NCBI RefSeq assembly: GCF_025685425.1
Contig: NZ_JAGTAS010000058.1
Location: 186,001 to 250,000 of the forward strand
DNA: 64,000 nucleotides
Direction: 5' to 3'
Source: Terriglobus albidus
GTDB lineage: Bacteria > Acidobacteriota > Terriglobia > Terriglobales > Acidobacteriaceae
Part shown: piece after piece, positions 1-64,000 of the stretch
Layout of the letters: every line of letters starts with the position of its first letter
How positions within the stretch are numbered: the stretch's first letter is position 1
Position numbers and translations under genes: made by a program
The notes under the pieces: model-generated
Told to the model about the DNA's origin: nothing
The model's input: the letters and a program-made list of their open reading frames with translations, nothing else
The model's database searches: none

Positions 1-459
1 CCGGCAGCATTTGCGGCCGCGCGTTGGCAGCAGTTTTATCCCGGGGATGCGTATGTCGACTGGTGGGGTGTGAACCTTTTCTCTCCGCCAACTCTATCCT
101 CTGCGGCGACACGTGAATTTCTTGCCGAGGCAGACAAGCATGGCTTTCCCGTCATGATCGCGGAATCAACGTTGCGAGGCGCCTCCGTGCATGACCCACA
201 TGCGGCGATCGATCAATGGTTCGCACCCTACTTCGGCCTGCTTCGCGGGACAAAAGGCATCAAGGCTTTCTGCTACATCGACTGGGATTGGCGTATCTAT
301 CCGCAGTGGGCAGATTGGGGTGATGCGCGGATAGAGAGCGATGCGACGGTGCTCGAGTTCTACCGATCGCAGGTCCTCAACTCATCAGCCACACAGTGGC
401 TCTCCGGTGGAGCGGACCGTACGACAACGCGCACTGTTCTGCGTCTTGACGGCAAATAG
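1..459 (+). CDS. C-terminal fragment of a probable glycoside hydrolase (GH26/clan-A-like TIM barrel)
   Basis: The reading frame is open from the first base of the window, so the N-terminus is missing. The visible 152 residues begin in frame with the motif FYPGDAYVDWWGVN, which resembles the 'YPGD-YVDW-G' strand of GH26-type mannanases and related clan-A enzymes. Further on, PVMIAES resembles the strand carrying the catalytic nucleophile glutamate, and an aromatic stretch (CYIDWDWRIYPQW) could line a sugar-binding cleft. The stop at 457-459 lies 1 base from the convergent end of the minus-strand glycosyltransferase gene. The family is inferred from short motifs; substrate and signal peptide cannot be judged from this fragment. 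Confidence 0.6.
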   Translation, partial: PAAFAAARWQQFYPGDAYVDWWGVNLFSPPTLSSAATREFLAEADKHGFPVMIAESTLRGASVHDPHAAIDQWFAPYFGLLRGTKGIKAFCYIDWDWRIYPQWADWGDARIESDATVLEFYRSQVLNSSATQWLSGGADRTTTRTVLRLDGK

Positions 460-460
460 T

Positions 461-1465
461 TTACTGACGTGGCGCCGTATCGGGACGTTCTCCATGCCGA
501 CTGCGGAAGTCCATTCGATTGAGAAACTGTGACGAACCGCCGCGTGCCGCGGTCAATCCCCGATACAAGCCGGCTGTGACCGCGAGACTCAGTCGAGCAT
601 CCAACACCTTTGCCGGTTGTCGTGTGAGATGCCCTGCCGCCCATTGAGGAATATCCCGCGCGACCGCGAGAAGTAAACGTCCGGTCAGGTTATATAGGAG
701 CCTGGTAGGACTCTTCCTCGCCCCGGCGAGCCGGGCTTCGATCGCGCCGGTGCGCATGGCTGACTGGCTCAAGAAATGCGGATCAAGCCTGCGCGGCGGA
801 ATCAGGTGCAGCACCTTCGCCTCGGGAGCCAGCCACATACGGTGCCCTGCCTGGTGCATTCGTTGGAAAAGATCGGTGTCTTCTCCACCCTCGGTAAAGT
901 TGAGATCGAACCCGCCCAGTGATTCGAAGACATCCCGACGGATAAGCACATTGTTGGTCGAGGGAAGCTCGTGAAACTGCATACTCCGCTCTTCCGAGAA
1001 TAGAATCTCGCCGAGCAGCCGCCGGGCGCGCGGGCCTACCTCACTGAAAGACCACCCGTCAGGGAGTGAGAGCGCGGTCGCTCCTCCCACACATACAGCA
1101 TGATTCTGCTGGGCGACACGATAGAGAGTCTGCAGCCAGTGAGGCGGCGCGATCTCGTCATCGTCAAAGCTCGCGAGCCAACGACCACGCGCGTGTTGTG
1201 CGGCCAGATTCCGGGCAGCAGCAACCCCTTGTTTGGCTCCCCGCAGGATGCGGACAGAAATCGCCGCCTCAACCTGATATTTCGCCAACACCTCAGGCGT
1301 GTTGTCGGTTGATTGATCGTCGACAATCACCATCTCAACCGGAACACTCGCGAGAAGCGATTGCCCGAGGAGCGCATCCAAAACTCCCGGCAGGAGATGC
1401 GCACGGCTGCACGTCGTCATGACGACGCTGATCTCGGGCTCTGGATCGGAGGGACGAGGTACCAC
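461..1465 (-). CDS. Family 2 glycosyltransferase
   Basis: Likely a cytoplasmic inverting GT-A glycosyltransferase that uses a nucleotide sugar. The N-terminal GT2 fold is clear: EISVVMTTCSRAHLL (first beta strand), EMVIVDDQSTDNT (nucleotide-binding Asp pair), a GVAAARN segment, and SFDDDEI, the metal-binding DXD-type motif. A later GGEDTDLFQRM matches the 'ED' acceptor/catalytic region. No membrane helices stand out. The start used is a GTG; no strong ribosome site is visible, so a few residues of uncertainty remain. It lies 87 bases downstream of the receiver-like gene on the same strand and may be cotranscribed with it. Acceptor and donor are unknown; a role in cell-surface polysaccharide is inferred from the neighbouring rfb locus. 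Confidence 0.85.
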   Translation of the reverse strand: MVPRPSDPEPEISVVMTTCSRAHLLPGVLDALLGQSLLASVPVEMVIVDDQSTDNTPEVLAKYQVEAAISVRILRGAKQGVAAARNLAAQHARGRWLASFDDDEIAPPHWLQTLYRVAQQNHAVCVGGATALSLPDGWSFSEVGPRARRLLGEILFSEERSMQFHELPSTNNVLIRRDVFESLGGFDLNFTEGGEDTDLFQRMHQAGHRMWLAPEAKVLHLIPPRRLDPHFLSQSAMRTGAIEARLAGARKSPTRLLYNLTGRLLLAVARDIPQWAAGHLTRQPAKVLDARLSLAVTAGLYRGLTAARGGSSQFLNRMDFRSRHGERPDTAPRQ

Positions 1466-1552
1466 ATACGCAGTCTATCTGAGACAAGCGCTCAATTCGC
1501 GGAAGCAGAAGACTTCCCTCGCTCCGAAACCACAGAGTTGCCCAATTGAAGA

Positions 1553-1924
1553 TTAGGCGGCAGCACTGCCGAACGTCTTCGTCTCGAAGCGAGCCGCTGC
1601 CTGTTCCAGGAAGTGAAACAGGCTTGTGAAATCTTCCGAATAGATCGCGCCAAGCGCGGTTGCACTCAATTTATCAGTCAGACACACGATCGGCACACCG
1701 GCTCTTGCCAGAGCGCTGCCCATCAAAATCTGACGGGCGGGCGGCACTGTATGGCAAAGAATCGCGGTTCCATACCCGGGATACAAGGCTTCGTCCAGCC
1801 AAACGGAGCTCGGCAACGAAAGCACGTTATAACCGGCACGCATCAGAACCTCTGCCCTGTTATGCAGAAGGCCGGCATCGTCGCCAATCGACAGGACCAG
1901 AAAATCGTTATGTGTAGACTGCAT
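1553..1924 (-). CDS. Lone receiver-like domain protein, function unknown
   Basis: A 123-residue single-domain protein. The N-terminus (FLVLSIGDDAGLLHNRAEVLMRAGYNV) has the shape of a response-regulator receiver beta1-alpha1 region with an acidic pair (GDD). A hydrophobic strand follows (YGTAILCHTVP) where the phospho-acceptor strand would sit, but there Cys/His replace the usual Asp. GVPIVCLTD resembles beta5. No output domain is present. It may therefore be a degenerate, non-phosphorylated receiver used for protein-protein contact; this is inference from fold pattern only. No kinase lies nearby. The gene precedes the GT2 gene on the same strand. Confidence 0.6.
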   Translation of the reverse strand: MQSTHNDFLVLSIGDDAGLLHNRAEVLMRAGYNVLSLPSSVWLDEALYPGYGTAILCHTVPPARQILMGSALARAGVPIVCLTDKLSATALGAIYSEDFTSLFHFLEQAAARFETKTFGSAAA

Positions 1925-2189
1925 CGCAACCTCGGGAGATCCGCCAGAAGGACGGAGAAGTTAAAGCAATACAGGCAGTAATAAAACAGGGCGTGCAGGA
2001 TTCAGAGGGAAAGGGACCGCAGAGCAGTGTCACCAAAAGCGGACCTATTTTTCGCCTTGCTTCAAAGCATACTGCATTGCCGGATTAATGGGCGAAGGAT
2101 AAACCGCTTGACCGCCCTCTGTCCGCTACCGTACTAAGGCGGGTCAGGTCATATTACGATGAACGTACGGAACGCGACATTAGAGACAA

Positions 2190-3278
2190 TTAGAGGCGAT
2201 CTTCATAGGCTGCGATTTGACCCAATGTCTGAGCCTGCATGTCCATGCCTCGCCTCTGCTGCTGGTACCAGAGAGCTGTCCACTCAAGTGCTTCAGCGAT
2301 ACGAAGACGGGGTTGCCAGTCAAGCAGGCGGCGGGCCTTGTCTGCGTCGACTCGTAATACTCCAGACTCATGTTCACTCGGCATCGCGTCGATCTGGGTC
2401 GCGTCGATGTGGCAGGAGATGGAGTTGTCGCACAATGCGATCATTGAGCCGACGATCTGTTCCACCGGCCATGTATCTTCGAACTCGGGCCCGAAGTTAA
2501 AAGCATCGGAGAACTCTCGCGGAGACGATACCAGCCGTTCGGTAAGCAGCATGTATCCATAGAGTGGTTCAAGAACGTGCTGCCACGGTCGAATCGCCTT
2601 TGGATTACGGATGTGCACCGGTTCTCCGGCGCTGATCGCGCGGGCAACATCCGGGATGAGGCGATCCTGGGACCAGTCACCACCTCCAATGACATTGCCT
2701 GCCCTGGCCGTAGCCACACCGGCTGCACTGGAGGGCGCCACGGCGAAATACGATGCCCGATAGGCTGCGGTCACAAGCTCAGCACAGGCCTTACTGGAGG
2801 AGTAGGGATCGTGGCCGCCAAGTGGGTCTGTCTCAAGATAGGGCTTACCAGTTTCATCATTGCGGTAGCTCTTATCGCTGGTAATACAGAGCATCGCGCG
2901 CACACTGGAACATTGACGGGCCGCCTCAAGCAGATTCGCCGTGCCCATTACATTGGTGCCGTATGTTCCAAGGGGATCGCGGTAGGACCGCCGCACAAGA
3001 GACTGAGCTGCCAGGTGGAAGACGATCTCCGGCTCATATTCGAGGAGCGCCGATCGAAGCATGGGGAAGTCCCGGATGTCTCCCACACCATGTTCGACGA
3101 AATCCTGCACACGAGCCACAGTGAACAGATTGGGTTCGGTATCGGGATCGAGAGAGAAGCCGCGCACATGGGCACCCAACCGTGCGAGCCAAAGCGCCAG
3201 CCAACTCCCTTTGAACCCGGTGTGTCCTGTCAGGAATACCCGGCGGCCTGACCAGAAGTTTCCCAGACTTTCCCTCAC
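2190..3278 (-). CDS. rfbG: CDP-glucose 4,6-dehydratase
   Basis: Converts CDP-D-glucose to CDP-4-keto-6-deoxy-D-glucose, the second step to CDP-3,6-dideoxyhexoses, in the cytoplasm. The extended SDR fold is evident: the NAD-binding motif GHTGFKGSW near residue 18, the RSYRDPLGTYGTNVMG segment typical of this dehydratase, and a catalytic YSSSK (Tyr-x-x-x-Lys) near the middle. The length of 362 residues is normal for the family. It follows rfbF on the minus strand with a 13-base gap, so the two are very likely cotranscribed. The partner enzyme RfbH is encoded divergently about 0.9 kb away. Confidence 0.95.
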   Translation of the reverse strand: MRESLGNFWSGRRVFLTGHTGFKGSWLALWLARLGAHVRGFSLDPDTEPNLFTVARVQDFVEHGVGDIRDFPMLRSALLEYEPEIVFHLAAQSLVRRSYRDPLGTYGTNVMGTANLLEAARQCSSVRAMLCITSDKSYRNDETGKPYLETDPLGGHDPYSSSKACAELVTAAYRASYFAVAPSSAAGVATARAGNVIGGGDWSQDRLIPDVARAISAGEPVHIRNPKAIRPWQHVLEPLYGYMLLTERLVSSPREFSDAFNFGPEFEDTWPVEQIVGSMIALCDNSISCHIDATQIDAMPSEHESGVLRVDADKARRLLDWQPRLRIAEALEWTALWYQQQRRGMDMQAQTLGQIAAYEDRL

Positions 3279-3291
3279 CAGACCTTCCCCT

Positions 3292-4068
3292 TCACCAGAC
3301 TTTCCAAGGAGCCGCCCCGGTTGCCCATAGATCTTCTAGCCTGTGCTTGTCCCGCAAGGTGTCCATGGCCTGCCAGAAACCATGATGAAAATAAGCCTCG
3401 ACCTGCTGCTTTTCCGTCAGGCGGCGTACGGGCTCCTGTTCAAACATCCAATAGTCGTCGTGAATCTCGTCGATTACCTTTGGAGACAAAACAAAGAAAC
3501 CACCATTGATCCAGCCGCCTTGCCCCTGGGGCTTTTCCTGGAACTCCGAGACACTTGTGCCTTCAACATTCAGGCTGCCGAAACGGGCTGGAGGCAAGAT
3601 GGCCGTTACCGTGGCAAGCTTGCCATGCTTGCGGTGAAAGTCGACGGTGGACGTGATATCGATGTCGGCAACACCATCGCCATATGTCAAGCAGAACTCT
3701 TTTTCACCCTTGAGGTATTCCGCTACTCTGCGGAGTCGGCCGCCGGTACCGGTATTCTCCCCCGTATTCACTAGGGTGACTTTCCACGGTTCGGCAACGC
3801 TCTGATGGACTTCCATGCGGTTTTCCTGCATGTGGAAGGTGACATCGGAAGTGTGCATGAAGTAATTCGCGAAGTACTCCTTGATCAGATAGCCCTTGTA
3901 TCCACAGCAGATGATGAAATCGTTGATTTGATGTTGTGAATAAATTTTGAGGATGTGCCACAGAATCGGCTTGCCGCCAATTTCGACCATCGGTTTAGGG
4001 CGGATGCCGGTTTCTTCACTAATACGGGTTCCCAAACCGCCGGCTAGGATGACTGCTTTCATCGACAT
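3292..4068 (-). CDS. rfbF: Glucose-1-phosphate cytidylyltransferase
   Basis: Makes CDP-glucose from glucose-1-phosphate and CTP. The N-terminal nucleotidyltransferase signature [20 protein letters not shown] is textbook for RfbF, followed by [15 protein letters not shown] and the CCGYKGY and TYGDGVAD segments (the latter binds metal). The length of 258 residues fits the family. The start may be the ATG at 4068 or the second ATG two codons later. It heads a minus-strand rfbF-rfbG pair whose promoter must lie in the roughly 110 bases shared with the divergent rfbH gene. Confidence 0.96.
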
Positions 4069-4182
4069 GGTTACTTCTTTATCGGCTTGCTTTCTCGTTT
4101 CCTCTAATCTTGAGCCAGAATGTGGCCCAAGCGTACACTAACCAGCAAAGATTTTGTTGCTAAAGACCCAAATGGAAACTCG

Positions 4183-5574
4183 ATGACCAACAGAGCAGCG
4201 CAGATCAGGGAACAGATCCTTTCACTTTCTGCCGAGTACATTCAGGAGGCATTCCCTGACCGGGAGTTCCGGCCGGGTGAGATCTCTGTGCCGGTCTCAG
4301 GTAAGGTCGTCGACGGGAGCGATGTACAGACCGCCGTCGATTCGGTATTGGATTGCTGGTTCACAACCGGGCGCTTTGCCGCGGAGTTCGAACGCAAACT
4401 GGCGAGATTTGTTGGCATACGAAGCGCCTCGCTTGTGAACTCCGGATCTTCCGCCAACCTGCTGGCCATTGCTGCCCTTACTTCTCCAAAGTTAGGGGAG
4501 CGACAGCTCAAGCCAGGTGACGAGGTCATTACTGTCGCTGCGGGATTTCCAACGACGGTCAATCCAATGTTGCAGCACGGCTTGGTCCCGGTCTTCGTCG
4601 ATGTAACACTCCCAACCTATGAAGTCGATGTCAACCAGTTCGAAGCGGCCCGCAGCGACAAGACCCGCGCCATCATGCTTGCCCATACGCTGGGAAATGT
4701 CTTCGACCTGGACGCAGTGAAAGCCTTTGCCGTGAAACACAATCTCTGGCTGATCGAGGATTGCTGCGATGCTCTCGGGTCAACCTGGAAGGGCCGGCGC
4801 GTGGGCAGCTTTGGAGATATTGCGACACTAAGCTTCTATCCCGCGCACCACATCACCACCGGCGAAGGCGGAGCCGTACTCACAGACAGCCCGAGTCTTA
4901 AAGTACTGATCGAATCTTTCCGTGACTGGGGACGGGATTGCTGGTGCGATCCGGGCAAAGATAACACCTGCGGAAAGCGCTTCGAATGGCAACTGGGCGA
5001 ACTGCCCTGCGGATACGACCACAAATACATCTACTCGCATGTTGGCTATAACCTGAAGGCAACCGATATGCAGGCAGCGATTGGGGTGTCGCAACTGGAA
5101 AAGCTGCCCGGATTTATCGGCCGCAGGAAAGAGAACTTCCGCTATCTCCACGAGTCTCTAAAACCACTGAGCGACGTGCTTGTGCTGCCAGAGGCTACGC
5201 CGGGAGCTGACCCGTCGTGGTTCGGATTCCCTATCGGTGTCCGCGAAAATGCTCCCTTTCGCCGCGATGATCTGACTCGAGCGCTCGAACAGCGAAAGAT
5301 CGGAACCCGATTGTTATTTGGCGGCAATCTGTTGAAGCAGCCCGCGTATGAAGACAAGCCGCATCGGGTCGTGGGGAACCTGCCCAATACTGACTTTGCC
5401 ATGAATCGTGTCTTCTGGATCGGTGTCTTCCCCGGCCTGAGCAGAGAGATGCTTGCTTATGTAGTCACCTCTATAAAAGAGTTCGTCGCCGAAGCGAAAC
5501 GGGGCGATATGCTATCTGATTCTGACCTGGTACAGGTTTTGAACCCAGCAGGAGTGAATCGTAATGACCGCTGA
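4183..5574 (+). CDS. rfbH: CDP-4-keto-6-deoxyglucose 3-dehydrase (RfbH/E1 type)
   Basis: PMP and [2Fe-2S]-dependent enzyme that removes the C3 hydroxyl of CDP-4-keto-6-deoxyglucose. It belongs to the DegT/DnrJ aminotransferase fold, but the PLP-anchoring lysine is replaced by histidine in [14 protein letters not shown], the diagnostic feature of E1. Downstream cysteines (DCWCDP, NTCGKR, LPCGYD) are placed like the iron-sulfur ligands of E1. I chose the ATG at 4183 because conserved sequence begins there; an in-frame start at 4120 would add 21 unconserved residues. No E3-type ferredoxin reductase gene (RfbI/AscD) is in the window, so its electron donor is unidentified. It overlaps the next gene by 11 bases. 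Confidence 0.95.
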
Positions 5575-7066
5575 TCGCCCGCCGCTGTTCATCTATGAGA
5601 TGGCGAACAACCATATGGGTGACGTGGAGCACGGAGTCCGCATCGTGCGCGAGCTTAAAACCGCATCGGAAGGATTTCCATTCCGCTTCTGCGTCAAGCT
5701 GCAGTATCGCGATGCCGATACCTGGCTGCACCCGGATTATCGCGGCAAGTGCGATCTGAAACCAGTTAAGCGCTTCTCGGAGACGTCGCTGACATGGGAT
5801 CAGTATCTGACCATCAAGCAGGCGATCACAGATGCCGGATTTCTTTCGATGTGCACACCATGGGACGAAGTCGCGGTCGAGAAGATCGTCGAACATGGCT
5901 TCGATTTCATGAAGATCCCGAGCTGCTATGTCACGGACTGGCCGTTGCTGGAAAAGATTGTGCAGTACGATCTGCCCATCGTCGCTTCCACCGCCGGCGA
6001 GCCGCTGGAAGAAGTAGACCGGGTTGTAAGCTTTATCCGCCACCGCGATAAAGAGCTCACGCTCATGCATTGCGTCGGCGAGTATCCCGCACCCGATGAT
6101 CACCTGCACCTCGGTCAGATTCTCCTGCTGCGCAATCGTTACCCTGAGATCCCCGTCGGCTACTCGACCCATGAGCGTCCAGATAACTATGAAGCGGTGA
6201 AGATTGCCCTCGCCATGGGATCGGTCGCATTCGAGAAACACGTCGGTGTACCGACGGAGAAGTACTCGATCAACACCTATAGCGCTACGCCCGAGCAGGT
6301 GCGCAAATGGCTGCAGTCCGCGGCCGATGCCTTGACGATGATCGGAGATCCGGAGCATCGCTATCCCGCTCCGCCGGAAGAGCAGGTTGCCCTCGGCAAT
6401 CTCCATCGTGGAGCGTTTGTTCGCCAGCCGGTGCGTGCGGGGGAAATTATTCGTCCCTCGAATGTCTTTTTCGCCATGCCGAACCTTGGTGGACAGTTGG
6501 TAGCCCAGGACTTCTCCAAGTACACGGAGTTCACCGCCGGCGAGGATATTCCTGCAAACGGCCCGATCATGCGCGATAAAGTCTCTACCCGGTACACCCG
6601 CGAACAGGTGTACCAGATCGTTTCAGCGGTCCGGGGTCTGCTGAAAAAAAGCCGTGTACAAGTGCCTGGACGGTGTGAACTGGAGATCTCTCACCACTAC
6701 GGCCTGGAGCGGTTTCGCGAGTTTGGTTTGACGGCTGTCACCGTCATCAATCGTGACTACTGCAAACGGCTGATGGTCGTCCTGCCGAAGCAGAAGCATC
6801 CGGAGCAGTGGCATAACCAGAAGAACGAGACCTACCACATCCTCTATGGAGATGTTTCAGTTCAACTGGATGGCAAGGAGACCGTTCATAAAGCGAATGA
6901 TGTGATCACTATTCCCCACGGGATCCGGCACTCGTTCTGGACAAAGAACGGAGCGGTCATTGAAGAGGTATCCAGCAGCTACACCAGCGACGACTCGTTC
7001 TACACCGACGAGAGCATTCTCGCCAACAAGAATCGCAAGACGTTTGTCACCTACTGGCTTGAATAG
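5564..7066 (+). CDS. NeuB-family sialic/nonulosonic-acid-type synthase with C-terminal cupin
   Basis: The N-terminal TIM barrel (about 1-270) belongs to the NeuB/SpsE family, which condenses phosphoenolpyruvate with an aldose. Family marks are [38 protein letters not shown] and GYSTHE. An antifreeze/SAF-like domain (about 275-345) follows. Unusually, a cupin barrel is fused at the C-terminus (about 375-490), with [16 protein letters not shown] and [12 protein letters not shown] carrying candidate metal ligands. The length of 500 residues greatly exceeds plain NeuB (about 340-350). It starts inside the end of rfbH and abuts the HAD gene (next base), indicating one operon. The sugar made is unknown; the PEP-condensing role is inferred from family. 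Confidence 0.85.
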
Positions 7067-7654
7067 ATGCTGACTCTCGTATGGGATGTTGACGATGTTC
7101 TGAATGATCTGATGCACCAGTGGTTTCATTGCCAGTGGATGCCGGATCATCCGGAATGCCGGCTTCGCTTCGAAGACCTGAGTTGCAACCCACCGCATGC
7201 GGCGCTTGGCGTCTCCCGCGAGGAGTACCTGACATCCATGGATCTCTTCCGGCGGACAAACAGGGCTAAAGAGATGGAGCCGAACCCGGAGGTGGTTGCG
7301 TGGTTCTTCCAGTATGGGGCTCGCTTCCGCCACGTCGCGCTAACGGCACGACCGCTGGCTACTGCTCCTGATGTGGCTTCCTGGGTTTTTAAGTATTTCG
7401 GTCTATGGATCCGCACATTCGGTGTGGTGCCAAGCCGGCATGATGCCGATACACCGCTATATGACCTTACGAAGGGCGAATACCTGCGCTGGTTGCGCAG
7501 CGGAGATGTCCTGATCGACGATTCTTCCGAAAACATTAGCCAGGCCGCCGGGCTGGGGATGCGTGTCTTACAGCCGGCGCAGCCGTGGAACAACAGCGAA
7601 CTTACCATGCAAGCGCTGCTTCACCAGCTTGCAACGATGCCGGAGAATCGATGA
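7067..7654 (+). CDS. HAD-superfamily phosphatase, probable sugar-phosphate phosphatase
   Basis: A 195-residue cytoplasmic HAD hydrolase. Motif I is WDVDDVLN (nucleophile Asp7, acid/base Asp9), motif II is ALTARP, and motif IV is DVLIDDS near residue 155, with a lysine in DLTKGEY ahead of it as motif III. It is placed immediately after the NeuB-like gene, with the next gene's start overlapping its stop (ATGA). By analogy with nonulosonate and heptose pathways it may dephosphorylate the condensation product; that is inference from position. No transmembrane segment is present. Confidence 0.75.
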   Translation: MLTLVWDVDDVLNDLMHQWFHCQWMPDHPECRLRFEDLSCNPPHAALGVSREEYLTSMDLFRRTNRAKEMEPNPEVVAWFFQYGARFRHVALTARPLATAPDVASWVFKYFGLWIRTFGVVPSRHDADTPLYDLTKGEYLRWLRSGDVLIDDSSENISQAAGLGMRVLQPAQPWNNSELTMQALLHQLATMPENR

Positions 7655-9450
7655 TCAAGCTTTCCGACTACATTATGCAGTTCCTCGTGGACCGTGGTGT
7701 CCACCGCATCTTCATGCTGACGGGCGGCGGTTGCATGCATCTGGTGGATTCGGTAGGGCGGCAGGCTGGACTCGAATACGTCTGCTGCCTGCATGAACAG
7801 GGCGTCGCCTTCGCCGCGCAGGCTCATGCGGAGTACACCGGAACCCTGTCGGCCGCGCTGGTGACCACTGGCCCGGGCGGTACGAATGCAATCACCGGTC
7901 TGGCTGCTGCATGGCTAGACTCAACCCCCTGCATCTTTCTCTCCGGCCAGGTTAAGCGCGCGGACCTGCTGACACAGTACGGGGTGCGATCGCTGGGCCC
8001 TCAGGAGCTGGACATTATCTCCGTCGTGAAACCGCTCACGAAGTACGCAAAGACGATTGTTGAGCCAAATGACATCCGCTACGAGCTGGAGCGAGCGGTG
8101 CATGAGGCAAGGACCGGAAGACGCGGACCGGTATGGCTCGATATCCCACTCGATGTGCAGGCGCAGATGGTAGATGAGAGTTCTCTGCGGGCCTATCTTC
8201 CAGAATCAACTTCGGCAGCAGATAATTTGCTGAAACAGCAGGTCTCCGATGCAATCTCGCTGTTGCGACAGGCAGAACGCCCCGTACTCTTTCTCGGTAA
8301 TGGTGCGCGTCAGGCCTATAACGACGGCCTGGTGACAGAGCTCATCGATCGCTTGAATATTCCGGTGCTTTTGACCTGGAAGGCAATGGATATGCTCCCT
8401 GACGACGCCGCTCAGTTTGCCGGCAGGCCTGGTTCCGTAGCTTCACGGTGGTCAAACTTTACCCAGCAGAATGCGGATTTCATTCTGGTGCTCGGCGCAC
8501 GGTTGGATCGTCCGCAGGTGGCGTTCAGCCATGAGAAGTTCGCTCGCGCCGCCAAAAAGGTTATCGTCGACATCGATCCCGCAGAGCTTGCAAAACTCAA
8601 CATGCCCATCGACGTGCCAGTCGCGGCGGACGCTGCACAGTTCCTCCGCGAGCTGCTCTCTCAGTTGAAGGCCGTGCAGCTTCCAGATACTTCTTCATGG
8701 ATGGCAAAGACCAAAGACTGGCGAGAGAAGTATCCCGATATCCTGCCGGAATATTGGCAGGCAAAAGACGTCGTGGATCTCTACGTCCTTGTGGATGTAC
8801 TTTCTGACCTTTGTACACCGGACGATGTTCTTGCTCCCGGTAGCTCGGGAGCATGCAGCGATGTCTTCCTGCAGAGCTTCCGACTTAAAAAAGGACAACG
8901 TGTCGTAAACTCACCGACGCTTGGAGCGATGGGAACCGGTCTACCGGGTTCAATCGGATCCTGCCTTGCATCAGGAGGACGGCGAACAATCGTTATCAAT
9001 GGAGACGGCGGATTCCAGTTGAATATCCAGGAACTTGAGACGGTACGGCGCCTGAATCTTCCGATCAAGTTCTTCGTTCTCTGTAACGGCACCTATGCTT
9101 CCATCATGGGGATGCAGACGCGGCACTTTCAGGGACGGATGGTCGGCAGCGATCCGGAAAGCCATCTCACGCTTCCCGATGTCCGCAACGTGGCGCAGGC
9201 CTATGGCATTGCAACTGACGAGATTGCAGATCATGAGGGGATTCGCGAAAAGATACAGGCAATGCTGGATCGCCCGGGACCGCTCGTCTGCGCAGTCACC
9301 GTCTCTTCGGAGCAGGTGGTGCAGCCTCGCGCCACGTCCGCGACGCGCGCTGATGGGACCATTGTAAGTCTTCCGATGGAAGATATGGAGCCGCGTCTTC
9401 CTCGCGAGGTCTTCCGTGCGGAGATGATTGTTGCCCCCGTGGAGGTGTGA
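7651..9450 (+). CDS. Thiamine-diphosphate-dependent enzyme, acetolactate-synthase-like
   Basis: A 599-residue protein with the three-domain architecture of acetolactate synthase-type ThDP enzymes. The N-terminal domain includes FMLTGGGCMHLVD and the activating glutamate in CCLHEQG. The central domain (about 190-330) includes VLFLGNGAR. The C-terminal PP domain carries NGDGGFQLNIQEL, the GDG...N ThDP-binding motif. The ATG at 7651 overlaps the preceding stop by four bases and starts exactly at the conserved IKLSDYI segment. Its place in a CDP-dideoxyhexose locus recalls YerE, the ThDP enzyme that adds an acetyl branch to CDP-4-keto-3,6-dideoxyglucose. Whether this enzyme does that, or feeds the NeuB reaction, cannot be decided from sequence alone. 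Confidence 0.85.
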   Translation: MIKLSDYIMQFLVDRGVHRIFMLTGGGCMHLVDSVGRQAGLEYVCCLHEQGVAFAAQAHAEYTGTLSAALVTTGPGGTNAITGLAAAWLDSTPCIFLSGQVKRADLLTQYGVRSLGPQELDIISVVKPLTKYAKTIVEPNDIRYELERAVHEARTGRRGPVWLDIPLDVQAQMVDESSLRAYLPESTSAADNLLKQQVSDAISLLRQAERPVLFLGNGARQAYNDGLVTELIDRLNIPVLLTWKAMDMLPDDAAQFAGRPGSVASRWSNFTQQNADFILVLGARLDRPQVAFSHEKFARAAKKVIVDIDPAELAKLNMPIDVPVAADAAQFLRELLSQLKAVQLPDTSSWMAKTKDWREKYPDILPEYWQAKDVVDLYVLVDVLSDLCTPDDVLAPGSSGACSDVFLQSFRLKKGQRVVNSPTLGAMGTGLPGSIGSCLASGGRRTIVINGDGGFQLNIQELETVRRLNLPIKFFVLCNGTYASIMGMQTRHFQGRMVGSDPESHLTLPDVRNVAQAYGIATDEIADHEGIREKIQAMLDRPGPLVCAVTVSSEQVVQPRATSATRADGTIVSLPMEDMEPRLPREVFRAEMIVAPVEV

Positions 9451-9456
9451 TCACGA

Positions 9457-10506
9457 ATGAAACCGCTGCCCTCGGAGGATCTCGCTTCAATACAATCGCT
9501 CACCACAGAGTTGTGGGAGGAGGTACGAGGGCGCACGATCTTCATGACGGGAGGAAGCGGATTCTTCGGCTCATGGCTGCATGAGAGCTTCTGCCATATC
9601 AATCAAGCACTCCATCTGAACGCCCGGTTGATCATTCTTACGCGCGACCCCGAACGGTTTGCTGCCACATCGCTTCATGTCGCGGACGACCCAGCAGTCT
9701 CAGTATGGAAGGGCGACGTCCGCACCTTCGAGTTCCCACAACAGCCGGTTGACTTCATTATTCACGCGGCAGCGGAGACCCGTGCAACGCTGGTAGCGGA
9801 TCAACCAGCGGAAACCTACTCCACCATCGTGCACGGAACGGAGCGTGTGCTGCAATATGCGCTTCATACCCGCGCGACCAAGCTTCTTTTCACCAGCTCC
9901 GGCGCTGTCTATGGGAGCCAACCGCGCGATATACCTCTATTACCTGAAACCTACGAAGGCGCGCCTGATCCACTTGCGCCGGCGAGCATCTATGGTCACG
10001 CGAAGCGCACTGCGGAGATGCTGTGCGCCATCTATGGCCGCTCGGGCAATCTCTCATGCAAGATCGCCCGCTGCTGGGCATTTTGTGGACCACGCCTTCC
10101 ACTGGATGAGCATTTTGCCATCGGCAACTTCATTGCGGATGCGATGGCTCATCGTTCCATCGAAATCAGAGGCGACGGCACGCCATTGCGATCATATCTC
10201 TACGCTTCTGACCTCGTGGTCTGGCTATGGACGATCCTGTTCCGTGCCCCTGCGCTGAGGCCGTTTCATGTCGGATCGTCTCGCGGTATCAGCATTCTCG
10301 ATCTGGCACACCAGGTTGCGGTCGAGCTTTCGCCGGAGAGCGAAATCCGCGTCGGGGAAACACCTCAGCCCTGCGTTGGACCGAGCCGCTACGTGCCTTC
10401 GACAGAGCGGGCGCAAAACGAGCTTGGACTCCGCGAAACTGTGGGGCTGAATGAAATGATTCGGCGTACCGCCGCATGGTACGGACATAGCGAATCTGCC
10501 TTCTGA
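9457..10506 (+). CDS. NAD-dependent epimerase/dehydratase of the sugar-nucleotide SDR family
   Basis: An extended-SDR enzyme of 349 residues: dinucleotide-binding MTGGSGFFGSW near residue 31, HAAAETR, the SSGAVYG strand and the catalytic YGHAK (Tyr-x-x-x-Lys). The C-terminal half has the GDGTPLRSYLYASDL pattern of nucleotide-sugar epimerases and reductases. It lies 6 bases behind the ThDP gene and ends the plus-strand operon begun by rfbH. Likely roles are epimerisation or 4-keto reduction of the CDP-linked sugar, comparable with the reductase after YerE or with the paratose/tyvelose enzymes; this is inferred. About 28 residues precede the Rossmann motif, slightly longer than usual. Confidence 0.85.
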   Translation: MKPLPSEDLASIQSLTTELWEEVRGRTIFMTGGSGFFGSWLHESFCHINQALHLNARLIILTRDPERFAATSLHVADDPAVSVWKGDVRTFEFPQQPVDFIIHAAAETRATLVADQPAETYSTIVHGTERVLQYALHTRATKLLFTSSGAVYGSQPRDIPLLPETYEGAPDPLAPASIYGHAKRTAEMLCAIYGRSGNLSCKIARCWAFCGPRLPLDEHFAIGNFIADAMAHRSIEIRGDGTPLRSYLYASDLVVWLWTILFRAPALRPFHVGSSRGISILDLAHQVAVELSPESEIRVGETPQPCVGPSRYVPSTERAQNELGLRETVGLNEMIRRTAAWYGHSESAF

Positions 10507-10790
10507 TAGAAAAAGCGCCGCGATTGATTCAATATTTTTGATTGCAGGATTGCTTGCAATAGGTGAATATCTCATCAAAACACGACTCCGGTTTAAGAAG
10601 CTGGAGCTTCCCCGCTGTGCCCTACAGTCGTTCCTCTTCTCTTCCGCCAGGCCCTTGCGGTCCTTGTCACTCAAGTTGAAGCAGTAGTTCGCACATCTTT
10701 TCGTACTCGTAATTGAAAAGCAGGCAGGGTTGCGGCCGCATCACGCCGGCACGCCGACCTATAGCTGTATCACGCATGGAGGTAAGGTTC

Positions 10791-13700
10791 ATGACGTTCT
10801 GGCAGTCGTGTATTCGTTTTCAAAAAGCGATTTTCCTTCTGGTACTTGCAGCGATATGTGTGCTTTCTTCTTCACTTTCAGCACAGACATTTCGCGGTGG
10901 TATCAACGGCGACATCACTGACGTGACGGGAGCTAGCGTCTCTGGGGCGACAGTCACTCTCACCAATGAAGCAACCAAGAGCACGTACACCTCGGTGACA
11001 TCGAGCGCCGGCAGCTTCCTGTTCAATGACCTGCCGTTGGGAGCTTACACTTTGACGGTCACCAACGCTGGATTCAGCACGGTTAAGGTCGATAAGATTC
11101 CGGTCTCCGCCGGTGTGATCTACACACTTCCATCCATCAAGCTGACAGCTTCGGCGACGCAGACAGTTGAGGTACAGGCGTCAGATATCACGCTCGACAC
11201 AACCACCGTAACGCAGAACATCGTTGTCGAAGCCCAGGCAGTGGCGGATATGCCGCTGAATGGCCGTGATTTCACGCAGATGATCCAGCTCACACCAGGC
11301 TTCGCCGGCTATACGGGCGGTGGCTACGGCTCTCTGAATGGAACGCGCGCCAACCAGATGAACTGGCAGATCGATGGGGTCGACAACAACGATCTCTGGC
11401 ACAACGTACCAGCGGTCAACCAGGGCGGTGTCTCGGGTATCGCCGGTATTATTCTGCCGATTGATGCCGTGGAACAGTTCTCTGCTCAGACGCAATCTGG
11501 TCCAGAAGGCGGACGCAATCCGGGTGGAACCATCAATCTGACGCTCAAGTCCGGCACGAATCATCTACACGGTTCTGCATACTACTTCGACCGCAATGAG
11601 CTCTTCGGCGCGAAGAGTCCCTTCAGCGATACCAAACAGAAGGTACGCAACTACAATCTGGGATTCTCTATTGGCGCGCCCATCCTGAAGGACAAGCTCT
11701 TCGGATTTTTGACCTTTGAGAAGCAGCGCTTTGTGATTGGAGAATCCGGCAGCGCCACCGAGCCCTCTATCGGCTGGCAGAACCAGGCAAAGGCTATTCT
11801 GGCCGCAAAGAATATCCCCGTAAACAGCACCATGCAAAAGGTGTTGAATACGCTGTGGGCAGGCGGGAATCTTTCTTCCGATACAGTCGGCAATGTCAAT
11901 AACTTCCATTCGAACGTTCCCGAGTTTGGCTATAGCTACAACGGCCTTGGCAAGGTGGACTATCACATCACCGACAAGGACAGCCTGAGCGCCCACTGGT
12001 TCGTGGGACAGGGTAACCAGGTGGCGCCGGTCGGATCGCAGATCTACGACTACTTCGAAGTGGCGCCGATCCACGTGCAGAACGTCGCTGTCGTCTATAA
12101 CCGAATGCTCTCGCCCTCCATCTCGAATCAGTTGCTGGTAGGCGTGAACTACTTCAACCAGGTCTTCAATGACGCGAATACCAACTTCAACGTGCAGTCA
12201 TTGGGTTTCGTAACTGGAGCGCCCTTCGGCAATGCACCGAATATCACGATCACCGGCTTCGATCCGGTAGGCATGACACCACCCGAGGGCCGTAATGACA
12301 TCACCGGCCATCTGACTGATCAGTTGAGCTGGGTTAAGGGTAAACATCAGATCCGTCTGGGGGGCGAGTTCCGGCAGGCGCAGCTTGACGAGTTCTATAA
12401 GCGACACTCCGTCGGGTCATTCACTTTTGATGGCACGCGAGTCGGCGGATCGGGACTTGCCGGCGCACTGGCAGACTTCCTCGCCGGTTATACATCAGCA
12501 GCCACAATTGCCATTGGAGATCCGGAGCGCCAGGTCTTCGTCAATACCTGGGAGTTGAATGCGGGAGACTCCTGGCAGCTTACGAGAAAGCTGAGCTTCA
12601 ACTATGGTGTGCGTTACGACTATGTAGGTCCGCTGCATAACAGCAACAAGGATCTCTCTGTCTTCCGACCGGAGATGACCTCGATCAACGGCATCGCCTT
12701 CCAGGGCAACCAGATTAGTTCCCTCTATCAGCAGTACTACAAAAATTTCAGCCCACGTCTGGGTATCACCTATGGTCTGGACGATAAGACCGTGATCCGC
12801 GCAGGCTATGGCTTCTACTTCGATACACCGAACCTGAATCCGTTCCTCGACAACCGGCCCGGCAACCAGGCGCCGAACGGCGTCGAAGGCAATCCGGCAG
12901 GCCCCAACCCTGTCTACACCATCAGCGCGGCGGGTAAGGCCATCCCGAGCGATCCGACGGTACAACCGGGCAAAACCACGATCGTAGGCGGCCAAGCGAT
13001 CTTTCCTTCCGCGATCAGTTATCCCTGTTCGTCTTCGAATCCATGCGGCGTCTTTTCCGTGGACCGTAACTTCCGCACACCGTACAACCAGAACTACAGC
13101 CTCAATATCGAGCACACGATGGGCGCCAATATCATTACGCAGCTTGGCTATGTGGGTAGCGAAGGCCGCCGCCTGCTGAGCCTGCTGGATCTGAATCAGC
13201 TCAACGTCACTGCTGGAGCAACTTCTCTTCCTTATGCCTCAAGCTATCCGCAGTACGGCAATATCAACCAGATCGAGAGCATCGGCACCTCGAACTACAA
13301 CGCATTGCAGGCACAACTACGGATCATGCACTGGCATGGGTTCATGACTCAGGCCGCCTACACCTGGAGCCACAACCTAGATGAAGTGACGGCCTATCGA
13401 GGAAGCCTGCCGCAGGACAATTTCAACTTCAAAGGCGACTATGGCAACAGTGACTTTGACACGCGCAATACGTTCACCGCTCTCATGAGCTATGAGGTTC
13501 CGGGATCGGCGTGGGGACCGAAAGAGTTGACGCATGGATGGCAGTTGAATTCCCTGCTCAGCTTCCACGGTGGCCAGCCGTTCACGGTACATGCTTCGGG
13601 CGACATTAGTGGTACAAACGAGGGCAATGACCGGGCTGTCCAGATTGGAAATCCGCAGGCGGGATACCAGGGGCAAAAGCCAGGAGCAAGCTGGCTGAAT

Positions 13701-14006
13701 CCTGCAGCATTTATCGACCCGGCCGCCGGTCACTTTGGAACGACGCGCCGCAACGGCTACTACGGTCCCGGGTATTCCGATGTAGATTTTTCAGTCTTCA
13801 AGAACACGAAGATCAAGGAGCTGATGACCGTCCAGTTCCGCGCGGAGATGTTCAACCTGTTCAATCGCATCAACTATGCACCGCCAAGCAGTACAGTCGG
13901 CGGAAGCTTCAGCCTGTATGACACCATCGGCGACTACAACGGAGCTCCAGGTATCGGTGCTGGTGAACCCTTCAACACGCAGTTCGGCTTGAAGATTCTT
14001 TTCTAG
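10791..14006 (+). CDS. TonB-dependent receptor with carboxypeptidase-like N-terminal domain
   Basis: A large outer-membrane transporter-like protein (1071 residues). The start at 10791 is chosen because it follows a strong ribosome site (GGAGGTAAGG) and opens a signal peptide (hydrophobic ILLV run ending in LSAQT). Residues about 30-115 form a CarboxypepD_reg Ig-like domain (GGINGDITDVTGA, FLFNDLPLGAYTLTV). A plug region follows with MPLNGRDFTQMIQLTPG, then a long beta-barrel ending in an aromatic residue (LKILF). This architecture is abundant in Acidobacteriota and is thought to take up complex glycans; no substrate evidence is visible. It sits between the sugar locus and the export genes, with a hairpin terminator 24 bases after its stop. 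Confidence 0.93.
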   Translation: MTFWQSCIRFQKAIFLLVLAAICVLSSSLSAQTFRGGINGDITDVTGASVSGATVTLTNEATKSTYTSVTSSAGSFLFNDLPLGAYTLTVTNAGFSTVKVDKIPVSAGVIYTLPSIKLTASATQTVEVQASDITLDTTTVTQNIVVEAQAVADMPLNGRDFTQMIQLTPGFAGYTGGGYGSLNGTRANQMNWQIDGVDNNDLWHNVPAVNQGGVSGIAGIILPIDAVEQFSAQTQSGPEGGRNPGGTINLTLKSGTNHLHGSAYYFDRNELFGAKSPFSDTKQKVRNYNLGFSIGAPILKDKLFGFLTFEKQRFVIGESGSATEPSIGWQNQAKAILAAKNIPVNSTMQKVLNTLWAGGNLSSDTVGNVNNFHSNVPEFGYSYNGLGKVDYHITDKDSLSAHWFVGQGNQVAPVGSQIYDYFEVAPIHVQNVAVVYNRMLSPSISNQLLVGVNYFNQVFNDANTNFNVQSLGFVTGAPFGNAPNITITGFDPVGMTPPEGRNDITGHLTDQLSWVKGKHQIRLGGEFRQAQLDEFYKRHSVGSFTFDGTRVGGSGLAGALADFLAGYTSAATIAIGDPERQVFVNTWELNAGDSWQLTRKLSFNYGVRYDYVGPLHNSNKDLSVFRPEMTSINGIAFQGNQISSLYQQYYKNFSPRLGITYGLDDKTVIRAGYGFYFDTPNLNPFLDNRPGNQAPNGVEGNPAGPNPVYTISAAGKAIPSDPTVQPGKTTIVGGQAIFPSAISYPCSSSNPCGVFSVDRNFRTPYNQNYSLNIEHTMGANIITQLGYVGSEGRRLLSLLDLNQLNVTAGATSLPYASSYPQYGNINQIESIGTSNYNALQAQLRIMHWHGFMTQAAYTWSHNLDEVTAYRGSLPQDNFNFKGDYGNSDFDTRNTFTALMSYEVPGSAWGPKELTHGWQLNSLLSFHGGQPFTVHASGDISGTNEGNDRAVQIGNPQAGYQGQKPGASWLNPAAFIDPAAGHFGTTRRNGYYGPGYSDVDFSVFKNTKIKELMTVQFRAEMFNLFNRINYAPPSSTVGGSFSLYDTIGDYNGAPGIGAGEPFNTQFGLKILF

Positions 14007-14029
14007 CCCCGTCCTCCCCCAAAAGAAAA

Positions 14030-14058
14030 GCCCGGGCTTCATGCCCGGGCCTTCTTTG
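14030..14058 (+). terminator. Rho-independent terminator after the first TonB receptor
   Basis: Perfect 8-bp stem GCCCGGGC / GCCCGGGC with a 5-base loop (TTCAT), followed by CTTCTTTGTT. It lies 24 bases downstream of the receptor stop codon. Confidence 0.85.
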
Positions 14059-14060
14059 TT

Positions 14061-14725
14061 AGTTGGAAAGCCTGACTCTTCGATTTTCCGTTTCGATCTT
14101 CGCCATCCCATGAACTCCAGCCGCTCGCAGCTGGGAGCTGCGAGTCCACCGGAAACTCAAACGCACTCTGCATGCGCTTTGCTAGGTCCGCAGCCAGCGA
14201 GTGCCGCCGCTGAGATCTTTCGTGGTCGTATCGAAGCGACTGCGTGAGAGGCCCAAAATCGAAAACACGGTAACGTCCAAAGGCTCAAGCGAGGGCAGCA
14301 GCACAGTCTGCGCGATAACCGGCCTGCGGAGCGGGCCAGGTACCCGTCTCACTCCCAACGACGGCTCGGCGTGGATTCCCTGCAGAAATAACGTATACCT
14401 TGCCTACTTTCTTCTGCTCCCACATCCGGAAGGCATTCGATGAATGTCCGTTTGTCGACATGTTTCCCGAAGGGATTTTGTCGATTCAAGACGACCAGCT
14501 ATCCTAGGAAATACACGTATACAGAGGATGGAGACGTCACCCTTGGGAAATCAGGCCCGTTTGTTTCATATTCAATGTCAGCCGTAATGAATTCCTCAAC
14601 GGGTTGCGAACAAAGCCTCGGCTTTCGTATTTCCGTGAAGGCGTAAGCGAAAAACTACGTCCGCTCTGACACTGACTGCACAAGACTGACACACTTTTAG
14701 GCTAGGAAATAGGACAACTGTGCCC
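14061..14725. other. Gene-poor spacer with a strong hairpin and a possible decayed reading frame
   Basis: No convincing intact gene was found here. A perfect 9-bp inverted repeat (CTCGCAGCT, loop GGG, AGCTGCGAG) lies at 14124-14144 and lacks a T-run, so it is not an ordinary terminator. On the minus strand a 58-codon frame runs 14461-14285 and contains protein-like sequence (FRMWEQKKVGKVYVISAGN). A second minus frame (PVIAQTVLLPSLEPLDV) continues to a TAG at 14182-14184, as if one frameshift separated two parts of a former gene. I do not recognise a family. The promoter of the next gene is presumably near the right edge. Confidence 0.4.
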
Positions 14726-15754
14726 ATGGACACATTGAACAGGTCATTCGTTATTTTTGGGGGAAATGGGTTTATTGGCACCCACACAGCGTTGACGCTG
14801 CTTGCGGCCGATCCCCAGAATACGGTTTATCTGGTGGATATCCGCCCTCCTCGTACGGACTCCTATGCACGTGCTCTTGCGGAGGCGCTCTCTTCCGGCC
14901 GCGCTGTCTTTGTTCAGCATGATGTACGGCAGCCTGTGCCGACAGATCTTCTGCCACAGGCTGAGATTGTTTTCAATTTCGCCGCGATCCACCGCGAACC
15001 CGGGCATGCCGCCACAGAATACTTTGAAACAAATCTGCTGGGGGCCGAGCATGTGTGCGACTGGGCAACACGAACATCCTCAAGAAAGATCGTCTTTACC
15101 AGCAGCATCTCACCCTACGGTCCTTCGGAAAGCCAAAAGGATGAACGATCCATTCCCACTCCGGAAAGCCCATATGGGAGCTCGAAACTAGCCGCTGAAA
15201 AAATCCATCTGGCCTGGCTGGCGGGCGACAACGCTCGAAAACTTGTGATCATGCGCCCAGGAGTCGTCTTTGGCCCAGGCGAAGGCGGCAATGTCACCCG
15301 TCTGGTTCGCAGCCTTGTGAAGGGCTACTTCGTCTACATGGGGAATCGCAATACGATCAAGGCGGGTGGCTATGTCAAGGAACTCTGCCACGTCATGCTC
15401 TTTGCCATGGCCTACCTGCAAGAACATCAACAAAATTTCCTGCTACTCAACTTTTCTTTTAGTCCCACTCCGAGGCTGCAAGATTTCGTCCATGCCATTC
15501 AGAAGGCAGCCGGCCTCAAGCGCTCTCCCCTCTCGGTCCCCAGATATCTGCTACTTGGGATCTCCTATCCCGTCGCAATGCTGGCGTCTGTTTTTGGGAT
15601 CAAGACTCCTGTCAATCCGGTCCGGGTCCGGAAACTCTTTCGATCTACCAATGTCTATCCTCTGCATCTTGAAGAACTCGGATACAGCTTCCGGTTCAGC
15701 TTGGAAGAGGCATTTGAAGATTGGAAAAAGGACCTCCCCAGCGATTTTGCATAG
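14726..15754 (+). CDS. NAD-dependent epimerase/dehydratase (3-beta-HSD-like)
   Basis: An extended SDR of about 342 residues with the Rossmann motif FGGNGFIGTH, a conserved VFNFAAIHREPGH segment, the strand VFTSSISPYG and the catalytic YGSSK. GPGEGGNVTRLV resembles the substrate loop of sugar-nucleotide epimerases. The ATG at 14726 is used; a GTG at 14720 lies nearer to an AGGA ribosome site (14711-14714) and would add two residues. It is followed 240 bases later by the capsule-export gene on the same strand and so probably supplies or modifies a polysaccharide precursor. The reaction is not determinable from the sequence. Confidence 0.85.
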   Translation: MDTLNRSFVIFGGNGFIGTHTALTLLAADPQNTVYLVDIRPPRTDSYARALAEALSSGRAVFVQHDVRQPVPTDLLPQAEIVFNFAAIHREPGHAATEYFETNLLGAEHVCDWATRTSSRKIVFTSSISPYGPSESQKDERSIPTPESPYGSSKLAAEKIHLAWLAGDNARKLVIMRPGVVFGPGEGGNVTRLVRSLVKGYFVYMGNRNTIKAGGYVKELCHVMLFAMAYLQEHQQNFLLLNFSFSPTPRLQDFVHAIQKAAGLKRSPLSVPRYLLLGISYPVAMLASVFGIKTPVNPVRVRKLFRSTNVYPLHLEELGYSFRFSLEEAFEDWKKDLPSDFA

Positions 15755-15993
15755 AAATCCCGTGGCGCGGTACGTTGTCGGTTTCATCAGCAACAGCGGT
15801 CTGTCGGCCAATTTGCAGTTGCTGGGTTTCAAAACCCGCCACCAGCGTATCGCATTTTGTTTTCACCTTGAACAATCTGCATTCCGCCTTGATTGCTTCG
15901 GCAATACAACCATTCGAAAGGCTTGGCAGCCTCCGATCGCCGCCGCCGTAACAGCGGCTATACTGCTGCTAAAGTGAGGAGTAGTTTTCGCCC

Positions 15994-18594
15994 GTGCCCG
16001 TTAAAACCCGCCTGACCGCGTTTCTCGTCTGCTTCGGCTACCTTTCGATCTCTGCTTCCTATGGACAGACACAGTCGAATGGCTCAGTATCCACCGTCCC
16101 CTACGATCCTTCCGGGGTGAGCGCGACGGGCGACCAGTATTCTAATTACTACTCGCAACAGCAACAGGGCGGTTCCGACATCGGGACTGGAGTACCTCGC
16201 GTACCAGGAGCCCTGGGCAGTAATTCTCTGTCTCTCGAAGATCAAACGTCGCTGCAGCAGAATAGCAGTACGTCTCGCACGGACCTGCAAACAATGGCCC
16301 TTCGCATGAGACGTATCCCTCGTCTGCCAGTAGCTCCTCCGATACCTCTCCAGCAATCGGCAGCGGCTACATTTGGGACGCTCCCTCCAATTTTTGGACA
16401 GAGCTTTTTCAGGGATCCGTTCGACTACATGCCGCTGGCCGAGGCCCAGGTACCCGACGATTACATTCTGGCCCCTGGAGATGAGGTTGTTGTCGGGATA
16501 TGGGGCTCAATCTCACTGAATCGAAAAGTCACCGTCGACCGCTCAGGAAGTATCTATCTTCCTCGGATCGGTTCCATTACCGTTGCCGGCGTTCCCTTCA
16601 AGGATCTTCAGAATACTATTCGCGCTGCAGTCGACCGGGTTTACCGTAACTACAATCTCTCCGTTGAACTTGGCCACCTGCGGACAGTCCAGGTGTTTGT
16701 GACCGGTGCGGCTCGACAACCGGGAAGTTATACCGTCAGCGCATTCAGCACAATGATCAATGCCCTGTTCGTATCCGGTGGCCCCTCCAGCACAGGTTCA
16801 TTCCGTAGAGTACAGCTTCGTCGCGGTGGCGAAACGGTCACCGAATTCGATCTATATCGCTTCTTACGGTTCGGCGATAAATCGAAGGACGTTCGTTTGA
16901 TGGCAGGAGACGTTCTCTTTATTCCTCCCGTGGGAGAACAGGTCGCGATTGGTGGAAGTGTCAAAGATGCCGCGGTTTATGAGTTACTCGGGGGCGAATC
17001 CGTTGAGGCTGCGCTTTCGCTTGCCGGAGGCAAGTCAAATACTGCCGCGCAATCTCCCCTCACGATTGAACGTATTGTTCCCGGAGATAATAGAACGGTT
17101 TTACGCATTTCCACCGCCGAGCTGGCAAGCACTCCTATGAGGAATGGGGACATCGTCTTCGTCCCCGAGCTTCCCCCATCGTTCAAGAACGCGGTTACAC
17201 TCCGTGGAAATGTCGTGCAACCCGGTCGATTCACGTGGCGCCCGGGACTCAAACTGAGTGACATCATGCCTGAGAAGGATGCCCTTCTCACAAAGAACTA
17301 CTGGACCAACCACAATCGTCTCTCGACTGATCCAGATTTCCAGCCGCTGGTCGCCGCTCGCCGCAACTTGAATATTGGCGATACCGGCATGACGGCTCGT
17401 ACTCAGTCATCGCAGCAGCCTCAAAATGGATCCAGCGTTGGTGAGGCAGCTGCCGCTACGTCAGTGCTACAGCAACAGGATTTAAATTCCCAGGACCTCG
17501 GCACGGGCATTTCTGCCGGCGCCACACCGTCTGAAACTCCAAATGCTGCGAATAACACGCCGAACGGGTCTAATGTTCAGTATCCCTCTCAGAGTTCTGT
17601 CACCGGACGAGACCAGGTCAGCAAGGGTACGGCGAAAGCTGTAAAGATCACAATTCCAGCACCGGACATCGATTGGAGTTATGCCGTCATTGAGCGTAAG
17701 GATCCAGTTACCCTCAAAAGCACCCTCGTCCCGTTCAATCTAGGCAAGCTTGTGCTGGAACACGATTTGAGCCAGGACAAAGAATTGCAACCGGAAGATG
17801 TGGTCACGATTTTCTCCCAAGCGGATGTCACCGTTCCAAGAGACCAGCAGACAAAGTTTGTCCGTGTTGAAGGCGAGGTCACCATGGCCGGGGTCTACGC
17901 GGTAGAAAATAACGAGACCTGGATGGATGTTCTAAGGAAGGCGGGGGGGCTCACGGCAAACGCCTATCCGTACGGAGCGGAGTTCACGCGCGAGTCGGCT
18001 CGCATTTCGCAACAGCAGCGGCTCGATGATTACGTACAACGCCTTACGGCAGAGGTCCAACACTCGGTCATCAACGTAACACTCAATGGGGGAAGCGCCT
18101 CCGCGGCTGCTTCAAGCCTGCCTGCCCTGCAGACAGAGTTGCTCCGTCGTATCCAAAATCAGAAGGCAACGGGCCGTGTCGTTCTGAATACCATGCCGAA
18201 TTCGACCGATTTAGCAGATTTACCGCATATGGTGCCAGAGGACGGCGACGTACTGATGATTCCGCCTCGTCCAAGCACGGTCAATGTCATTGGAGCTGTG
18301 AACAATCAGAGCTCTTATATCTTCACTCACAATGCCAAGACGAAGTATTACGTCGCATTGGCCGGCGGCGCGAATAATGCTGGGGATCAGTCGCATGCCT
18401 TTGTGATCCGCGCGAATGGATCGATCGTTTCCAAGGAACAGGGAAAAGCATTTTCCAATCTGCGGATAGCTCCTGGGGATACGATTGTTATTCCTGAAAA
18501 GGCCTTCAAGATAAGCAAATTCAGGATGATATTCGACTCCAGCCTGACAAGTCAGTTCACGTTGCTGGCAGCCGTAATCTCCACTTTCCGGTAA
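15994..18594 (+). CDS. Wza-like polysaccharide export protein with five SLBB domains
   Basis: Probable outer-membrane/periplasmic secretin for surface polysaccharide. A signal peptide (FLVCFGYLSISASYGQ) is followed by a Gln/Ser-rich region, a polysaccharide export domain (about 155-225: DYILAPGDEVVVGIWGS, GSIYLPRIG) and repeated SLBB folds. The SLBB folds are recognisable by QVFVTGAARQPGSYTV, AIGGSVKDAAVYELL, TLRGNVVQPGRFTW, RVEGEVTMAGVYAVE and VNVIGAVNNQSSYI. A low-complexity Gln/Asn/Ser linker interrupts the repeats at about 465-545. There is no lipobox Cys, unlike enterobacterial Wza, and at 866 residues the protein is more than twice Wza's length. The start is a GTG behind GTGAGGAG. No Wzc kinase or flippase/polymerase gene is in the window. 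Confidence 0.9.
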   Translation: MPVKTRLTAFLVCFGYLSISASYGQTQSNGSVSTVPYDPSGVSATGDQYSNYYSQQQQGGSDIGTGVPRVPGALGSNSLSLEDQTSLQQNSSTSRTDLQTMALRMRRIPRLPVAPPIPLQQSAAATFGTLPPIFGQSFFRDPFDYMPLAEAQVPDDYILAPGDEVVVGIWGSISLNRKVTVDRSGSIYLPRIGSITVAGVPFKDLQNTIRAAVDRVYRNYNLSVELGHLRTVQVFVTGAARQPGSYTVSAFSTMINALFVSGGPSSTGSFRRVQLRRGGETVTEFDLYRFLRFGDKSKDVRLMAGDVLFIPPVGEQVAIGGSVKDAAVYELLGGESVEAALSLAGGKSNTAAQSPLTIERIVPGDNRTVLRISTAELASTPMRNGDIVFVPELPPSFKNAVTLRGNVVQPGRFTWRPGLKLSDIMPEKDALLTKNYWTNHNRLSTDPDFQPLVAARRNLNIGDTGMTARTQSSQQPQNGSSVGEAAAATSVLQQQDLNSQDLGTGISAGATPSETPNAANNTPNGSNVQYPSQSSVTGRDQVSKGTAKAVKITIPAPDIDWSYAVIERKDPVTLKSTLVPFNLGKLVLEHDLSQDKELQPEDVVTIFSQADVTVPRDQQTKFVRVEGEVTMAGVYAVENNETWMDVLRKAGGLTANAYPYGAEFTRESARISQQQRLDDYVQRLTAEVQHSVINVTLNGGSASAAASSLPALQTELLRRIQNQKATGRVVLNTMPNSTDLADLPHMVPEDGDVLMIPPRPSTVNVIGAVNNQSSYIFTHNAKTKYYVALAGGANNAGDQSHAFVIRANGSIVSKEQGKAFSNLRIAPGDTIVIPEKAFKISKFRMIFDSSLTSQFTLLAAVISTFR

Positions 18595-18608
18595 GGCTGT
18601 TCTCTTGA

Positions 18609-18652
18609 CCTCGCGGACGATTCCCTTCTAAGACCGTCCGCGAGGGTCTCTT
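18609..18652 (+). terminator. Terminator after the export gene
   Basis: An 11-bp perfect inverted repeat (CCTCGCGGACG ... CGTCCGCGAGG) with a 15-base loop, followed by GTCTCTTATC. It lies 14 bases after the stop of the SLBB gene. Confidence 0.75.
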
Positions 18653-18679
18653 ATCCTGGCCTTCCAGCCGGAAAACAAA

Positions 18680-19825
18680 ATGATCACCCGCCGAAATCTC
18701 CTAAAACATACTGCCAGCACAGCGGCTGTCTGGAGAATTCGCAGATACCCTGAAGATTTGCAGCAAGATGTTATTCTGGGAGGAACACCCCCTCAAGCGA
18801 CTTTTCAGAATAACCCATTTGAACTACCATGCTACTCTCAGGATGAGTTTGCTGTTATGCCTGTTCCGCTCACGGTAACCAGAGAATCGATTCAATCCGG
18901 CGCCAAGCATACGGTCAAGGACGTTGCGATCATTATCCCGACCCTGGATGCTGCCAGCGACTGGCCAGACCTGATTCGAGGGTTGAGATCGCAGCACATC
19001 GATCCCTCTCAGGTCTTTGTCGTTGACTCAGCTTCCTCGGATAACACCGCGGCCCTAGCTCGGAATGCAGGGTATACAGTCATCTCGATTCAGAGATGCG
19101 AATTCGATCATGGGCGTACCCGGCAGATGGCAGCAGGCAAGATAGAATTTCCGATTCTGCTTTTCATGACGCAGGACGCTGTACTCACAGCACCTGATTC
19201 GATATGTAAGCTGGTTGAGGCCTTCGACGACCCCCTTGTGGGATGCGCCTATGGCCGCCAATTGCCCCGCCCGACAGCAGGCCCGATTGAGAAGCATGCC
19301 CGGTATTTCAATTACCCCGAACATTCATCGATCGTAACGTTGCGTTCGCGCGAAACCGTAGGGATGAAGGCATTCTTCATCTCTAATAGCTTTGCGGCAT
19401 ACCGCCGTGACGCGCTGCTGGACGTCGGTGGATTCCCGTCGGATATCATCTTTGGCGAAGACGCGTACGTGGCTGCGCGCATGCTGCTTGCAGGTTATAA
19501 GAAGGTTTACGTCGCAGATGCCACGGTGGTCCACTCCCATGACCTCTCTCTACGCGAAGAAGCCAAACGATACTTTGATATTGGAGTCTTCCATAGCCGT
19601 GAATCCTGGCTTCTCGAAAACTTCGGACATGCAACAGGAGAAGGAAAGAGATTCGTTCTTTCTGAGATCAAGATGCTGCTCCGGACGAAGCCGTATCTGT
19701 TGCCTTATTGCCTGCTCCGCACGGCAACGAAACTGGTGAGTTACAAACTTGGCCGGCGAGAAGCCGTGCTAAGCTCGGCATTGAAACGGCGGATCTCCAT
19801 GAATCGCCCTTACTGGTCTCGCTAG
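18680..19825 (+). CDS. Family 2 glycosyltransferase (rhamnosyltransferase-like) with an odd Tat-like N-terminus
   Basis: The GT2 catalytic domain begins near residue 78: VAIIIPTLDAASDW, VFVVDSASSDNT, FDHGRTRQMA and the DXD-equivalent FMTQDAV. A conserved GEDAYVAARM sits near residue 270 and a helical C-terminus follows. This pattern is common in rhamnosyltransferase-like GT2 proteins. The first 59 codons are odd: they open with ITRRNLLKHTASTAA, a twin-arginine-like sequence, but no hydrophobic core follows. A well-placed AGGATGAG 9 bases before the ATG at 18857 suggests that the enzyme may really start there (323 residues). The longer frame is kept because it is uninterrupted. It is the only glycosyltransferase next to the export gene. 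Confidence 0.82.
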   Translation: MITRRNLLKHTASTAAVWRIRRYPEDLQQDVILGGTPPQATFQNNPFELPCYSQDEFAVMPVPLTVTRESIQSGAKHTVKDVAIIIPTLDAASDWPDLIRGLRSQHIDPSQVFVVDSASSDNTAALARNAGYTVISIQRCEFDHGRTRQMAAGKIEFPILLFMTQDAVLTAPDSICKLVEAFDDPLVGCAYGRQLPRPTAGPIEKHARYFNYPEHSSIVTLRSRETVGMKAFFISNSFAAYRRDALLDVGGFPSDIIFGEDAYVAARMLLAGYKKVYVADATVVHSHDLSLREEAKRYFDIGVFHSRESWLLENFGHATGEGKRFVLSEIKMLLRTKPYLLPYCLLRTATKLVSYKLGRREAVLSSALKRRISMNRPYWSR

Positions 19826-19986
19826 CCCTCCTCCGTCTCTCGCACAGGCCCTAAAGTCTCATGCAGTCGGTTTCAAATGCGTGAATTGTCTCACCGCAAT
19901 CAGCTTTTGTGGCTCAGGCGCTGATACCTGACATTCCGGGCACCTTAGGCATGTCGAGACCCATTACATAGCCAGCAACAGGGACA

Positions 19987-21066
19987 CTATTTTCCCGGTG
20001 GTTTCGCGGTCGACTCGCGCAAAACGATGCTGGCGGAGAGCATCGGTTCGCTCGGCTGCTCGGCGCCATCGATATAAGCATTCAGCATGGAAAGGACACT
20101 GCGCGCCAGATCCGCGCGCGGTGTCGCCACAGTCGTCAACGGCGGATGCAGGAAATCGCAGAGGTAGGTATTGTCGAACCCTACGACAGAGACATCCTGC
20201 GGAATCGAAAGGCCGGCGGCCTGCAATCCACGGAACGCTCCCAGAGCGACAAGATCATTGATCGCTACAACCGCGGTAAACCGGTAGCGCTCCAGTGCAC
20301 GCTGAACGGCACGCAGACCGGCAGCGGCGGGTTCGCCGGCTTCGTCGATGATGTGCACGTCCATTTCCTTCGGGTTGTACTGCAATAGAGCCTCTTCGAA
20401 CCCGATCTGGCGTTCCATGTGGGAGAGCATGGGCGGCTCAGGCGGCTCCGAAAGACTCTGCTGCGAGTTCTTGATCAGAAGGATGCGGCGATGTCCGAGC
20501 TCCAGCAGGTGCTGTACGGCAATGAACATGCCGTGGCGTTTATCCACGCGGACCGTGCCGATGTGCGGCCCTGCATGGGGATTATCCAGATATACGGTCG
20601 GTGTGCCGCTGCTCTTCAGCAGTGAGAACGCTTCCGGATCGTTCTCCGAAGTCATCATGGCGATACCGGCAACACGCAGGGCGAGCATCTGCCGCACCGC
20701 AGCGTACTGCTGCTCCGGATGAAAGCTGGTGGAAGCAAGGAAGGTCTCGTAACCGAGAGCACGGGCCTGCGTATCCAAAGCCTTCGCAATCTCGGCAAAG
20801 AAAGGATTTAACAGGTCAGAGACGATAATGCCGATCAGCTTGGTGCGCCGGCGTGCCAGATTGCTTGCAAAAATATTCGGTGTATAGCCTAGCTGCTCAA
20901 TGACGTCCAGCACACGCTGACGTGTCTCAGGGCGTATGTTGTCTTTCTCGTTGAGCACACCGGAGACGGTGCTCAATGAGACCTGGGCCATCCTGGCCAC
21001 GTCCTGAATCTTGATCCGGCTGGACCGCTTCGTCTTGTGCGCGTCCGCCTTTGGTGAAACTGCCAA
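19987..21066 (-). CDS. LacI/GalR-family transcriptional regulator
   Basis: A DNA-binding repressor/activator with an N-terminal helix-turn-helix (KIQDVARMAQVSLSTVSGVL), the hinge NIFASNLARRR, and a periplasmic-binding-protein-like effector domain (IGIIVSDLLNPFFAEI, VSVVGFDNTYLCDFL, PPLTTVATP). I place the start at a TTG (21066), because it sits 7 bases behind AGGAG and leaves a short 18-residue basic lead before the HTH. An upstream in-frame codon at 21120 has no ribosome site. It faces the pectin genes downstream on the same strand, and LacI-type palindromes are present before the second TonB receptor and the GH28 gene. A role as their local regulator is inferred; the effector is unknown. 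Confidence 0.9.
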   Translation of the reverse strand: MAVSPKADAHKTKRSSRIKIQDVARMAQVSLSTVSGVLNEKDNIRPETRQRVLDVIEQLGYTPNIFASNLARRRTKLIGIIVSDLLNPFFAEIAKALDTQARALGYETFLASTSFHPEQQYAAVRQMLALRVAGIAMMTSENDPEAFSLLKSSGTPTVYLDNPHAGPHIGTVRVDKRHGMFIAVQHLLELGHRRILLIKNSQQSLSEPPEPPMLSHMERQIGFEEALLQYNPKEMDVHIIDEAGEPAAAGLRAVQRALERYRFTAVVAINDLVALGAFRGLQAAGLSIPQDVSVVGFDNTYLCDFLHPPLTTVATPRADLARSVLSMLNAYIDGAEQPSEPMLSASIVLRESTAKPPGK

Positions 21067-21145
21067 CGCAAATCTCCTGGAAAGGATAGGGCCTACAAGC
21101 TTACCTGAACGAGAGAACAAGAGGAAACCATAACTGTTATGCGGT

Positions 21146-21653
21146 TCACTTCATGGTCAGCCAGGCAAGCGCATTTGCCATAAAACGCTGCAGCAAGACG
21201 GGATGCATGTCTACGATGCGATGTAACACCACAGGCATACTCCCTATCTTCTCTGTGAGTGTTCCGGCGCCGATATTGCGGCCGTGATCGCGAGCATAGG
21301 CACCGGGAAATCTCCACCGATGCACCGTCGACCATCCAGCCGTTGGAGCCTCCACCTTTGACCTGGTAGTGAATGCTCATCGCCTGGTCAGCCGGCATGC
21401 CATGAACGACACCATCTATCTGCCTGAGGATGTAAAGCTCGCCTCACTCCCACCAATGCTTCCACTCAGCGTTTCGGTCGAGCCAGAGGCGCCAGCCGTC
21501 ATCGGGGATCTTGAACTGCGCTTCGCTGTAGCGCAGCTGCGGGCATTTGCCGTGAGCAGAGGCTGCGGATTCTGCTGCCATATGCCGCTTCGAGCTTCAG
21601 AGCAGAGGCTATACCCGGAGCGTGCTGTTAAGCAGAAACGAACGACGGTCCAT
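21146..21653 (-). pseudogene. Remnant of a Tat-exported (glycoside-hydrolase-like) gene with frameshifts, deletion and a small inversion
   Basis: A gene wreck. An ATG at 21653, behind an AGGAGA ribosome site, opens a Tat-type start (MDRRSFLLNSTL) that runs into stops; shifting frame recovers a hydrophobic GIASALKLEAAYG. The frame then resumes with FKIPDDGWRLWLDRNAEWK. Immediately after that, the expected continuation seems to be present only on the opposite strand (NDTIYLPEDVKLASLPP, about 21405-21458), implying a short inversion. A C-terminal piece (SIHYQVKGGGSNGWMVDG, one frameshift, then AYARDHGRNIGAG through ALAWLTMK) ends at 21146. Most of the gene is missing. The original was probably a sugar-polymer enzyme of the adjacent pectin locus; the family is my inference from motif style. 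Confidence 0.6.
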
Positions 21654-21715
21654 GGGATGATTTCTCCTGATGAAGAAGGTTGTGAGTCTAATTACGGGTA
21701 GCGAACAAAATAGCC

Positions 21716-21745
21716 AAAGAAAAGCCGCCGGCGAACCGGCGGCCT
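21716..21745 (-). terminator. Rho-independent terminator of the second TonB receptor gene
   Basis: On the minus strand GCCGCCGG, loop TTCG, CCGGCGGC is followed by TTTTCTTT. It starts about 15 bases after the receptor stop. Confidence 0.88.
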
Positions 21746-21759
21746 TCTAGAGTTAGAGA

Positions 21760-24700
21760 TTAGAACTCGATGCGGGCAGCGAGCTGCAGCGCACGGTTGA
21801 TCGGAGACGAAGTGTCGACGACCATCGTTCCATAGCTGGAGCTACCGAACGTGTTCAGCACAGCATTTGATTGGCTGTACACAAAGCGGGTGTGATTGGT
21901 TACGTTGAAGTAATCAGCTTCCAGAACAAGCTTCGACGACTCGAATGATCCCACGTGAGGCAGATCGATCGCACGACGCAGACTCATATCCAGCTTGTAG
22001 TTACCTGGCTGGAAGAGGCCCGCATACGGCGCTGTGCGTGCCGTCGTGCTGAACTTGTAGTCGTACTGCGGCTGAGTAGTAGTGCTGTAGGCGATAAATG
22101 CATTCGGATCCAGGAATTGCTTGCTTCCGATCTCAGCAGAGGTGAGAGGACGCGCACCTGCCGCTTGCAGGCGGCCATTTCCGACATAGCTAGGGTTCAT
22201 CAACGGATAGCAAACATTAGCATTCTGGGACGGGTTAGTATTGCACGAGTTCATGGTGATCGACAGCGGTGCTCCTGAGTATGCCGTGAAGATTCCGGAC
22301 AGACGGAAGCCACCGAAGGCCACACGAGACCAGCGCGAGCCGCCGCCCAGTGCTCCTGTACCGAATGGCAGGTTATACGCGCCAGTCGTCACAAATTTAT
22401 GGCGCTGGTCGCCGAGAGACAAGCTCTGATCCAGAGAACGAGCAGCGTGGAACTGCCCGTCGGAGGACACAGAAGCCGGAATGTCATAGCCGGAGCGGAA
22501 AGTACCGTTGTTATCGATCGTACGCGACCACTGGTAGTTGGTCATGAACGTGAGACCGTTGGTCATGCGCTTCGTGATATAGATCTGCAGCGCATGGAAG
22601 CTGGTATTACCCACAAAGCCATATGCATCGCTGATGCTGTTGTATTGCGGAAAAGGCCTGAGCAATTGAGCAATTGTCGGGTTGCCTACGCCGCCAAAGC
22701 TTGCATACGGCAAGGTGACACCTGCGGAGGCACGAGCGGATGCCGACGAAGCTGCCGAACCGAGTAGCGACCCCAGGGTCAGATACTTTGGATCGAGCTG
22801 GTTCGAAGCAATACCGCGGCCATTCAGGCTGTCGGGCTGAAGAAAGTGGCCCTTCGAACCAACGTAACTCATGGTCAGCGTGCTGCTCGGAGTGAGCTCA
22901 CGTTGAATACCAAAGTTCCAGTTGATGAACTGCGGTGCGCGGCCGCCGTAATACGGATCTGCATACGAAGGCGTCTGAGCAGGGCTGGAAATAAGTGTGG
23001 TGTTGTAGGTGCCAATAGCCGGATCAAGATTCGGCGGAGCTGCGTACGACGGGAAGGTTGTATCAAGCTTCCAGTACTGTGAACCGACCTGTCCAGAAGT
23101 AGGTTGTGTGAAACTAGTGCTGGGGCTCACGCTATAGCCGAGTAGACCAACACCCTGACGGGAGGTGGCGCTGCCGCCATTCGCATTTCCATGGGTATAG
23201 ATAACACTGTAGCTTCCACGAATAACCGTCTTCGGATCGAGCTGGTAGGCAAACCCGACACGCGGACTGAAGCCCTTGAAGTAATCATCGACCGGCCGAT
23301 CGCAGTTGCATTTACCAGAGCCGTAACCACCGAAAGCAACCGCACCCTTGATTCCAACTACCGGGTTAGTTGCGTTCGGATCAAAGTAGGCAAAGCGATT
23401 CTTCACTTCACGGTAGCTTGGGAAGTAGTCGAAGCGCACACCCAGATCCAGAGTCAGCTTGGAGGTAATCTTCCAGTTGTCCTGAACATACGGCGAAATC
23501 GGACGGAAACGTGCCCCCGTCTCCGGAACGGCAGACAGAGTAAATGTGCCAGTGTTTACTGCACCGATCAGATAGCTGGCATACGCCTGGCCGGTGGATG
23601 AATTCACGGAAGTGGTGGGATTACCGTTCGTAACAGTGAAAGCACCAGTGGCTGAGCTGTTGAAGCTCAACTGCAACGGGTTCACACCCGTCGCATTGTT
23701 AAGGAAGTTGTACTGCATCCATGCAAGCTGGGCACCGAACGTGAACGTGTGATTACCTTTGGTGTACTGCAGGTTATCCACGAGAACAAAGCCGTTCGCG
23801 ACCGGACGATTGCTGGAGTAACCAGCCCAACGGTTGATGTTGGTATTGCCAGTGAAGGTCACAGTCGGGAATGAATCCTGAGCCTGTCCGGCCGGCAGAC
23901 CGGAGATTCCATTCGCAGCAGCGCCCCAGCCGTTGCCCATGTCTTGATTGAAACCAGGACCGTCGTAACGGCCAAAGGCATAGTGAATCTGATTCGTGAT
24001 GCGCGGCGTAATCGCGTAGGTATGCTCCAAAAGAAATACCTTTGTCTTCGGAGCAAACTGCTGCGATGAGATGTACGGTGGCGGCATACCGTTTGACGAG
24101 GATGAAACTGTCACAGCGGCAGGAGCTGTCGTTGACTGACGCCCCCAAGCCAGCACGACCGAAAGCGCCTGCTTGCTATTGATCGTGTAGTCAATTCGGT
24201 TCGTCGTGGTCCAGTTGCTCAGACCCGTCTTGTAGTTCACGATGTAGTTGTTATTGATTCCACTGGTCGTCGGAGCCGGAAGGTACGACTGAAGCCGGCG
24301 CGCCACGGCGGACTGACGCGAAACAGGAATGATATTTCCGGCAAATCCGGTACGTTTGTAACCGCTGCCTGACACAGTGGTGGTGTCCGGATCATAAAGG
24401 CAGCCAGAAGCAGGCGTGCTGGAGGCGGAGCAGTTGGTCGCCAGCTCAGTAAAGTCACCCTGACGCATCTTCAGCGTAGGGATCGTCATGGACTGGAACG
24501 GGACCTGACGCGAGAAGCGATACCCTTCATAACCACCGAAGACAAATAGCTTGTCCTTTATGATCGGAAACCCGACAAAGAGTCCATATTCGTGCTGGTG
24601 CTCGGTTGGCTTCTGAAGCTGCCCCGTCAGCGGATTGGTGGTCTTCTGGAAACCCCATGTGTCCAGACCGGTGTCACGGAAGTAGTCGTAAGCCGCTCCG

Positions 24701-25515
24701 TGGATACTGTTCGTACCACGCTTAACCACGTAGTTCTGAACACCCTGACCTTCATAAATTGCCGAATATCCGACCGTCTGCACCTGGAACTGTTCAATCG
24801 CGTCAACCGCCATGGAGGTCCAAACGAAGCGCGGGTCGCCTTCACCAGCTACCGAAGTAATCGGAACACCGTTGATGTAGATTGCTGAAACAGCACCGCG
24901 GCTACCGCCGCCATTCACGATGCCCGCATTGGTAGTCTGATTGCCATTTGTAACCTGAGCGCTGACACCCGGCAGCAATGACGCAAAATCGGTGGCACGA
25001 CGCTGACCGCCGCCATCCTGAATCAATGGAAGCGCAGAATACTGTTCTTGCTCAATGGTCACACCCAGAGTTGCATTCGAGGTCTCAAGCGTAGGAGGAG
25101 CATCGGATACAGTCACAGACTCAGTCGTCTCTCCGGTAGGAAGCGTCAGGTCCACCGAAAAAGTCTGCAGAGCATTCACATTGACGTTTTCCTGCGTGAC
25201 AGTCTTGAAGCCCTGACGCGAGACAACGATTGTGTACTTGCCCGGATCCAGAGAAAACGTGTACTCACCGGATGCGTTCGTCTGCATGGTCAGCTTCTTG
25301 TTCGTGCCGATGTCAGTGATCGTGACAGACGCATCCGGCACAACAGCACCCGTGCCATCTACGATGCGGCCATTGATCGATCCCTTACCGGCGAGCTGCG
25401 CGCTGGCAGAGACCGACAACACTGCAGCCAGAGCCAGAGGTGTCGCATAGCGAGCGACCCCTTTGGTCAGACCAACTGCGAGCGTTAGTCGAGAGATTGA
25501 AGAACGAAACGTCAT
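21760..25515 (-). CDS. TonB-dependent receptor of the pectin locus
   Basis: A 1251-residue outer-membrane receptor. The ATG follows AGGAGTAACC. The signal peptide (ATPLALAAVLSVSASAQ) is followed by a CarboxypepD_reg domain (GSINGRIVDGTGAVVPDASV, YTFSLDPGKYTIVVSRQGF). Next comes a plug with SALPLIQDGGGQR and LLPGVSAQV, which replaces the common 'PLNGR' wording, and a very long barrel ending QLAARIEF with a terminal Phe. Its position between a LacI regulator and pectinesterase, acetylesterase and GH28 genes suggests uptake or sensing of pectin fragments; this is inferred. The 417 bases upstream carry two LacI-type palindromes. Confidence 0.92.
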   Translation of the reverse strand: MTFRSSISRLTLAVGLTKGVARYATPLALAAVLSVSASAQLAGKGSINGRIVDGTGAVVPDASVTITDIGTNKKLTMQTNASGEYTFSLDPGKYTIVVSRQGFKTVTQENVNVNALQTFSVDLTLPTGETTESVTVSDAPPTLETSNATLGVTIEQEQYSALPLIQDGGGQRRATDFASLLPGVSAQVTNGNQTTNAGIVNGGGSRGAVSAIYINGVPITSVAGEGDPRFVWTSMAVDAIEQFQVQTVGYSAIYEGQGVQNYVVKRGTNSIHGAAYDYFRDTGLDTWGFQKTTNPLTGQLQKPTEHQHEYGLFVGFPIIKDKLFVFGGYEGYRFSRQVPFQSMTIPTLKMRQGDFTELATNCSASSTPASGCLYDPDTTTVSGSGYKRTGFAGNIIPVSRQSAVARRLQSYLPAPTTSGINNNYIVNYKTGLSNWTTTNRIDYTINSKQALSVVLAWGRQSTTAPAAVTVSSSSNGMPPPYISSQQFAPKTKVFLLEHTYAITPRITNQIHYAFGRYDGPGFNQDMGNGWGAAANGISGLPAGQAQDSFPTVTFTGNTNINRWAGYSSNRPVANGFVLVDNLQYTKGNHTFTFGAQLAWMQYNFLNNATGVNPLQLSFNSSATGAFTVTNGNPTTSVNSSTGQAYASYLIGAVNTGTFTLSAVPETGARFRPISPYVQDNWKITSKLTLDLGVRFDYFPSYREVKNRFAYFDPNATNPVVGIKGAVAFGGYGSGKCNCDRPVDDYFKGFSPRVGFAYQLDPKTVIRGSYSVIYTHGNANGGSATSRQGVGLLGYSVSPSTSFTQPTSGQVGSQYWKLDTTFPSYAAPPNLDPAIGTYNTTLISSPAQTPSYADPYYGGRAPQFINWNFGIQRELTPSSTLTMSYVGSKGHFLQPDSLNGRGIASNQLDPKYLTLGSLLGSAASSASARASAGVTLPYASFGGVGNPTIAQLLRPFPQYNSISDAYGFVGNTSFHALQIYITKRMTNGLTFMTNYQWSRTIDNNGTFRSGYDIPASVSSDGQFHAARSLDQSLSLGDQRHKFVTTGAYNLPFGTGALGGGSRWSRVAFGGFRLSGIFTAYSGAPLSITMNSCNTNPSQNANVCYPLMNPSYVGNGRLQAAGARPLTSAEIGSKQFLDPNAFIAYSTTTQPQYDYKFSTTARTAPYAGLFQPGNYKLDMSLRRAIDLPHVGSFESSKLVLEADYFNVTNHTRFVYSQSNAVLNTFGSSSYGTMVVDTSSPINRALQLAARIEF

Positions 25516-25661
25516 TGGTTACTCCTAAAAGTGAACTCGCTGGCATACGTTGGCCGCGATGATCCGTCGTGCGCCTACCCTCATGCGCCGCTCGGTCTCG
25601 AAATTCGAGAGTGTGCGAATGTTACGCTCGTGAAAACACGAGAGTCAAACAAAGTTTTCCG

Positions 25662-25677
25662 CATTGAAACGGTTCGG
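25662..25677 (+). promoter_or_regulatory. Putative LacI-family operator
   Basis: CATTGAAACGGTTCGG is an imperfect palindrome centred on a CG step. Its first ten bases are identical to the site at 30141-30156 read on the minus strand. It lies about 150 bases upstream of the receptor start. Confidence 0.5.
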
Positions 25678-25732
25678 TAATCGCGGGCAAGTTACCGGTG
25701 AAATATCAGAAATTATCTGCGATTCCAGTGAA

Positions 25733-25748
25733 TCGAAGCGTTTTAATG
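25733..25748 (-). promoter_or_regulatory. Putative LacI-family operator, second site
   Basis: On the minus strand CATTAAAACGCTTCGA matches the pattern of the other two sites at most positions. It is 55 bases beyond the first site, a spacing that could allow cooperative or looped binding. Confidence 0.42.
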
Positions 25749-25932
25749 AATTCCATGAATCTAACCTCGCGATTCGCCTTCGCCAACGTCAGAAGAGGTT
25801 ACTTTTTCCTCTTTATTTCCATCGACTTCGAGCAGGCAAAAAGTTGCGCTGACGGCCATCTGCGCCTCTCCTCTCGACAGCGCCCAAGCCATTTGAAGAA
25901 ATAGTTTCAATAGGGATATGGTCAGACCAATA

Positions 25933-26997
25933 CTAGCGAACCAGCTTGCGCAGGCGAGCCACTGCCGCCACCGGATCCCAATGATCTGGAGCACCAAGCA
26001 GCCCACTCGGGGTCCACGACTTTTCCTCTTCGGAAGAGAGGGGCGGGTAGCTGACGATGCGATGGCCGTCGTTCACTCCGGGACCATGGGACTTGTACTC
26101 ACGGTAGTTGCTCGTCTTCAGACGGCCGCTCCACTCTGACCATCCATCGGCGGCAATCTTCTGCTCAACATCCGTGTCGTAGAACAGCACGGTGGAGTAA
26201 TCCCTCCAGGGGCGCCCCAGAACTACTTTGTCACCGACATCCTCACCGGTAATGCGGCAGTGCAGGAAGTAGTACCCGGAATCTTCTTCCGGGAAGTGCG
26301 TGCTCTGCGCCGTCAGCATGACAGTATCGTGGTGACGGGAGTGAAGCTCGCAATGGTCGAAGACGGCCTTGGCATCGCCGAAGATGTAATCCACATGCCC
26401 TTCGATATAGCAGTCGTGAAAGTACTGCCGCGAGGCGAGGCAGGCTGTACGTCCCGGAGGAGGAGCACTGCCGTCTTTCGGCAGATTGTCGTGGCAGGTG
26501 CGGCTGTTCGCGTAGAGAGTATCCTGCGCGCCGAGAAGGCGCACGCGATCGAGCACCGCCTTATCTGAGCTCATCAGCAACGCCACCGCCTGAGAGCCTT
26601 CCTCAAGGCGCTCGTGCTCAAGCTCCCAGGTGTTTTCGATGGTGAGGTTCTCAGCGGCGAAACCGTCGGCATCGACACTCACACTTCCGCTCTTCCCTGT
26701 GCCGCCGGCGGATTTTGCAGAATCATTCCAGCTCAGGACGACATCCTGTGGCAGCTTACCGGTACCGATCAGCTCAATATTTGGCGTACCAATGTGAATC
26801 TTTTCGCGGTACTTCCCAGGAGCGATGCGGATAACAGCTCCCGCGGTTGGAGCATGATCGACGGCTTCCTGGACGGTACGGAAGTCGGCCTTGCCTTGCT
26901 GTGCGACCGTCAGGGTTTTCATGGATCCTGCAGCGAGTGCGGATGATGTACATGCAGCCACGGTCAGCAGATGCGTCGTCAAACGACGAACATTCAC
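25933..26997 (-). CDS. Pectinesterase (CE8), secreted
   Basis: Removes methyl esters from homogalacturonan outside the cytoplasm. The N-terminal signal (LLTVAACTSSALAAG) is followed by a right-handed beta-helix of the CE8 family. Visible family signatures are DFRTVQEAVDHAP, GAQDTLY (oxyanion Gln and catalytic Asp region), CYIEGHVDYIFGDAKAVF (second catalytic Asp) and LGRPWRDYS (catalytic Arg). The length of 354 residues is usual. It is the first of the exported pectin enzymes downstream of GH28 and the acetylesterase on the minus strand. An inverted-repeat element separates it from the acetylesterase gene, so cotranscription across that gap is uncertain. Confidence 0.94.
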   Translation of the reverse strand: MNVRRLTTHLLTVAACTSSALAAGSMKTLTVAQQGKADFRTVQEAVDHAPTAGAVIRIAPGKYREKIHIGTPNIELIGTGKLPQDVVLSWNDSAKSAGGTGKSGSVSVDADGFAAENLTIENTWELEHERLEEGSQAVALLMSSDKAVLDRVRLLGAQDTLYANSRTCHDNLPKDGSAPPPGRTACLASRQYFHDCYIEGHVDYIFGDAKAVFDHCELHSRHHDTVMLTAQSTHFPEEDSGYYFLHCRITGEDVGDKVVLGRPWRDYSTVLFYDTDVEQKIAADGWSEWSGRLKTSNYREYKSHGPGVNDGHRIVSYPPLSSEEEKSWTPSGLLGAPDHWDPVAAVARLRKLVR

Positions 26998-27027
26998 GGG
27001 AAACTCCTTCGGTAGGTGAGATGGGTT

Positions 27028-27144
27028 CTAGAGGATTTTCCCTGTTGCTGGGTATCCCCGAAGTGGCTTGCCGTGGCGTTTTCATTGCGGAAACGCCCAT
27101 AGACGCAGATGCTCTGGATTACACCTACAGGGAAAATACTCTAG
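27028..27144. repeat. MITE-like inverted-repeat element, copy 1
   Basis: A 117-bp element with 18-bp terminal inverted repeats that differ at one base (CTAGAGGATTTTCCCTGT versus CTAGAGTATTTTCCCTGT). An internal hairpin (GGCGTTTTC ... GGAAACGCC) lies at about 27074-27096. Homologous copies are at 46629-46742 and 46200-46276. The last four bases of this copy overlap the end of the acetylesterase gene and supply its TAG stop. No coding capacity. Confidence 0.8.
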
Positions 27145-28652
27145 TGACCGTCAGTCGGCGCGGCCAGCTGCAGGACCGAGGTTGCACCCTCTGGAAGCCC
27201 GTTCACGTTTGGACCAAGTTCTACCTGCGTGCGGATGACGTTGTCCGCAACCATGCGGCCGAAGACCGCTTGGCCCTTCTCGTTGAGGTGAGTACGATCC
27301 GGCTTCACGGTGCTACCATTCTCGGCATTGGCATCAGGATGGGTCGTCGCGTTGAACGCATCGGCTTGCTCCTGTGTCTTCGTCGACAGGAAATGCTGCG
27401 AGAGGCTGAAGAGATCGACAAATGTGACCTTCTCTTCCGCTGCAACACGGCGAGCTGCGGCCGAGTACTCTTCCAGGCCATCCTTAACCAGCTTGCCATC
27501 CTTGTAGTTCCGGCGAGAGAGCGAGCTGACGATGATCGGAATAGCGCCGATCGAGTGGACATCCTGAATAAAGCGGCGGAGGTTCTCGCTGTACAAGCCG
27601 TCCGCATCGGCGTGCCGCTTCGGATCGTCTTTCTGGTCGTTGTGGCCGAACTGGATGAAGTAGTAGCTTCCCTTCTCGTCCAGCGCCTTCTTCCACCAGC
27701 CTTCGTCAATGTAGCTTTTCGTACTGCGACCGTTCTGAGCCAGGTCAACACAGGTGACGTTCGGTGTGAGAGTCGCACAGAAGCCAGGCCCCCAGCCTCC
27801 TTCAAGCGCAACCGTTGAATCGCCGGTCAGCACAACCTTGAAGGGAGCACCTTGAATCACGCGCATGGCCAGCTGCCCCTCAGGCGGAAGTTCCGCCGCA
27901 TTTGGAAGCACATACGGCTGCAGAGCGGGAACAGCTTTGCCAAGGTCAACGGCGACGATGCGGCCGAAGACATAGCTTCCCTGCCAGTCAAGGTGTGTCT
28001 TATCCGGCTGCAGCTTTCCATCCTTGTCTTTCTTGGTGATGCCGAGCTTCAACCCTGCCTGCTCGCCGATACCATCCAGATACGCGATGCTCTCAGCCTG
28101 CAGATCGATCAGCGGTACTTGCATCTCCGTGGCAACCTGCTTCATCGTCGCTGCATGGGCCAGCAGATCGCTATGGATCTTGCCACCCTTTTCGAAGTAG
28201 CGGCGGGTCAGCGGGGTCACCAGCACAGGTTTGATACCGTGAGCGCGCGCTTCCTCCACGTAGCGGCGGAGGTTCTTCTCGTAGTCCGCCATGGAGACCT
28301 GCCGGTCGAGGTGTTCGGCTGTCTCCATATCGTTGTGCCCGAACTGAATCAGCATGTAATCGGGCTTTGTGCTCAGGCTGCGATCCCAGAGGCCAAGCTC
28401 GCGATAGGTCTTGGTGCTGGCGCCGCCCTTTGCCATGTTCAGGCAGTCGACCTTCTCCGAAAGATTGGCGCAGAAGCCGCGGCCATAGCCGGCATTGTCG
28501 GTCTGCGTGGAATCACCGACGAGATCGATACGCACTGTTGTCCCCGGCAGGCGATGGGCCGGTTGCGAACCGACATAGGCATCTTCGGCGACAGCGCCGG
28601 TAACGGCGGCACAGAGGAACAGCGCACCCACACTTCTGGCAGCGATCCGCAT
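27141..28652 (-). CDS. Tandem-domain rhamnogalacturonan acetylesterase (SGNH/CE12)
   Basis: A secreted esterase likely to remove acetyl groups from pectic polymers. After a signal peptide (GALFLCAAVTGAVAE), two complete SGNH domains lie in tandem. Domain 1 (about 40-245) has LVGDSTQTD, KGGASTKTY, FGHNDMET and DKTHLDWQG; domain 2 (about 272-485) has LTGDSTVAL, NGRSTKSY, FGHNDQKD and DRTHLNEKG. Each domain keeps the nucleophile Ser and the Asp-x-x-His pair, so both look active. A single-domain enzyme is about 250 residues, so this is an internal duplication or fusion. It lies 9 bases after the GH28 gene. The stop codon lies within the terminal repeat of the MITE-like element. Confidence 0.9.
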   Translation of the reverse strand: MRIAARSVGALFLCAAVTGAVAEDAYVGSQPAHRLPGTTVRIDLVGDSTQTDNAGYGRGFCANLSEKVDCLNMAKGGASTKTYRELGLWDRSLSTKPDYMLIQFGHNDMETAEHLDRQVSMADYEKNLRRYVEEARAHGIKPVLVTPLTRRYFEKGGKIHSDLLAHAATMKQVATEMQVPLIDLQAESIAYLDGIGEQAGLKLGITKKDKDGKLQPDKTHLDWQGSYVFGRIVAVDLGKAVPALQPYVLPNAAELPPEGQLAMRVIQGAPFKVVLTGDSTVALEGGWGPGFCATLTPNVTCVDLAQNGRSTKSYIDEGWWKKALDEKGSYYFIQFGHNDQKDDPKRHADADGLYSENLRRFIQDVHSIGAIPIIVSSLSRRNYKDGKLVKDGLEEYSAAARRVAAEEKVTFVDLFSLSQHFLSTKTQEQADAFNATTHPDANAENGSTVKPDRTHLNEKGQAVFGRMVADNVIRTQVELGPNVNGLPEGATSVLQLAAPTDGH

Positions 28653-28661
28653 CGTCTTCTC

Positions 28662-30086
28662 CTAATCCTGGTACGGAACAAACTTGTTATCGCAGCTAAA
28701 GTCCATCTTCACCTTTGGCGCCGCCGTTGTCGCCGTCACTCCAGATCCGGTAAAGGTGAAGTTCGCTCCTTTCGAGCCAACTGTGATGGAGCTATAACGT
28801 GCACGCACCTGCTCCGGCTTTATGCCGCGCACTTCGACACCATCCAGAGTCAATTCCGTCGGATGTTCCGCATTAAGACCCGCGACCTGGACGATACCCG
28901 GAGTCAGGCTGATGAAGTTCTCGATCCGGATCCCCTTGTAGTCAGGAGTCAGTGGGCCCTTCATACCGAGATCATCGATGCCGTCCGTCGTCTGTCCGTT
29001 ATAGAAGGGGCTGATGGAGATCGGTACGGGAACGTCGCGCAGGCAGAGGTTGCGATAGGTCACACTGCGGACAATGCCACCTCGCTGCACGTTGCTCTTG
29101 ATACGGACTCCGCTGGTGGTGTGATCGAGGGTCAGCGTATCCACCAGGATGTCGGACTCATCGCGGGCCTCGGAGCCCATCGACATGCCGTGACCGCTGT
29201 AGAAGTGGTTGTCGATCACGCTCATGTGGCGCACACCGGCCTTGATCGCAATGTTGTCATCGCCATTGTCGATCCAGCTTTTGGTGACGGTGACATTCTC
29301 AGAACTGCCGGGATCGATACCGTCGGTATTCCTTGCATCTGTGCCACGTACAGTAGGCGTAAGCAGATGCACGCCCCACGCGGTGAATCCGTTGGTATTG
29401 CTCACCGCAACGTGGAAGTTGGGCGAGTTGTGCAGGCGGATGCGATACAGAATAAGGCCGTCGGCGTGGCTCGCAATTAGAAGCCGTGGCGCGGAGTACT
29501 TCGTATTCGTCGGCTCCGCCGCGCGCGACTGTTGCCACCAGCTATAGCTCTTGCCGATCAACTGGCTTCCACCACGTCCATCGATAGCTCCGTCGCCCAT
29601 GATCGCGGCATTCTTGACATCTTTCACGCTGATGAGCGGCCTGCAGGGCGAGCTCTCAGGCCCTGAAGTACCGCATCCACCGGGTTTAGTGTCGTAGAGC
29701 TTGGGATCACGTGAACCGTAGAGCGTTACCCCTTTGTCCACCAACAGCGTGACACTCTCGCGCAGTTCCAGCGGGCCACTGAGAAATGCGTTCTGCGCGC
29801 CGTCAGCACGCAGTGCTACCGCCTTTCCGCTGCCACAGCTGTCGAGCGCATGCTGAATGCGTTCCGTATCGAGCTTCTGCTCGTCTTCTTCCCGCAGAGC
29901 GTTGTTCTCCGCGTGCAGTTTTGCCTTCAGTACGGTACAGGCTGCAGGGATAACGGGCTCGGTAACATGGCGCGTGTCCTGGGCTCCAATGGGAGCTATA
30001 GCAACGACACTCAAGGCAGCGAACGAGAGAGCAAGAACAGCAGGACGGATCACGGAACTCCAATTCAAGACGGCAAGGGGATACAC
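28662..30086 (-). CDS. GH28 polygalacturonase, secreted
   Basis: Inverting endo- or exo-polygalacturonase-type beta-helix enzyme of 474 residues. The signal peptide (ALSFAALSVVAIAPIGAQ) precedes a catalytic region with all GH28 motifs: NTDGIDPGSSENV (first catalytic Asp), NGDDNIAIK (Asp pair), SGHGMSMGSE (catalytic His) and GVRIKSN (Arg/Lys for the carboxylate). It heads the minus-strand pectin cluster, 9 bases before the acetylesterase gene. A LacI-type palindrome lies 55-70 bases upstream of its start. Whether cutting is internal or terminal cannot be judged from sequence alone. Confidence 0.94.
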   Translation of the reverse strand: MYPLAVLNWSSVIRPAVLALSFAALSVVAIAPIGAQDTRHVTEPVIPAACTVLKAKLHAENNALREEDEQKLDTERIQHALDSCGSGKAVALRADGAQNAFLSGPLELRESVTLLVDKGVTLYGSRDPKLYDTKPGGCGTSGPESSPCRPLISVKDVKNAAIMGDGAIDGRGGSQLIGKSYSWWQQSRAAEPTNTKYSAPRLLIASHADGLILYRIRLHNSPNFHVAVSNTNGFTAWGVHLLTPTVRGTDARNTDGIDPGSSENVTVTKSWIDNGDDNIAIKAGVRHMSVIDNHFYSGHGMSMGSEARDESDILVDTLTLDHTTSGVRIKSNVQRGGIVRSVTYRNLCLRDVPVPISISPFYNGQTTDGIDDLGMKGPLTPDYKGIRIENFISLTPGIVQVAGLNAEHPTELTLDGVEVRGIKPEQVRARYSSITVGSKGANFTFTGSGVTATTAAPKVKMDFSCDNKFVPYQD

Positions 30087-30140
30087 CGGGGTGCTCGCCT
30101 GAACTATAAGGATCAGGATTTCCTTCCGTCAAATTAAATC

Positions 30141-30156
30141 AAAACGTTTCAATGAA
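30141..30156 (-). promoter_or_regulatory. Putative LacI-family operator before the GH28 operon
   Basis: On the minus strand CATTGAAACGTTTTGA has a perfect AAACGTTT core. It shares its first ten bases with the site upstream of the TonB receptor (25662-25677). It lies between the esterase stop and the GH28 start. Confidence 0.52.
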
Positions 30157-30164
30157 AAGACGAA

Positions 30165-31829
30165 CTACGTCCCGGGCTGACGGTAGTGGGCTTGAGCCGC
30201 CAATTCTCGTTCTTCTACACGAGGATCTGAGACAACCGCTGGCTTATCGTCCCAAGTCAGCGTGAAACGCTTCGATAGATCGTAAACTGGCCAGTGCGGA
30301 ATCGCCGGGTTGTTCGGATTCCCGGTTTTGGCGTAGGCCAGCAGGGTCTCACTCATGGCATCGGCCAGAGGTTGGGCGTGGCTCACATCTTCTGCAGAAG
30401 CCCCAATCATTCCGGGCGCGAGTGCGAGGTTATCGAAGTAAAACGGGATATCAAGCGTATGCGGAGCACCGAACTTTCCACCAGCAACCGGCGACGGCCA
30501 GTTCATCTGATAGACCCAGGTGCGGCTTGCGGCAGGGCTTTGCGCACGCCGCTCCGCTTCGATCACCTGCCCCGGCCATGACCGGAAGGCCGTCGCCGCA
30601 GCGAAGAACACATCCGAAGGAGAATACTGCGGATACCAGCCCCGATATTTCGCAACAACTTCCTGCGGATCGATGCCGCCCAGGAAGCTGCCCACATTCT
30701 TCGTCAGTGCCGCCGGAACCTCATCCCACGTCAATGAAAAAAGGGCAGGCTGAGAGCCGCCGATCAGCCCGCGCGTCTCGTCATGCGTGTTTCCGAGGAT
30801 CATGGGCACGTTCACTGAGAGCGGAGATGCATCGGGAGCAAACGGATCGCGCGGAAGGGCGCCGCCATCGACGACCGGAAGCCATGCACTGCTGACACGT
30901 GCGGCATCTTCCAGTGCCTCGATCGGCAGCGCATCGAGTCTCTGCCTCAAGTGACTGCCAGGCAGTTGATCTAACCCAAGCTTTACCAGAAACGCACGTG
31001 TACGTTCGGTAGCGATCTTCTTCGGGGCGGCGGTGACCTGCTGGCCGCTCATGCTCATAACGCGATGAAAGAGGCCATGTGCTGCCGGCATGGCCATGAG
31101 CGTGGCGCACTTGGCTCCTCCGCCGGACTGTCCCCAGATTGTGACCCGGTTCGGATCGCCGCCGAAAGCTGCGATGTTGTCGCGGACCCAGCGCAGAGCC
31201 AGCACCAGGTCCAGCATGCCCACGTTCCCGGAATCTGCATACGCCGGATCATCGGTCAGCTCGGCGAGATAAAGAAATCCGAAGGCATTCAGACGGTGAT
31301 TGACGGTCACAACGACCGCATCGCCACGGCGCGCCAATCGCGTTCCATCATAGAGAGCGGCATTGACGGTACCGCTGTTGTAGGCGCCACCGTGAATGTA
31401 AAAGAGTACCGGCCGCCGTTCATGACCCGCGCGCGATGGTGACGGAGTCCACACATTCAGATGAAGACAGTCTTCGCTGATCTCGCCTTCGTCGGACGGC
31501 AGGTGATAGGTCTCAGTGATCGTGCGTGCTTCTTCGCGGCGGGCGCGTCCTACACCGAGCTGCGGGGAGCGGTCTCCCCACGTTGTGGCATTGCGAATAC
31601 CTTTCCAGGGACTTACTGGAACAGGAGGCTGAAAGCGGCGGGCCTTGGTATCAGCACCATAGGGAATCCCCAGAAAGTTTGTGATGCCATCGCGCACCGT
31701 GCCACGCACATCACCCGCGGTAGTACGCACCACCGGTACCGACTCCGCCGCCGCCCATGCAAAGACTGATCGGGAAGAAAGCAAGGCAGCAGCACCAAGC
31801 CCATGTTGCAACAACTCACGACGACGCAC
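30165..31829 (-). CDS. Exported carboxylesterase type B
   Basis: An alpha/beta hydrolase of about 554 residues of the carboxylesterase/cholinesterase family. A Tat signal (RRRELLQHGLGAAALLSS) comes first. Family marks are NFLGIPYG, EDCLHLNVWTP, the oxyanion loop YIHGGAY, the nucleophile elbow GQSGGG and a late GAPHTLDIPFYF region carrying the catalytic His. I use the GTG at 31829, which follows GAGGGAGA. An in-frame ATG at 31904 would start inside the galT terminator hairpin and is unlikely. In this context it may act on acyl or feruloyl esters of pectin, but it could be a general esterase. The gene is on the same strand as, and upstream of, the GH28 operon. Confidence 0.88.
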   Translation of the reverse strand: MRRRELLQHGLGAAALLSSRSVFAWAAAESVPVVRTTAGDVRGTVRDGITNFLGIPYGADTKARRFQPPVPVSPWKGIRNATTWGDRSPQLGVGRARREEARTITETYHLPSDEGEISEDCLHLNVWTPSPSRAGHERRPVLFYIHGGAYNSGTVNAALYDGTRLARRGDAVVVTVNHRLNAFGFLYLAELTDDPAYADSGNVGMLDLVLALRWVRDNIAAFGGDPNRVTIWGQSGGGAKCATLMAMPAAHGLFHRVMSMSGQQVTAAPKKIATERTRAFLVKLGLDQLPGSHLRQRLDALPIEALEDAARVSSAWLPVVDGGALPRDPFAPDASPLSVNVPMILGNTHDETRGLIGGSQPALFSLTWDEVPAALTKNVGSFLGGIDPQEVVAKYRGWYPQYSPSDVFFAAATAFRSWPGQVIEAERRAQSPAASRTWVYQMNWPSPVAGGKFGAPHTLDIPFYFDNLALAPGMIGASAEDVSHAQPLADAMSETLLAYAKTGNPNNPAIPHWPVYDLSKRFTLTWDDKPAVVSDPRVEERELAAQAHYRQPGT

Positions 31830-31856
31830 TCTGGTCTCCCTCAGAGCCGCCGAAAA

Positions 31857-31921
31857 GAAAATGCGGCTCGGTTCATTCTTGCCAGACTTGAGGCAAAAGA
31901 ACAAACGAGCCGCATTCTCGG
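31857..31921 (-). terminator. Terminator of the galK-galT operon
   Basis: Minus-strand AATGCGGCTCG and CGAGCCGCATT (11 bp, perfect) enclose a loop of about 36 bases that contains a smaller hairpin, then TTCTTTTC. It starts about 10 bases after the galT stop. Confidence 0.72.
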
Positions 31922-31929
31922 AACGTTTC

Positions 31930-32964
31930 TTAGGAGCCCTGCATCACCGAGCGAAGCGTCGCCGCTGCAGACTCCGGTGTGATATCGCGTTGGGGCGACC
32001 CCAGCAGCTCAAACCCAACCATGAACTTACGCACCGTGGCCGAGCGCAGCAGCGGCGGATAGAAATGCGCGTGCAGGGTCCATTCCGGATGGGGCTTGCC
32101 ATCTGACGGAGCCGGGTGAAAGCCCATCGAGTATGGGAACGGTGTATCGAAGACGCGGTTGTACCCCGCCGTCAGCGTATGCAGAATATCCGCAAGCCCA
32201 TCGCGTTCTTCCGCACTCAAGGCTGTAAACGAGGACACGGGGCAGCGCGGCAACAATAACGTCTCGAAGGGCCATACTGCCCAGAACGGCACGACCGCCA
32301 CCCAGGTTTCGTTTGAGGCAACCGCGCGTTCCTGCTCGATGAGTTCGGTGCGCAGATAGGCTGAGAGCAGCGGCTCCTGAGACTTCGCGTAGTATTCCTG
32401 CTGCGCGGCGAGCTCCATCAGCGGCTCGTTCGGAATATGTTCTGTCGCCCAGACCTGTCCGTGGGGATGCGGATTGCTGGCTCCCATCATCGCTCCGCGA
32501 TTTTCGAAGATCTGAACGTACTGAATCTCCGGACGAGCTCCAAGTTCTTCGGCCTGCGAGGTCCACATATCCACGACACACCGAATCTTTCCGACCTCCA
32601 TCGTCGCCAGCGTAAGGTCGTGCCGGGGATCGAAACAGAGTACGCGGCAGATGCCTCGCTCGGTCTCTGCACGCAACAGGCCATAGCCCAGATCAAGCTG
32701 TGCCTGCGGAACATCCTGCTTCAACGCAGCAAAATCATTCGGAAAGACGTACGTGCTCTCGTACTGTGGCGTCCGTTCTCCGTTGGCGCGCATGTTGCCA
32801 GGGCAGAGATAACACGTGGGATCGTAGGTAATAGGTGCGGGAACAGCCGGTGTCTCCATCTGTCCCTGCCATGGGCGCTGGGTGCGATGTGGCGATACCA
32901 GAACCCACTCACGGCGGAGCGGATTCCAGCGGCGATGCGGGGCTTGCAGCCAAAGTGTTTCCAT
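31930..32964 (-). CDS. galT: Galactose-1-phosphate uridylyltransferase
   Basis: Leloir-pathway enzyme exchanging UMP between UDP-glucose and galactose-1-phosphate. Zinc-ligand-type CYLCPGN and the nucleophile motif NPHPHGQVW (His-Pro-His) are present, and the length of 344 residues is typical. The ATG at 32962-32964 overlaps the galK stop (TGATG), pointing to translational coupling. An alternative upstream extension to 33156 would run antisense-like inside galK and lacks conservation, so it is rejected. With galK it can use galactose freed from pectic side chains. Confidence 0.95.
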   Translation of the reverse strand: METLWLQAPHRRWNPLRREWVLVSPHRTQRPWQGQMETPAVPAPITYDPTCYLCPGNMRANGERTPQYESTYVFPNDFAALKQDVPQAQLDLGYGLLRAETERGICRVLCFDPRHDLTLATMEVGKIRCVVDMWTSQAEELGARPEIQYVQIFENRGAMMGASNPHPHGQVWATEHIPNEPLMELAAQQEYYAKSQEPLLSAYLRTELIEQERAVASNETWVAVVPFWAVWPFETLLLPRCPVSSFTALSAEERDGLADILHTLTAGYNRVFDTPFPYSMGFHPAPSDGKPHPEWTLHAHFYPPLLRSATVRKFMVGFELLGSPQRDITPESAAATLRSVMQGS

Positions 32965-34130
32965 CAGGCACGCTCCTTTGCCGCCAGCTTCACTGCTCCA
33001 TCGACGGCATCGCAGACGTATACCTCTGGCTGAATGTCGAAGCGTTGCTGATATGCATCCTTGATGGATGCGGTGAACGTATCCACATCTTCTTTGCGAA
33101 CGAGATTCACGGTGCAGCCGCCAAAACCGCCGCCGGTCAGACGTGCTCCCACGCATCCCTGCAGTGTCATCGCCGTTTCCACCAGGAAGTCGATCTCTTC
33201 ACAACTACATTCGAAGTCGTCTCTCTGGCTGACGTGCGAGTCCAGCATCAGTTCGCCAAATCGCTTGGCGTCGCCGGCCAGGAGAGCCTCGCGCGCGGCC
33301 ATGACACGGCCATTTTCCGAGATCACATGACGGCAGCGCTTGTATGCATCTTCCGGCATCTGGTCTGCGCACTGCTCCAATTGTTCGAGCGCGGCATCGC
33401 CGAGATCGCGCAGCCCTGGGAAACGCTCCCGCAACACCTGCTGTCCTGTCTCAACACCTTTACGGCGGCTGCCGTAGTCGCCGGCAGCGATGGAATGCTT
33501 CACCAGCGAGTTGCAGGCAACAATCCTCAACTCGGCAAGCGCACCGCTGGTCACCGGCACCAGATCATAGGTCAGGTCGCGTGTTTGCAGCAGCAGTGCA
33601 TGACCCTCCTTGGCGGCGGTAACAACAAACTGATCCATGATGCCGCATGGAGACTGCACAAAGATGTTCTCAGCTCTCTGGCAGAGCAATGCGATCTCTG
33701 CATCGGTCATGGTCTTACCGCTGCGATGCAGTATGGCAAGGCAAGAGGCAACCTCGATGGAAGCGGACGAACTCAATCCCGCGCCTAAAGGGACATTGCC
33801 GCTGACATCGATGACGAAAGGCGGAGGCGAAATGCCCAGCTTTACCAGCTCATGCAGCACGCCGACCGGATAGTCGCTCCAGGCATGGCGGCGCTCCTGC
33901 AGGTCTTTCCAGCCCCCCTCGGCGACACCTGCGAACTGATGGCTACGGAAGAGGTAGTGACGGCTGTCGCCATCGGCGATCTTGACTTCGGTGTAATACG
34001 GAATCGCGATCGGAAGCACATAGCCGCCGCTGTAGTCAGTATGTTCACCCAGCAGGTTCACACGCGCGGGAGCACGGAAGACGCTCTCGTGCTGCGTTGA
34101 AAACGATGTACTCAAAGGGATGCCACCCAT
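32964..34130 (-). CDS. galK: Galactokinase
   Basis: GHMP-family kinase forming galactose-1-phosphate. Motifs in order: RAPARVNLLGEHTDYSGGYV (galactokinase signature), PLGAGLSSSASIEVA (ATP loop), CGIMDQF and LTGGGFGGC. The ATG at 34130 gives 388 residues, near the family norm. A TTG ten codons upstream is less likely, and neither start has a strong ribosome site. The gene is coupled to galT and follows the LacI-type regulator gene by 148 bases on the same strand. Confidence 0.95.
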   Translation of the reverse strand: MGGIPLSTSFSTQHESVFRAPARVNLLGEHTDYSGGYVLPIAIPYYTEVKIADGDSRHYLFRSHQFAGVAEGGWKDLQERRHAWSDYPVGVLHELVKLGISPPPFVIDVSGNVPLGAGLSSSASIEVASCLAILHRSGKTMTDAEIALLCQRAENIFVQSPCGIMDQFVVTAAKEGHALLLQTRDLTYDLVPVTSGALAELRIVACNSLVKHSIAAGDYGSRRKGVETGQQVLRERFPGLRDLGDAALEQLEQCADQMPEDAYKRCRHVISENGRVMAAREALLAGDAKRFGELMLDSHVSQRDDFECSCEEIDFLVETAMTLQGCVGARLTGGGFGGCTVNLVRKEDVDTFTASIKDAYQQRFDIQPEVYVCDAVDGAVKLAAKERA

Positions 34131-34278
34131 TCCAAAGGAGAATTCAGGACAAGATAACAACGACAGAACAAGCTGCCCCAGTTATTTTCGCACCTTACCC
34201 GGTAACGTACACGAAAACGGGTATGCATGAAAGCGCATGGAGAACTTTTCATTCCCTCCGCGTTTTCGCAGATATTAT

Positions 34279-35355
34279 TCATTCTGTGAGTTGGGTGTCC
34301 TGATCGAGCCCATCGCCAAAGAGCGAGAGGTTGCTGCGAAGCACCAGATGCGGCGCCAACCTGGTAACCGGTGGAACCGCCTTCAACCCCAGCAGATGAG
34401 CATAGAGCAGCTCGATCGCCATACGTCCCTGGGTAAACGGGCGCTGGTGCACGGAACAGAGAATCCGGTCGGTCTCGATAAGAGGAATCAGTTCCGGAAA
34501 GATGTCGGTCGTTACAATCTTCAATCGGCCAAGGAGCTTTGCCTCATCGGCGGCGCGCAACACCGGCAGGCTATTCGCCGTTCCCAGATAAATACCGCCG
34601 AGATCGCGATGACGCCGGAAGAGCCGGCGCGCTGCCTGATAGCCTTGTTCAGGATCTTCGTGGGACTCGAGCGGTGGCAGCAACCTGAGATGAGGCGCAT
34701 GAACAGCCAACGATGCAGAGAAGCCTCGCAGCTTTTCGCTATGGTCCTGGATGCGGAGGTCTCCCGCAATCATAGCCACCTTCGCGGCTTCGGGAAGAAC
34801 ACGCCCCAATAGATCTGCAGCGATATTGCCGCTGACCGTGGCATCTACAGAAACGGATGCTATGCGTCCCAGCAAAGGAGCGTCGCTGCCGATAAAGAGA
34901 ATTGGAGGAGCGTCGTCTCTGCGAAACAGTGCTGATAGTGCCGATGGATTACCGGGAGCCAGCACAACGCCATCGAACTGTCGCCAGCGGGCCCGCTCCA
35001 TGCACTCTACATCGCCGTCTCCCAGGCGGGGAAAGCTGAAAAAATGCAGCTCCAGAGGAGCTGCGGTCGTGAGACGTTCCGCGGCAAGGCGCATGCCCGC
35101 GCGCATGGAATCGAAGAAGACTGCAACGCGTTCCGGGAGAAAGATACCGAAGTGGAGTGTCCGTGAGAGCTTCAAATGCCGTGCGGCGACATTCGGCGAG
35201 TAGTTCAGCTTCTTTGCCATACGCAGCACACGTTCCCGTGTCTGCTCGCTGATACCGGACCGGTTGTGAAGAGCACGGTCTACCGTGCCAATGGAGATGC
35301 CCAGCGCTGTTGCGATCTCGCGAATCCCGTTAGGTTTGGCTGGACGTCTGGGCAC
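34279..35355 (-). CDS. LacI-family regulator, probable galactose-operon regulator
   Basis: The N-terminal HTH (GIREIATALGISIGTVDRAL) and hinge (YSPNVAARHLKLSR) are clear. The C-terminal domain is a type I periplasmic-binding fold (LHFGIFLPERVAVFFDSM, GRIASVSVDATVSGNIAADL, KIVTTDIFPELIPLI). 'GTVDRAL' in place of the usual 'STVSRVL' is characteristic of a subgroup with substrate-binding domains related to xylose/ribose-type binding proteins. At 358 residues it has normal length. It precedes galK-galT in the same direction, so control of those genes is the simplest inference; it may be autoregulated. Confidence 0.88.
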   Translation of the reverse strand: MPRRPAKPNGIREIATALGISIGTVDRALHNRSGISEQTRERVLRMAKKLNYSPNVAARHLKLSRTLHFGIFLPERVAVFFDSMRAGMRLAAERLTTAAPLELHFFSFPRLGDGDVECMERARWRQFDGVVLAPGNPSALSALFRRDDAPPILFIGSDAPLLGRIASVSVDATVSGNIAADLLGRVLPEAAKVAMIAGDLRIQDHSEKLRGFSASLAVHAPHLRLLPPLESHEDPEQGYQAARRLFRRHRDLGGIYLGTANSLPVLRAADEAKLLGRLKIVTTDIFPELIPLIETDRILCSVHQRPFTQGRMAIELLYAHLLGLKAVPPVTRLAPHLVLRSNLSLFGDGLDQDTQLTE

Positions 35356-35416
35356 ACTTTCATCCTAAGGGCTTATTGACTGGCAGGAGTAGCCGGTCGA
35401 TAACTGCCGGTACCTC

Positions 35417-35523
35417 AGCGGCTGAAGCCGCTTCTCTCACTGCCCTGATACGGGACGGCTGAAAGCCGTCCCCTTAAGCGAGGCATTCGCACCTGCGGCG
35501 CGAACGGTTGCGCAAAGCGCAAC
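35417..35523. repeat. REP-like cluster of three hairpins
   Basis: Three adjacent perfect inverted repeats lie in the spacer between the LacI regulator and the DegT gene: AGCGGCT-GA-AGCCGCT (35417-35432), GGGACGGCT-GAA-AGCCGTCCC (35452-35472) and GTTGCGC-AAA-GCGCAAC (35507-35523). The first two share the 'CGGCTGAA(A)GCCG' style of REP sequences that I associate with Acidobacteriota. No second copy is in the window, so calling it a repeat family is inference. Confidence 0.55.
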
Positions 35524-35648
35524 GGCTGGCTCGGGCGATTCGACTCCATTGTTTACAAGACTGAAGGCCTTGCGGCTTCCAAGCTTTGAGCACTTAGCTG
35601 CACAGTCATCCCGATAGTTCGGGAACATGTAAAGCAAAGAGAAGAGCG

Positions 35649-36989
35649 CTAGCCGCAGGGGCTGGTCAGGTACTCTCGATGATCGAGGCGGCTTGTCAGG
35701 GAGGTCACGGGACCCAGTACGGCATCCAGCGCGCAGTGGAATGATTCGACGATGTCCTCTTCATCCTGCGCTGTGAGGCAGGATGGAATCACAAGCAACT
35801 GGGTGCGTTCAAAGAGATCATCCGATGCCGGGCACGCACCTCGCTCATAGCTGTAGACCGAGTGCTGGTTTTCGGCCAGCGTCCAGGGAAAGCCGTGCTT
35901 GCCGGTCCCGATCTTCCGCACCAGCGAGGGGATGTTGTAGTAGATATGCATGCCGTAATTGGCCAGCAGGATATTGCTGGTGTCGGGCGACTTCGTGGTG
36001 ATGCCGTGCAGCCGCATCAGGCGGTTAGTTTCTCTCGCCGCATCCCCATGCGGGAAGATTGTCAGCAGGAAGCAACTGGTGTCGCCTGCCGGATCGATAC
36101 GTCGACGAAACGCGATCTGCTGGCGTGGATAGAGAGAATCAAGAATGCGGTTCTTACTGTGCCGCATGCGTTCGATGGTAGTCTCCACCTTCCGTAACTG
36201 CACCCGCAAGACCGCAGCACGCAGTTCATCCAGGCGAACGCCGCGTCCCCAGCTATAGGAAGCGGAGTCTTCCATCTGCAGTTCATCGGTATCGCTGCGC
36301 GAGTAGCCCGAATCCTGTATGGCTGCGATACGGCGAGAGAGACGTTCGTCGTTGGTCACGACTGCGCCGGCTTCGCCGACCGTCATATTCTTGTTCAACT
36401 GAAAGCTGAAGATCGCGACATCGCCGAAGGTGCCTACACGCCGGCCGGCCACTGTGGCACCGACACACTGTGCGCAGTCCTCCAGCAAAAACACACTATG
36501 GCGACGGGCAATCGCCACCAGCCGAGGGATGTTCACCGCACATCCGTTCATATGAACCGCGATGATGCCTGCCGTGCGCGGCGTAATCTTACGCTCCACA
36601 TCGGCGGGGTCCAGGCCGAAGGTTTCGTCGATCTCAGCCAGCACCGGAATCGCTCCGAGATTGACCACCGCTGCAACCACCGAGACCCACATATACGCGG
36701 GAATGATGACCTCATCGCCCGGCCCGACCTGCAGCGCGCTCAGCGCAGTATGTAGAGCCGAGGTTCCACTGGTTACCGCGATGGCGTGCCGCACACCGAT
36801 AAACCGGGCAAATTCCGTCTCAAACGCAGAGACCTCATGCTGCGGGTTTACGCCGTAGTAGCGGTAGAGAGACTTGCTTCGGACGACCCGGACAGCCGCC
36901 TCGACCTCGTCCTCATCCATGGAATGGACGCCGGGATACTCATCCGGCAGAGGCCGTGTTCGGATCGGCTTTTCAGGATCGCGGATCAT
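35649..36989 (-). CDS. DegT/DnrJ/EryC1/StrS-family aminotransferase
   Basis: A PLP-dependent sugar (or cyclitol) aminotransferase of about 446 residues. Motifs: AVTSGTSALHTAL (phosphate-binding loop), DEVIIPAYMWVSVV, FLLEDCAQCVGA (Asp pairing with PLP nitrogen) and FSFQLNKNMTVGEAGAVV with the Schiff-base lysine retained, in contrast to rfbH in this window. The ATG at 36989 lies behind AGGAGAG. The frame stays open far upstream on this strand, but that part is antisense to the ROK gene. It is divergent from the ROK regulator with 150 bases between. Substrate unknown; the C-terminal region (ACPASDDLFERTQLLVIPS) resembles the StrS/AHBA-synthase-like subgroup. Confidence 0.88.
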   Translation of the reverse strand: MIRDPEKPIRTRPLPDEYPGVHSMDEDEVEAAVRVVRSKSLYRYYGVNPQHEVSAFETEFARFIGVRHAIAVTSGTSALHTALSALQVGPGDEVIIPAYMWVSVVAAVVNLGAIPVLAEIDETFGLDPADVERKITPRTAGIIAVHMNGCAVNIPRLVAIARRHSVFLLEDCAQCVGATVAGRRVGTFGDVAIFSFQLNKNMTVGEAGAVVTNDERLSRRIAAIQDSGYSRSDTDELQMEDSASYSWGRGVRLDELRAAVLRVQLRKVETTIERMRHSKNRILDSLYPRQQIAFRRRIDPAGDTSCFLLTIFPHGDAARETNRLMRLHGITTKSPDTSNILLANYGMHIYYNIPSLVRKIGTGKHGFPWTLAENQHSVYSYERGACPASDDLFERTQLLVIPSCLTAQDEEDIVESFHCALDAVLGPVTSLTSRLDHREYLTSPCG

Positions 36990-37139
36990 GCGGCGGAAGC
37001 TCTCCTGCGCGCTGCTTCGAGTGGCGCAATTAGCGTATACGAAGTTGTAAGCTCCTTTACCAGCTCGCGTCAATTGGATTCCCACAGGCTTATACTTGCC
37101 ATCGCGAACGGCGATTCCTTCGCTTATGATGGTCACGAT

Positions 37140-38432
37140 ATGCCGCGCACCGGGAATGACAAAGAACGCGTCTCGAGCAGAAGACAGACAGAGCTCGCTG
37201 TCCTGCAACTGATCCAGCGCGAACCATCCATCTCCCGAGTCGAGCTGGCGCACCGGCTGGGCCTGAGCACCGCCAACATCACCGGCGTTGTGGGTGCTCT
37301 CGTTGAGAAAAACTTCCTTGTGGAAGAGATGTCTTCGGCCAAAGTCGTTGGACGCAGGCGCATCTCGCTCACCATGCATCCCGATCTCGGCAACGTCGTC
37401 GGCGTCGATATCGGAACCTTCAATCTCCGCATTGCTGTCACAGACCTGAACGGGAAGCTGCTCGGCTACCGGGAAGAGGCGACGGAGATGTGGCGCGGAC
37501 GAGAAGCTGTGCTGAGCCGCTGCTTTCAGGTCATCGATGAGGCCCTGGCTGCCTCTGGCATTCCAGTCAGCAAAGTTCTTGGTATTGGGGTTGCCTTCTC
37601 CGGCGTGATCGATGTCGCCGAAGGCATGGTGCTCTCCTATCCAAGACTTGGGCACGCGGAACAGTGGAAGAATGTGCCGCTGAAGAAACTGGTGGAAGAC
37701 TACTTCGGCATTCCTTGCCTGCTGGAAGACAGCGCGCGCGCCGTTGCGACAACAGAGCGCTTTCTGGGTGCGGGCCAGAACTTTCAGGACTTTGTCTATG
37801 TCGATGCCGGCATGGGCATCGGTGCTTCCATCTTTATCGGCGGCAGCATATATCGCGGCTTCAACGGCAGCGCCGGCGAGTTTGGCCACATGACCGTCGA
37901 TGAGAACGGACCGCTCTGCCTTTGCGGCAACAACGGCTGCCTGGAGGCGATGGCCTCGTCTGCAACGATCATTGAATCGGTCCGCAGAGCCATCAGCAAA
38001 GGCGTCATCTCCAAGACGCTGGAGATGGCTAACAACAAGATGGACGGCATCAGTATCGAGATCATCGCCAGGGCCGCTGAGGAGAATGACAGTCTCGCCT
38101 ATCGCGTGCTCTCCGAGGCGGCATCGCATATCGGCGCGTCTGCGGCTGACCTGGTGAACCTGTTGAACCCGGAAGCGATTATCTTTGGCGGCGCCCTGTT
38201 TCGCGCCGCTCCCGTGTTGCTGCTGGACCAGATTCGCCGTGTCGTCCGTCAGCGGGCCATGGAAAAGTCAGTCAACGATGTTCAGCTGCTCACTTCGCCG
38301 CTGGGCACCAATGCCGGAGCAGTCGGTGCGGCGCGCCTGACGGCGGCCGCCATGATCGATACGATTCATCACCGCCGCGGTGCTGAGGCAGCTATACCCA
38401 CCATGCCTCAACCGGCGGTTCCTGCAGGATGA
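37140..38432 (+). CDS. ROK-family transcriptional regulator
   Basis: A NagC/Mlc-type regulator. The N-terminal winged HTH (ELAVLQLIQREPSISRVELA, LSTANITGVVGALV) precedes a sugar-kinase-like ROK domain. That domain has VGVDIGTFNLRIAVTDL (phosphate loop), DAGMGIGASIFIGG, GEFGHMTV and the zinc-binding CLCGNNGCLEA signature. I start at the ATG at 37140, because the 118 in-frame codons before it are antisense to the DegT gene and unlike ROK proteins. It is divergent from the DegT gene and overlaps the TIM-barrel gene tail-to-tail by 41 bases. It probably regulates the surrounding sugar genes; the ligand is unknown. Confidence 0.9.
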   Translation: MPRTGNDKERVSSRRQTELAVLQLIQREPSISRVELAHRLGLSTANITGVVGALVEKNFLVEEMSSAKVVGRRRISLTMHPDLGNVVGVDIGTFNLRIAVTDLNGKLLGYREEATEMWRGREAVLSRCFQVIDEALAASGIPVSKVLGIGVAFSGVIDVAEGMVLSYPRLGHAEQWKNVPLKKLVEDYFGIPCLLEDSARAVATTERFLGAGQNFQDFVYVDAGMGIGASIFIGGSIYRGFNGSAGEFGHMTVDENGPLCLCGNNGCLEAMASSATIIESVRRAISKGVISKTLEMANNKMDGISIEIIARAAEENDSLAYRVLSEAASHIGASAADLVNLLNPEAIIFGGALFRAAPVLLLDQIRRVVRQRAMEKSVNDVQLLTSPLGTNAGAVGAARLTAAAMIDTIHHRRGAEAAIPTMPQPAVPAG

Positions 38433-39357
38433 CCCGCGACAAAGTCGCAACGGCAGCTCCCAGCCCTTCGCGGATCGAGGCCAGCGCATCCTCGTGCTCG
38501 ATACTGATGACGTGATCGTAGCCGGCGAGCCGCAGCGCTGACGCAATCCGCTTCCACTCAAGCTCGTCATGCCCCCAGCCCACGCTGCGGAAGAGCCATG
38601 AACGCTCCTGCATACGGGTATAGCTTTTTGCATCCAGAACACCCGTGCGAGCCACATTGGTCGTGTTCAGGGTAACGTCTTTGGCATGCACATGAAAGAT
38701 GGCCTCTCCCAGATAGGCAATAGCCGCAGGCAGATCAATCCCCTGCCAGTAAAAATGACTCGGGTCCAGGTTGATGCCGATGGATTTCCCTGCTTCGGCA
38801 CGCAGTTGCATGGCCGTCTCGGGGTTATAGACACAGAAGCCGGGATGGGCCTCGATCGCCACACCAACCCCGTGATCGGCTGCGAATGCGCCGGCGTCTT
38901 TCCAGTACGGGACCAGTCGCTGCTCCCACTGCCAGACCAGCATGTCGCTGAACTCCGGCGGCCAGGGAGTGGTGATCCAGTTCGGGCGCTTTTCTTCCGG
39001 CCCTCCTCCCGGACAGCCGGAGAAGGTCACTACCGCCCGGACACCTAACTTTTCCGCCAGCCGGACGGTCTTCCGGAAGACTGTGTCGTAATCCTTAGCA
39101 ATTGACTGATCCGGATGAACGGGATTTCCGTGACACGAGAGCGCGCTGATCATCAATCCGGCATCTTCGATCTTCCGTTTGAAGGATACGGCAGCTTCCG
39201 CGGACTGCAGACAGGCATCGAGATCGATGTGGTTGCTTCCGGGCCATCCGCCGGTTCCGAGCTCGATGGCCGTGATCTGGGGATAGCTTTTCAGCTCGGT
39301 CAGCATCTCTGCCAGGCTCAGTTTCGCAAAGACGGGATCGAAGACACCAAGTCGCAT
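38392..39357 (-). CDS. Sugar phosphate isomerase/epimerase-like TIM barrel
   Basis: A xylose-isomerase-like TIM-barrel protein (321 residues, AP endonuclease 2 superfamily). Typical strands: RLGVFDPVFAKLSL, AIELGTGGW, ALSCHGNPVHPD, GVAIEAHPGF, GINLDPSHFYWQGID and FHVHAKDV, with Glu, Asp and His residues placed as metal ligands. The ATG at 39357 has GAGG about 8 bases upstream. It is divergent from the Gfo/Idh/MocA gene and overlaps the ROK gene's 3' end. Such pairs often act in inositol or 3-keto-sugar catabolism; the substrate here is inferred only at that level. Confidence 0.87.
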   Translation of the reverse strand: MRLGVFDPVFAKLSLAEMLTELKSYPQITAIELGTGGWPGSNHIDLDACLQSAEAAVSFKRKIEDAGLMISALSCHGNPVHPDQSIAKDYDTVFRKTVRLAEKLGVRAVVTFSGCPGGGPEEKRPNWITTPWPPEFSDMLVWQWEQRLVPYWKDAGAFAADHGVGVAIEAHPGFCVYNPETAMQLRAEAGKSIGINLDPSHFYWQGIDLPAAIAYLGEAIFHVHAKDVTLNTTNVARTGVLDAKSYTRMQERSWLFRSVGWGHDELEWKRIASALRLAGYDHVISIEHEDALASIREGLGAAVATLSRVILQEPPVEAWWV

Positions 39358-39549
39358 TCCATTTACCCTCGCGGCAATACTATCGTGTTCAAAATCGCCT
39401 ATGACGACGTCACATATTTTGATAATTAACAATTGTCAGCGCTGAATCGGGATTCATTTGGCGTATTCGTTTTATCTTTGACAAACCTGTGGACGCCTAG
39501 GCAGGATTTATGGCAGTCGTACCGCTGCCGGAACCGAGGAAAGCTACTG

Positions 39550-40752
39550 ATGTCATCACAACTGAAACGCCTCTCCATGGGACTGGTAGGGCCGGGCTTT
39601 ATCGCACCACACCATATTGATGCAGTTCGCCGCCTGGGGGACGTGGATGTCGTTGCGATCGCCGGCTCCAATGCGGCCTCGGCCCGGAAGAAAGCGGATC
39701 TGCTCCACATCGAGACCTCCTATGGTGACTATCGCGAGTTGGTGACGCGGCCGGACATCGATGTGATTCACAACACGACGCCGAACCATCTGCACTTCCC
39801 AGTCAGTCTTGCAGCTCTCGAGGCGGGCAAGCACGTTATCTCCGACAAGCCACTGGCGATGACTTCAAAGGAGGCCTCCACGCTGCGGGCCGCAGCCGAC
39901 GCTGCCGGCGTGGTGAATGCCGTCACCTTTAATTATCGCGGTAATCCCCTGGTACAGCAGGCGCGGCTGATGGTGGAACAGGATAAGCTCGGACGCGTCT
40001 TCTTCGTGCACGGCCAATATCTTCAGGACTGGATGACTGACGATCACGTCTATTCATGGCGGTCCGATCCGTCCAAGGGTGGCGTGAGCTCCGCACTTGC
40101 CGATATCGGCTCGCACTGGTGCGATCTTGCACAACATGTCTCCGGTGCACGCATCATCGAGGTGCTGGCGGATATGACGACCGTGGTGAAGACCCGCTAT
40201 ACCAGCGGCGCCTCCGCTGAGGCGTTCTCACAAAACCAGACGGGCGAACGCCATCCTGTCACCGTCAACGGCGAAGATCTGGCATCGGTGCTGGTCCGCT
40301 TCGATAACGGAGCACGCGGATGCTTTACTGTCGGTCAGGTATTGTCCGGCCATAAAAACGGGCTGCAGCTCGAGGTCAATGGCCGCACTTCGTCCCTCCG
40401 CTGGCTGCAGGAAGAACAGAATGAGCTCTGGATCGGTCACTATAACCGTCCGAACGAGATTCTGAAGAAAGATCCCAGCCTGATGCTTCCGGGTGCGGCA
40501 AGCTATGCGTCGTTGCCCGGTGGACACCAGGAGGGCTGGCCCGACGCCTTCCGCAACATCATTGCGGATATTTATCAGTGGATCCGAACCGGGGATCGGC
40601 CAGCAACCGTCTGTACCTTTGCGGATGCCGAATATCTTAGCCACGTTCTGGACGCTATGCTGGCGAGCCATGAAGCTGGTAGCGTGTGGAAGCAGGTCCA
40701 ATTGCCTGCGGTTGCGGGCGAGACCAACACGGCGTCCCTGGCCGCACAATAA
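39550..40752 (+). CDS. Gfo/Idh/MocA-family oxidoreductase
   Basis: An NAD(P)-dependent sugar or cyclitol dehydrogenase (400 residues). An N-terminal Rossmann domain (GLVGPGFIAPHHIDAV, VVAIAGSNAASARKKA) is followed by HNTTPNHLHFPVSLAALEAG and the catalytic lysine motif ISDKPLAM. The C-terminal substrate domain has GGVSSALADIGSHWCDLAQH with the conserved Asp-Ile-Gly-x-His. The ATG follows GAGGAAAG. The next gene is a NupG-like permease 36 bases on, very likely cotranscribed. Cytoplasmic; the absence of any Tat signal separates it from exported homologues. Confidence 0.92.
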   Translation: MSSQLKRLSMGLVGPGFIAPHHIDAVRRLGDVDVVAIAGSNAASARKKADLLHIETSYGDYRELVTRPDIDVIHNTTPNHLHFPVSLAALEAGKHVISDKPLAMTSKEASTLRAAADAAGVVNAVTFNYRGNPLVQQARLMVEQDKLGRVFFVHGQYLQDWMTDDHVYSWRSDPSKGGVSSALADIGSHWCDLAQHVSGARIIEVLADMTTVVKTRYTSGASAEAFSQNQTGERHPVTVNGEDLASVLVRFDNGARGCFTVGQVLSGHKNGLQLEVNGRTSSLRWLQEEQNELWIGHYNRPNEILKKDPSLMLPGAASYASLPGGHQEGWPDAFRNIIADIYQWIRTGDRPATVCTFADAEYLSHVLDAMLASHEAGSVWKQVQLPAVAGETNTASLAAQ

Positions 40753-40788
40753 AACGATTCAAACTGATTCCGGAGAGACGACTTCCCG

Positions 40789-42042
40789 ATGAACATGCAA
40801 ATGCGGTTCCGGCTGAGCGCCATGATGTTTTTGGAGTTTTTCATCTGGGGTTCCTGGTATGTGACGATAACGACCTGGGTTAGCCAGACGCTCCACTTCA
40901 ATGGCGTGCAGACGGGAATGGTTGCCGGCACAACGGCAATCGGCGCCGTGCTATCGCCCTTCCTGGCGGGCTGGGTTGCGGACAACCTGATGGCCGCGGA
41001 GAAGATGCTGGCTCTGCTGCACCTGATCGGAGCCGGGCTGATGTATGCAGCGTCGCTGCAGACAAGCTTCGCTCCCCTTTACGGCCTGGTGCTTGCGTAC
41101 TCCATCCTCTACATGCCGACCCTTGGCCTGGTTAACGCGATTTCCTTCCGCCAGATGGACGACCCGAAATCAGAGTTTGCACCGATCCGCGTACTGGGAA
41201 CCATCGGTTGGATCTGCGCGGGCCTCCTGGTGAGCTTCGGATTCCACGGGGACGCGACGGCGCTTCCGCTCAAGCTGGCGGCAGGCGGTTCGATCCTGCT
41301 GGCGGTGTATTCCCTGCTTCTGCCCAACACGCCGCCGAAGGCAAATGAAAGCTTCAAGGTGAGCAATCTGTTTCCGGTCGAAGTACGCCGGATGTTCCGC
41401 GATCGCAGCTTCCTGGTGTTCGCCCTGGCATCGTTTTTGATCTGCGTTCCGCTGCAGTTCTACTATGCCTTCACCAATCCCTTCCTGAACCAGATCGGTG
41501 TGGCAAACGCAGCAGGCAAGATGACCGGCGGCCAGATGTCGGAACTGTTCTGCATGCTGCTTATCCCCTGGTTCTTTCGCAGGCTTGGTGTGAAGTGGAT
41601 GCTGGTCGCGGGTATTTCAGCGTGGGTACTGCGGTACGTCTTCTTTGCCTATGGAAATCCGCACGCGGGCGTCTGGATGCTCTGGCTTGGCATCCTGCTG
41701 CATGGCATCTGCTATGACTTCTTCTTCGTAACCGGTCAGATCTACACCGACCACAAGGCGCCGGCGGCCTACCGCAGCGCAGCCCAGGGACTGATCACCC
41801 TGATTACCTACGGCGTAGGTATGCTGCTCGGCTCGTGGCTCTCAGGCCTGGTGGTCGACAAGTATGCCACTGCTGACGGGGGACATGCATGGACCTCCAT
41901 CTGGCTGGTTGCGGCATCCATCGCTGCTGTGGTGTTGCTGTTCTTCTTCTTCGCCTTCAACGAGGAGAACGGCGCTTCAGAGGCCGAAGAAAAAGTCGAC
42001 TTTTCAAAAGGCACGAAAAGACAATTGCGTCAGAATGCCTGA
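40789..42042 (+). CDS. NupG/XapB-like MFS permease
   Basis: An inner-membrane transporter with about 12 hydrophobic segments. The N-terminus (RFRLSAMMFLEFFIWGSWYV) and YSILYMPTLGLVNAISFRQM are hallmark sequences of the nucleoside:proton symporter family. In Acidobacteriota and Bacteroidota many members sit beside Gfo/Idh/MocA and TIM-barrel isomerase genes and may move sugars or cyclitols rather than nucleosides. It lies 36 bases downstream of the oxidoreductase gene and is closed by a strong hairpin terminator. Substrate assignment is uncertain. Confidence 0.9.
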   Translation: MNMQMRFRLSAMMFLEFFIWGSWYVTITTWVSQTLHFNGVQTGMVAGTTAIGAVLSPFLAGWVADNLMAAEKMLALLHLIGAGLMYAASLQTSFAPLYGLVLAYSILYMPTLGLVNAISFRQMDDPKSEFAPIRVLGTIGWICAGLLVSFGFHGDATALPLKLAAGGSILLAVYSLLLPNTPPKANESFKVSNLFPVEVRRMFRDRSFLVFALASFLICVPLQFYYAFTNPFLNQIGVANAAGKMTGGQMSELFCMLLIPWFFRRLGVKWMLVAGISAWVLRYVFFAYGNPHAGVWMLWLGILLHGICYDFFFVTGQIYTDHKAPAAYRSAAQGLITLITYGVGMLLGSWLSGLVVDKYATADGGHAWTSIWLVAASIAAVVLLFFFFAFNEENGASEAEEKVDFSKGTKRQLRQNA

Positions 42043-42060
42043 ATTCCTGAACGAGGCAAT

Positions 42061-42096
42061 AGAAAGCCCGCGGCAGTTGCCGCGGGCTTTCTTGTT
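42061..42096. terminator. Bidirectional terminator between convergent permease and isomerase genes
   Basis: AGAAAGCCCGCGGCA-GT-TGCCGCGGGCTTTCT forms a long, near-perfect stem with A and T tracts on the two sides. It can serve both the permease (+) and the Tat isomerase gene (-). Confidence 0.9.
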
Positions 42097-42107
42097 GTTG
42101 GCGCTTA

Positions 42108-43076
42108 CTAAGCTAGTGCAGCCTTGGCATACGCCAGGCACTTCCCTACTTCCTTCACCGAGTCCGAATCGGCTGGAATGGGGTATTCCACCTCGATGGT
42201 GGCCGGGAACTTGTAGCCTTCTTTCTTCATCAACTGCAGCGCTTCCTTGAGCGGAGTGTCGCCTTCGCCCCAGGGCGTGTTGGCCTCACCATGCTCCTTA
42301 CTCTTGCGGTCCTTCAGGTGCATGCTGGTGATCCGCTCGTGGTGCTTCTTCACGAATTCAAGCTGATCCTTGTTGCCTGCAGCCGTGTAATGACCGAGAT
42401 CAAGATTGATGCCGTTGTAGGGTGACTGCGCACAGGCTTCATCCCAGGTTGTGGGCAGCGCCTGCAGGTGCGCGTGATAGCCGATCATCATCTTGTGCTT
42501 CGCGCCGAACTCGCCGATGCGCTTGGTGAGCTCGGGCTGGCCGTCGGGCATCTCCATGGTGACCTGGTTCGCTCCGCAGGCCTTAGCCGCGTTGAAGACG
42601 TAGTCAAACTCCGCATCGGGCATTCTCATCGTGAGGCCGGCCTTGAAGGCGTAGATCCAAACACCGGCGTCGGCATAGATCTTGCGGAGCTCTTCATACT
42701 TTGAGATCGGCATGGTGGTACGCCACTTTGTCAGAGCTTCGTTGTACTCAGTCATCTCCGGCCGAGGACCCACGGGACGAGGTGCGGCTGCGGGACGCTG
42801 GAACATTGGGCGCTTAGGAGCTCCAGCCCACTCCTCCTGAATCGTTTCCAGCTCGCAGGCGTTGATGCCGTTCTCAACCATGTACTTCAGGTCATCCAGC
42901 ACCCCATGCTGCGGCATCTGCCGGTAGCTATAGCTGATGACGCCGATCTGTACGCCATTGAACTTCGAATTAGGCTTTGTGGCTGCAAACAAACGAGCCG
43001 GGTTGGCTGCCACAGCCGCTGCTACCGGCAGGCTCGAGATGGCGAGTTTGCCGAATTCACGTCTTGAATACCGCAT
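42108..43076 (-). CDS. Tat-exported sugar phosphate isomerase/epimerase-like protein
   Basis: A TIM-barrel protein of 322 residues with a twin-arginine signal (SRREFGKLAISSLPVAAAVA), so it should act in the periplasm, unlike its paralogue at 38.4 kb. Barrel motifs: IGVISYSYRQMP, NACELETIQEEW, VTMEMPDGQPE, HKMMIGYHAHLQAL, GINLDLGHYTAAGN, ITSMHLKDRKS and PATIEVEYP. The Glu/Asp/His set suggests a metal-dependent isomerase or epimerase, or a 3-keto-sugar lyase-type activity. A Pro-rich insert (about 90-110) is unusual. It is convergent with the permease and probably transcribed separately from the PQQ genes, since a hairpin separates them. Confidence 0.87.
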   Translation of the reverse strand: MRYSRREFGKLAISSLPVAAAVAANPARLFAATKPNSKFNGVQIGVISYSYRQMPQHGVLDDLKYMVENGINACELETIQEEWAGAPKRPMFQRPAAAPRPVGPRPEMTEYNEALTKWRTTMPISKYEELRKIYADAGVWIYAFKAGLTMRMPDAEFDYVFNAAKACGANQVTMEMPDGQPELTKRIGEFGAKHKMMIGYHAHLQALPTTWDEACAQSPYNGINLDLGHYTAAGNKDQLEFVKKHHERITSMHLKDRKSKEHGEANTPWGEGDTPLKEALQLMKKEGYKFPATIEVEYPIPADSDSVKEVGKCLAYAKAALA

Positions 43077-43112
43077 GCGTCACTCCTTATGGCTAAAGAC
43101 TTCGTTGAGCAG

Positions 43113-43156
43113 GGGAAAAGAGCCGCAACGGGAAACGAAGCGGCCCTTTCCGAATT
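43113..43156 (-). terminator. Possible terminator after the PQQ dehydrogenase gene
   Basis: On the minus strand AAAGGGCCGC and GCGGCTCTTTT form an imperfect stem around a loop of about 14 bases, ending in TTTTCCCC. It lies in the 91-base gap between the PQQ dehydrogenase stop and the next start. Confidence 0.5.
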
Positions 43157-43167
43157 CCAATCGCCTT

Positions 43168-44856
43168 CTACTGCAGGCGGAAGGCGTAGACAGTGTCGCT
43201 GCCGGCAACAAGAACATACTGATGGCCATCAAGCATGTAAGTCTCCGGAGCATTGGTTGTGGAGATGCGAGTGTGCCAAAGCGCTTTTCCACTGGCTGCA
43301 TCATGCGCGACAAAGTTGCCGTGTGCATCCGAAGCAAAGAGCAGGCCTCCCGCGGTTGCCAGCAAACCGTTGAGTCCCCCGCCGCCACCGGTAACACCGG
43401 GATAGCGATGCTTCCAGGCCGGCTTGCCTGTCTTCGGATCCATCGCAACCAGGTAGCTTCCCAGCGAGCCGACGCTCAGTTCGTCTTTGCCCCCGAGTCC
43501 CATGGCTCCGCGAGGATCCGTCGTCGCAAGGTAGTACATCGCATAGCTCTCCTGCGCGTGAGCATAGAAGTAGCCCGTCTGCGGACTGTATGCAGGCGGC
43601 GGCCAGTTGACGATGCCACCGTTGGCCGGAGAGACCAGGGCTCCACCAAGGTCAAAGTCCTTGGCAGGATCGCGAACAGGAGCGCCGTTCTTGTCGAGAG
43701 TGTCCTTCGCCCAGTTTGGAGAATCGACGAGCTTGCTGGTCAGCAGGTGTTCGCCGGTCACGCGATCGAGAACGAAGAAGTAGCCGTTGCGAGCCGCCGT
43801 AATAGCCAGCTTGCGCATCTTGCCACCGAACATGGCATCGGTCAGCACCGGTGTCTGTGTGGAGTCGAAGTCATGCGTGTCGTGCGGAGAGGTCTGGTAG
43901 TACCAGGCCATCTTGCCGGTTTCGACGTTCAGCGCAACCAGCGAGCAGGTGTAGAGATTCGCACCCGGCCCGCGAAGCTGTGACGTGTACGCTGCAGTCG
44001 GATTGCCCGTGCCGAAGATATAGAGATGTGTCTCCGGATCGTACGATCCAGGGACCCACACATTGCCGCCGCCATGCGAGGCCGCGTCCAGGTTCTTCCA
44101 CGTATCGAGCCCCGGATCGCCTTCCTTCATCGGAACGGCGTACCACTTCCACTCCACGTCTCCTGTCTCCGGGTTGAAGGACTGCAAAAGGCCGGGCTCA
44201 TCGAGGTCGTTGCCGGTACCGACCAGCAAGTGGTCTCCAACAACAATCGGCGACATGGTGGAGAAGTACTGCAGATCAAAGGAAGCAATCTCCTTGTGCC
44301 AGATCTCCTTACCGGTGGTTGCGTTCAGAGCTACGAGGTAGTTATCCGGCGTCTCAAAGAAGAGACGGTCATGCCACATGCCCACACCGCGGTTGCCGAT
44401 ATGCGTTCCGCCGCGGGTCTTCCACAGGAAGTGCCACAGTTCATGACCGTCGTAGGCATCGAGGGCCCACACGTTATCCGGTGTCGTGACATACAACACG
44501 CCGTTTACCTGTAGGATGGCGCCCTTGACGCTGCCCATCTGGGCCTCGATCGTACCTACGCCTCCCACCGTCGTTGGAGGCGCCGGAGGACCGAACGAGA
44601 ACGGGCCGGCACTTGGCGGGGCCGAACCGGCGCTCAACCGCTGCACCCAGGCCAGGGTGAGGCCATGGACGTTCGTGGTGTTGATGTCTTTCAGGGAGCT
44701 GAAACGGCGGCCGCTGTAGTCGCCGGAGTAGGTTGGCCAGCTATCGGGTTTTGGGTTCAGGATATCGGCGGGATCCAGCCACGCCTTCTGCGCTGTGGCG
44801 GGAGCCACGGTCATGGCCGCCACTGCAATTGCTACAAACGTTCTTAGTACGCGCAT
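43168..44856 (-). CDS. PQQ-dependent dehydrogenase (periplasmic, alcohol/sugar type)
   Basis: An eight-bladed quinoprotein dehydrogenase without its own haem domain (562 residues). The signal peptide (FVAIAVAAMTVAPATAQ) is followed by WPTYSGDYSGRRFSSL and repeated tryptophan-docking blades (TPDNVWALDAYDGHELWHF, LVALNATTGKEIW, LVALNVETGKMAWYYQ). HDTHDFDSTQTP carries the catalytic Asp and Ca-site region, and a Gly-rich GVTGGGGGLNG lies late. The substrate is unknown. Electrons should pass to the dihaem cytochrome encoded 11 bases upstream. The gene order cytochrome-dehydrogenase suggests a two-gene operon. Confidence 0.9.
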   Translation of the reverse strand: MRVLRTFVAIAVAAMTVAPATAQKAWLDPADILNPKPDSWPTYSGDYSGRRFSSLKDINTTNVHGLTLAWVQRLSAGSAPPSAGPFSFGPPAPPTTVGGVGTIEAQMGSVKGAILQVNGVLYVTTPDNVWALDAYDGHELWHFLWKTRGGTHIGNRGVGMWHDRLFFETPDNYLVALNATTGKEIWHKEIASFDLQYFSTMSPIVVGDHLLVGTGNDLDEPGLLQSFNPETGDVEWKWYAVPMKEGDPGLDTWKNLDAASHGGGNVWVPGSYDPETHLYIFGTGNPTAAYTSQLRGPGANLYTCSLVALNVETGKMAWYYQTSPHDTHDFDSTQTPVLTDAMFGGKMRKLAITAARNGYFFVLDRVTGEHLLTSKLVDSPNWAKDTLDKNGAPVRDPAKDFDLGGALVSPANGGIVNWPPPAYSPQTGYFYAHAQESYAMYYLATTDPRGAMGLGGKDELSVGSLGSYLVAMDPKTGKPAWKHRYPGVTGGGGGLNGLLATAGGLLFASDAHGNFVAHDAASGKALWHTRISTTNAPETYMLDGHQYVLVAGSDTVYAFRLQ

Positions 44857-44867
44857 CCTTATCCCCT

Positions 44868-45803
44868 TTATTTCAGCGTCACCAGATAGGCGGTAATGTC
44901 GTGGATCTCTTTGTCCTTGATAGTGCGGAACATCGCACGATGGGCAGCAAGAGGATCGTGGATCTCAACCTTCGGAAGATCGTTTTCCCGCAGGAAGCGG
45001 TGAGCAACGCCATCTTCGGTGGTGACCTGGACGTAGAAATCATCGATGGCATCGAGCTTGCCGGTGATAGGGGCGCCCTTTGCCGGGGTCACGGTTGCCG
45101 TAACCGGCGGCACCTTCAAAGGCACGGAAGGACCGGCAGGGGCTCCCGGGAAACGGCCGGCAGGCATACCGGGCAACAGCCAGGCCTGCTGCATCGCGCG
45201 GGGCTCGGAGTACTTCGCCGCGAAACCGGCAAGGTCACCAGTCACGGAATGGCACGATCCGCAGAGGCGGGTGAAGGTATCTTTTCCGGTATTCGCGTCA
45301 CCCACCACGATGTTGATCTTTTCAGTCATAACGGCACGGCTGCTGACCTTCAGGCTATGCAGCCAGGCGGCAACGTCAGAGATCTGCGCATCGGTAAGAT
45401 CGATCTTCGGCATGCCGCGGTCGACGCGGGCTCCGTGCACAATAGGACCGATCAGCTCACCATTCTGATCCTGCAGCACAATCTCGGAACGCAACAGGTT
45501 CGGACCGACGGACCCACCGCCTGCATCCGACCCATGGCAAAAGGCACAGTTCACGCCGAAGGTGGCCTTACCGCGATCCAGCACCTCCTGCGGCGCCTTT
45601 GGCCGGTCTGGATAGGCCACCATGCCACCACGGTTTCTGGCTCCCTGGGCAGGAGCTTCAGCCTGTCCGCCGTGCTCTCCGCTCGGCGCCTGCTGGGCAG
45701 ATACATGGAGATTGCCGGTACACAGCCAAACCGATAAAGACACTGCCGCGGCAAAACCGCCAACCAGTGCACTTCGGCGAAGTTTCAAGTTGAAGATGGT
45801 CAT
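44868..45803 (-). CDS. Dihaem c-type cytochrome, partner of the PQQ dehydrogenase
   Basis: A periplasmic or membrane-anchored electron carrier (311 residues) with two CxxCH haem sites, CAFCHGSD and CGSCHSVT, in two cytochrome domains. A C-terminal DAIDDFYVQVTTEDG module follows that looks like a small beta domain. I start at the ATG at 45803, which directly precedes a basic then hydrophobic signal (LRRSALVGGFAAAVSLSVWL); an in-frame ATG at 45902 would add 33 residues that obscure it. It lies upstream of, and is cotranscribed with, the PQQ dehydrogenase gene. Confidence 0.9.
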   Translation of the reverse strand: MTIFNLKLRRSALVGGFAAAVSLSVWLCTGNLHVSAQQAPSGEHGGQAEAPAQGARNRGGMVAYPDRPKAPQEVLDRGKATFGVNCAFCHGSDAGGGSVGPNLLRSEIVLQDQNGELIGPIVHGARVDRGMPKIDLTDAQISDVAAWLHSLKVSSRAVMTEKINIVVGDANTGKDTFTRLCGSCHSVTGDLAGFAAKYSEPRAMQQAWLLPGMPAGRFPGAPAGPSVPLKVPPVTATVTPAKGAPITGKLDAIDDFYVQVTTEDGVAHRFLRENDLPKVEIHDPLAAHRAMFRTIKDKEIHDITAYLVTLK

Positions 45804-46199
45804 TGGCCAAACCTTGTCGTGATGTAAATAGATCTCCGCCAAGACATCGTTCCGACTGTCCTGCCGCCGATTGAGTTCATTGCAAGAGTGTTCCGAAGAC
45901 ACGTCAAAGAGCGTGATCCGGAGCGCGTTCTTTTATAAATGACCTAATCGACGATTGGGAAGATCCAACTCCCGCCCTATCGACGCGTGGGAGGTCAAAA
46001 TAGACGCACCAGTTTCTAAAAAGAGTGCGGCCAACGACAGTTTTTTCGAGAAAAGCATCCTGCTCAGCAGAAATAGCGTTGATTAATCTCGTTTTTGAAA
46101 ATATCTCCAGACAAAACCCTCCTGCGTGGCACCCGAAGCATGCTACGCAGGAGGGTATGAGTCGAACGAACGGTGGAGGAATGAAAGCGTTAGTGCATG

Positions 46200-46276
46200 T
46201 CCCCCATAGGTGTAGAGTAGGCCTCCGCATCTGTGGGTGTTTTCTGCAATGAAAACGCCACGGGAAAATGCTCTAG
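46200..46276. repeat. MITE-like element, copy 3 (shortened, reversed)
   Basis: Read on the minus strand it begins CTAGAGCATTTTCCC, keeps the internal GGCGTTTTCATTGC hairpin and the distal TACACCTA segment, but lacks about 30 bases between them that copy 1 has. Its far terminal repeat is degenerate. Confidence 0.65.
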
Positions 46277-46328
46277 AACGCTCCGTCGATTGCGCTTCCC
46301 TGGGTCGCATCGGCGGGAAAGACCACTG

Positions 46329-46565
46329 TTACGTTCGACGTCCACGACTGAGAGATCGCTTAGAAGGCTGGACCATTGCCTGCCAGCGTGACGAGGCCGT
46401 CGGCCATATCACCAGGTGCTTTGACAGAACTGTACGGGTGGCTGGGATGGAGCGACTGTGCCGCGACGTCAGCATCGTACCCGCCACCATAACCAGGAGA
46501 ACCCACGCGATGATAAGGAGCACCGACGCGAACAATGCAGCATGTCTTCGGAGAGCGACCTGCAT
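46329..46565 (-). CDS. Doubtful small membrane protein
   Basis: A 78-codon frame starting with an ATG 7 bases behind GTGAGG. Its first third encodes one convincing membrane helix (ALFASVLLIIAWVLLVMVAG) after a basic start. The remainder (SRHSRSIPATRTVLSK...) looks like out-of-frame sequence. The neighbouring minus frame has a more protein-like tail ending GLVTLAGNGPAF, so a frameshifted small protein is possible. No family is recognised. Confidence 0.25.
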   Translation of the reverse strand: MQVALRRHAALFASVLLIIAWVLLVMVAGTMLTSRHSRSIPATRTVLSKHLVIWPTASSRWQAMVQPSKRSLSRGRRT

Positions 46566-46628
46566 AGCGGACCTCACTGCAGCTATCGGCCCCCAGAAAA
46601 CCGGCGATAGGTGGAAAACCGGTGAATG

Positions 46629-46742
46629 AGAGCATTTTCTCTGTTGCTGGGTATCCCGAAAGAGGAGTGCGGCGGCGTTTTCATTGCGGAAAACGCCATG
46701 GATCCGGAATCCCTACACGACACCAACAGGGAAAATGCTCTA
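46629..46742. repeat. MITE-like element, copy 2
   Basis: Ends are AGAGCATTTTCTCTGTTG and, reversed, TAGAGCATTTTCCCTGTTG. The interior (GCTGGGTATCCCGAA, GGCGTTTTCATTGCGGAAAACGCC, ACACCAACAGGG) follows copy 1 along its whole length in the same orientation. It stops 16 bases before a sigma-28-like promoter. Confidence 0.8.
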
Positions 46743-46758
46743 AGAGCATCGAATCGCT

Positions 46759-46785
46759 TCAAGATACTGCACGCAATGCCGATGA
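46759..46785 (+). promoter_or_regulatory. Sigma-28 (FliA)-like promoter of the chemoreceptor gene
   Basis: TCAAGATA, 11 bases, GCCGATGA; the known consensus is TAAAGTTT-N11-GCCGATAA. It lies 57 bases upstream of the GTG start. The same arrangement occurs twice more in this window, both times before chemotaxis genes. Confidence 0.6.
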
Positions 46786-46842
46786 GGAGTTCTGAGAACG
46801 CTGGACGAGCTCAAGTAGTACCAGCGGAACGGAGCCACCCAC

Positions 46843-48447
46843 GTGAACCTGCAACGCTACACCGTCAAACAGAAACTTCTCTTCTCCTACGGAACCATGA
46901 TGATTCTTCTGGTCCTGCTGGGTGGACTCGCCGTTTACGAGATTAGTGGTCTCGGCGAATTGACGTGGGAGCTCGGCATTAAAGACGCGACCAAGATGTA
47001 TAACGCCGGCATGGCGAATGGCCACTCGACCGAGATGCTCGCCGCCAGCCGCAGAATTGCGGTCAAAGAGTCGGTCAATGATGCGGAAGGCCTGAGCCGA
47101 GCCATCGATGAGTACAACATGTACGAGAAGAAGATGCGCGAGGACATCGCCACCATTCTGAAGCAGGGTGTCTCTGCGGAAGGCCGCCCGACCCTGGAAG
47201 CCGCCACTGCCAAGCTGGATAAAGCGGCGCAGGTGTTCCCTCACTACCTTGAGCTGATTCATGCTCACCAGGTCAAAGAGGCCTCGCAGTTTGCAGAGAG
47301 CGAACTTGAGCCTGCCCTGCAAGATGTTGATGCTGCCGGCTCGAAGATGCTGGAACGCCAGAAGGTCGTTATGGGCAAGGCGAATAGCAAGGCAGAAGAT
47401 GCGATCACATTCGCGCGCTGGCTCATCGGCACGCTGCTCACCCTAGGAGCAATCTCCGGAGTTCTGATCGCATTTATCGTCCGCATGCTCGATCGCCAGC
47501 TGCGCCAGGCCGTGCGTGAGCTTTCTGTCGGCTCCGATCAGGTCACCGAGGCGTCGGCCCAGGTCGCCATTTCGAGCCAGAATCTGGCGAAAGACACTTC
47601 CGAGCAGGCCGCAATGATCGAAGAGACCTCAGCTTCAGCAGAGGAGATCAACTCCATGGCGCGCCGCAATGCCGAGAACTCGGATCACTCTACCACCCTG
47701 GTCTCCGAAGCAGTTCGTCATAGTGATGACGCCAATCACGCCGTGGAGCAGTGCGTGGAAGCCATGGATGCACTGAGCGAGTCCAGCGAACAGATCGCCA
47801 AGATCATCGGGGTGATCGATAAGATCGCATTCCAGACCAATATTCTGGCGCTGAACGCTGCGGTTGAAGCCGCGCGTGCCGGTCAAGCCGGTATGGGATT
47901 TGCCGTCGTCGCCGAAGAGGTTCGCAATCTGGCTCAGCGTTGCGCCCAGGCGGCACAAGAGACTTCGGTTCTGATCAAGCGCTCGGTTGACAATACCGCC
48001 GCCGGCCGTGAGCGGATGACCACTCTGGTTGATTCTGGCCGCAAGGTGCATGAAGTCTTTGGCCGCATCAAGATCATGATCGATGAGATACGCATGAGCA
48101 GCCAGGAGCAGGGCAAAGGGATTGAACAGATCAGCCGCGCCATCGGCCGCATGGAGAGTGGCACGCAAAAGAACGCAGCCAATGCGGAAGAAAGCGCTGC
48201 CGCGGCACAAGAGCTGAATGCCCAGTCCGATGCGCTGCGTGGTGTCGCGATGGGGCTGGCGCGCATGACCGGCGTCTCTGTACGTGCCCATTCGCAAAAG
48301 GCGGTTGTGACGCCTGTGCTCAAGCCTGTCAAAGCGCCGGCGGTCCGTCCGGCGATTGCGAAAGTCCCGGTGGTGAACACCTTCGTCCCGCAGCGTCTTG
48401 CACCGGCTGCGGCCAGCAATATCGACGCTAACTTTACCGACTTCTAG
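46843..48447 (+). CDS. Methyl-accepting chemotaxis protein
   Basis: A transmembrane chemoreceptor (534 residues). TM1 is at about 15-37 ([19 protein letters not shown]) and a four-helix-bundle-like ligand domain lies at about 38-190. TM2 is at about 192-212 ([20 protein letters not shown]), followed by a short linker in which a canonical HAMP is hard to see. The long cytoplasmic coiled coil has the signature hairpin [20 protein letters not shown] and [10 protein letters not shown]. There is no C-terminal NWETF-type tether. The start is GTG, behind GGAG. It heads mcp-cheW-cheA-cheR-cheB in one direction, with the sigma-28-like site upstream. Confidence 0.95.
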
Positions 48448-48528
48448 TTCGACCCGGCGGAGGCTGGCTCATCCCGGGTCCCTTTCCGCCGATACATCAA
48501 GTATCTGGATTTATCTCAGGAGCAATAC

Positions 48529-49023
48529 ATGGCAATCAAGAACAACAACCAGGCGAAGCAGGTGGCAGATACATCACGCAAACACCTTATCTTCTCGCTC
48601 GGCGAGGAGGAATTTGGCATTCAGGTCCTGAACATCAAGGAGATTATCCAGATGCAGGAGATCACGGCCGTTCCCAAGACCGCGGTCTATGTCAAAGGCG
48701 TCATCAACCTGCGTGGCCAGGTGATTCCGGTGCTCGATCTGTCGGCTCGTTTCAATCTTCCCCAGCGTCAGTACACGCCTCATACCTGCATCGTCGTAGT
48801 CCGGTTAGCCACATCGATGGGCGAGCGCCTGATTGGCGCCGTGGCTGACGGAGTGAGCGAAGTGCTGTCCATCGCGGAAGAGGACATTGAACCCAGCCCG
48901 GACTTCGGCAATGGAGCTTCAGTTCCCTATCTGCTTGGCATGGCGAAGGTTCGCGGAAAAGTAAAGCTGCTGCTCGACACCGACAAGGTCTTCTATATCG
49001 AAGCCTCGCAGGATATCAACTAA
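48529..49023 (+). CDS. cheW: CheW coupling protein
   Basis: Scaffold linking chemoreceptor and CheA. The 164 residues form a CheW domain: IFSLGEEEFGIQVLNIKEII, VKGVINLRGQVIPVLDLSAR and IGAVADGVSEVL match the family well. A strong AGGAG lies 7 bases before the ATG. The gene is 81 bases after mcp and 37 bases before cheA, in one presumed operon. Confidence 0.95.
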   Translation: MAIKNNNQAKQVADTSRKHLIFSLGEEEFGIQVLNIKEIIQMQEITAVPKTAVYVKGVINLRGQVIPVLDLSARFNLPQRQYTPHTCIVVVRLATSMGERLIGAVADGVSEVLSIAEEDIEPSPDFGNGASVPYLLGMAKVRGKVKLLLDTDKVFYIEASQDIN

Positions 49024-49060
49024 GCACGACACTACAGCCTTTCTTTCAGGTATTAGACGC

Positions 49061-51373
49061 ATGAGTGCCACGAAAAATACTGCACCGGTTGCCGACCAGC
49101 TTGCTGCGCGGCTCGACGAGCTGGCAACGCTCTGGATGGTCGATGGACCAGGTTCTCTGACCGAACAGCGCCTTATCCAATTGGCTGCACTCGCACAAAA
49201 AGATCCTGCATTTGCAGAGATCGCGAAGCGCGCCAACGCGCTGGCCAATGACCGCTCGAAAGGCAAGATGGTTGCCGAAGAGCCCTTTACCGCGTTTCAG
49301 CGTCTGATGCGTGGTGAAGCGGAACCGGTCGTACAGGCGCCTGCACCAGCGCCTGCGGCTCCCGCCGCCGCACAGACCACGGCCGCAGTCGCTATGGAAG
49401 AAGAGCCGATGGAAGAGGACGAAGTTGCATTCGATGATGATCCTGAAATGCTGGCCGGGTTTGTCACCGAATCGCAGGAACACCTGGCTGCGATTGAAGA
49501 ACAGATTCTCGCACTGGAGCGTGATCCGTCCCAGCTGCCTGCAGTCCATGCGGTCTTCCGCGCCTTCCACACCATCAAGGGCCTGGCGGGTTTCCTTGGC
49601 CTGAAGGGTGTTCAGGGCGTGGCGCATGAGGTCGAAACGCTGCTGGATCACGCACGCAACAGCCGCGTTCAGATCAGCGTCGAGATCGTCGATCTGGTCC
49701 TGGAGAGCTCAGAGTATCTGCAGGCCGAAGTAAACCGTATCAACGGCGCCCTCAATGGAGCTGATCCCGGCAAAGCGAAGAACAACCGCGCTCTGCTGCG
49801 CACCATTGCCACGGTTACTCAACGAGCACTTGAGGGAGGCGCCACCTCCGAACCTGCTGCCGTAGAGAAGACTGCACCGGTAGCCGCACCTGCACCCGCT
49901 CCAGTGAAGGAAGAGACGCCCGCCGCCCTTACACCGAAGATAGAGGCGCCGGCTGCCCCAGCCCCAGTAGCCAAGGAAGATGAGCCTGTTGCTCCTGCTG
50001 TTTCCGCTTCGACTGCTCCCAAGGTGGAAGCCGCCGCGCCAGCCCCTGCGCCAAAAGCAGAGATCTCCGTTCCTGCTGCTCTTGAACTGAAAGCAGAAGC
50101 TGCTCCAACCCCAGCGACGGCACAGAAAAAGGTAGAGCCCGAGCCGGCTGCCGCCATCGCGCCTCAGGCGGCCGTCAACAAGAGCGAACCCATCTCCGCC
50201 TCAATCCGTATCGATACCGCCAAGCTTGACCAGCTTATGGACATGGTGGGGGAGATGGTGATCGCGCAGTCCATCCTGAGCCACAACCCAATAGTCGCCA
50301 ATAATCGCGATGCCAGGCTCATCGGCGACCTGGCGCAACTGGCTCGCATTACCGGCGAGGTCCAGCGCCGCGCCATGAACATCCGCATGATGCCGATCGG
50401 CCCGCTGTTTCAGAAGAATGCCAAGCTGGTTCGTGATCTCTCGCGCCGACACGGCAAGCAGGTGGAATTACTGCTCGCAGGCGAAGGCACAGAACTCGAC
50501 AAGACGATCGCGGAAGAGCTCTCCGATCCATTGCTGCACATGATCCGGAATGCGCTCGATCACGGTATCGAGACGCCACAGGAGCGCGCGGCAGCCGGCA
50601 AGAATCCGACCGCGACATTGCGTCTCTCAGCGGAACACGAGTCCGGCAAGATCGTCGTCTCGATCTCCGATGACGGACGCGGCCTCAATCCGGACAAGAT
50701 CTTCCGCAAGGCTCTGGAACGCGGCCTGGTCACCGAAGATACACAACTGACGGAAACCGAGATCTTCCAGCTCATCTTCTCGCCGGGTTTCTCAACGGCG
50801 GAAAAGATTACGGACATCTCCGGCCGCGGTGTTGGTATGGATGTCGTCCGCAAACATGTAGAGAATCTGCGAGGCCATATCCAGATCGAATCTGAGCTGG
50901 GTAAGGGCACGACCTTTTACATCCACCTTCCGCTCACCCTGGCTATCATCGAAGGCCTTGTAATCGTAGTCGGCGACCACCGCTACATCATTCCGGTCTT
51001 CTCCGTTCGCGAGATGCTGCGCCCCACACCGGAGATGCTGGTCCGGGTACAGGGCACGGAAGAGATGATCCTGATGCGCGGCAACCTCTACCCCCTTGTC
51101 AGGCTCCATCGGCGCTTCGGCATCAAGCCTCGTTCCGAGGATATCTGCCAGGGCCTCGTCGTAGTATGCGAGGGCGCGGGACGTCAGTTCTGTCTCCATG
51201 TGGACGACCTTCTCGGGCGTCAGGAGATTGTGATCAAGAGCCTGGGCGAGACCTTCAGCGATAACACCGGCCTGACTGGATGCGCCATCCTGGGCGATGG
51301 CCGCATCGGCCTGATCCTCGATGTTGTCCAGATCTTCAAAATGCCAAACGAAACCGGTGAGGAGGCAGCATGA
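49061..51373 (+). CDS. cheA: CheA histidine kinase
   Basis: Central chemotaxis kinase (770 residues). An N-terminal helix-rich stretch of about 90 residues precedes the Hpt/P1 domain (about 125-235), whose phospho-accepting His170 lies in AFHTIKGLAGFLG. No clear P2 domain is seen; instead there is a very Ala/Pro-rich linker (about 260-375). P3 (IRIDTAKLDQLMDMVGEMVI) is followed by the P4 ATPase with the N-box MIRNALDHGIETP, SDDGRGLNP and GRGVGMDVV, then the P5 CheW-like domain to the end. Its last four bases overlap the cheR start. Confidence 0.95.
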   Translation: MSATKNTAPVADQLAARLDELATLWMVDGPGSLTEQRLIQLAALAQKDPAFAEIAKRANALANDRSKGKMVAEEPFTAFQRLMRGEAEPVVQAPAPAPAAPAAAQTTAAVAMEEEPMEEDEVAFDDDPEMLAGFVTESQEHLAAIEEQILALERDPSQLPAVHAVFRAFHTIKGLAGFLGLKGVQGVAHEVETLLDHARNSRVQISVEIVDLVLESSEYLQAEVNRINGALNGADPGKAKNNRALLRTIATVTQRALEGGATSEPAAVEKTAPVAAPAPAPVKEETPAALTPKIEAPAAPAPVAKEDEPVAPAVSASTAPKVEAAAPAPAPKAEISVPAALELKAEAAPTPATAQKKVEPEPAAAIAPQAAVNKSEPISASIRIDTAKLDQLMDMVGEMVIAQSILSHNPIVANNRDARLIGDLAQLARITGEVQRRAMNIRMMPIGPLFQKNAKLVRDLSRRHGKQVELLLAGEGTELDKTIAEELSDPLLHMIRNALDHGIETPQERAAAGKNPTATLRLSAEHESGKIVVSISDDGRGLNPDKIFRKALERGLVTEDTQLTETEIFQLIFSPGFSTAEKITDISGRGVGMDVVRKHVENLRGHIQIESELGKGTTFYIHLPLTLAIIEGLVIVVGDHRYIIPVFSVREMLRPTPEMLVRVQGTEEMILMRGNLYPLVRLHRRFGIKPRSEDICQGLVVVCEGAGRQFCLHVDDLLGRQEIVIKSLGETFSDNTGLTGCAILGDGRIGLILDVVQIFKMPNETGEEAA

Positions 51374-52221
51374 GCACAGTCACCACCATCAGTAACCTGA
51401 CACTTTCACAGAAGGACTTTAATCGCTTCAGGAAACTCGCCTACGACTATTGCGGTTTAGCAATTGAGGAGGGTAAGGAAGGTCTGGTTGCCTCTCGCCT
51501 GACCAAGATCATGCGCTCGCTGAATATCGGCTCCTTCTCCGAGTACTACGAATACGTGATCAACGATAAGTCGTCCGACGCTCTGGTGACGATGATCGAC
51601 CACCTGACGACGAACTATACCAATTTCTTCCGCGAACCAAAGCACTTTGAGTTTCTCTCCGGCACCATCTTTCCGGCGCTTGCTGACCGCAGGGAGTACA
51701 CGATCTGGAGCGCGGCCTGTGCCACCGGAGAGGAGCCGTACTCGCTCGCCTTTGCGGCTCATGAGCACTATGGCAATTCCGGACCTACTGTAAAGCTCCT
51801 GGCGACAGATATCTCAACCAAAGTGCTGGCGCGTGCGCAGGATGGGACTTACAACGAGAAGTGCTTCCAGCAGGTTCCGATGGAGGTGCTTCGCAAATAC
51901 CTGCAGCGTGGCGTTGGACCGGCTGCGGGAAACTATCGCGTCAAGCAGTTCATTCGCGAAGCGATCTCCTTCCGCCGGTTGAACCTCATCAGGCAGTTTG
52001 AGAGCTTTGTCGAGAGCTACCCCCTGATCCTTTGCCGGAATGCCATGATCTACTTCGACATTCCGACCCAGCAGGAGCTGGTCAACCGCTTCTATGAGCA
52101 TCTGGAGCCCGGCGGATACTTCTTCGTCGGCCATGCCGAAAGTCTGAATAACCTGAAGCACAGATTCGAATACGTACAGCCCGCTGTCTACAAGAAGCCT
52201 GGTGTGTTGAGATCCCGGTAG
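51370..52221 (+). CDS. cheR: CheR chemoreceptor methyltransferase
   Basis: S-adenosylmethionine-dependent glutamate methyltransferase of chemoreceptors (283 residues). An N-terminal helical domain (DFNRFRKLAYDYCGLAI) leads to TNFFREPKHFEFL, the SAM motif WSAACATGEEPYSLAF, LLATDISTKVLARA and LILCRNAMIYFD near the C-terminus. The ATGA overlap with cheA indicates translational coupling. cheB follows after 7 bases, giving the methylation/demethylation pair in one operon. Confidence 0.95.
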   Translation: MSTVTTISNLTLSQKDFNRFRKLAYDYCGLAIEEGKEGLVASRLTKIMRSLNIGSFSEYYEYVINDKSSDALVTMIDHLTTNYTNFFREPKHFEFLSGTIFPALADRREYTIWSAACATGEEPYSLAFAAHEHYGNSGPTVKLLATDISTKVLARAQDGTYNEKCFQQVPMEVLRKYLQRGVGPAAGNYRVKQFIREAISFRRLNLIRQFESFVESYPLILCRNAMIYFDIPTQQELVNRFYEHLEPGGYFFVGHAESLNNLKHRFEYVQPAVYKKPGVLRSR

Positions 52222-52228
52222 GTCACCG

Positions 52229-53377
52229 ATGAAGACATCCTCTCCGATTCGCGTCCTCATCGTGGACGATTCAGCAACCGTGCGCAAGATTCTTTCCGAC
52301 GCCTTGCGCAATGCCCCTGGGATTGAAGTAGTAGGCACAGCTCCGGATCCATATGTCGCCCGCGAGAAGATCCTCGCATTGAATCCGGACGTTTTGACTC
52401 TCGACATTGAGATGCCGAGAATGGACGGCCTTACGTTTCTGAAGAAGCTGATGGATTACAAGCCTATGCCTGTAATCATGATCAGCTCACTGGGGCAGGC
52501 CTCCGCTGCGGCAACTATGGAAGCCTTCCGCCTGGGAGCCGTTGAGGTCCTTGCGAAACCGCATGGCCCATACTCCGTCGGCGACCTCGCGAACACACTT
52601 GCGGATAAGATCCGCGCCTGTGCACAGGCGAATCCGCGTGCGTTCAAGCCATCGCAGGCGGTCGCGGAGGTATCCGCACCATCGCCGGCGCCAGTCGTTG
52701 CGCAACCCGCGATGCAACCGATCACATCGTGGGTCCCGCCAGCGCCTCCCTCCGGAGCTCTTCCCGGTTTTGCCTCGCGCCGGATTATCGCCATCGGCGC
52801 CTCCACTGGAGGCCCGCAGACGGTTGCGAAGATCGTGAGCCAGTTCCCCGCGGACATGCCGCCGATCCTGATCACACAGCATATGCCGGCGGGCTTCACT
52901 CAACATTTCGCAGAACGGCTGAACAAATCCTGTGCCATGGAAGTCAGAGAGGCTAAAGATGGAGACGATGTCCATCCAGGACTAATCCTGATTGCACCAG
53001 GAGACTTTCACATGACGCTGCAGCACACGAGTGCCGGCCTGAAGGTACGTGTCGCCGGAGGGCCCCAGGTGTGCTTCAGCCGTCCGTCGGTCGATGTCCT
53101 GTTCGCGTCGGTGGCACAGCTTGTGGGTGGTCCCGCATTGGGTGTACTGCTCACCGGTATGGGAACTGACGGAGCTCGCGGCATGATGCAGATGCGTCAG
53201 ACCGGGTCGGTCACGATCGCCCAGGATGAAAACACCAGCATCGTCTACGGTATGCCGAAGGAGGCAACCCGTATGGGTGCGGCAGCAATGACATTGCCGC
53301 TTGAGAAAATTGCGGGTGAGATCGTGAAACAGATCTCACAGCCTTTCGTCAGAAAAGCTGCCGCCATCAGCCGTTAG
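52229..53377 (+). CDS. cheB: CheB protein-glutamate methylesterase
   Basis: Receptor demethylase/deamidase controlled by phosphorylation. The receiver domain (1-120) has acidic VDDS and phospho-acceptor Asp59 in LTLDIEMPRMDG. An Ala/Pro-rich linker leads to the esterase domain (about 187-375) with IAIGASTGGPQTV (catalytic Ser), LITQHMPAGFTQHFAERL (His) and LLTGMGTDGARGM (Asp). The 382-residue length is typical. It ends the mcp-cheB transcription unit and is followed by a hairpin. Confidence 0.95.
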   Translation: MKTSSPIRVLIVDDSATVRKILSDALRNAPGIEVVGTAPDPYVAREKILALNPDVLTLDIEMPRMDGLTFLKKLMDYKPMPVIMISSLGQASAAATMEAFRLGAVEVLAKPHGPYSVGDLANTLADKIRACAQANPRAFKPSQAVAEVSAPSPAPVVAQPAMQPITSWVPPAPPSGALPGFASRRIIAIGASTGGPQTVAKIVSQFPADMPPILITQHMPAGFTQHFAERLNKSCAMEVREAKDGDDVHPGLILIAPGDFHMTLQHTSAGLKVRVAGGPQVCFSRPSVDVLFASVAQLVGGPALGVLLTGMGTDGARGMMQMRQTGSVTIAQDENTSIVYGMPKEATRMGAAAMTLPLEKIAGEIVKQISQPFVRKAAAISR

Positions 53378-53386
53378 TTACCCAGG

Positions 53387-53420
53387 ACGATGCCCTTCAC
53401 GAAGGGGCATCGTGCTTGTG
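53387..53420 (+). terminator. Terminator after cheB
   Basis: ACGATGCCC and GGGCATCGT (9 bp) around a TTCACGAAG loop that can extend the stem, then GCTTGTGTGTTTG. It begins 9 bases after the cheB stop. Confidence 0.65.
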
Positions 53421-53697
53421 TGTTTGTAACGCTGCAACCGCATAGGACATTTGCCGTATCGGCAATCGCCATCCGGAAATTTACGACTCCGTTACAAGGT
53501 GAAAAAGTGGTGACAGCATCCACGGCTCTAACAGTCTCTCTGTCTCCAGCAACAGCGAAATCCCTTGATTTCCTTGGCGGTAGCGCATTACGAAGCCGTA
53601 GGAACCGGCAAAGCCATCATGTTGAAACCACTGAGGTAGTTAAGCGATCGACCGGGTAACCTTGACGGTCATCTTTGTGACAACTAAAGTTCCTCTC
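53421..53697. other. Spacer before the GMC-oxidoreductase operon
   Basis: About 280 bases without a convincing gene. A small hairpin (TTGCCG-TAT-CGGCAA, near 53450) is the only structure noticed. The operon promoter is presumably here; no operator pattern was recognised. Confidence 0.35.
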
Positions 53698-54450
53698 ATG
53701 AAGAGGCGTGATTTTGTAAAGGGACTGGCCGCTGCAACGGCTACCGGGGCAGCGCTCGGCCAGCAGAAGCCATCACAGGCAACGACTCCTGTACCGGCTA
53801 CCGGCACCGTGGATCAGGGCACGATGGCAGTTTCACCGAATGCAGCATCGAGCACCCCGGCCCAGGCCCGGATGCAGCAGATGGCGGCATTCCGTTCGCC
53901 AAACATCCCGGTAACTCCGCCGGATGTAGTCGCCAGCACCGACGCACACTATTTCACCGCCGTGCGTTATGCCACGCTGGTGCACCTGTGCGAGATCCTT
54001 ATGCCCGGCGGAGATGGATATCCTACCGCCCTGCAGGCCGATACACCCCAATTCCTGGACTTTCACGTCGGCGGCTCGCCGGCGGATCGGCAGACGATGT
54101 ACAACGATGGCCTGGATCGCTTGAACGCCGATGCGATGAAAAAGTTCAATATTCCCTTTGCCAAGACGGATGCAAAGCAGGCTGACGCCATCATCCGTCC
54201 ATTTCTGAAAGCGTGGATCAACGACCATCCGCCACGGGAGAAGCACGAGCGCTTTATCGCGCTGGCTCATCGCGACATCCGCACCGTCACCATGAATTCG
54301 CCGGCCTGGGCCACGGCCGCGGAGGCCTCCGGTGAGCGTACGCCAGGAGTGGGCCTCTACTGGGCATCTGTCGACCCCGGCGGCCAGAAGTGGGTCAGCC
54401 ACGGTGCGCCGAAGGCATCTGCGCCACTCACAAAACAGGCACATAGCTAA
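53698..54450 (+). CDS. Tat-exported small subunit of a membrane GMC dehydrogenase (gluconate 2-dehydrogenase subunit 3 family)
   Basis: A 250-residue protein with a Tat signal (MKRRDFVKGLAAATATGAAL), a low-complexity Ala/Pro/Thr stretch (about 25-65) and then the gluconate-2-dehydrogenase subunit-3 domain (TAVRYATLVHLCEILMPGG, then QFLDFHVGGSPADRQ). In known systems this subunit carries the folded flavoprotein, which lacks its own signal, across the membrane. The ATG at 53698 is chosen to open the Tat motif; an upstream in-frame TTG at 53662 is rejected. The flavoprotein gene follows after 32 bases. Confidence 0.9.
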   Translation: MKRRDFVKGLAAATATGAALGQQKPSQATTPVPATGTVDQGTMAVSPNAASSTPAQARMQQMAAFRSPNIPVTPPDVVASTDAHYFTAVRYATLVHLCEILMPGGDGYPTALQADTPQFLDFHVGGSPADRQTMYNDGLDRLNADAMKKFNIPFAKTDAKQADAIIRPFLKAWINDHPPREKHERFIALAHRDIRTVTMNSPAWATAAEASGERTPGVGLYWASVDPGGQKWVSHGAPKASAPLTKQAHS

Positions 54451-54482
54451 CAGGTTTGTTACCCCGGAAGGCATAGAGAGTT

Positions 54483-56054
54483 ATGGCAGAAAAGAAAGTT
54501 GATGTCCTGATTATCGGATCAGGTCATACCGGCGGCATGGCTGCAAAGATCCTCACGGAAAAAGGCATCTCCTGCACCATGCTGGACGCAGGTCCGATGC
54601 TTAATTTTGAGCGCGACCGCACCCTGAAGCCTGCAAGTCAGCTCCCGTTCCGCGGTCTGGATGCTCCGGGCCGCCACCCGCATATCTTTCAGGCAACTGA
54701 GTTCAGCGCCAACCAGTGGGTTGACGAGAAGGTCATTCCCTACAACTACCCTGCCGGACAGCAGTACAACTGGGTTCGCATCCGCAGCGTCGGTGGACGC
54801 TCACCCTTCTGGGGCCGCCAGTCGTTCCGCCTGAGCGATTACGAGTTCAAGTGCAAAGACCACGATGGCTTCGGCGAAAACTGGCCGATCTCCTACAAGG
54901 ATCTCGAGTCGTACTACTCCCGCGTTGAAGGAATCTTCCGCGTGCAGGGCCACACGGATGGTCTGCCGCAATATCCTGACGGTAACTTCATTGAAGACAA
55001 CGCTCCCTGGTCGAACGCCATGCAGCGCTTCGTCGATGCCGGCAAGAAGATGGGCGTGCCAGTAACCAAGCCTCGTTCCGCGCTCGGCACCGGCGGCCTG
55101 GCAGCATCCATCAACCTGCTGATCCCGGATGCCGTGGCTACTGGAAAGCTGACCACGATTCCCAACTCCATCGTGCGGAAGATCACCGTTGATAAGCACA
55201 CCGGCCTGGCTGACGGCGTGATTTTTATTGACCGCCATTCCTACCGCGAGATGACCATCAAGGCGCGTGTCGTGATTGTGGCGGCGGGAACGCTGGAAAC
55301 GACGCGCCTGCTCATGATCTCTGAGATTGCGAACTCCAGCGGAGTGCTCGGCCATTATCTCTGCGACCAGATCTACGGCGCCGGCATCGCAGCCTCTGTG
55401 CCGGAGGCGCGTGGCGGTAAAGGCAAACGTGGAGTTATCGGCGGCGGCGCGCTGATTCCACGCTTCCGCAACCTCGAGACGAAGACCCCTGGCTACCTGC
55501 GTGGCTACGCGGTTAACGTCTCCAGCAGCAGCGGCCCGATGGACGCCCGATGGTTCATGGAGTATGGCAGCGCCCTGGAGAAGAAGCTGGATGAGTATTA
55601 TGGCAGCGGCTTCACCACCAACATTATGGGTGAGACCCTGGGTCACTACGAAAACCATGTCTCGTTGAACAAGCAAGTGGTGGATGCATGGGGCATGCCG
55701 ACGCTCACCATCAGCACCAAGTATGGCGACAATGAGATCAACATGGCGAAGGACATGGTCGACACCACAGCTGCCATGGCCGAAGCCGCCGGCTTCGAAG
55801 TACTGGTTCGCAACTATGAGTTCAATCCGCCCGGCTACTCGATTCACGAGCAGGGCACCGCGCGCATGGGGGACAATCCTAAGACCAGCGTAGTGAACAA
55901 GTGGAACCAGAGCCATGACATCAAGAACCTGTTCATCACAGATGCGAGTGTCTTTGTCTCCGCGGGCTGGCAGAACCCCACCATCACCATGTGCGCCCTC
56001 GCGATGCGCGCCTCCGAGTACCTGGCCGAAGAAATGCGAAAGGGGAACATCTAA
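54483..56054 (+). CDS. GMC-family flavoprotein oxidoreductase (large subunit)
   Basis: An FAD-dependent dehydrogenase of 523 residues. FAD-binding VDVLIIGSGHTGGMAAKIL sits at the N-terminus. The GMC C-terminal domain has SIHEQGTARMGDNP and LFITDASVFVSAGWQNPTIT, with the catalytic His and the second His/Asn position (QNPT). No signal peptide is present, so it should be exported together with the Tat small subunit. The family includes gluconate 2-dehydrogenase and glucoside 3-dehydrogenase; the neighbourhood of TIM-barrel and Gfo/Idh/MocA genes favours the 3-keto-sugar option, as inference. Confidence 0.9.
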   Translation: MAEKKVDVLIIGSGHTGGMAAKILTEKGISCTMLDAGPMLNFERDRTLKPASQLPFRGLDAPGRHPHIFQATEFSANQWVDEKVIPYNYPAGQQYNWVRIRSVGGRSPFWGRQSFRLSDYEFKCKDHDGFGENWPISYKDLESYYSRVEGIFRVQGHTDGLPQYPDGNFIEDNAPWSNAMQRFVDAGKKMGVPVTKPRSALGTGGLAASINLLIPDAVATGKLTTIPNSIVRKITVDKHTGLADGVIFIDRHSYREMTIKARVVIVAAGTLETTRLLMISEIANSSGVLGHYLCDQIYGAGIAASVPEARGGKGKRGVIGGGALIPRFRNLETKTPGYLRGYAVNVSSSSGPMDARWFMEYGSALEKKLDEYYGSGFTTNIMGETLGHYENHVSLNKQVVDAWGMPTLTISTKYGDNEINMAKDMVDTTAAMAEAAGFEVLVRNYEFNPPGYSIHEQGTARMGDNPKTSVVNKWNQSHDIKNLFITDASVFVSAGWQNPTITMCALAMRASEYLAEEMRKGNI

Positions 56055-56055
56055 C

Positions 56056-56763
56056 ATGCGCCGTTTCCTGCTGATCGCAGCTCTTCTGTGTACGGCTTCT
56101 GTTGTTCGTGCCCAGGACGTTCCCTCGGGCGCCAGGCCCTCGACCGCCCCCGCGGCGGGAACCGAGGCATCCTCCGGCGCACCGACCATCACGAATCCTG
56201 CACCGGCGCCCACGCAGCCTGTCGCTTTCAGCCATAAAAAGCATGCCGGAGACGGCAAGATGGCCTGCGACACCTGTCATGTGCCCGCGCGCAATGGTGT
56301 AACCGTGGCCATGCCGCAAGCCTCCAAGTGCATGCTGTGCCATGCATCCATCGCGACCGATAAGCCTGACATCAAACGGATTGCCGAAGCAGCACAGAAC
56401 AACCAGCTTTTGCAGTGGGTTCGCGTGTACCGGGTGCCGTCGTTCGTCAACTTCAGCCACAACACGCACACCACCGCCGGAGCCCAGTGCGCGGACTGCC
56501 ATGGTCCAGTAGCCGAACGCGAAGCCATCACCCGCGAGAAGGATCTCTCGATGGGGGGTTGCATCTCGTGCCACACCCAGAAGAGTGCACCGACCGGTTG
56601 CGATACCTGCCATCAACTAAATTCGGTGCAACTCCACGCGCCGCTTCCGGCGTCGCATGCGGCTCTGCTTGCCCGTCTTAGCCCTTCCGGCTCCCCGGTG
56701 ATGGGCCAATCCATCCATCGCTACTTCACGGTGCTTAGCCTTTCTCAGACCTTCACCCCGTGA
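56056..56763 (+). CDS. Pentahaem c-type cytochrome, electron acceptor of the GMC dehydrogenase
   Basis: A periplasmic cytochrome of 235 residues with a signal peptide (LLIAALLCTASVVRAQ) and five CxxCH sites: CDTCH (71), CMLCH (92), CADCH (145), CISCH (169) and CDTCH (182). FSHKKH and FSHNTH supply likely distal haem histidines, the pattern of class III (c3/c7-like) cytochromes. The well-known gluconate dehydrogenase uses a different, trihaem cytochrome subunit of class I type, so this pairing is unusual. The ATG is 1 base after the GMC stop. An upstream in-frame start would overlap the GMC gene and hide the signal peptide. Confidence 0.9.
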   Translation: MRRFLLIAALLCTASVVRAQDVPSGARPSTAPAAGTEASSGAPTITNPAPAPTQPVAFSHKKHAGDGKMACDTCHVPARNGVTVAMPQASKCMLCHASIATDKPDIKRIAEAAQNNQLLQWVRVYRVPSFVNFSHNTHTTAGAQCADCHGPVAEREAITREKDLSMGGCISCHTQKSAPTGCDTCHQLNSVQLHAPLPASHAALLARLSPSGSPVMGQSIHRYFTVLSLSQTFTP

Positions 56764-56788
56764 AACAGGATGGATGCAGCAAAAACAA

Positions 56789-56818
56789 AAAGCCCTCTCT
56801 TTTGAGAGGGCTTTTCCA
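56789..56818. terminator. Bidirectional terminator between the cytochrome and cheX genes
   Basis: AAAAAGCCCTCTC-TTTT-GAGAGGGCTTTTCC: a 10-bp stem with a T-tract after it and an A-tract before it. It lies between convergent genes. Confidence 0.9.
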
Positions 56819-56832
56819 TCTCGTACAAAGAT

Positions 56833-57261
56833 CTAATAGGTCTTCACCCATGCGACCAGCACACCTTCTTCCCAATCGAACTGGGCTCCCTCTTCCTGCG
56901 AGACGGGATGCATCACCGTCGGCGAGGTCAGAGCGAAGGCGTGATCGTGATAGCAATGCCCGAGCACGTTGCCGCATACCATGTTAGCCAGCTCATTCAT
57001 GACTTCTCCAACCTGCTGCTCGCTCAGATCAACGGGATCCTCTCCGAGGAAATCGGAGGCGATACGAACCGCTACCGGCCGCGGCGCGCGGATTCCAAAG
57101 CGGCCCTCCTCCGGACCGTGGAAGGTGAGGGTGTGCTCCATCCAGGGCTCGCCCGCGAAGGTTGCCATATCGACCGGTTCTCCCGGCAGAATAAAGCACA
57201 TCGACTCCAGCACTTCGGTCATCGCTGTTTGAAGAGTTGCCGATATCTGTTCGACTGACAT
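56833..57261 (-). CDS. cheX: CheX-type CheY-phosphate phosphatase
   Basis: A 142-residue CheX/CheC-family protein that should speed CheY-P dephosphorylation. The catalytic Glu-x-x-Asn motif is visible in VGEVMNELANMVCGNVLG, and FGIRAPRPVAVRIASDFLGE matches the family fold. A strong GGAGG lies before the ATG. It is the last gene of a cheD-cheY-cheX minus-strand operon, 2 bases from the cheY stop. A second CheX-like protein is encoded at 59.2 kb. Confidence 0.82.
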   Translation of the reverse strand: MSVEQISATLQTAMTEVLESMCFILPGEPVDMATFAGEPWMEHTLTFHGPEEGRFGIRAPRPVAVRIASDFLGEDPVDLSEQQVGEVMNELANMVCGNVLGHCYHDHAFALTSPTVMHPVSQEEGAQFDWEEGVLVAWVKTY

Positions 57262-57263
57262 GG

Positions 57264-57644
57264 TTAAGCCTCCACGAATAGCTCGTTCAACGCCACGCCC
57301 AGCGTCTCCGGAGCAAAGGGTTTGGTGACATATCCTTTGGCGCCCAGGGCATTCATGCGCCGCACGCGTTCCTCACTGCGGTCGGTGGAGATCACCATCA
57401 CCGGCAGTTGCGACAGAATGTCATCCTGCGACATCTGTTCCAATAGCTCTTCCCCAGTCATACGCGGCATGTTGATGTCGGTCAGGACCACGTCCACAGG
57501 CTCGATGCGCAGAATATCCAGTGCTTCCACGCCATCGTTGGCCTCGAAGCACTCCTGCGTCTCGAAGTTCGAGAGCATGAGCACTTTCCGAATCACCTTA
57601 CGCATCGCCGGGGAATCATCGACGATCAATACATTCCGTGTCAT
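57264..57644 (-). CDS. cheY: CheY-like response regulator
   Basis: A single receiver domain (126 residues) without an output domain. NVLIVDDSPAMRKVIRKVL carries the acidic pair, VVLTDINMPRMTG the phospho-acceptor Asp, VMVISTD the conserved Thr/Ser region, and AKGYVTKPF the conserved Lys. Its ATG overlaps the cheD stop by 4 bases. It lies between cheD and cheX, so it is probably the substrate of the adjacent CheX. Confidence 0.92.
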   Translation of the reverse strand: MTRNVLIVDDSPAMRKVIRKVLMLSNFETQECFEANDGVEALDILRIEPVDVVLTDINMPRMTGEELLEQMSQDDILSQLPVMVISTDRSEERVRRMNALGAKGYVTKPFAPETLGVALNELFVEA

Positions 57645-58144
57645 ACGTTGCGCTTCCTTTCCTCTGTTGCAGGCACCAATTCTCGTTCTTTACCACCATG
57701 CGAGATCACAACTCTCCCAGAGCTCGCATCTATGTGGACCGTTCTGGGCTCGTCACCGCCAACCTCTTCGTGGTGAACCATGACGCCGGCCTTCCACAGG
57801 ATCTTGCGCGCGGCCACATGGTTACGTTTCCCAATCTGAAATACGTCATTCGAACCAAGAACCTGGGCGCCACCGATCAGCGAAACTTTGAGCCGCTGCT
57901 TCGATGCTCCAAGCTCATAGGACATGCGGAAGAAAGCGGGAATACCGCTATCCGCAAACATAAATGGCTTACTACGGGCTCGTTCCGGGTCGGTCGAGGA
58001 ATCCGGAAGCATGAAGTGCAATAGACCCGCTACTCCCGCGACCGGGTCGTGAATAACGACAGCGATGCACGAACCTAAAGCGTGCGTCGCCAGCACACCC
58101 TGCGGATCAGCAGTCACGACGCAATCGCTGATACCTACGGTCAT
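57641..58144 (-). CDS. cheD: CheD chemoreceptor glutamine deamidase
   Basis: Deamidates receptor glutamines and interacts with CheC/CheX-type proteins in other bacteria. The family signature is VLATHALGSCIAVVIHD with the nucleophilic Cys, followed by GVAGLLHFMLPDS (catalytic His) and KVSLIGGAQVLG. The ATG at 58144 gives 167 residues. A longer frame from 58231 would begin upstream of the sigma-28-like -10 box at 58207-58214 and cannot be fully transcribed from that promoter. First gene of the minus-strand trio. Confidence 0.92.
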   Translation of the reverse strand: MTVGISDCVVTADPQGVLATHALGSCIAVVIHDPVAGVAGLLHFMLPDSSTDPERARSKPFMFADSGIPAFFRMSYELGASKQRLKVSLIGGAQVLGSNDVFQIGKRNHVAARKILWKAGVMVHHEEVGGDEPRTVHIDASSGRVVISHGGKERELVPATEERKRNV

Positions 58145-58206
58145 GAGAGATCTGCTTATTAATGTCACGATACCGCCCAAAAGTATTTCGAGATCATTCA
58201 CCCCTC

Positions 58207-58233
58207 TTATCGGCCCGGCAGGAGGCAACATGA
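58207..58233 (-). promoter_or_regulatory. Sigma-28-like promoter of cheD
   Basis: On the minus strand TCATGTTG, an 11-base spacer, then GCCGATAA (exact -10 consensus). It is 63 bases upstream of the cheD ATG. Confidence 0.65.
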
Positions 58234-58267
58234 GCCCACCTTTTGGGCGAAAGTTCGCTTGTGTGCC

Positions 58268-58294
58268 CTCATCTTTCAGAAATGGCCGCCGATA
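58268..58294 (+). promoter_or_regulatory. Sigma-28-like promoter of the second cheY
   Basis: TCATCTTT, an 11-base spacer, then GCCGATAA (exact -10 consensus). It is 40 bases upstream of the ATG at 58335 and back-to-back with the cheD promoter. Confidence 0.68.
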
Positions 58295-58334
58295 AGCTCA
58301 CCAGTCGCATCCCGCGACTACAAGCGAGCGAAAT

Positions 58335-58700
58335 ATGGACATCCTCTTGGTAGACGACAGCAAGACAATGCGCCAGCTGGTTAAACGAGCGCTACGCCAG
58401 GCCGGCTACGAAAATCTGCAGATCGGCGAGGCCGGCAACGGCGCCGAGGCGCTCAGCATGGTGCAGGCTGAACAGCCGAAACTCGTACTTTCGGACTGGA
58501 ATATGCCGGAAATGCTTGGCATTGATTTATTGAAACGTGTTCGTGGCCAAAACTGCCAGGTGCCCTTCGGCTTTATCACCTCGGAATCGTCGGAAGACAT
58601 CCGCGAGACCGCGATGAGAGAAGGCGCCAGCTTTTTCATCACCAAACCCTTTACCACAGAAAATATCGACGCGGCGCTTGCGCCGCATATGAGCAAGTAG
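58335..58700 (+). CDS. CheY-like response regulator, second copy
   Basis: A single-domain receiver of 121 residues: ILLVDDSKTMRQLVKRAL, phospho-acceptor Asp in LVLSDWNMPEMLG, GFITSESS and FFITKPF. It is clearly distinct from the other CheY here (different alpha4-beta5 region), so the two may serve different outputs, or one may act as a phosphate sink. It is the first gene of a plus-strand trio, with the next ATG 2 bases after its stop. Confidence 0.92.
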   Translation: MDILLVDDSKTMRQLVKRALRQAGYENLQIGEAGNGAEALSMVQAEQPKLVLSDWNMPEMLGIDLLKRVRGQNCQVPFGFITSESSEDIRETAMREGASFFITKPFTTENIDAALAPHMSK

Positions 58701-58702
58701 CT

Positions 58703-59170
58703 ATGTCAGGACCGACTGCATTTGCGCTCTCCCACTTATTCACCGACCTGGTGGACCGCCCCGTCAACTTCTCGGAAGCAAAGACCCTGCCTGCAGCAGA
58801 TGCAAAAAAGGTCTATGCCGTTTACGAGACGTTACCGGCGGGACGGCCCATCATCGTCCAGGCAGATCTCCCCTTTGTTGCGGCCATTGCCGGGCTCCTG
58901 ATTGGAATGCCGGCAAATATCGCGCTCGAACGAGCGCAGGTCGAACCCATGGAAGACAGCGTGCGTGACCCCATCTATGAGGCTTTGAATATCTGCTCGA
59001 CCTGCCTCAGTGGTGATGAGCGGGTGCTGCTTCGCATGATGACCACGAATAAGACAAAGATCCTTCATCCTGCTTCAGAGCTCCTGAAGAAGTCTGGATC
59101 AGCCGTCAACTACAAAGTTGTTATCTCTGGAAAGGACTGCGGCCTCGTCTCCGTGCTGGGAGTCTACTAG
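58703..59170 (+). CDS. Uncharacterised chemotaxis-locus protein, possibly a divergent CheX/CheC relative
   Basis: A 155-residue soluble protein that I do not recognise with confidence. It sits in the cheY-orf-cheX unit (2 bases after cheY, 23 bases before cheX). The segment DPIYEALNICSTCLSG holds a Glu-x-x-Asn pair at about the place where CheX/CheC proteins carry theirs, and the predicted order of elements (central helix, then VVISGKDCGLVSVLGVY as a strand pair) would suit that fold. The sequence is otherwise unlike the two clear CheX proteins. It could be a phosphatase, or an adaptor that has lost activity. Confidence 0.6.
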   Translation: MSGPTAFALSHLFTDLVDRPVNFSEAKTLPAADAKKVYAVYETLPAGRPIIVQADLPFVAAIAGLLIGMPANIALERAQVEPMEDSVRDPIYEALNICSTCLSGDERVLLRMMTTNKTKILHPASELLKKSGSAVNYKVVISGKDCGLVSVLGVY

Positions 59171-59193
59171 GCCAAATTTAGGAGGACGTTTTC

Positions 59194-59637
59194 ATGAACG
59201 TATCAAACACAATACAGGATGCGCTGAGTGCACTTACGGGCTGTGAGGTACAGATGTCGCAGACTGGCAGCGAGAGCTTTCCGGTAGAGTTACATGCCGT
59301 TGTCGATTTCAACGGTACGCCCTCGGGCATGATCCGCCTGGAGTTGAGCCAGGCCACAGCCGATCGCCTGAGCGCGACTATGCTCGGTTTCGACGATCCC
59401 AGCGAAGTTGATGACATCGAGATGAGAAATGACGCGATCGGAGAGATCGTGAACATCATCGCCGGCAAGGTAAAAGCCCTGAGGGGCAAGACCGATGCAC
59501 TGCTATCCATGCCCATCGTCGGCGACATACGGGCCGAACGTCCGGAGCTGGCTCACGACAACTTCAGCGGAATCTTCATGGTTGGAGAAGACATCGTCCG
59601 CGTCTCTACAGGTTGGGATCATCCAGCCGAGCGATAA
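59194..59637 (+). CDS. cheX: CheX-type phosphatase, second copy
   Basis: A CheX/CheC-family protein of 147 residues with the Glu-x-x-Asn motif in NDAIGEIVNIIAGKVKALRG and flanking strands (FNGTPSGMIRLELSQATADR, FSGIFMVGEDIVRVSTGW). An AGGAGG lies 8 bases before the ATG. It follows the second cheY and the uncharacterised protein, mirroring the minus-strand cheY-cheX pair. The next gene starts 38 bases after its stop. Confidence 0.82.
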   Translation: MNVSNTIQDALSALTGCEVQMSQTGSESFPVELHAVVDFNGTPSGMIRLELSQATADRLSATMLGFDDPSEVDDIEMRNDAIGEIVNIIAGKVKALRGKTDALLSMPIVGDIRAERPELAHDNFSGIFMVGEDIVRVSTGWDHPAER

Positions 59638-59675
59638 GACGCGCGAAGTTCTACTTCCCTTTTGCGAGTAAATCT

Positions 59676-61076
59676 ATGACCGTATGTCTGTCTCGACTTT
59701 TCTTAGCCGCTACTGTTTCTGCAGGGATGATTGTTCAGGCACAGCCTGCGCCCAAAGAGAAAAAGGCACCTGCTAAGAAGACGGCTTCGGCGCCGGTCTA
59801 TGCCGATTACCCGCAAAAGAAGGGCAAGATTCAACCCATCAAGGTTGATACCCTGCCCAAATGGCTCTCCTTTGATATGGAAGTGCGGGACCGTGGTGAA
59901 TTTCAAACGGCCTACAACTACACCAAAGGTCAACGTATTTATAGCTTGACGCGTGTACGCGGCGGTATGACGATTCGCCCGACAAGCTTCATGTCGGCGT
60001 ATATGCAGTTCCATGACACCCACGCGCTTGGGCAGCCGGTCGGTCTGGTTGCCAGCAATATGCGCGACGGATTCGATCTGCGCCAGGGCTATCTTGAACT
60101 GCACCATCGTTCTCTTCAGCTCATCGCCGGACGCCAGGAGCTGAGGTTCGGCAGCGAGCGCCTGATCGGTATCAGCGACTGGGCCAACAACAGCCGCACC
60201 TTCGATGCCTTCCGCCTGAGCATGGGAGGACGTAAGAACCATCTGGATCTATTCACCAGCTCTGTCGTTGCGGTACATCCCACCTCGATGGACACGCATG
60301 GCGCCGGTCTGAACTTCCATGGAGCGTATGCTTCCCTGCGTTCGATCGTTCCCAATACCAATGTGCAGCCCTTTGTCTATATCAAGGCCATGCGCTCCGT
60401 AACCAGCCAGCAAAAGATCATCGGCAGTGAGCTGGAGACAACCTTCGGCAGCGAGGTCGAAGGCGTCTTGCCTGCACACTTCAGCTATCAAGCAATGGCA
60501 AATCTGCAGCGCGGCAGCTTCTCCAACAACACGATCCATGCGGGCGCAGGCTTTGCGAAGGTTTACTACAGTGCAGCGAAGCTTCCCTTACAGCCGAGGG
60601 CGGGTATCGAGTACGACTACGCCACCGGCAACCCTCATCGCAACCTGAATCGCATCAGCACCTACGACCAGCTTTATCCCAGCAACCACAACGCTTTTCA
60701 CTTGATGGATCTGTTTGGGTTCCAAAACATCAAGCAGCGGCGGTTCAATCTCGATCTGCGTGCGACGACCAACCTTACGCTGTTCTTCCAGGCAGGCCAT
60801 CAGACGCTGGCCACGAAGATGGACAGCCTCTACAACAGCGCCGGCTCTGTTCTCATCAAGGCGCCAACTGCCGGTTTTAGCAACACCAATGTCGGAAACT
60901 CCCTCGACCTCTCGGCGAAGTACGTCTATCGCGAGTCGGTCGTAGCCAATCTGGGAGTAAGCCATCTCTTTCCTGGCCAGTTGCTCAAAGACAACAGCAA
61001 GGGACTTCCCGAGACGCTGGTTTACGTCGGACTGACCTACCGCTTCCGCATGGATCACAATCCCCCAGCAGAATAG
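59676..61076 (+). CDS. Alginate-export-family outer-membrane porin
   Basis: An outer-membrane beta-barrel protein of about 466 residues. A signal peptide (LSRLFLAATVSAGMIVQAQ) is followed by a Lys/Ala/Pro-rich stretch and a barrel of the alginate_exp type: VRDRGEFQTAYNYTKGQ, LTRVRGGMTIRPTSFMSAYMQ, LRQGYLELHHRSLQLIAGRQ, LRFGSERLIG. It ends with a strand rich in aromatic residues (LVYVGLTYRFRM). The ATG at 59676 is used; a frame open from 59613 overlaps cheX. The substrate is unknown, and the name reflects the fold, not alginate specificity. Confidence 0.82.
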   Translation: MTVCLSRLFLAATVSAGMIVQAQPAPKEKKAPAKKTASAPVYADYPQKKGKIQPIKVDTLPKWLSFDMEVRDRGEFQTAYNYTKGQRIYSLTRVRGGMTIRPTSFMSAYMQFHDTHALGQPVGLVASNMRDGFDLRQGYLELHHRSLQLIAGRQELRFGSERLIGISDWANNSRTFDAFRLSMGGRKNHLDLFTSSVVAVHPTSMDTHGAGLNFHGAYASLRSIVPNTNVQPFVYIKAMRSVTSQQKIIGSELETTFGSEVEGVLPAHFSYQAMANLQRGSFSNNTIHAGAGFAKVYYSAAKLPLQPRAGIEYDYATGNPHRNLNRISTYDQLYPSNHNAFHLMDLFGFQNIKQRRFNLDLRATTNLTLFFQAGHQTLATKMDSLYNSAGSVLIKAPTAGFSNTNVGNSLDLSAKYVYRESVVANLGVSHLFPGQLLKDNSKGLPETLVYVGLTYRFRMDHNPPAE

Positions 61077-61257
61077 CTACCGCGAGTTTACCCAACGCCT
61101 TCTGTCTGAATTAGGTCGAAGAAAATTGCCATGATTCGAGCTGCGCTCGAATATCCCACCCATCGCGTTATCACCCCAACGAACAAGTTCGCAGGGGACC
61201 CCCATATGCGATGGATGGGGCACCCAGAGTATCCGTTACGGAAAATTGACGACGGGC

Positions 61258-63084
61258 TTAGAGTCTGCAGATAAGCAGTTCGCGTTCGTAGATCATCTCC
61301 GGCGGCAGGTGGTCGTGGAGCAGCAGGAAGAGCTCCTCGTGATCCATGACCTCTTTTCTCCACGCGGTGTGATCGACCTGCTGCAGCTCCAGGAACTGCT
61401 CTCGCGTGAACTGCAGTCCTTTCCAGTGCATGTCCTCATAACGCGGTGTCCATCCGATCGGCGTCTCGTCGCTGCCGACCTTGCCCGTTGCCCGATCGAC
61501 AACCCACTTCAGCACCCGCATGTTTTGACTGTAGCCAGGCCACAGGAACTTTCCTTCCCCATCCTTGCGGAACCAGTTCACATGGAAGATACGCGGCGTG
61601 CGCTTTAGTTTTCGTTGCATCTTCAGCCAGTGACGGAAGTAGTCACCCATGTGATAACCGCAGAACGGCAGCATCGCCATCGGATCGCGGCGCACCGCAC
61701 CCAGCTTGCCTGCCGCGGCGGCTGTCATCTCCGAGCCCATCGTCGCCCCGGTATAAACGCCACTGGACCAGTTGAAGGACTGGTAGACCAGAGGCATCGT
61801 CGTGGCTCTGCGTCCGCCGAAGATCAGCGCCGAGATCGGCACGCCCTCCGGATCTTCCCATGCCGGGTCGATCGACGGACACTGCGATGCCGGAGCTGTA
61901 AAACGGCCGTTCGGATGCGCTGCCGGTGTCGCCGAAGCCGGAGTCCAGGGTCTGCCCTGCCAGTCCATCGCCTCGGCAGGTGGCTCGTCCGTCATGCCTT
62001 CCCACCAGATATCGCCGGTCGGAACCCCGTTCTTCGTCACCAGGGCAACGTTCGTGAAGATGCTGTTTTTGGCCAACGTCGCCATCGCGTTCGGGTTGGT
62101 CTTGGCGCTGGTGCCGGGAGCCACGCCGAAGAAGCCCGCCTCCGGGTTGATGGCTCGCAGATGGCCAGTCGCATCCGGCCTGATCCAGGCGATGTCATCG
62201 CCGACTGTCCACACCTTCCAGCCTTCGAAACCTTTGGGAGGGATCATCATCGCGAAATTGGTCTTGCCGCAGGCTGATGGGAAGGCGGCGGCGACGTAGG
62301 TCTTCTCTCCTTTGGGAGATTCCACACCCAGGATGAGCATGTGCTCAGCCATCCAGCCCTCGTCGCGGGCAATGTTGGAGGCGATGCGCAACGCGAAGCA
62401 CTTCTTGCCCAACAGCGCGTTGCCGCCATAACCGGAGCCGTAGCTCCAGATCTCGCGCGTCTCCGGGAAGTGCACAATGTACTTGGTCTCGTTCTGCGGC
62501 CAGGCGACGTCCTTCTCTCCCGGGGCCAGCGGAGCGCCGACCGTGTGCATGCAGGGCACAACACGGCGGGTGTCCTTATCGATCTCGGCGAAGACCGGCT
62601 TACCGATCCGCGCCATGATACGCATGTTCACCACCACGTACGGCGAGTCCGTCAATTGCACGCCGATCTGTGAAAACGGAGACCCGATCGGTCCCATCGA
62701 GAACGGAAGAACATACATGGTTCTTCCCTTCATCGATCCGCGGAAGAGCGACTTCAGCTTCTTGCGCATCGCGAATGGGTCTTCCCAGTTGTTGGTCGGA
62801 CCTGCGTTGTCCTTCGACAGAGAGCAGATGAAGGTACGGTCTTCGACGCGCGCCACGTCGCTTGGGCTGGAGCGGGCGTAGAAACAACCAGGCCACAGCT
62901 TCGGATCAAGACGCTGGAAGGTTCCGGCGGCCACCAATTGGTCGCACAACCGGTCGTACTCCTCCTGTGAGCCGTCTACCCAGTGAATCGACGATGGCTG
63001 GCACAAATCCGCCATTTTCTCTACCCAGCGGATCAGATGGCGGTTCGTCGTCGGAATCTCAGTCGAGTGCTGCTGCTGGTGCAT
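61258..63084 (-). CDS. pckG: Phosphoenolpyruvate carboxykinase (GTP)
   Basis: Converts oxaloacetate and GTP to PEP, CO2 and GDP for gluconeogenesis (608 residues, normal for GTP-type). Motifs: [33 protein letters not shown], the kinase P-loop [21 protein letters not shown] (metal/nucleotide region) and [19 protein letters not shown] (GTP-type-specific). Growth on uronic acids or other pyruvate-yielding substrates would need it. The start of pckG lies 30 bases after the end of the altronate dehydratase-type gene on the same strand, so they may be cotranscribed. Confidence 0.96.
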
Positions 63085-63114
63085 CGTTCCTCGCGATCTG
63101 CGTGGCGGCGCTGC

Positions 63115-64000
63115 TTAGGTGACGGGCCCCGGATTGAAGAGGGCATATTCGTTATGCAGACCCCAACGGTCTGCCCATGTCTGCTGCTCACCGCTCGCGA
63201 CCTTAAGAATAAGCCGGAAGATCTCCCAACCGATATCCTCAATGGTTGCCTCACCGGTAGCGATCTTTCCAGCATCTACATCGATCAGGTCGAACCAACG
63301 CTTTGCAAGCGAGCTACGCGTGGCCACTTTGATGACAGGCGCCATCGCAAGACCGTACGGCGTACCGCGGCCGGTGGTGAAGACATGCATGTTCATCGCG
63401 GCGGCAAGCTGCAATGTTCCGCAGATGAAATCGCTCGCGGGTGTAGCGGCAAAGACAAGCCCTTTTGCTGTGACACGCTCACCAGGACCGGTAACAGCGG
63501 CAAGCGGACTTGTACCGGCCTTTGCAACGGACCCCAATGCCTTCTCTACAATGTTGGCCAGACCACCCTTCTTGTTCCCGGGCGACGGATTCGCACTACG
63601 GTCGACGTTGTCGTGAGCCAGATACTCGTCGTACCAGGCCATCTCGCGCACCAGGTCTCGCGCCACCTGTTCGCTCGCAGCACGGGCTGTCAGCAAGTGG
63701 ACGGCATCACGCACCTCCGTCACCTCAGAGAACATCACCGTGGCACCGGCCCGGACCAGAAGGTCCGCGGCGAAACCCACGGCAGGATTCGCCGTGACCC
63801 CGGAGAAAGCATCGCTTCCGCCACACTGAAGACCGACGACAAGATCAGAGGCCGGACAGGTAACGCGCTTACGCTGATTCAGACGTTCCAGACGTTTTTC
63901 GGCCATCTCCATCAAGGCCGAGACCATCTCTTCAAAGCCGTAATGCTCCTCGTCCTGCAGGCGAACTACGTAGGGCTCTTCGCTCAGAACAGGCAGCGTG
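63115..64000 (-). CDS. uxaA: Altronate/galactarate dehydratase-type protein (UxaA family), N-terminus beyond the window
   Basis: The frame stays open to the last base, so the start is missing; 294 codons are visible. The sequence [20 protein letters not shown], then [11 protein letters not shown], matches the C-terminal (catalytic) domain of UxaA/GarD dehydratases, and [17 protein letters not shown] and [16 protein letters not shown] follow in the usual order. In Escherichia coli UxaA dehydrates altronate to 2-keto-3-deoxygluconate in galacturonate breakdown, which would match the pectinases here. GarD-type function on galactarate is not excluded. Confidence 0.85.

Follow-up and report, generated by a model that had tools for sequence, protein, structure and literature searches.

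The window, a stretch of 64,000 nucleotides from Terriglobus albidus, belongs to a genome of 6.10 Mb in 58 contigs (G000) and carries a chemotaxis region in which two gene units diverge from a shared intergenic interval. Pfam matches place CheX, CheY and CheD to the left of this interval and CheY, a 155-aa protein and CheX to its right. CheA, CheR and CheB lie still further to the left, preceded by an MCP and CheW. The features are as follows, in order of position.

46759 to 46785, plus strand: FliA-type promoter TCAAGATA-N11-GCCGATGA before the MCP gene that heads the cheW-cheA-cheR-cheB cluster
46843 to 48447, plus strand: MCP chemoreceptor (Pfam MCPsignal, 143.2 bits)
48529 to 49023, plus strand: cheW (Pfam)
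49061 to 51373, plus strand: cheA (Pfam)
51370 to 52221, plus strand: cheR (Pfam)
52229 to 53377, plus strand: cheB (Pfam)
56833 to 57261, minus strand: cheX1, CheY-P phosphatase family (Pfam CheX, 48 bits)
57264 to 57644, minus strand: cheY1, single receiver domain (Pfam)
57641 to 58144, minus strand: cheD, chemoreceptor deamidase (Pfam CheD, 95.7 bits; start ATG 58144 by comparison with relatives)
58207 to 58214, minus strand: -10 box GCCGATAA of the predicted cheD-cheY1-cheX1 promoter (exact in three of four genomes, one change in G128)
58226 to 58233, minus strand: -35 box TCATGTTG of the predicted cheD promoter (overlaps an upstream ATG at 58231)
58269 to 58276, plus strand: -35 box TCATCTTT of the predicted cheY2 promoter
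58288 to 58295, plus strand: -10 box GCCGATAA of the predicted cheY2-ORF155-cheX2 promoter (identical in all four genomes)
58335 to 58700, plus strand: cheY2, single receiver domain (Pfam)
58703 to 59170, plus strand: ORF155, 155-aa protein of no recognised family (relatives by tblastn)
59194 to 59637, plus strand: cheX2, CheY-P phosphatase family (Pfam CheX, 46.2 bits)

The CheX, CheD and CheY matches agree with an earlier note on this DNA, which had read the locus as a phosphatase/deamidase module. Among named records, the closest is a MAG of the Acidobacteriaceae, whose CheD is 97% identical. ORF155 (58703-59170) gives no Pfam match at E values up to 1 and no NCBIfam match at E values up to 0.1; it lies between cheY2 and cheX2 in G000 and in two congeners (G128 and G194), is also present in a third (G203), and has a relative of 35% identity in Silvibacterium (L082:3515-3967). 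The longest cheD reading frame opens at ATG 58231, inside the minus-strand -35 box, and therefore could not be used from the minus-strand promoter. In two relatives the longest cheD frame starts within 3 residues of 58144 (L065) or about 12 residues before it (L064), and ATG 58144 is most likely the true start on this comparison. An automatic gene call would place the start of cheD at ATG 58231 (span 58145-58231).

Between cheD and cheY2, the minus strand reads TCATGTTG-CCTCCTGCCGG-GCCGATAA at 58207-58233 and the plus strand reads TCATCTTT-CAGAAATGGCC-GCCGATAA at 58269-58295, each with a spacer of 11 bases (N11). The two -35 boxes are innermost, separated by 35 bases, and the -10 boxes are directed outward, ending 39 bases before the start codon of cheY2 (58335) and 62 bases before that of cheD, if ATG 58144 is the start. 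Both -35 boxes share five of eight bases with the consensus for E. coli FliA, which is given as TAAAGTTT-N11-GCCGATAA (PMC2859248). The earlier note had described an exact -10 box on each strand with a related -35 box at a distance of 11 bases, and both the sequence and the shuffles below bear this out; its box positions also stand, with the interval extended from 58294 to 58295, where the plus-strand -10 box ends.

The window contains seven copies of the GCCGATAA box where 1.56 would be expected, and none of 100 shuffles reached seven. The combined pattern TCAN16GCCGATAA is found in the window only at the cheD and cheY2 sites; 300 dinucleotide-preserving shuffles contained 0.013 such sites on average, never two and never a divergent pair. 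No sigma-70-like TTGACA-N16-18-TATAAT is present in 58100-58400, and the best sigma-70 match at the interval carries five mismatches, which is no better than in shuffles. The consensus for sigma-54 promoters is TGGCACG-N4-TTGCW, and no match with up to three mismatches exists between the two start codons (58145 to 58334).

A flagellar sigma factor elsewhere in the genome had been predicted from these boxes, and it is present together with the anti-sigma factor FlgM. FliA (C23:104573-105232) scores 258.7 bits against a TIGR02479 cut-off of 189.6 and is the only protein of G000 over that cut-off. It aligns from region 2 to region 4 with the FliA of 6pmi, which we take to be the E. coli protein (E 1.5e-55), and the alignment includes the ESRVSQ[IL]HS stretch of region 4. 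The fliA gene sits among flagellar genes that span about 24 kb; here FlgL, FlgK and FliG exceed their NCBIfam cut-offs, and FlhA likewise exceeds its own. FliI of the cluster passes the broader FliI/YscN model and fails the FliI equivalogs, and FliF (a fragment), FliH and FlgJ, as well as FliD on contig C39, match NCBIfam models below the cut-off; these names rest partly on gene order. FlgM, a protein of 98 aa encoded just upstream of flgK-flgL, scores 50.2 bits with Pfam and 54.2 bits with the NCBIfam equivalog, the cut-off of which is 40.75.

Boxes of the same type recur at other motility genes of G000. The flgM-flgK-flgL unit has TCAAGTCT-N11-GCCGATAA ahead of flgM (L010:1501-1527), flbD-motA-motB has TAATGTGT-N11-GCCGATAA and fliC has TAATGTTC-N11-ACCGATGA upstream, and TAATGGCG-N11-GCCGATAA stands before a TonB_C-domain gene that is followed by an MCP gene (C50:37818-37844, L058). 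At flgM, the final bases of the -10 box GCCGATAA form the TAA stop of the preceding flgJ-like gene. Of the four MCP genes in G000, two have no convincing box upstream. The absence of fliA and of the motif before motility genes, named in the earlier note as evidence against its reading, was looked for and is not what the genome holds: fliA is there, with boxes before flgM, flbD-motAB, fliC and MCP genes. The same note's idea that a -35 box starting with TCA is a local variant does not hold, as the fliC and flbD boxes here start with TAA and the flgKL promoter of E. coli FliA is TCAAGTCC-N11-GCCGATAA (PMC4183435); because that -35 box also starts with TCA, such a start is not peculiar to the organism of the window.

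Counted over the whole genome, the motif is modestly enriched. The pattern TCAAGTTT-N11-GCCGATAA with up to three mismatches has 43 matches versus 32 for the backward control (gene context was inspected for 17 of these sites and the flbD site), and at up to two mismatches three of ten sites lie before motility genes. TCAN16GCCGATAA has ten matches versus none for the backward control, three of them before motility genes (flgM, cheD and cheY); of the other seven, four fall inside an ORF of at least 80 aa, one has no such ORF nearby, and two lie ahead of an ORF with poor -35 boxes (TCACAGAA and TCAGCGGA). Boxes precede several motility genes, and the whole-genome excess is only modest. Motif counts were accordingly rejected as proof by themselves, given the size of this excess and the seven of ten TCAN16GCCGATAA sites that are not before motility genes.

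A comparison of spacings was made in 233 kb of G000; because motility genes and motif hits partly guided the choice of these stretches, it is fairer than an absolute count. With up to three mismatches, TAAAGTTT-N11-GCCGATAA is found at seven sites, four of which lie before motility genes, against six sites in total over 13 other spacings. An exact -10 box with up to four mismatches in the -35 box gives eight sites at N11 versus 14 over the 13 spacings, and up to four mismatches overall, no more than one of them in the -10 box, gives 12 versus 59. Across 67 named cheD loci there is no excess at N11, with three sites versus none to three at each of the other spacings from 6 to 17. Two of these three N11 sites are the cheD/cheY divergon itself in L081, which is probably a record of G203. 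The named loci thus give no support to a more general association of cheD with the box, and the divergon with its boxes is shown for the genus only, as the 67 named loci hold no N11 excess beyond L081. In Silvibacterium (L082) genes of the same kinds stand in a different arrangement: the cheY2-ORF155-cheX2 unit is divergent from an MCP gene, cheD lies inside the other unit, and no box was found at the criteria used.

Orthologs of CheD exist in four of 19 genomes of the genus (G000, G128, G194 and G203), and both boxes with their N11 spacers are kept in all four, with a difference in one -10 base in G128. When the cheD and cheY promoters of the four genomes are aligned, 15 of 16 columns of the -10 boxes and 13 of 16 columns of the -35 boxes are invariant, compared with 6 of 22 in the spacers; outside the boxes, invariant columns amount to 14 of 35 in the inter-promoter stretch, 40 of 62 in the cheD leader and 28 of 39 in the cheY leader.

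G194 is the most diverged relative of G000 that keeps the che cluster. At five promoters (cheD, cheY, MCP, fliC and flbD), it shares with G000 39 of 40 bases in the -10 boxes and 33 of 40 in the -35 boxes, against 21 of 55 in the spacers (Fisher p 1.9e-10 for boxes versus spacers, with columns treated as independent). The cheD, cheY and MCP promoters alone give 44 of 48 for the boxes versus 9 of 33 for the spacers (p 1.7e-9), and at the MCP promoter the boxes are kept with only one of 11 spacer bases. The fliC and flbD sites of G194 were found by a box scan, and alignment sets both opposite the G000 sites; for fliC, the G000 and G194 rows of the upstream alignment were used and the G128 row was left out. 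In G128, the spacer at flbD is 12 bases long (N12). The boxes are thus under selection across related genomes, being conserved where the spacers drift. In congeners with FliA, nine of 14 flagellin loci, of which G205 contributes two, have a box facing fliC at up to three mismatches from a slightly relaxed consensus; in congeners lacking FliA, two of five loci have one. These counts are not controlled for chance and include two loci, L148 and L158, where the flagellin begins elsewhere than expected.

Because of the boxes, the presence of FliA and FlgM, the N11 architecture shared between promoters and the conservation of the boxes, all of which are directly observed, the interval 58207-58295 can with high confidence be read as two divergent FliA (sigma-28) promoters, and both units as members of the flagellar regulon. 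From this we infer the binding of FliA, the start sites, the extents of the operons and the timing of expression. Both chemotaxis units would very probably be switched on together with the flagella. In studied systems, FlgM blocks FliA up to the completion of the hook-basal body and its own export. By analogy, FlgM would here restrain FliA while that structure is being built and would then itself be exported, upon which RNA polymerase with FliA would read both boxes outward. The leftward transcript, predicted to start near 58200, would carry cheD-cheY1-cheX1, and the rightward one, predicted to start near 58302, would carry cheY2-ORF155-cheX2. The MCP-cheWARB cluster, fliC, flbD-motAB and flgMKL would be transcribed simultaneously, and CheY, the CheX phosphatases and the receptor deamidase CheD would therefore be made in cells that are completing a flagellum.

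G194 departs from this picture. Of the 19 genomes, 14 have FliA (E up to 1e-40), and the same 14 have FlhA, which is over its cut-off in 11; G000, G128 and G203 all have FliA. G194, by contrast, has neither FliA nor FlhA, yet its boxes at cheD, cheY, MCP, fliC and flbD are in place, and each of the eleven genes in the two che units has a relative there at 72-90% identity. On either flank of the flagellar cluster, the G194 contig and G000 are in synteny. G194 still has fliF, fliG and fliH, a remnant of fliI 175 codons long, and also che, mot, fliC and fliD-like genes; from a junction on C4 at about 38,337-38,350 (L207:18337-18350) the contig resumes just past flgL. In G000 the endpoints of this deletion correspond to about 116,550 and 96,576, some 20 kb apart, so that a contiguous stretch of about 20 kb from most of fliI through flgL is missing, including fliA, flhA, flgM and flgK. 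An assembly gap was ruled out, as the syntenic stretch of the contig runs through without an N. The most plausible reading of G194 is that most of the flagellar cluster was lost recently and the promoters were left behind; since the loss is a contiguous internal deletion, the boxes may not have had time to decay. G194 as a contradiction of the FliA model is explained in this way. Three further genomes estimated at 99% complete (G095, G200 and G202; L176, L177 and L178) lack FliA and FlhA and keep flgK, flgL and fliC, with flgK directly after the response-regulator gene that borders the flagellar cluster in G000; G206, at 80% completeness, also has neither FliA nor FlhA.

The boxes could also be promoters that another sigma factor reads or shares, in which case the che units would be expressible without flagella. 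It is the retention of five boxes and all eleven che relatives in G194 that speaks for this, but a deletion leaving a fliI stump may have occurred too recently for the boxes to decay, FliA is present in each of the other three genomes that carry the divergon, and in G000 only one protein passes the FliA cut-off, which leaves this reading with a slim chance. It is equally improbable that the che, mot and flagellin boxes of G194 are still functional, with another sigma factor running the regulon and the chemotaxis proteins serving a flagellum-independent output. That the boxes match by chance within a conserved stretch between genes, the che genes using unrecognised housekeeping or other promoters, is scarcely credible: the modest genome-wide excess and the partial conservation of the interval outside the boxes would agree with it, but the divergent pair arose in none of 300 shuffles, boxes are conserved and spacers drift at five promoters, and scans for sigma-70 and sigma-54 sites found none between the genes.

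The FliA reading places a CheD/CheX-type chemotaxis cluster, probably acidobacterial, in a sigma-28 regulon by its sequence and conservation. The footprint across four genomes, together with a congener that has a natural fliA deletion, makes the regulon easy to test. Among the literature matches listed, titles and abstract openings held no account of sigma-28 control of chemotaxis genes in Acidobacteria.

In Geobacter, sigma-28 sites have been predicted at one major che cluster and at fliC (PMC2577667). There, che cluster 1 of Geobacter sulfurreducens is likewise a non-enterobacterial che cluster with a predicted sigma-28 site, alongside sites at fliC, and the Geobacter species studied have a recognisable site at only one major che cluster. 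Here, by comparison, three units of one che cluster (cheD, cheY2 and MCP) carry a site, and the evidence of conservation is added. The class 3 promoters of E. coli FliA (tar-tap-cheRBYZ, motAB-cheAW, flgMN, flgKL and fliC) share with those described here the -10 box, the 11-base spacer and the classes of target, and have a similar -35 box; the flgKL promoter of E. coli, TCAAGTCC-N11-GCCGATAA, has a TCA form comparable to that of the cheD and cheY2 boxes, and the flgM box here is TCAAGTCT-N11-GCCGATAA. Unlike in E. coli, the targets here include cheD, cheX and the gene for the 155-aa protein, which form a divergon, and it is from sequence only that their wiring is known. This is a well-supported, ordinary extension of known regulatory logic, in an arrangement familiar from E. 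coli.
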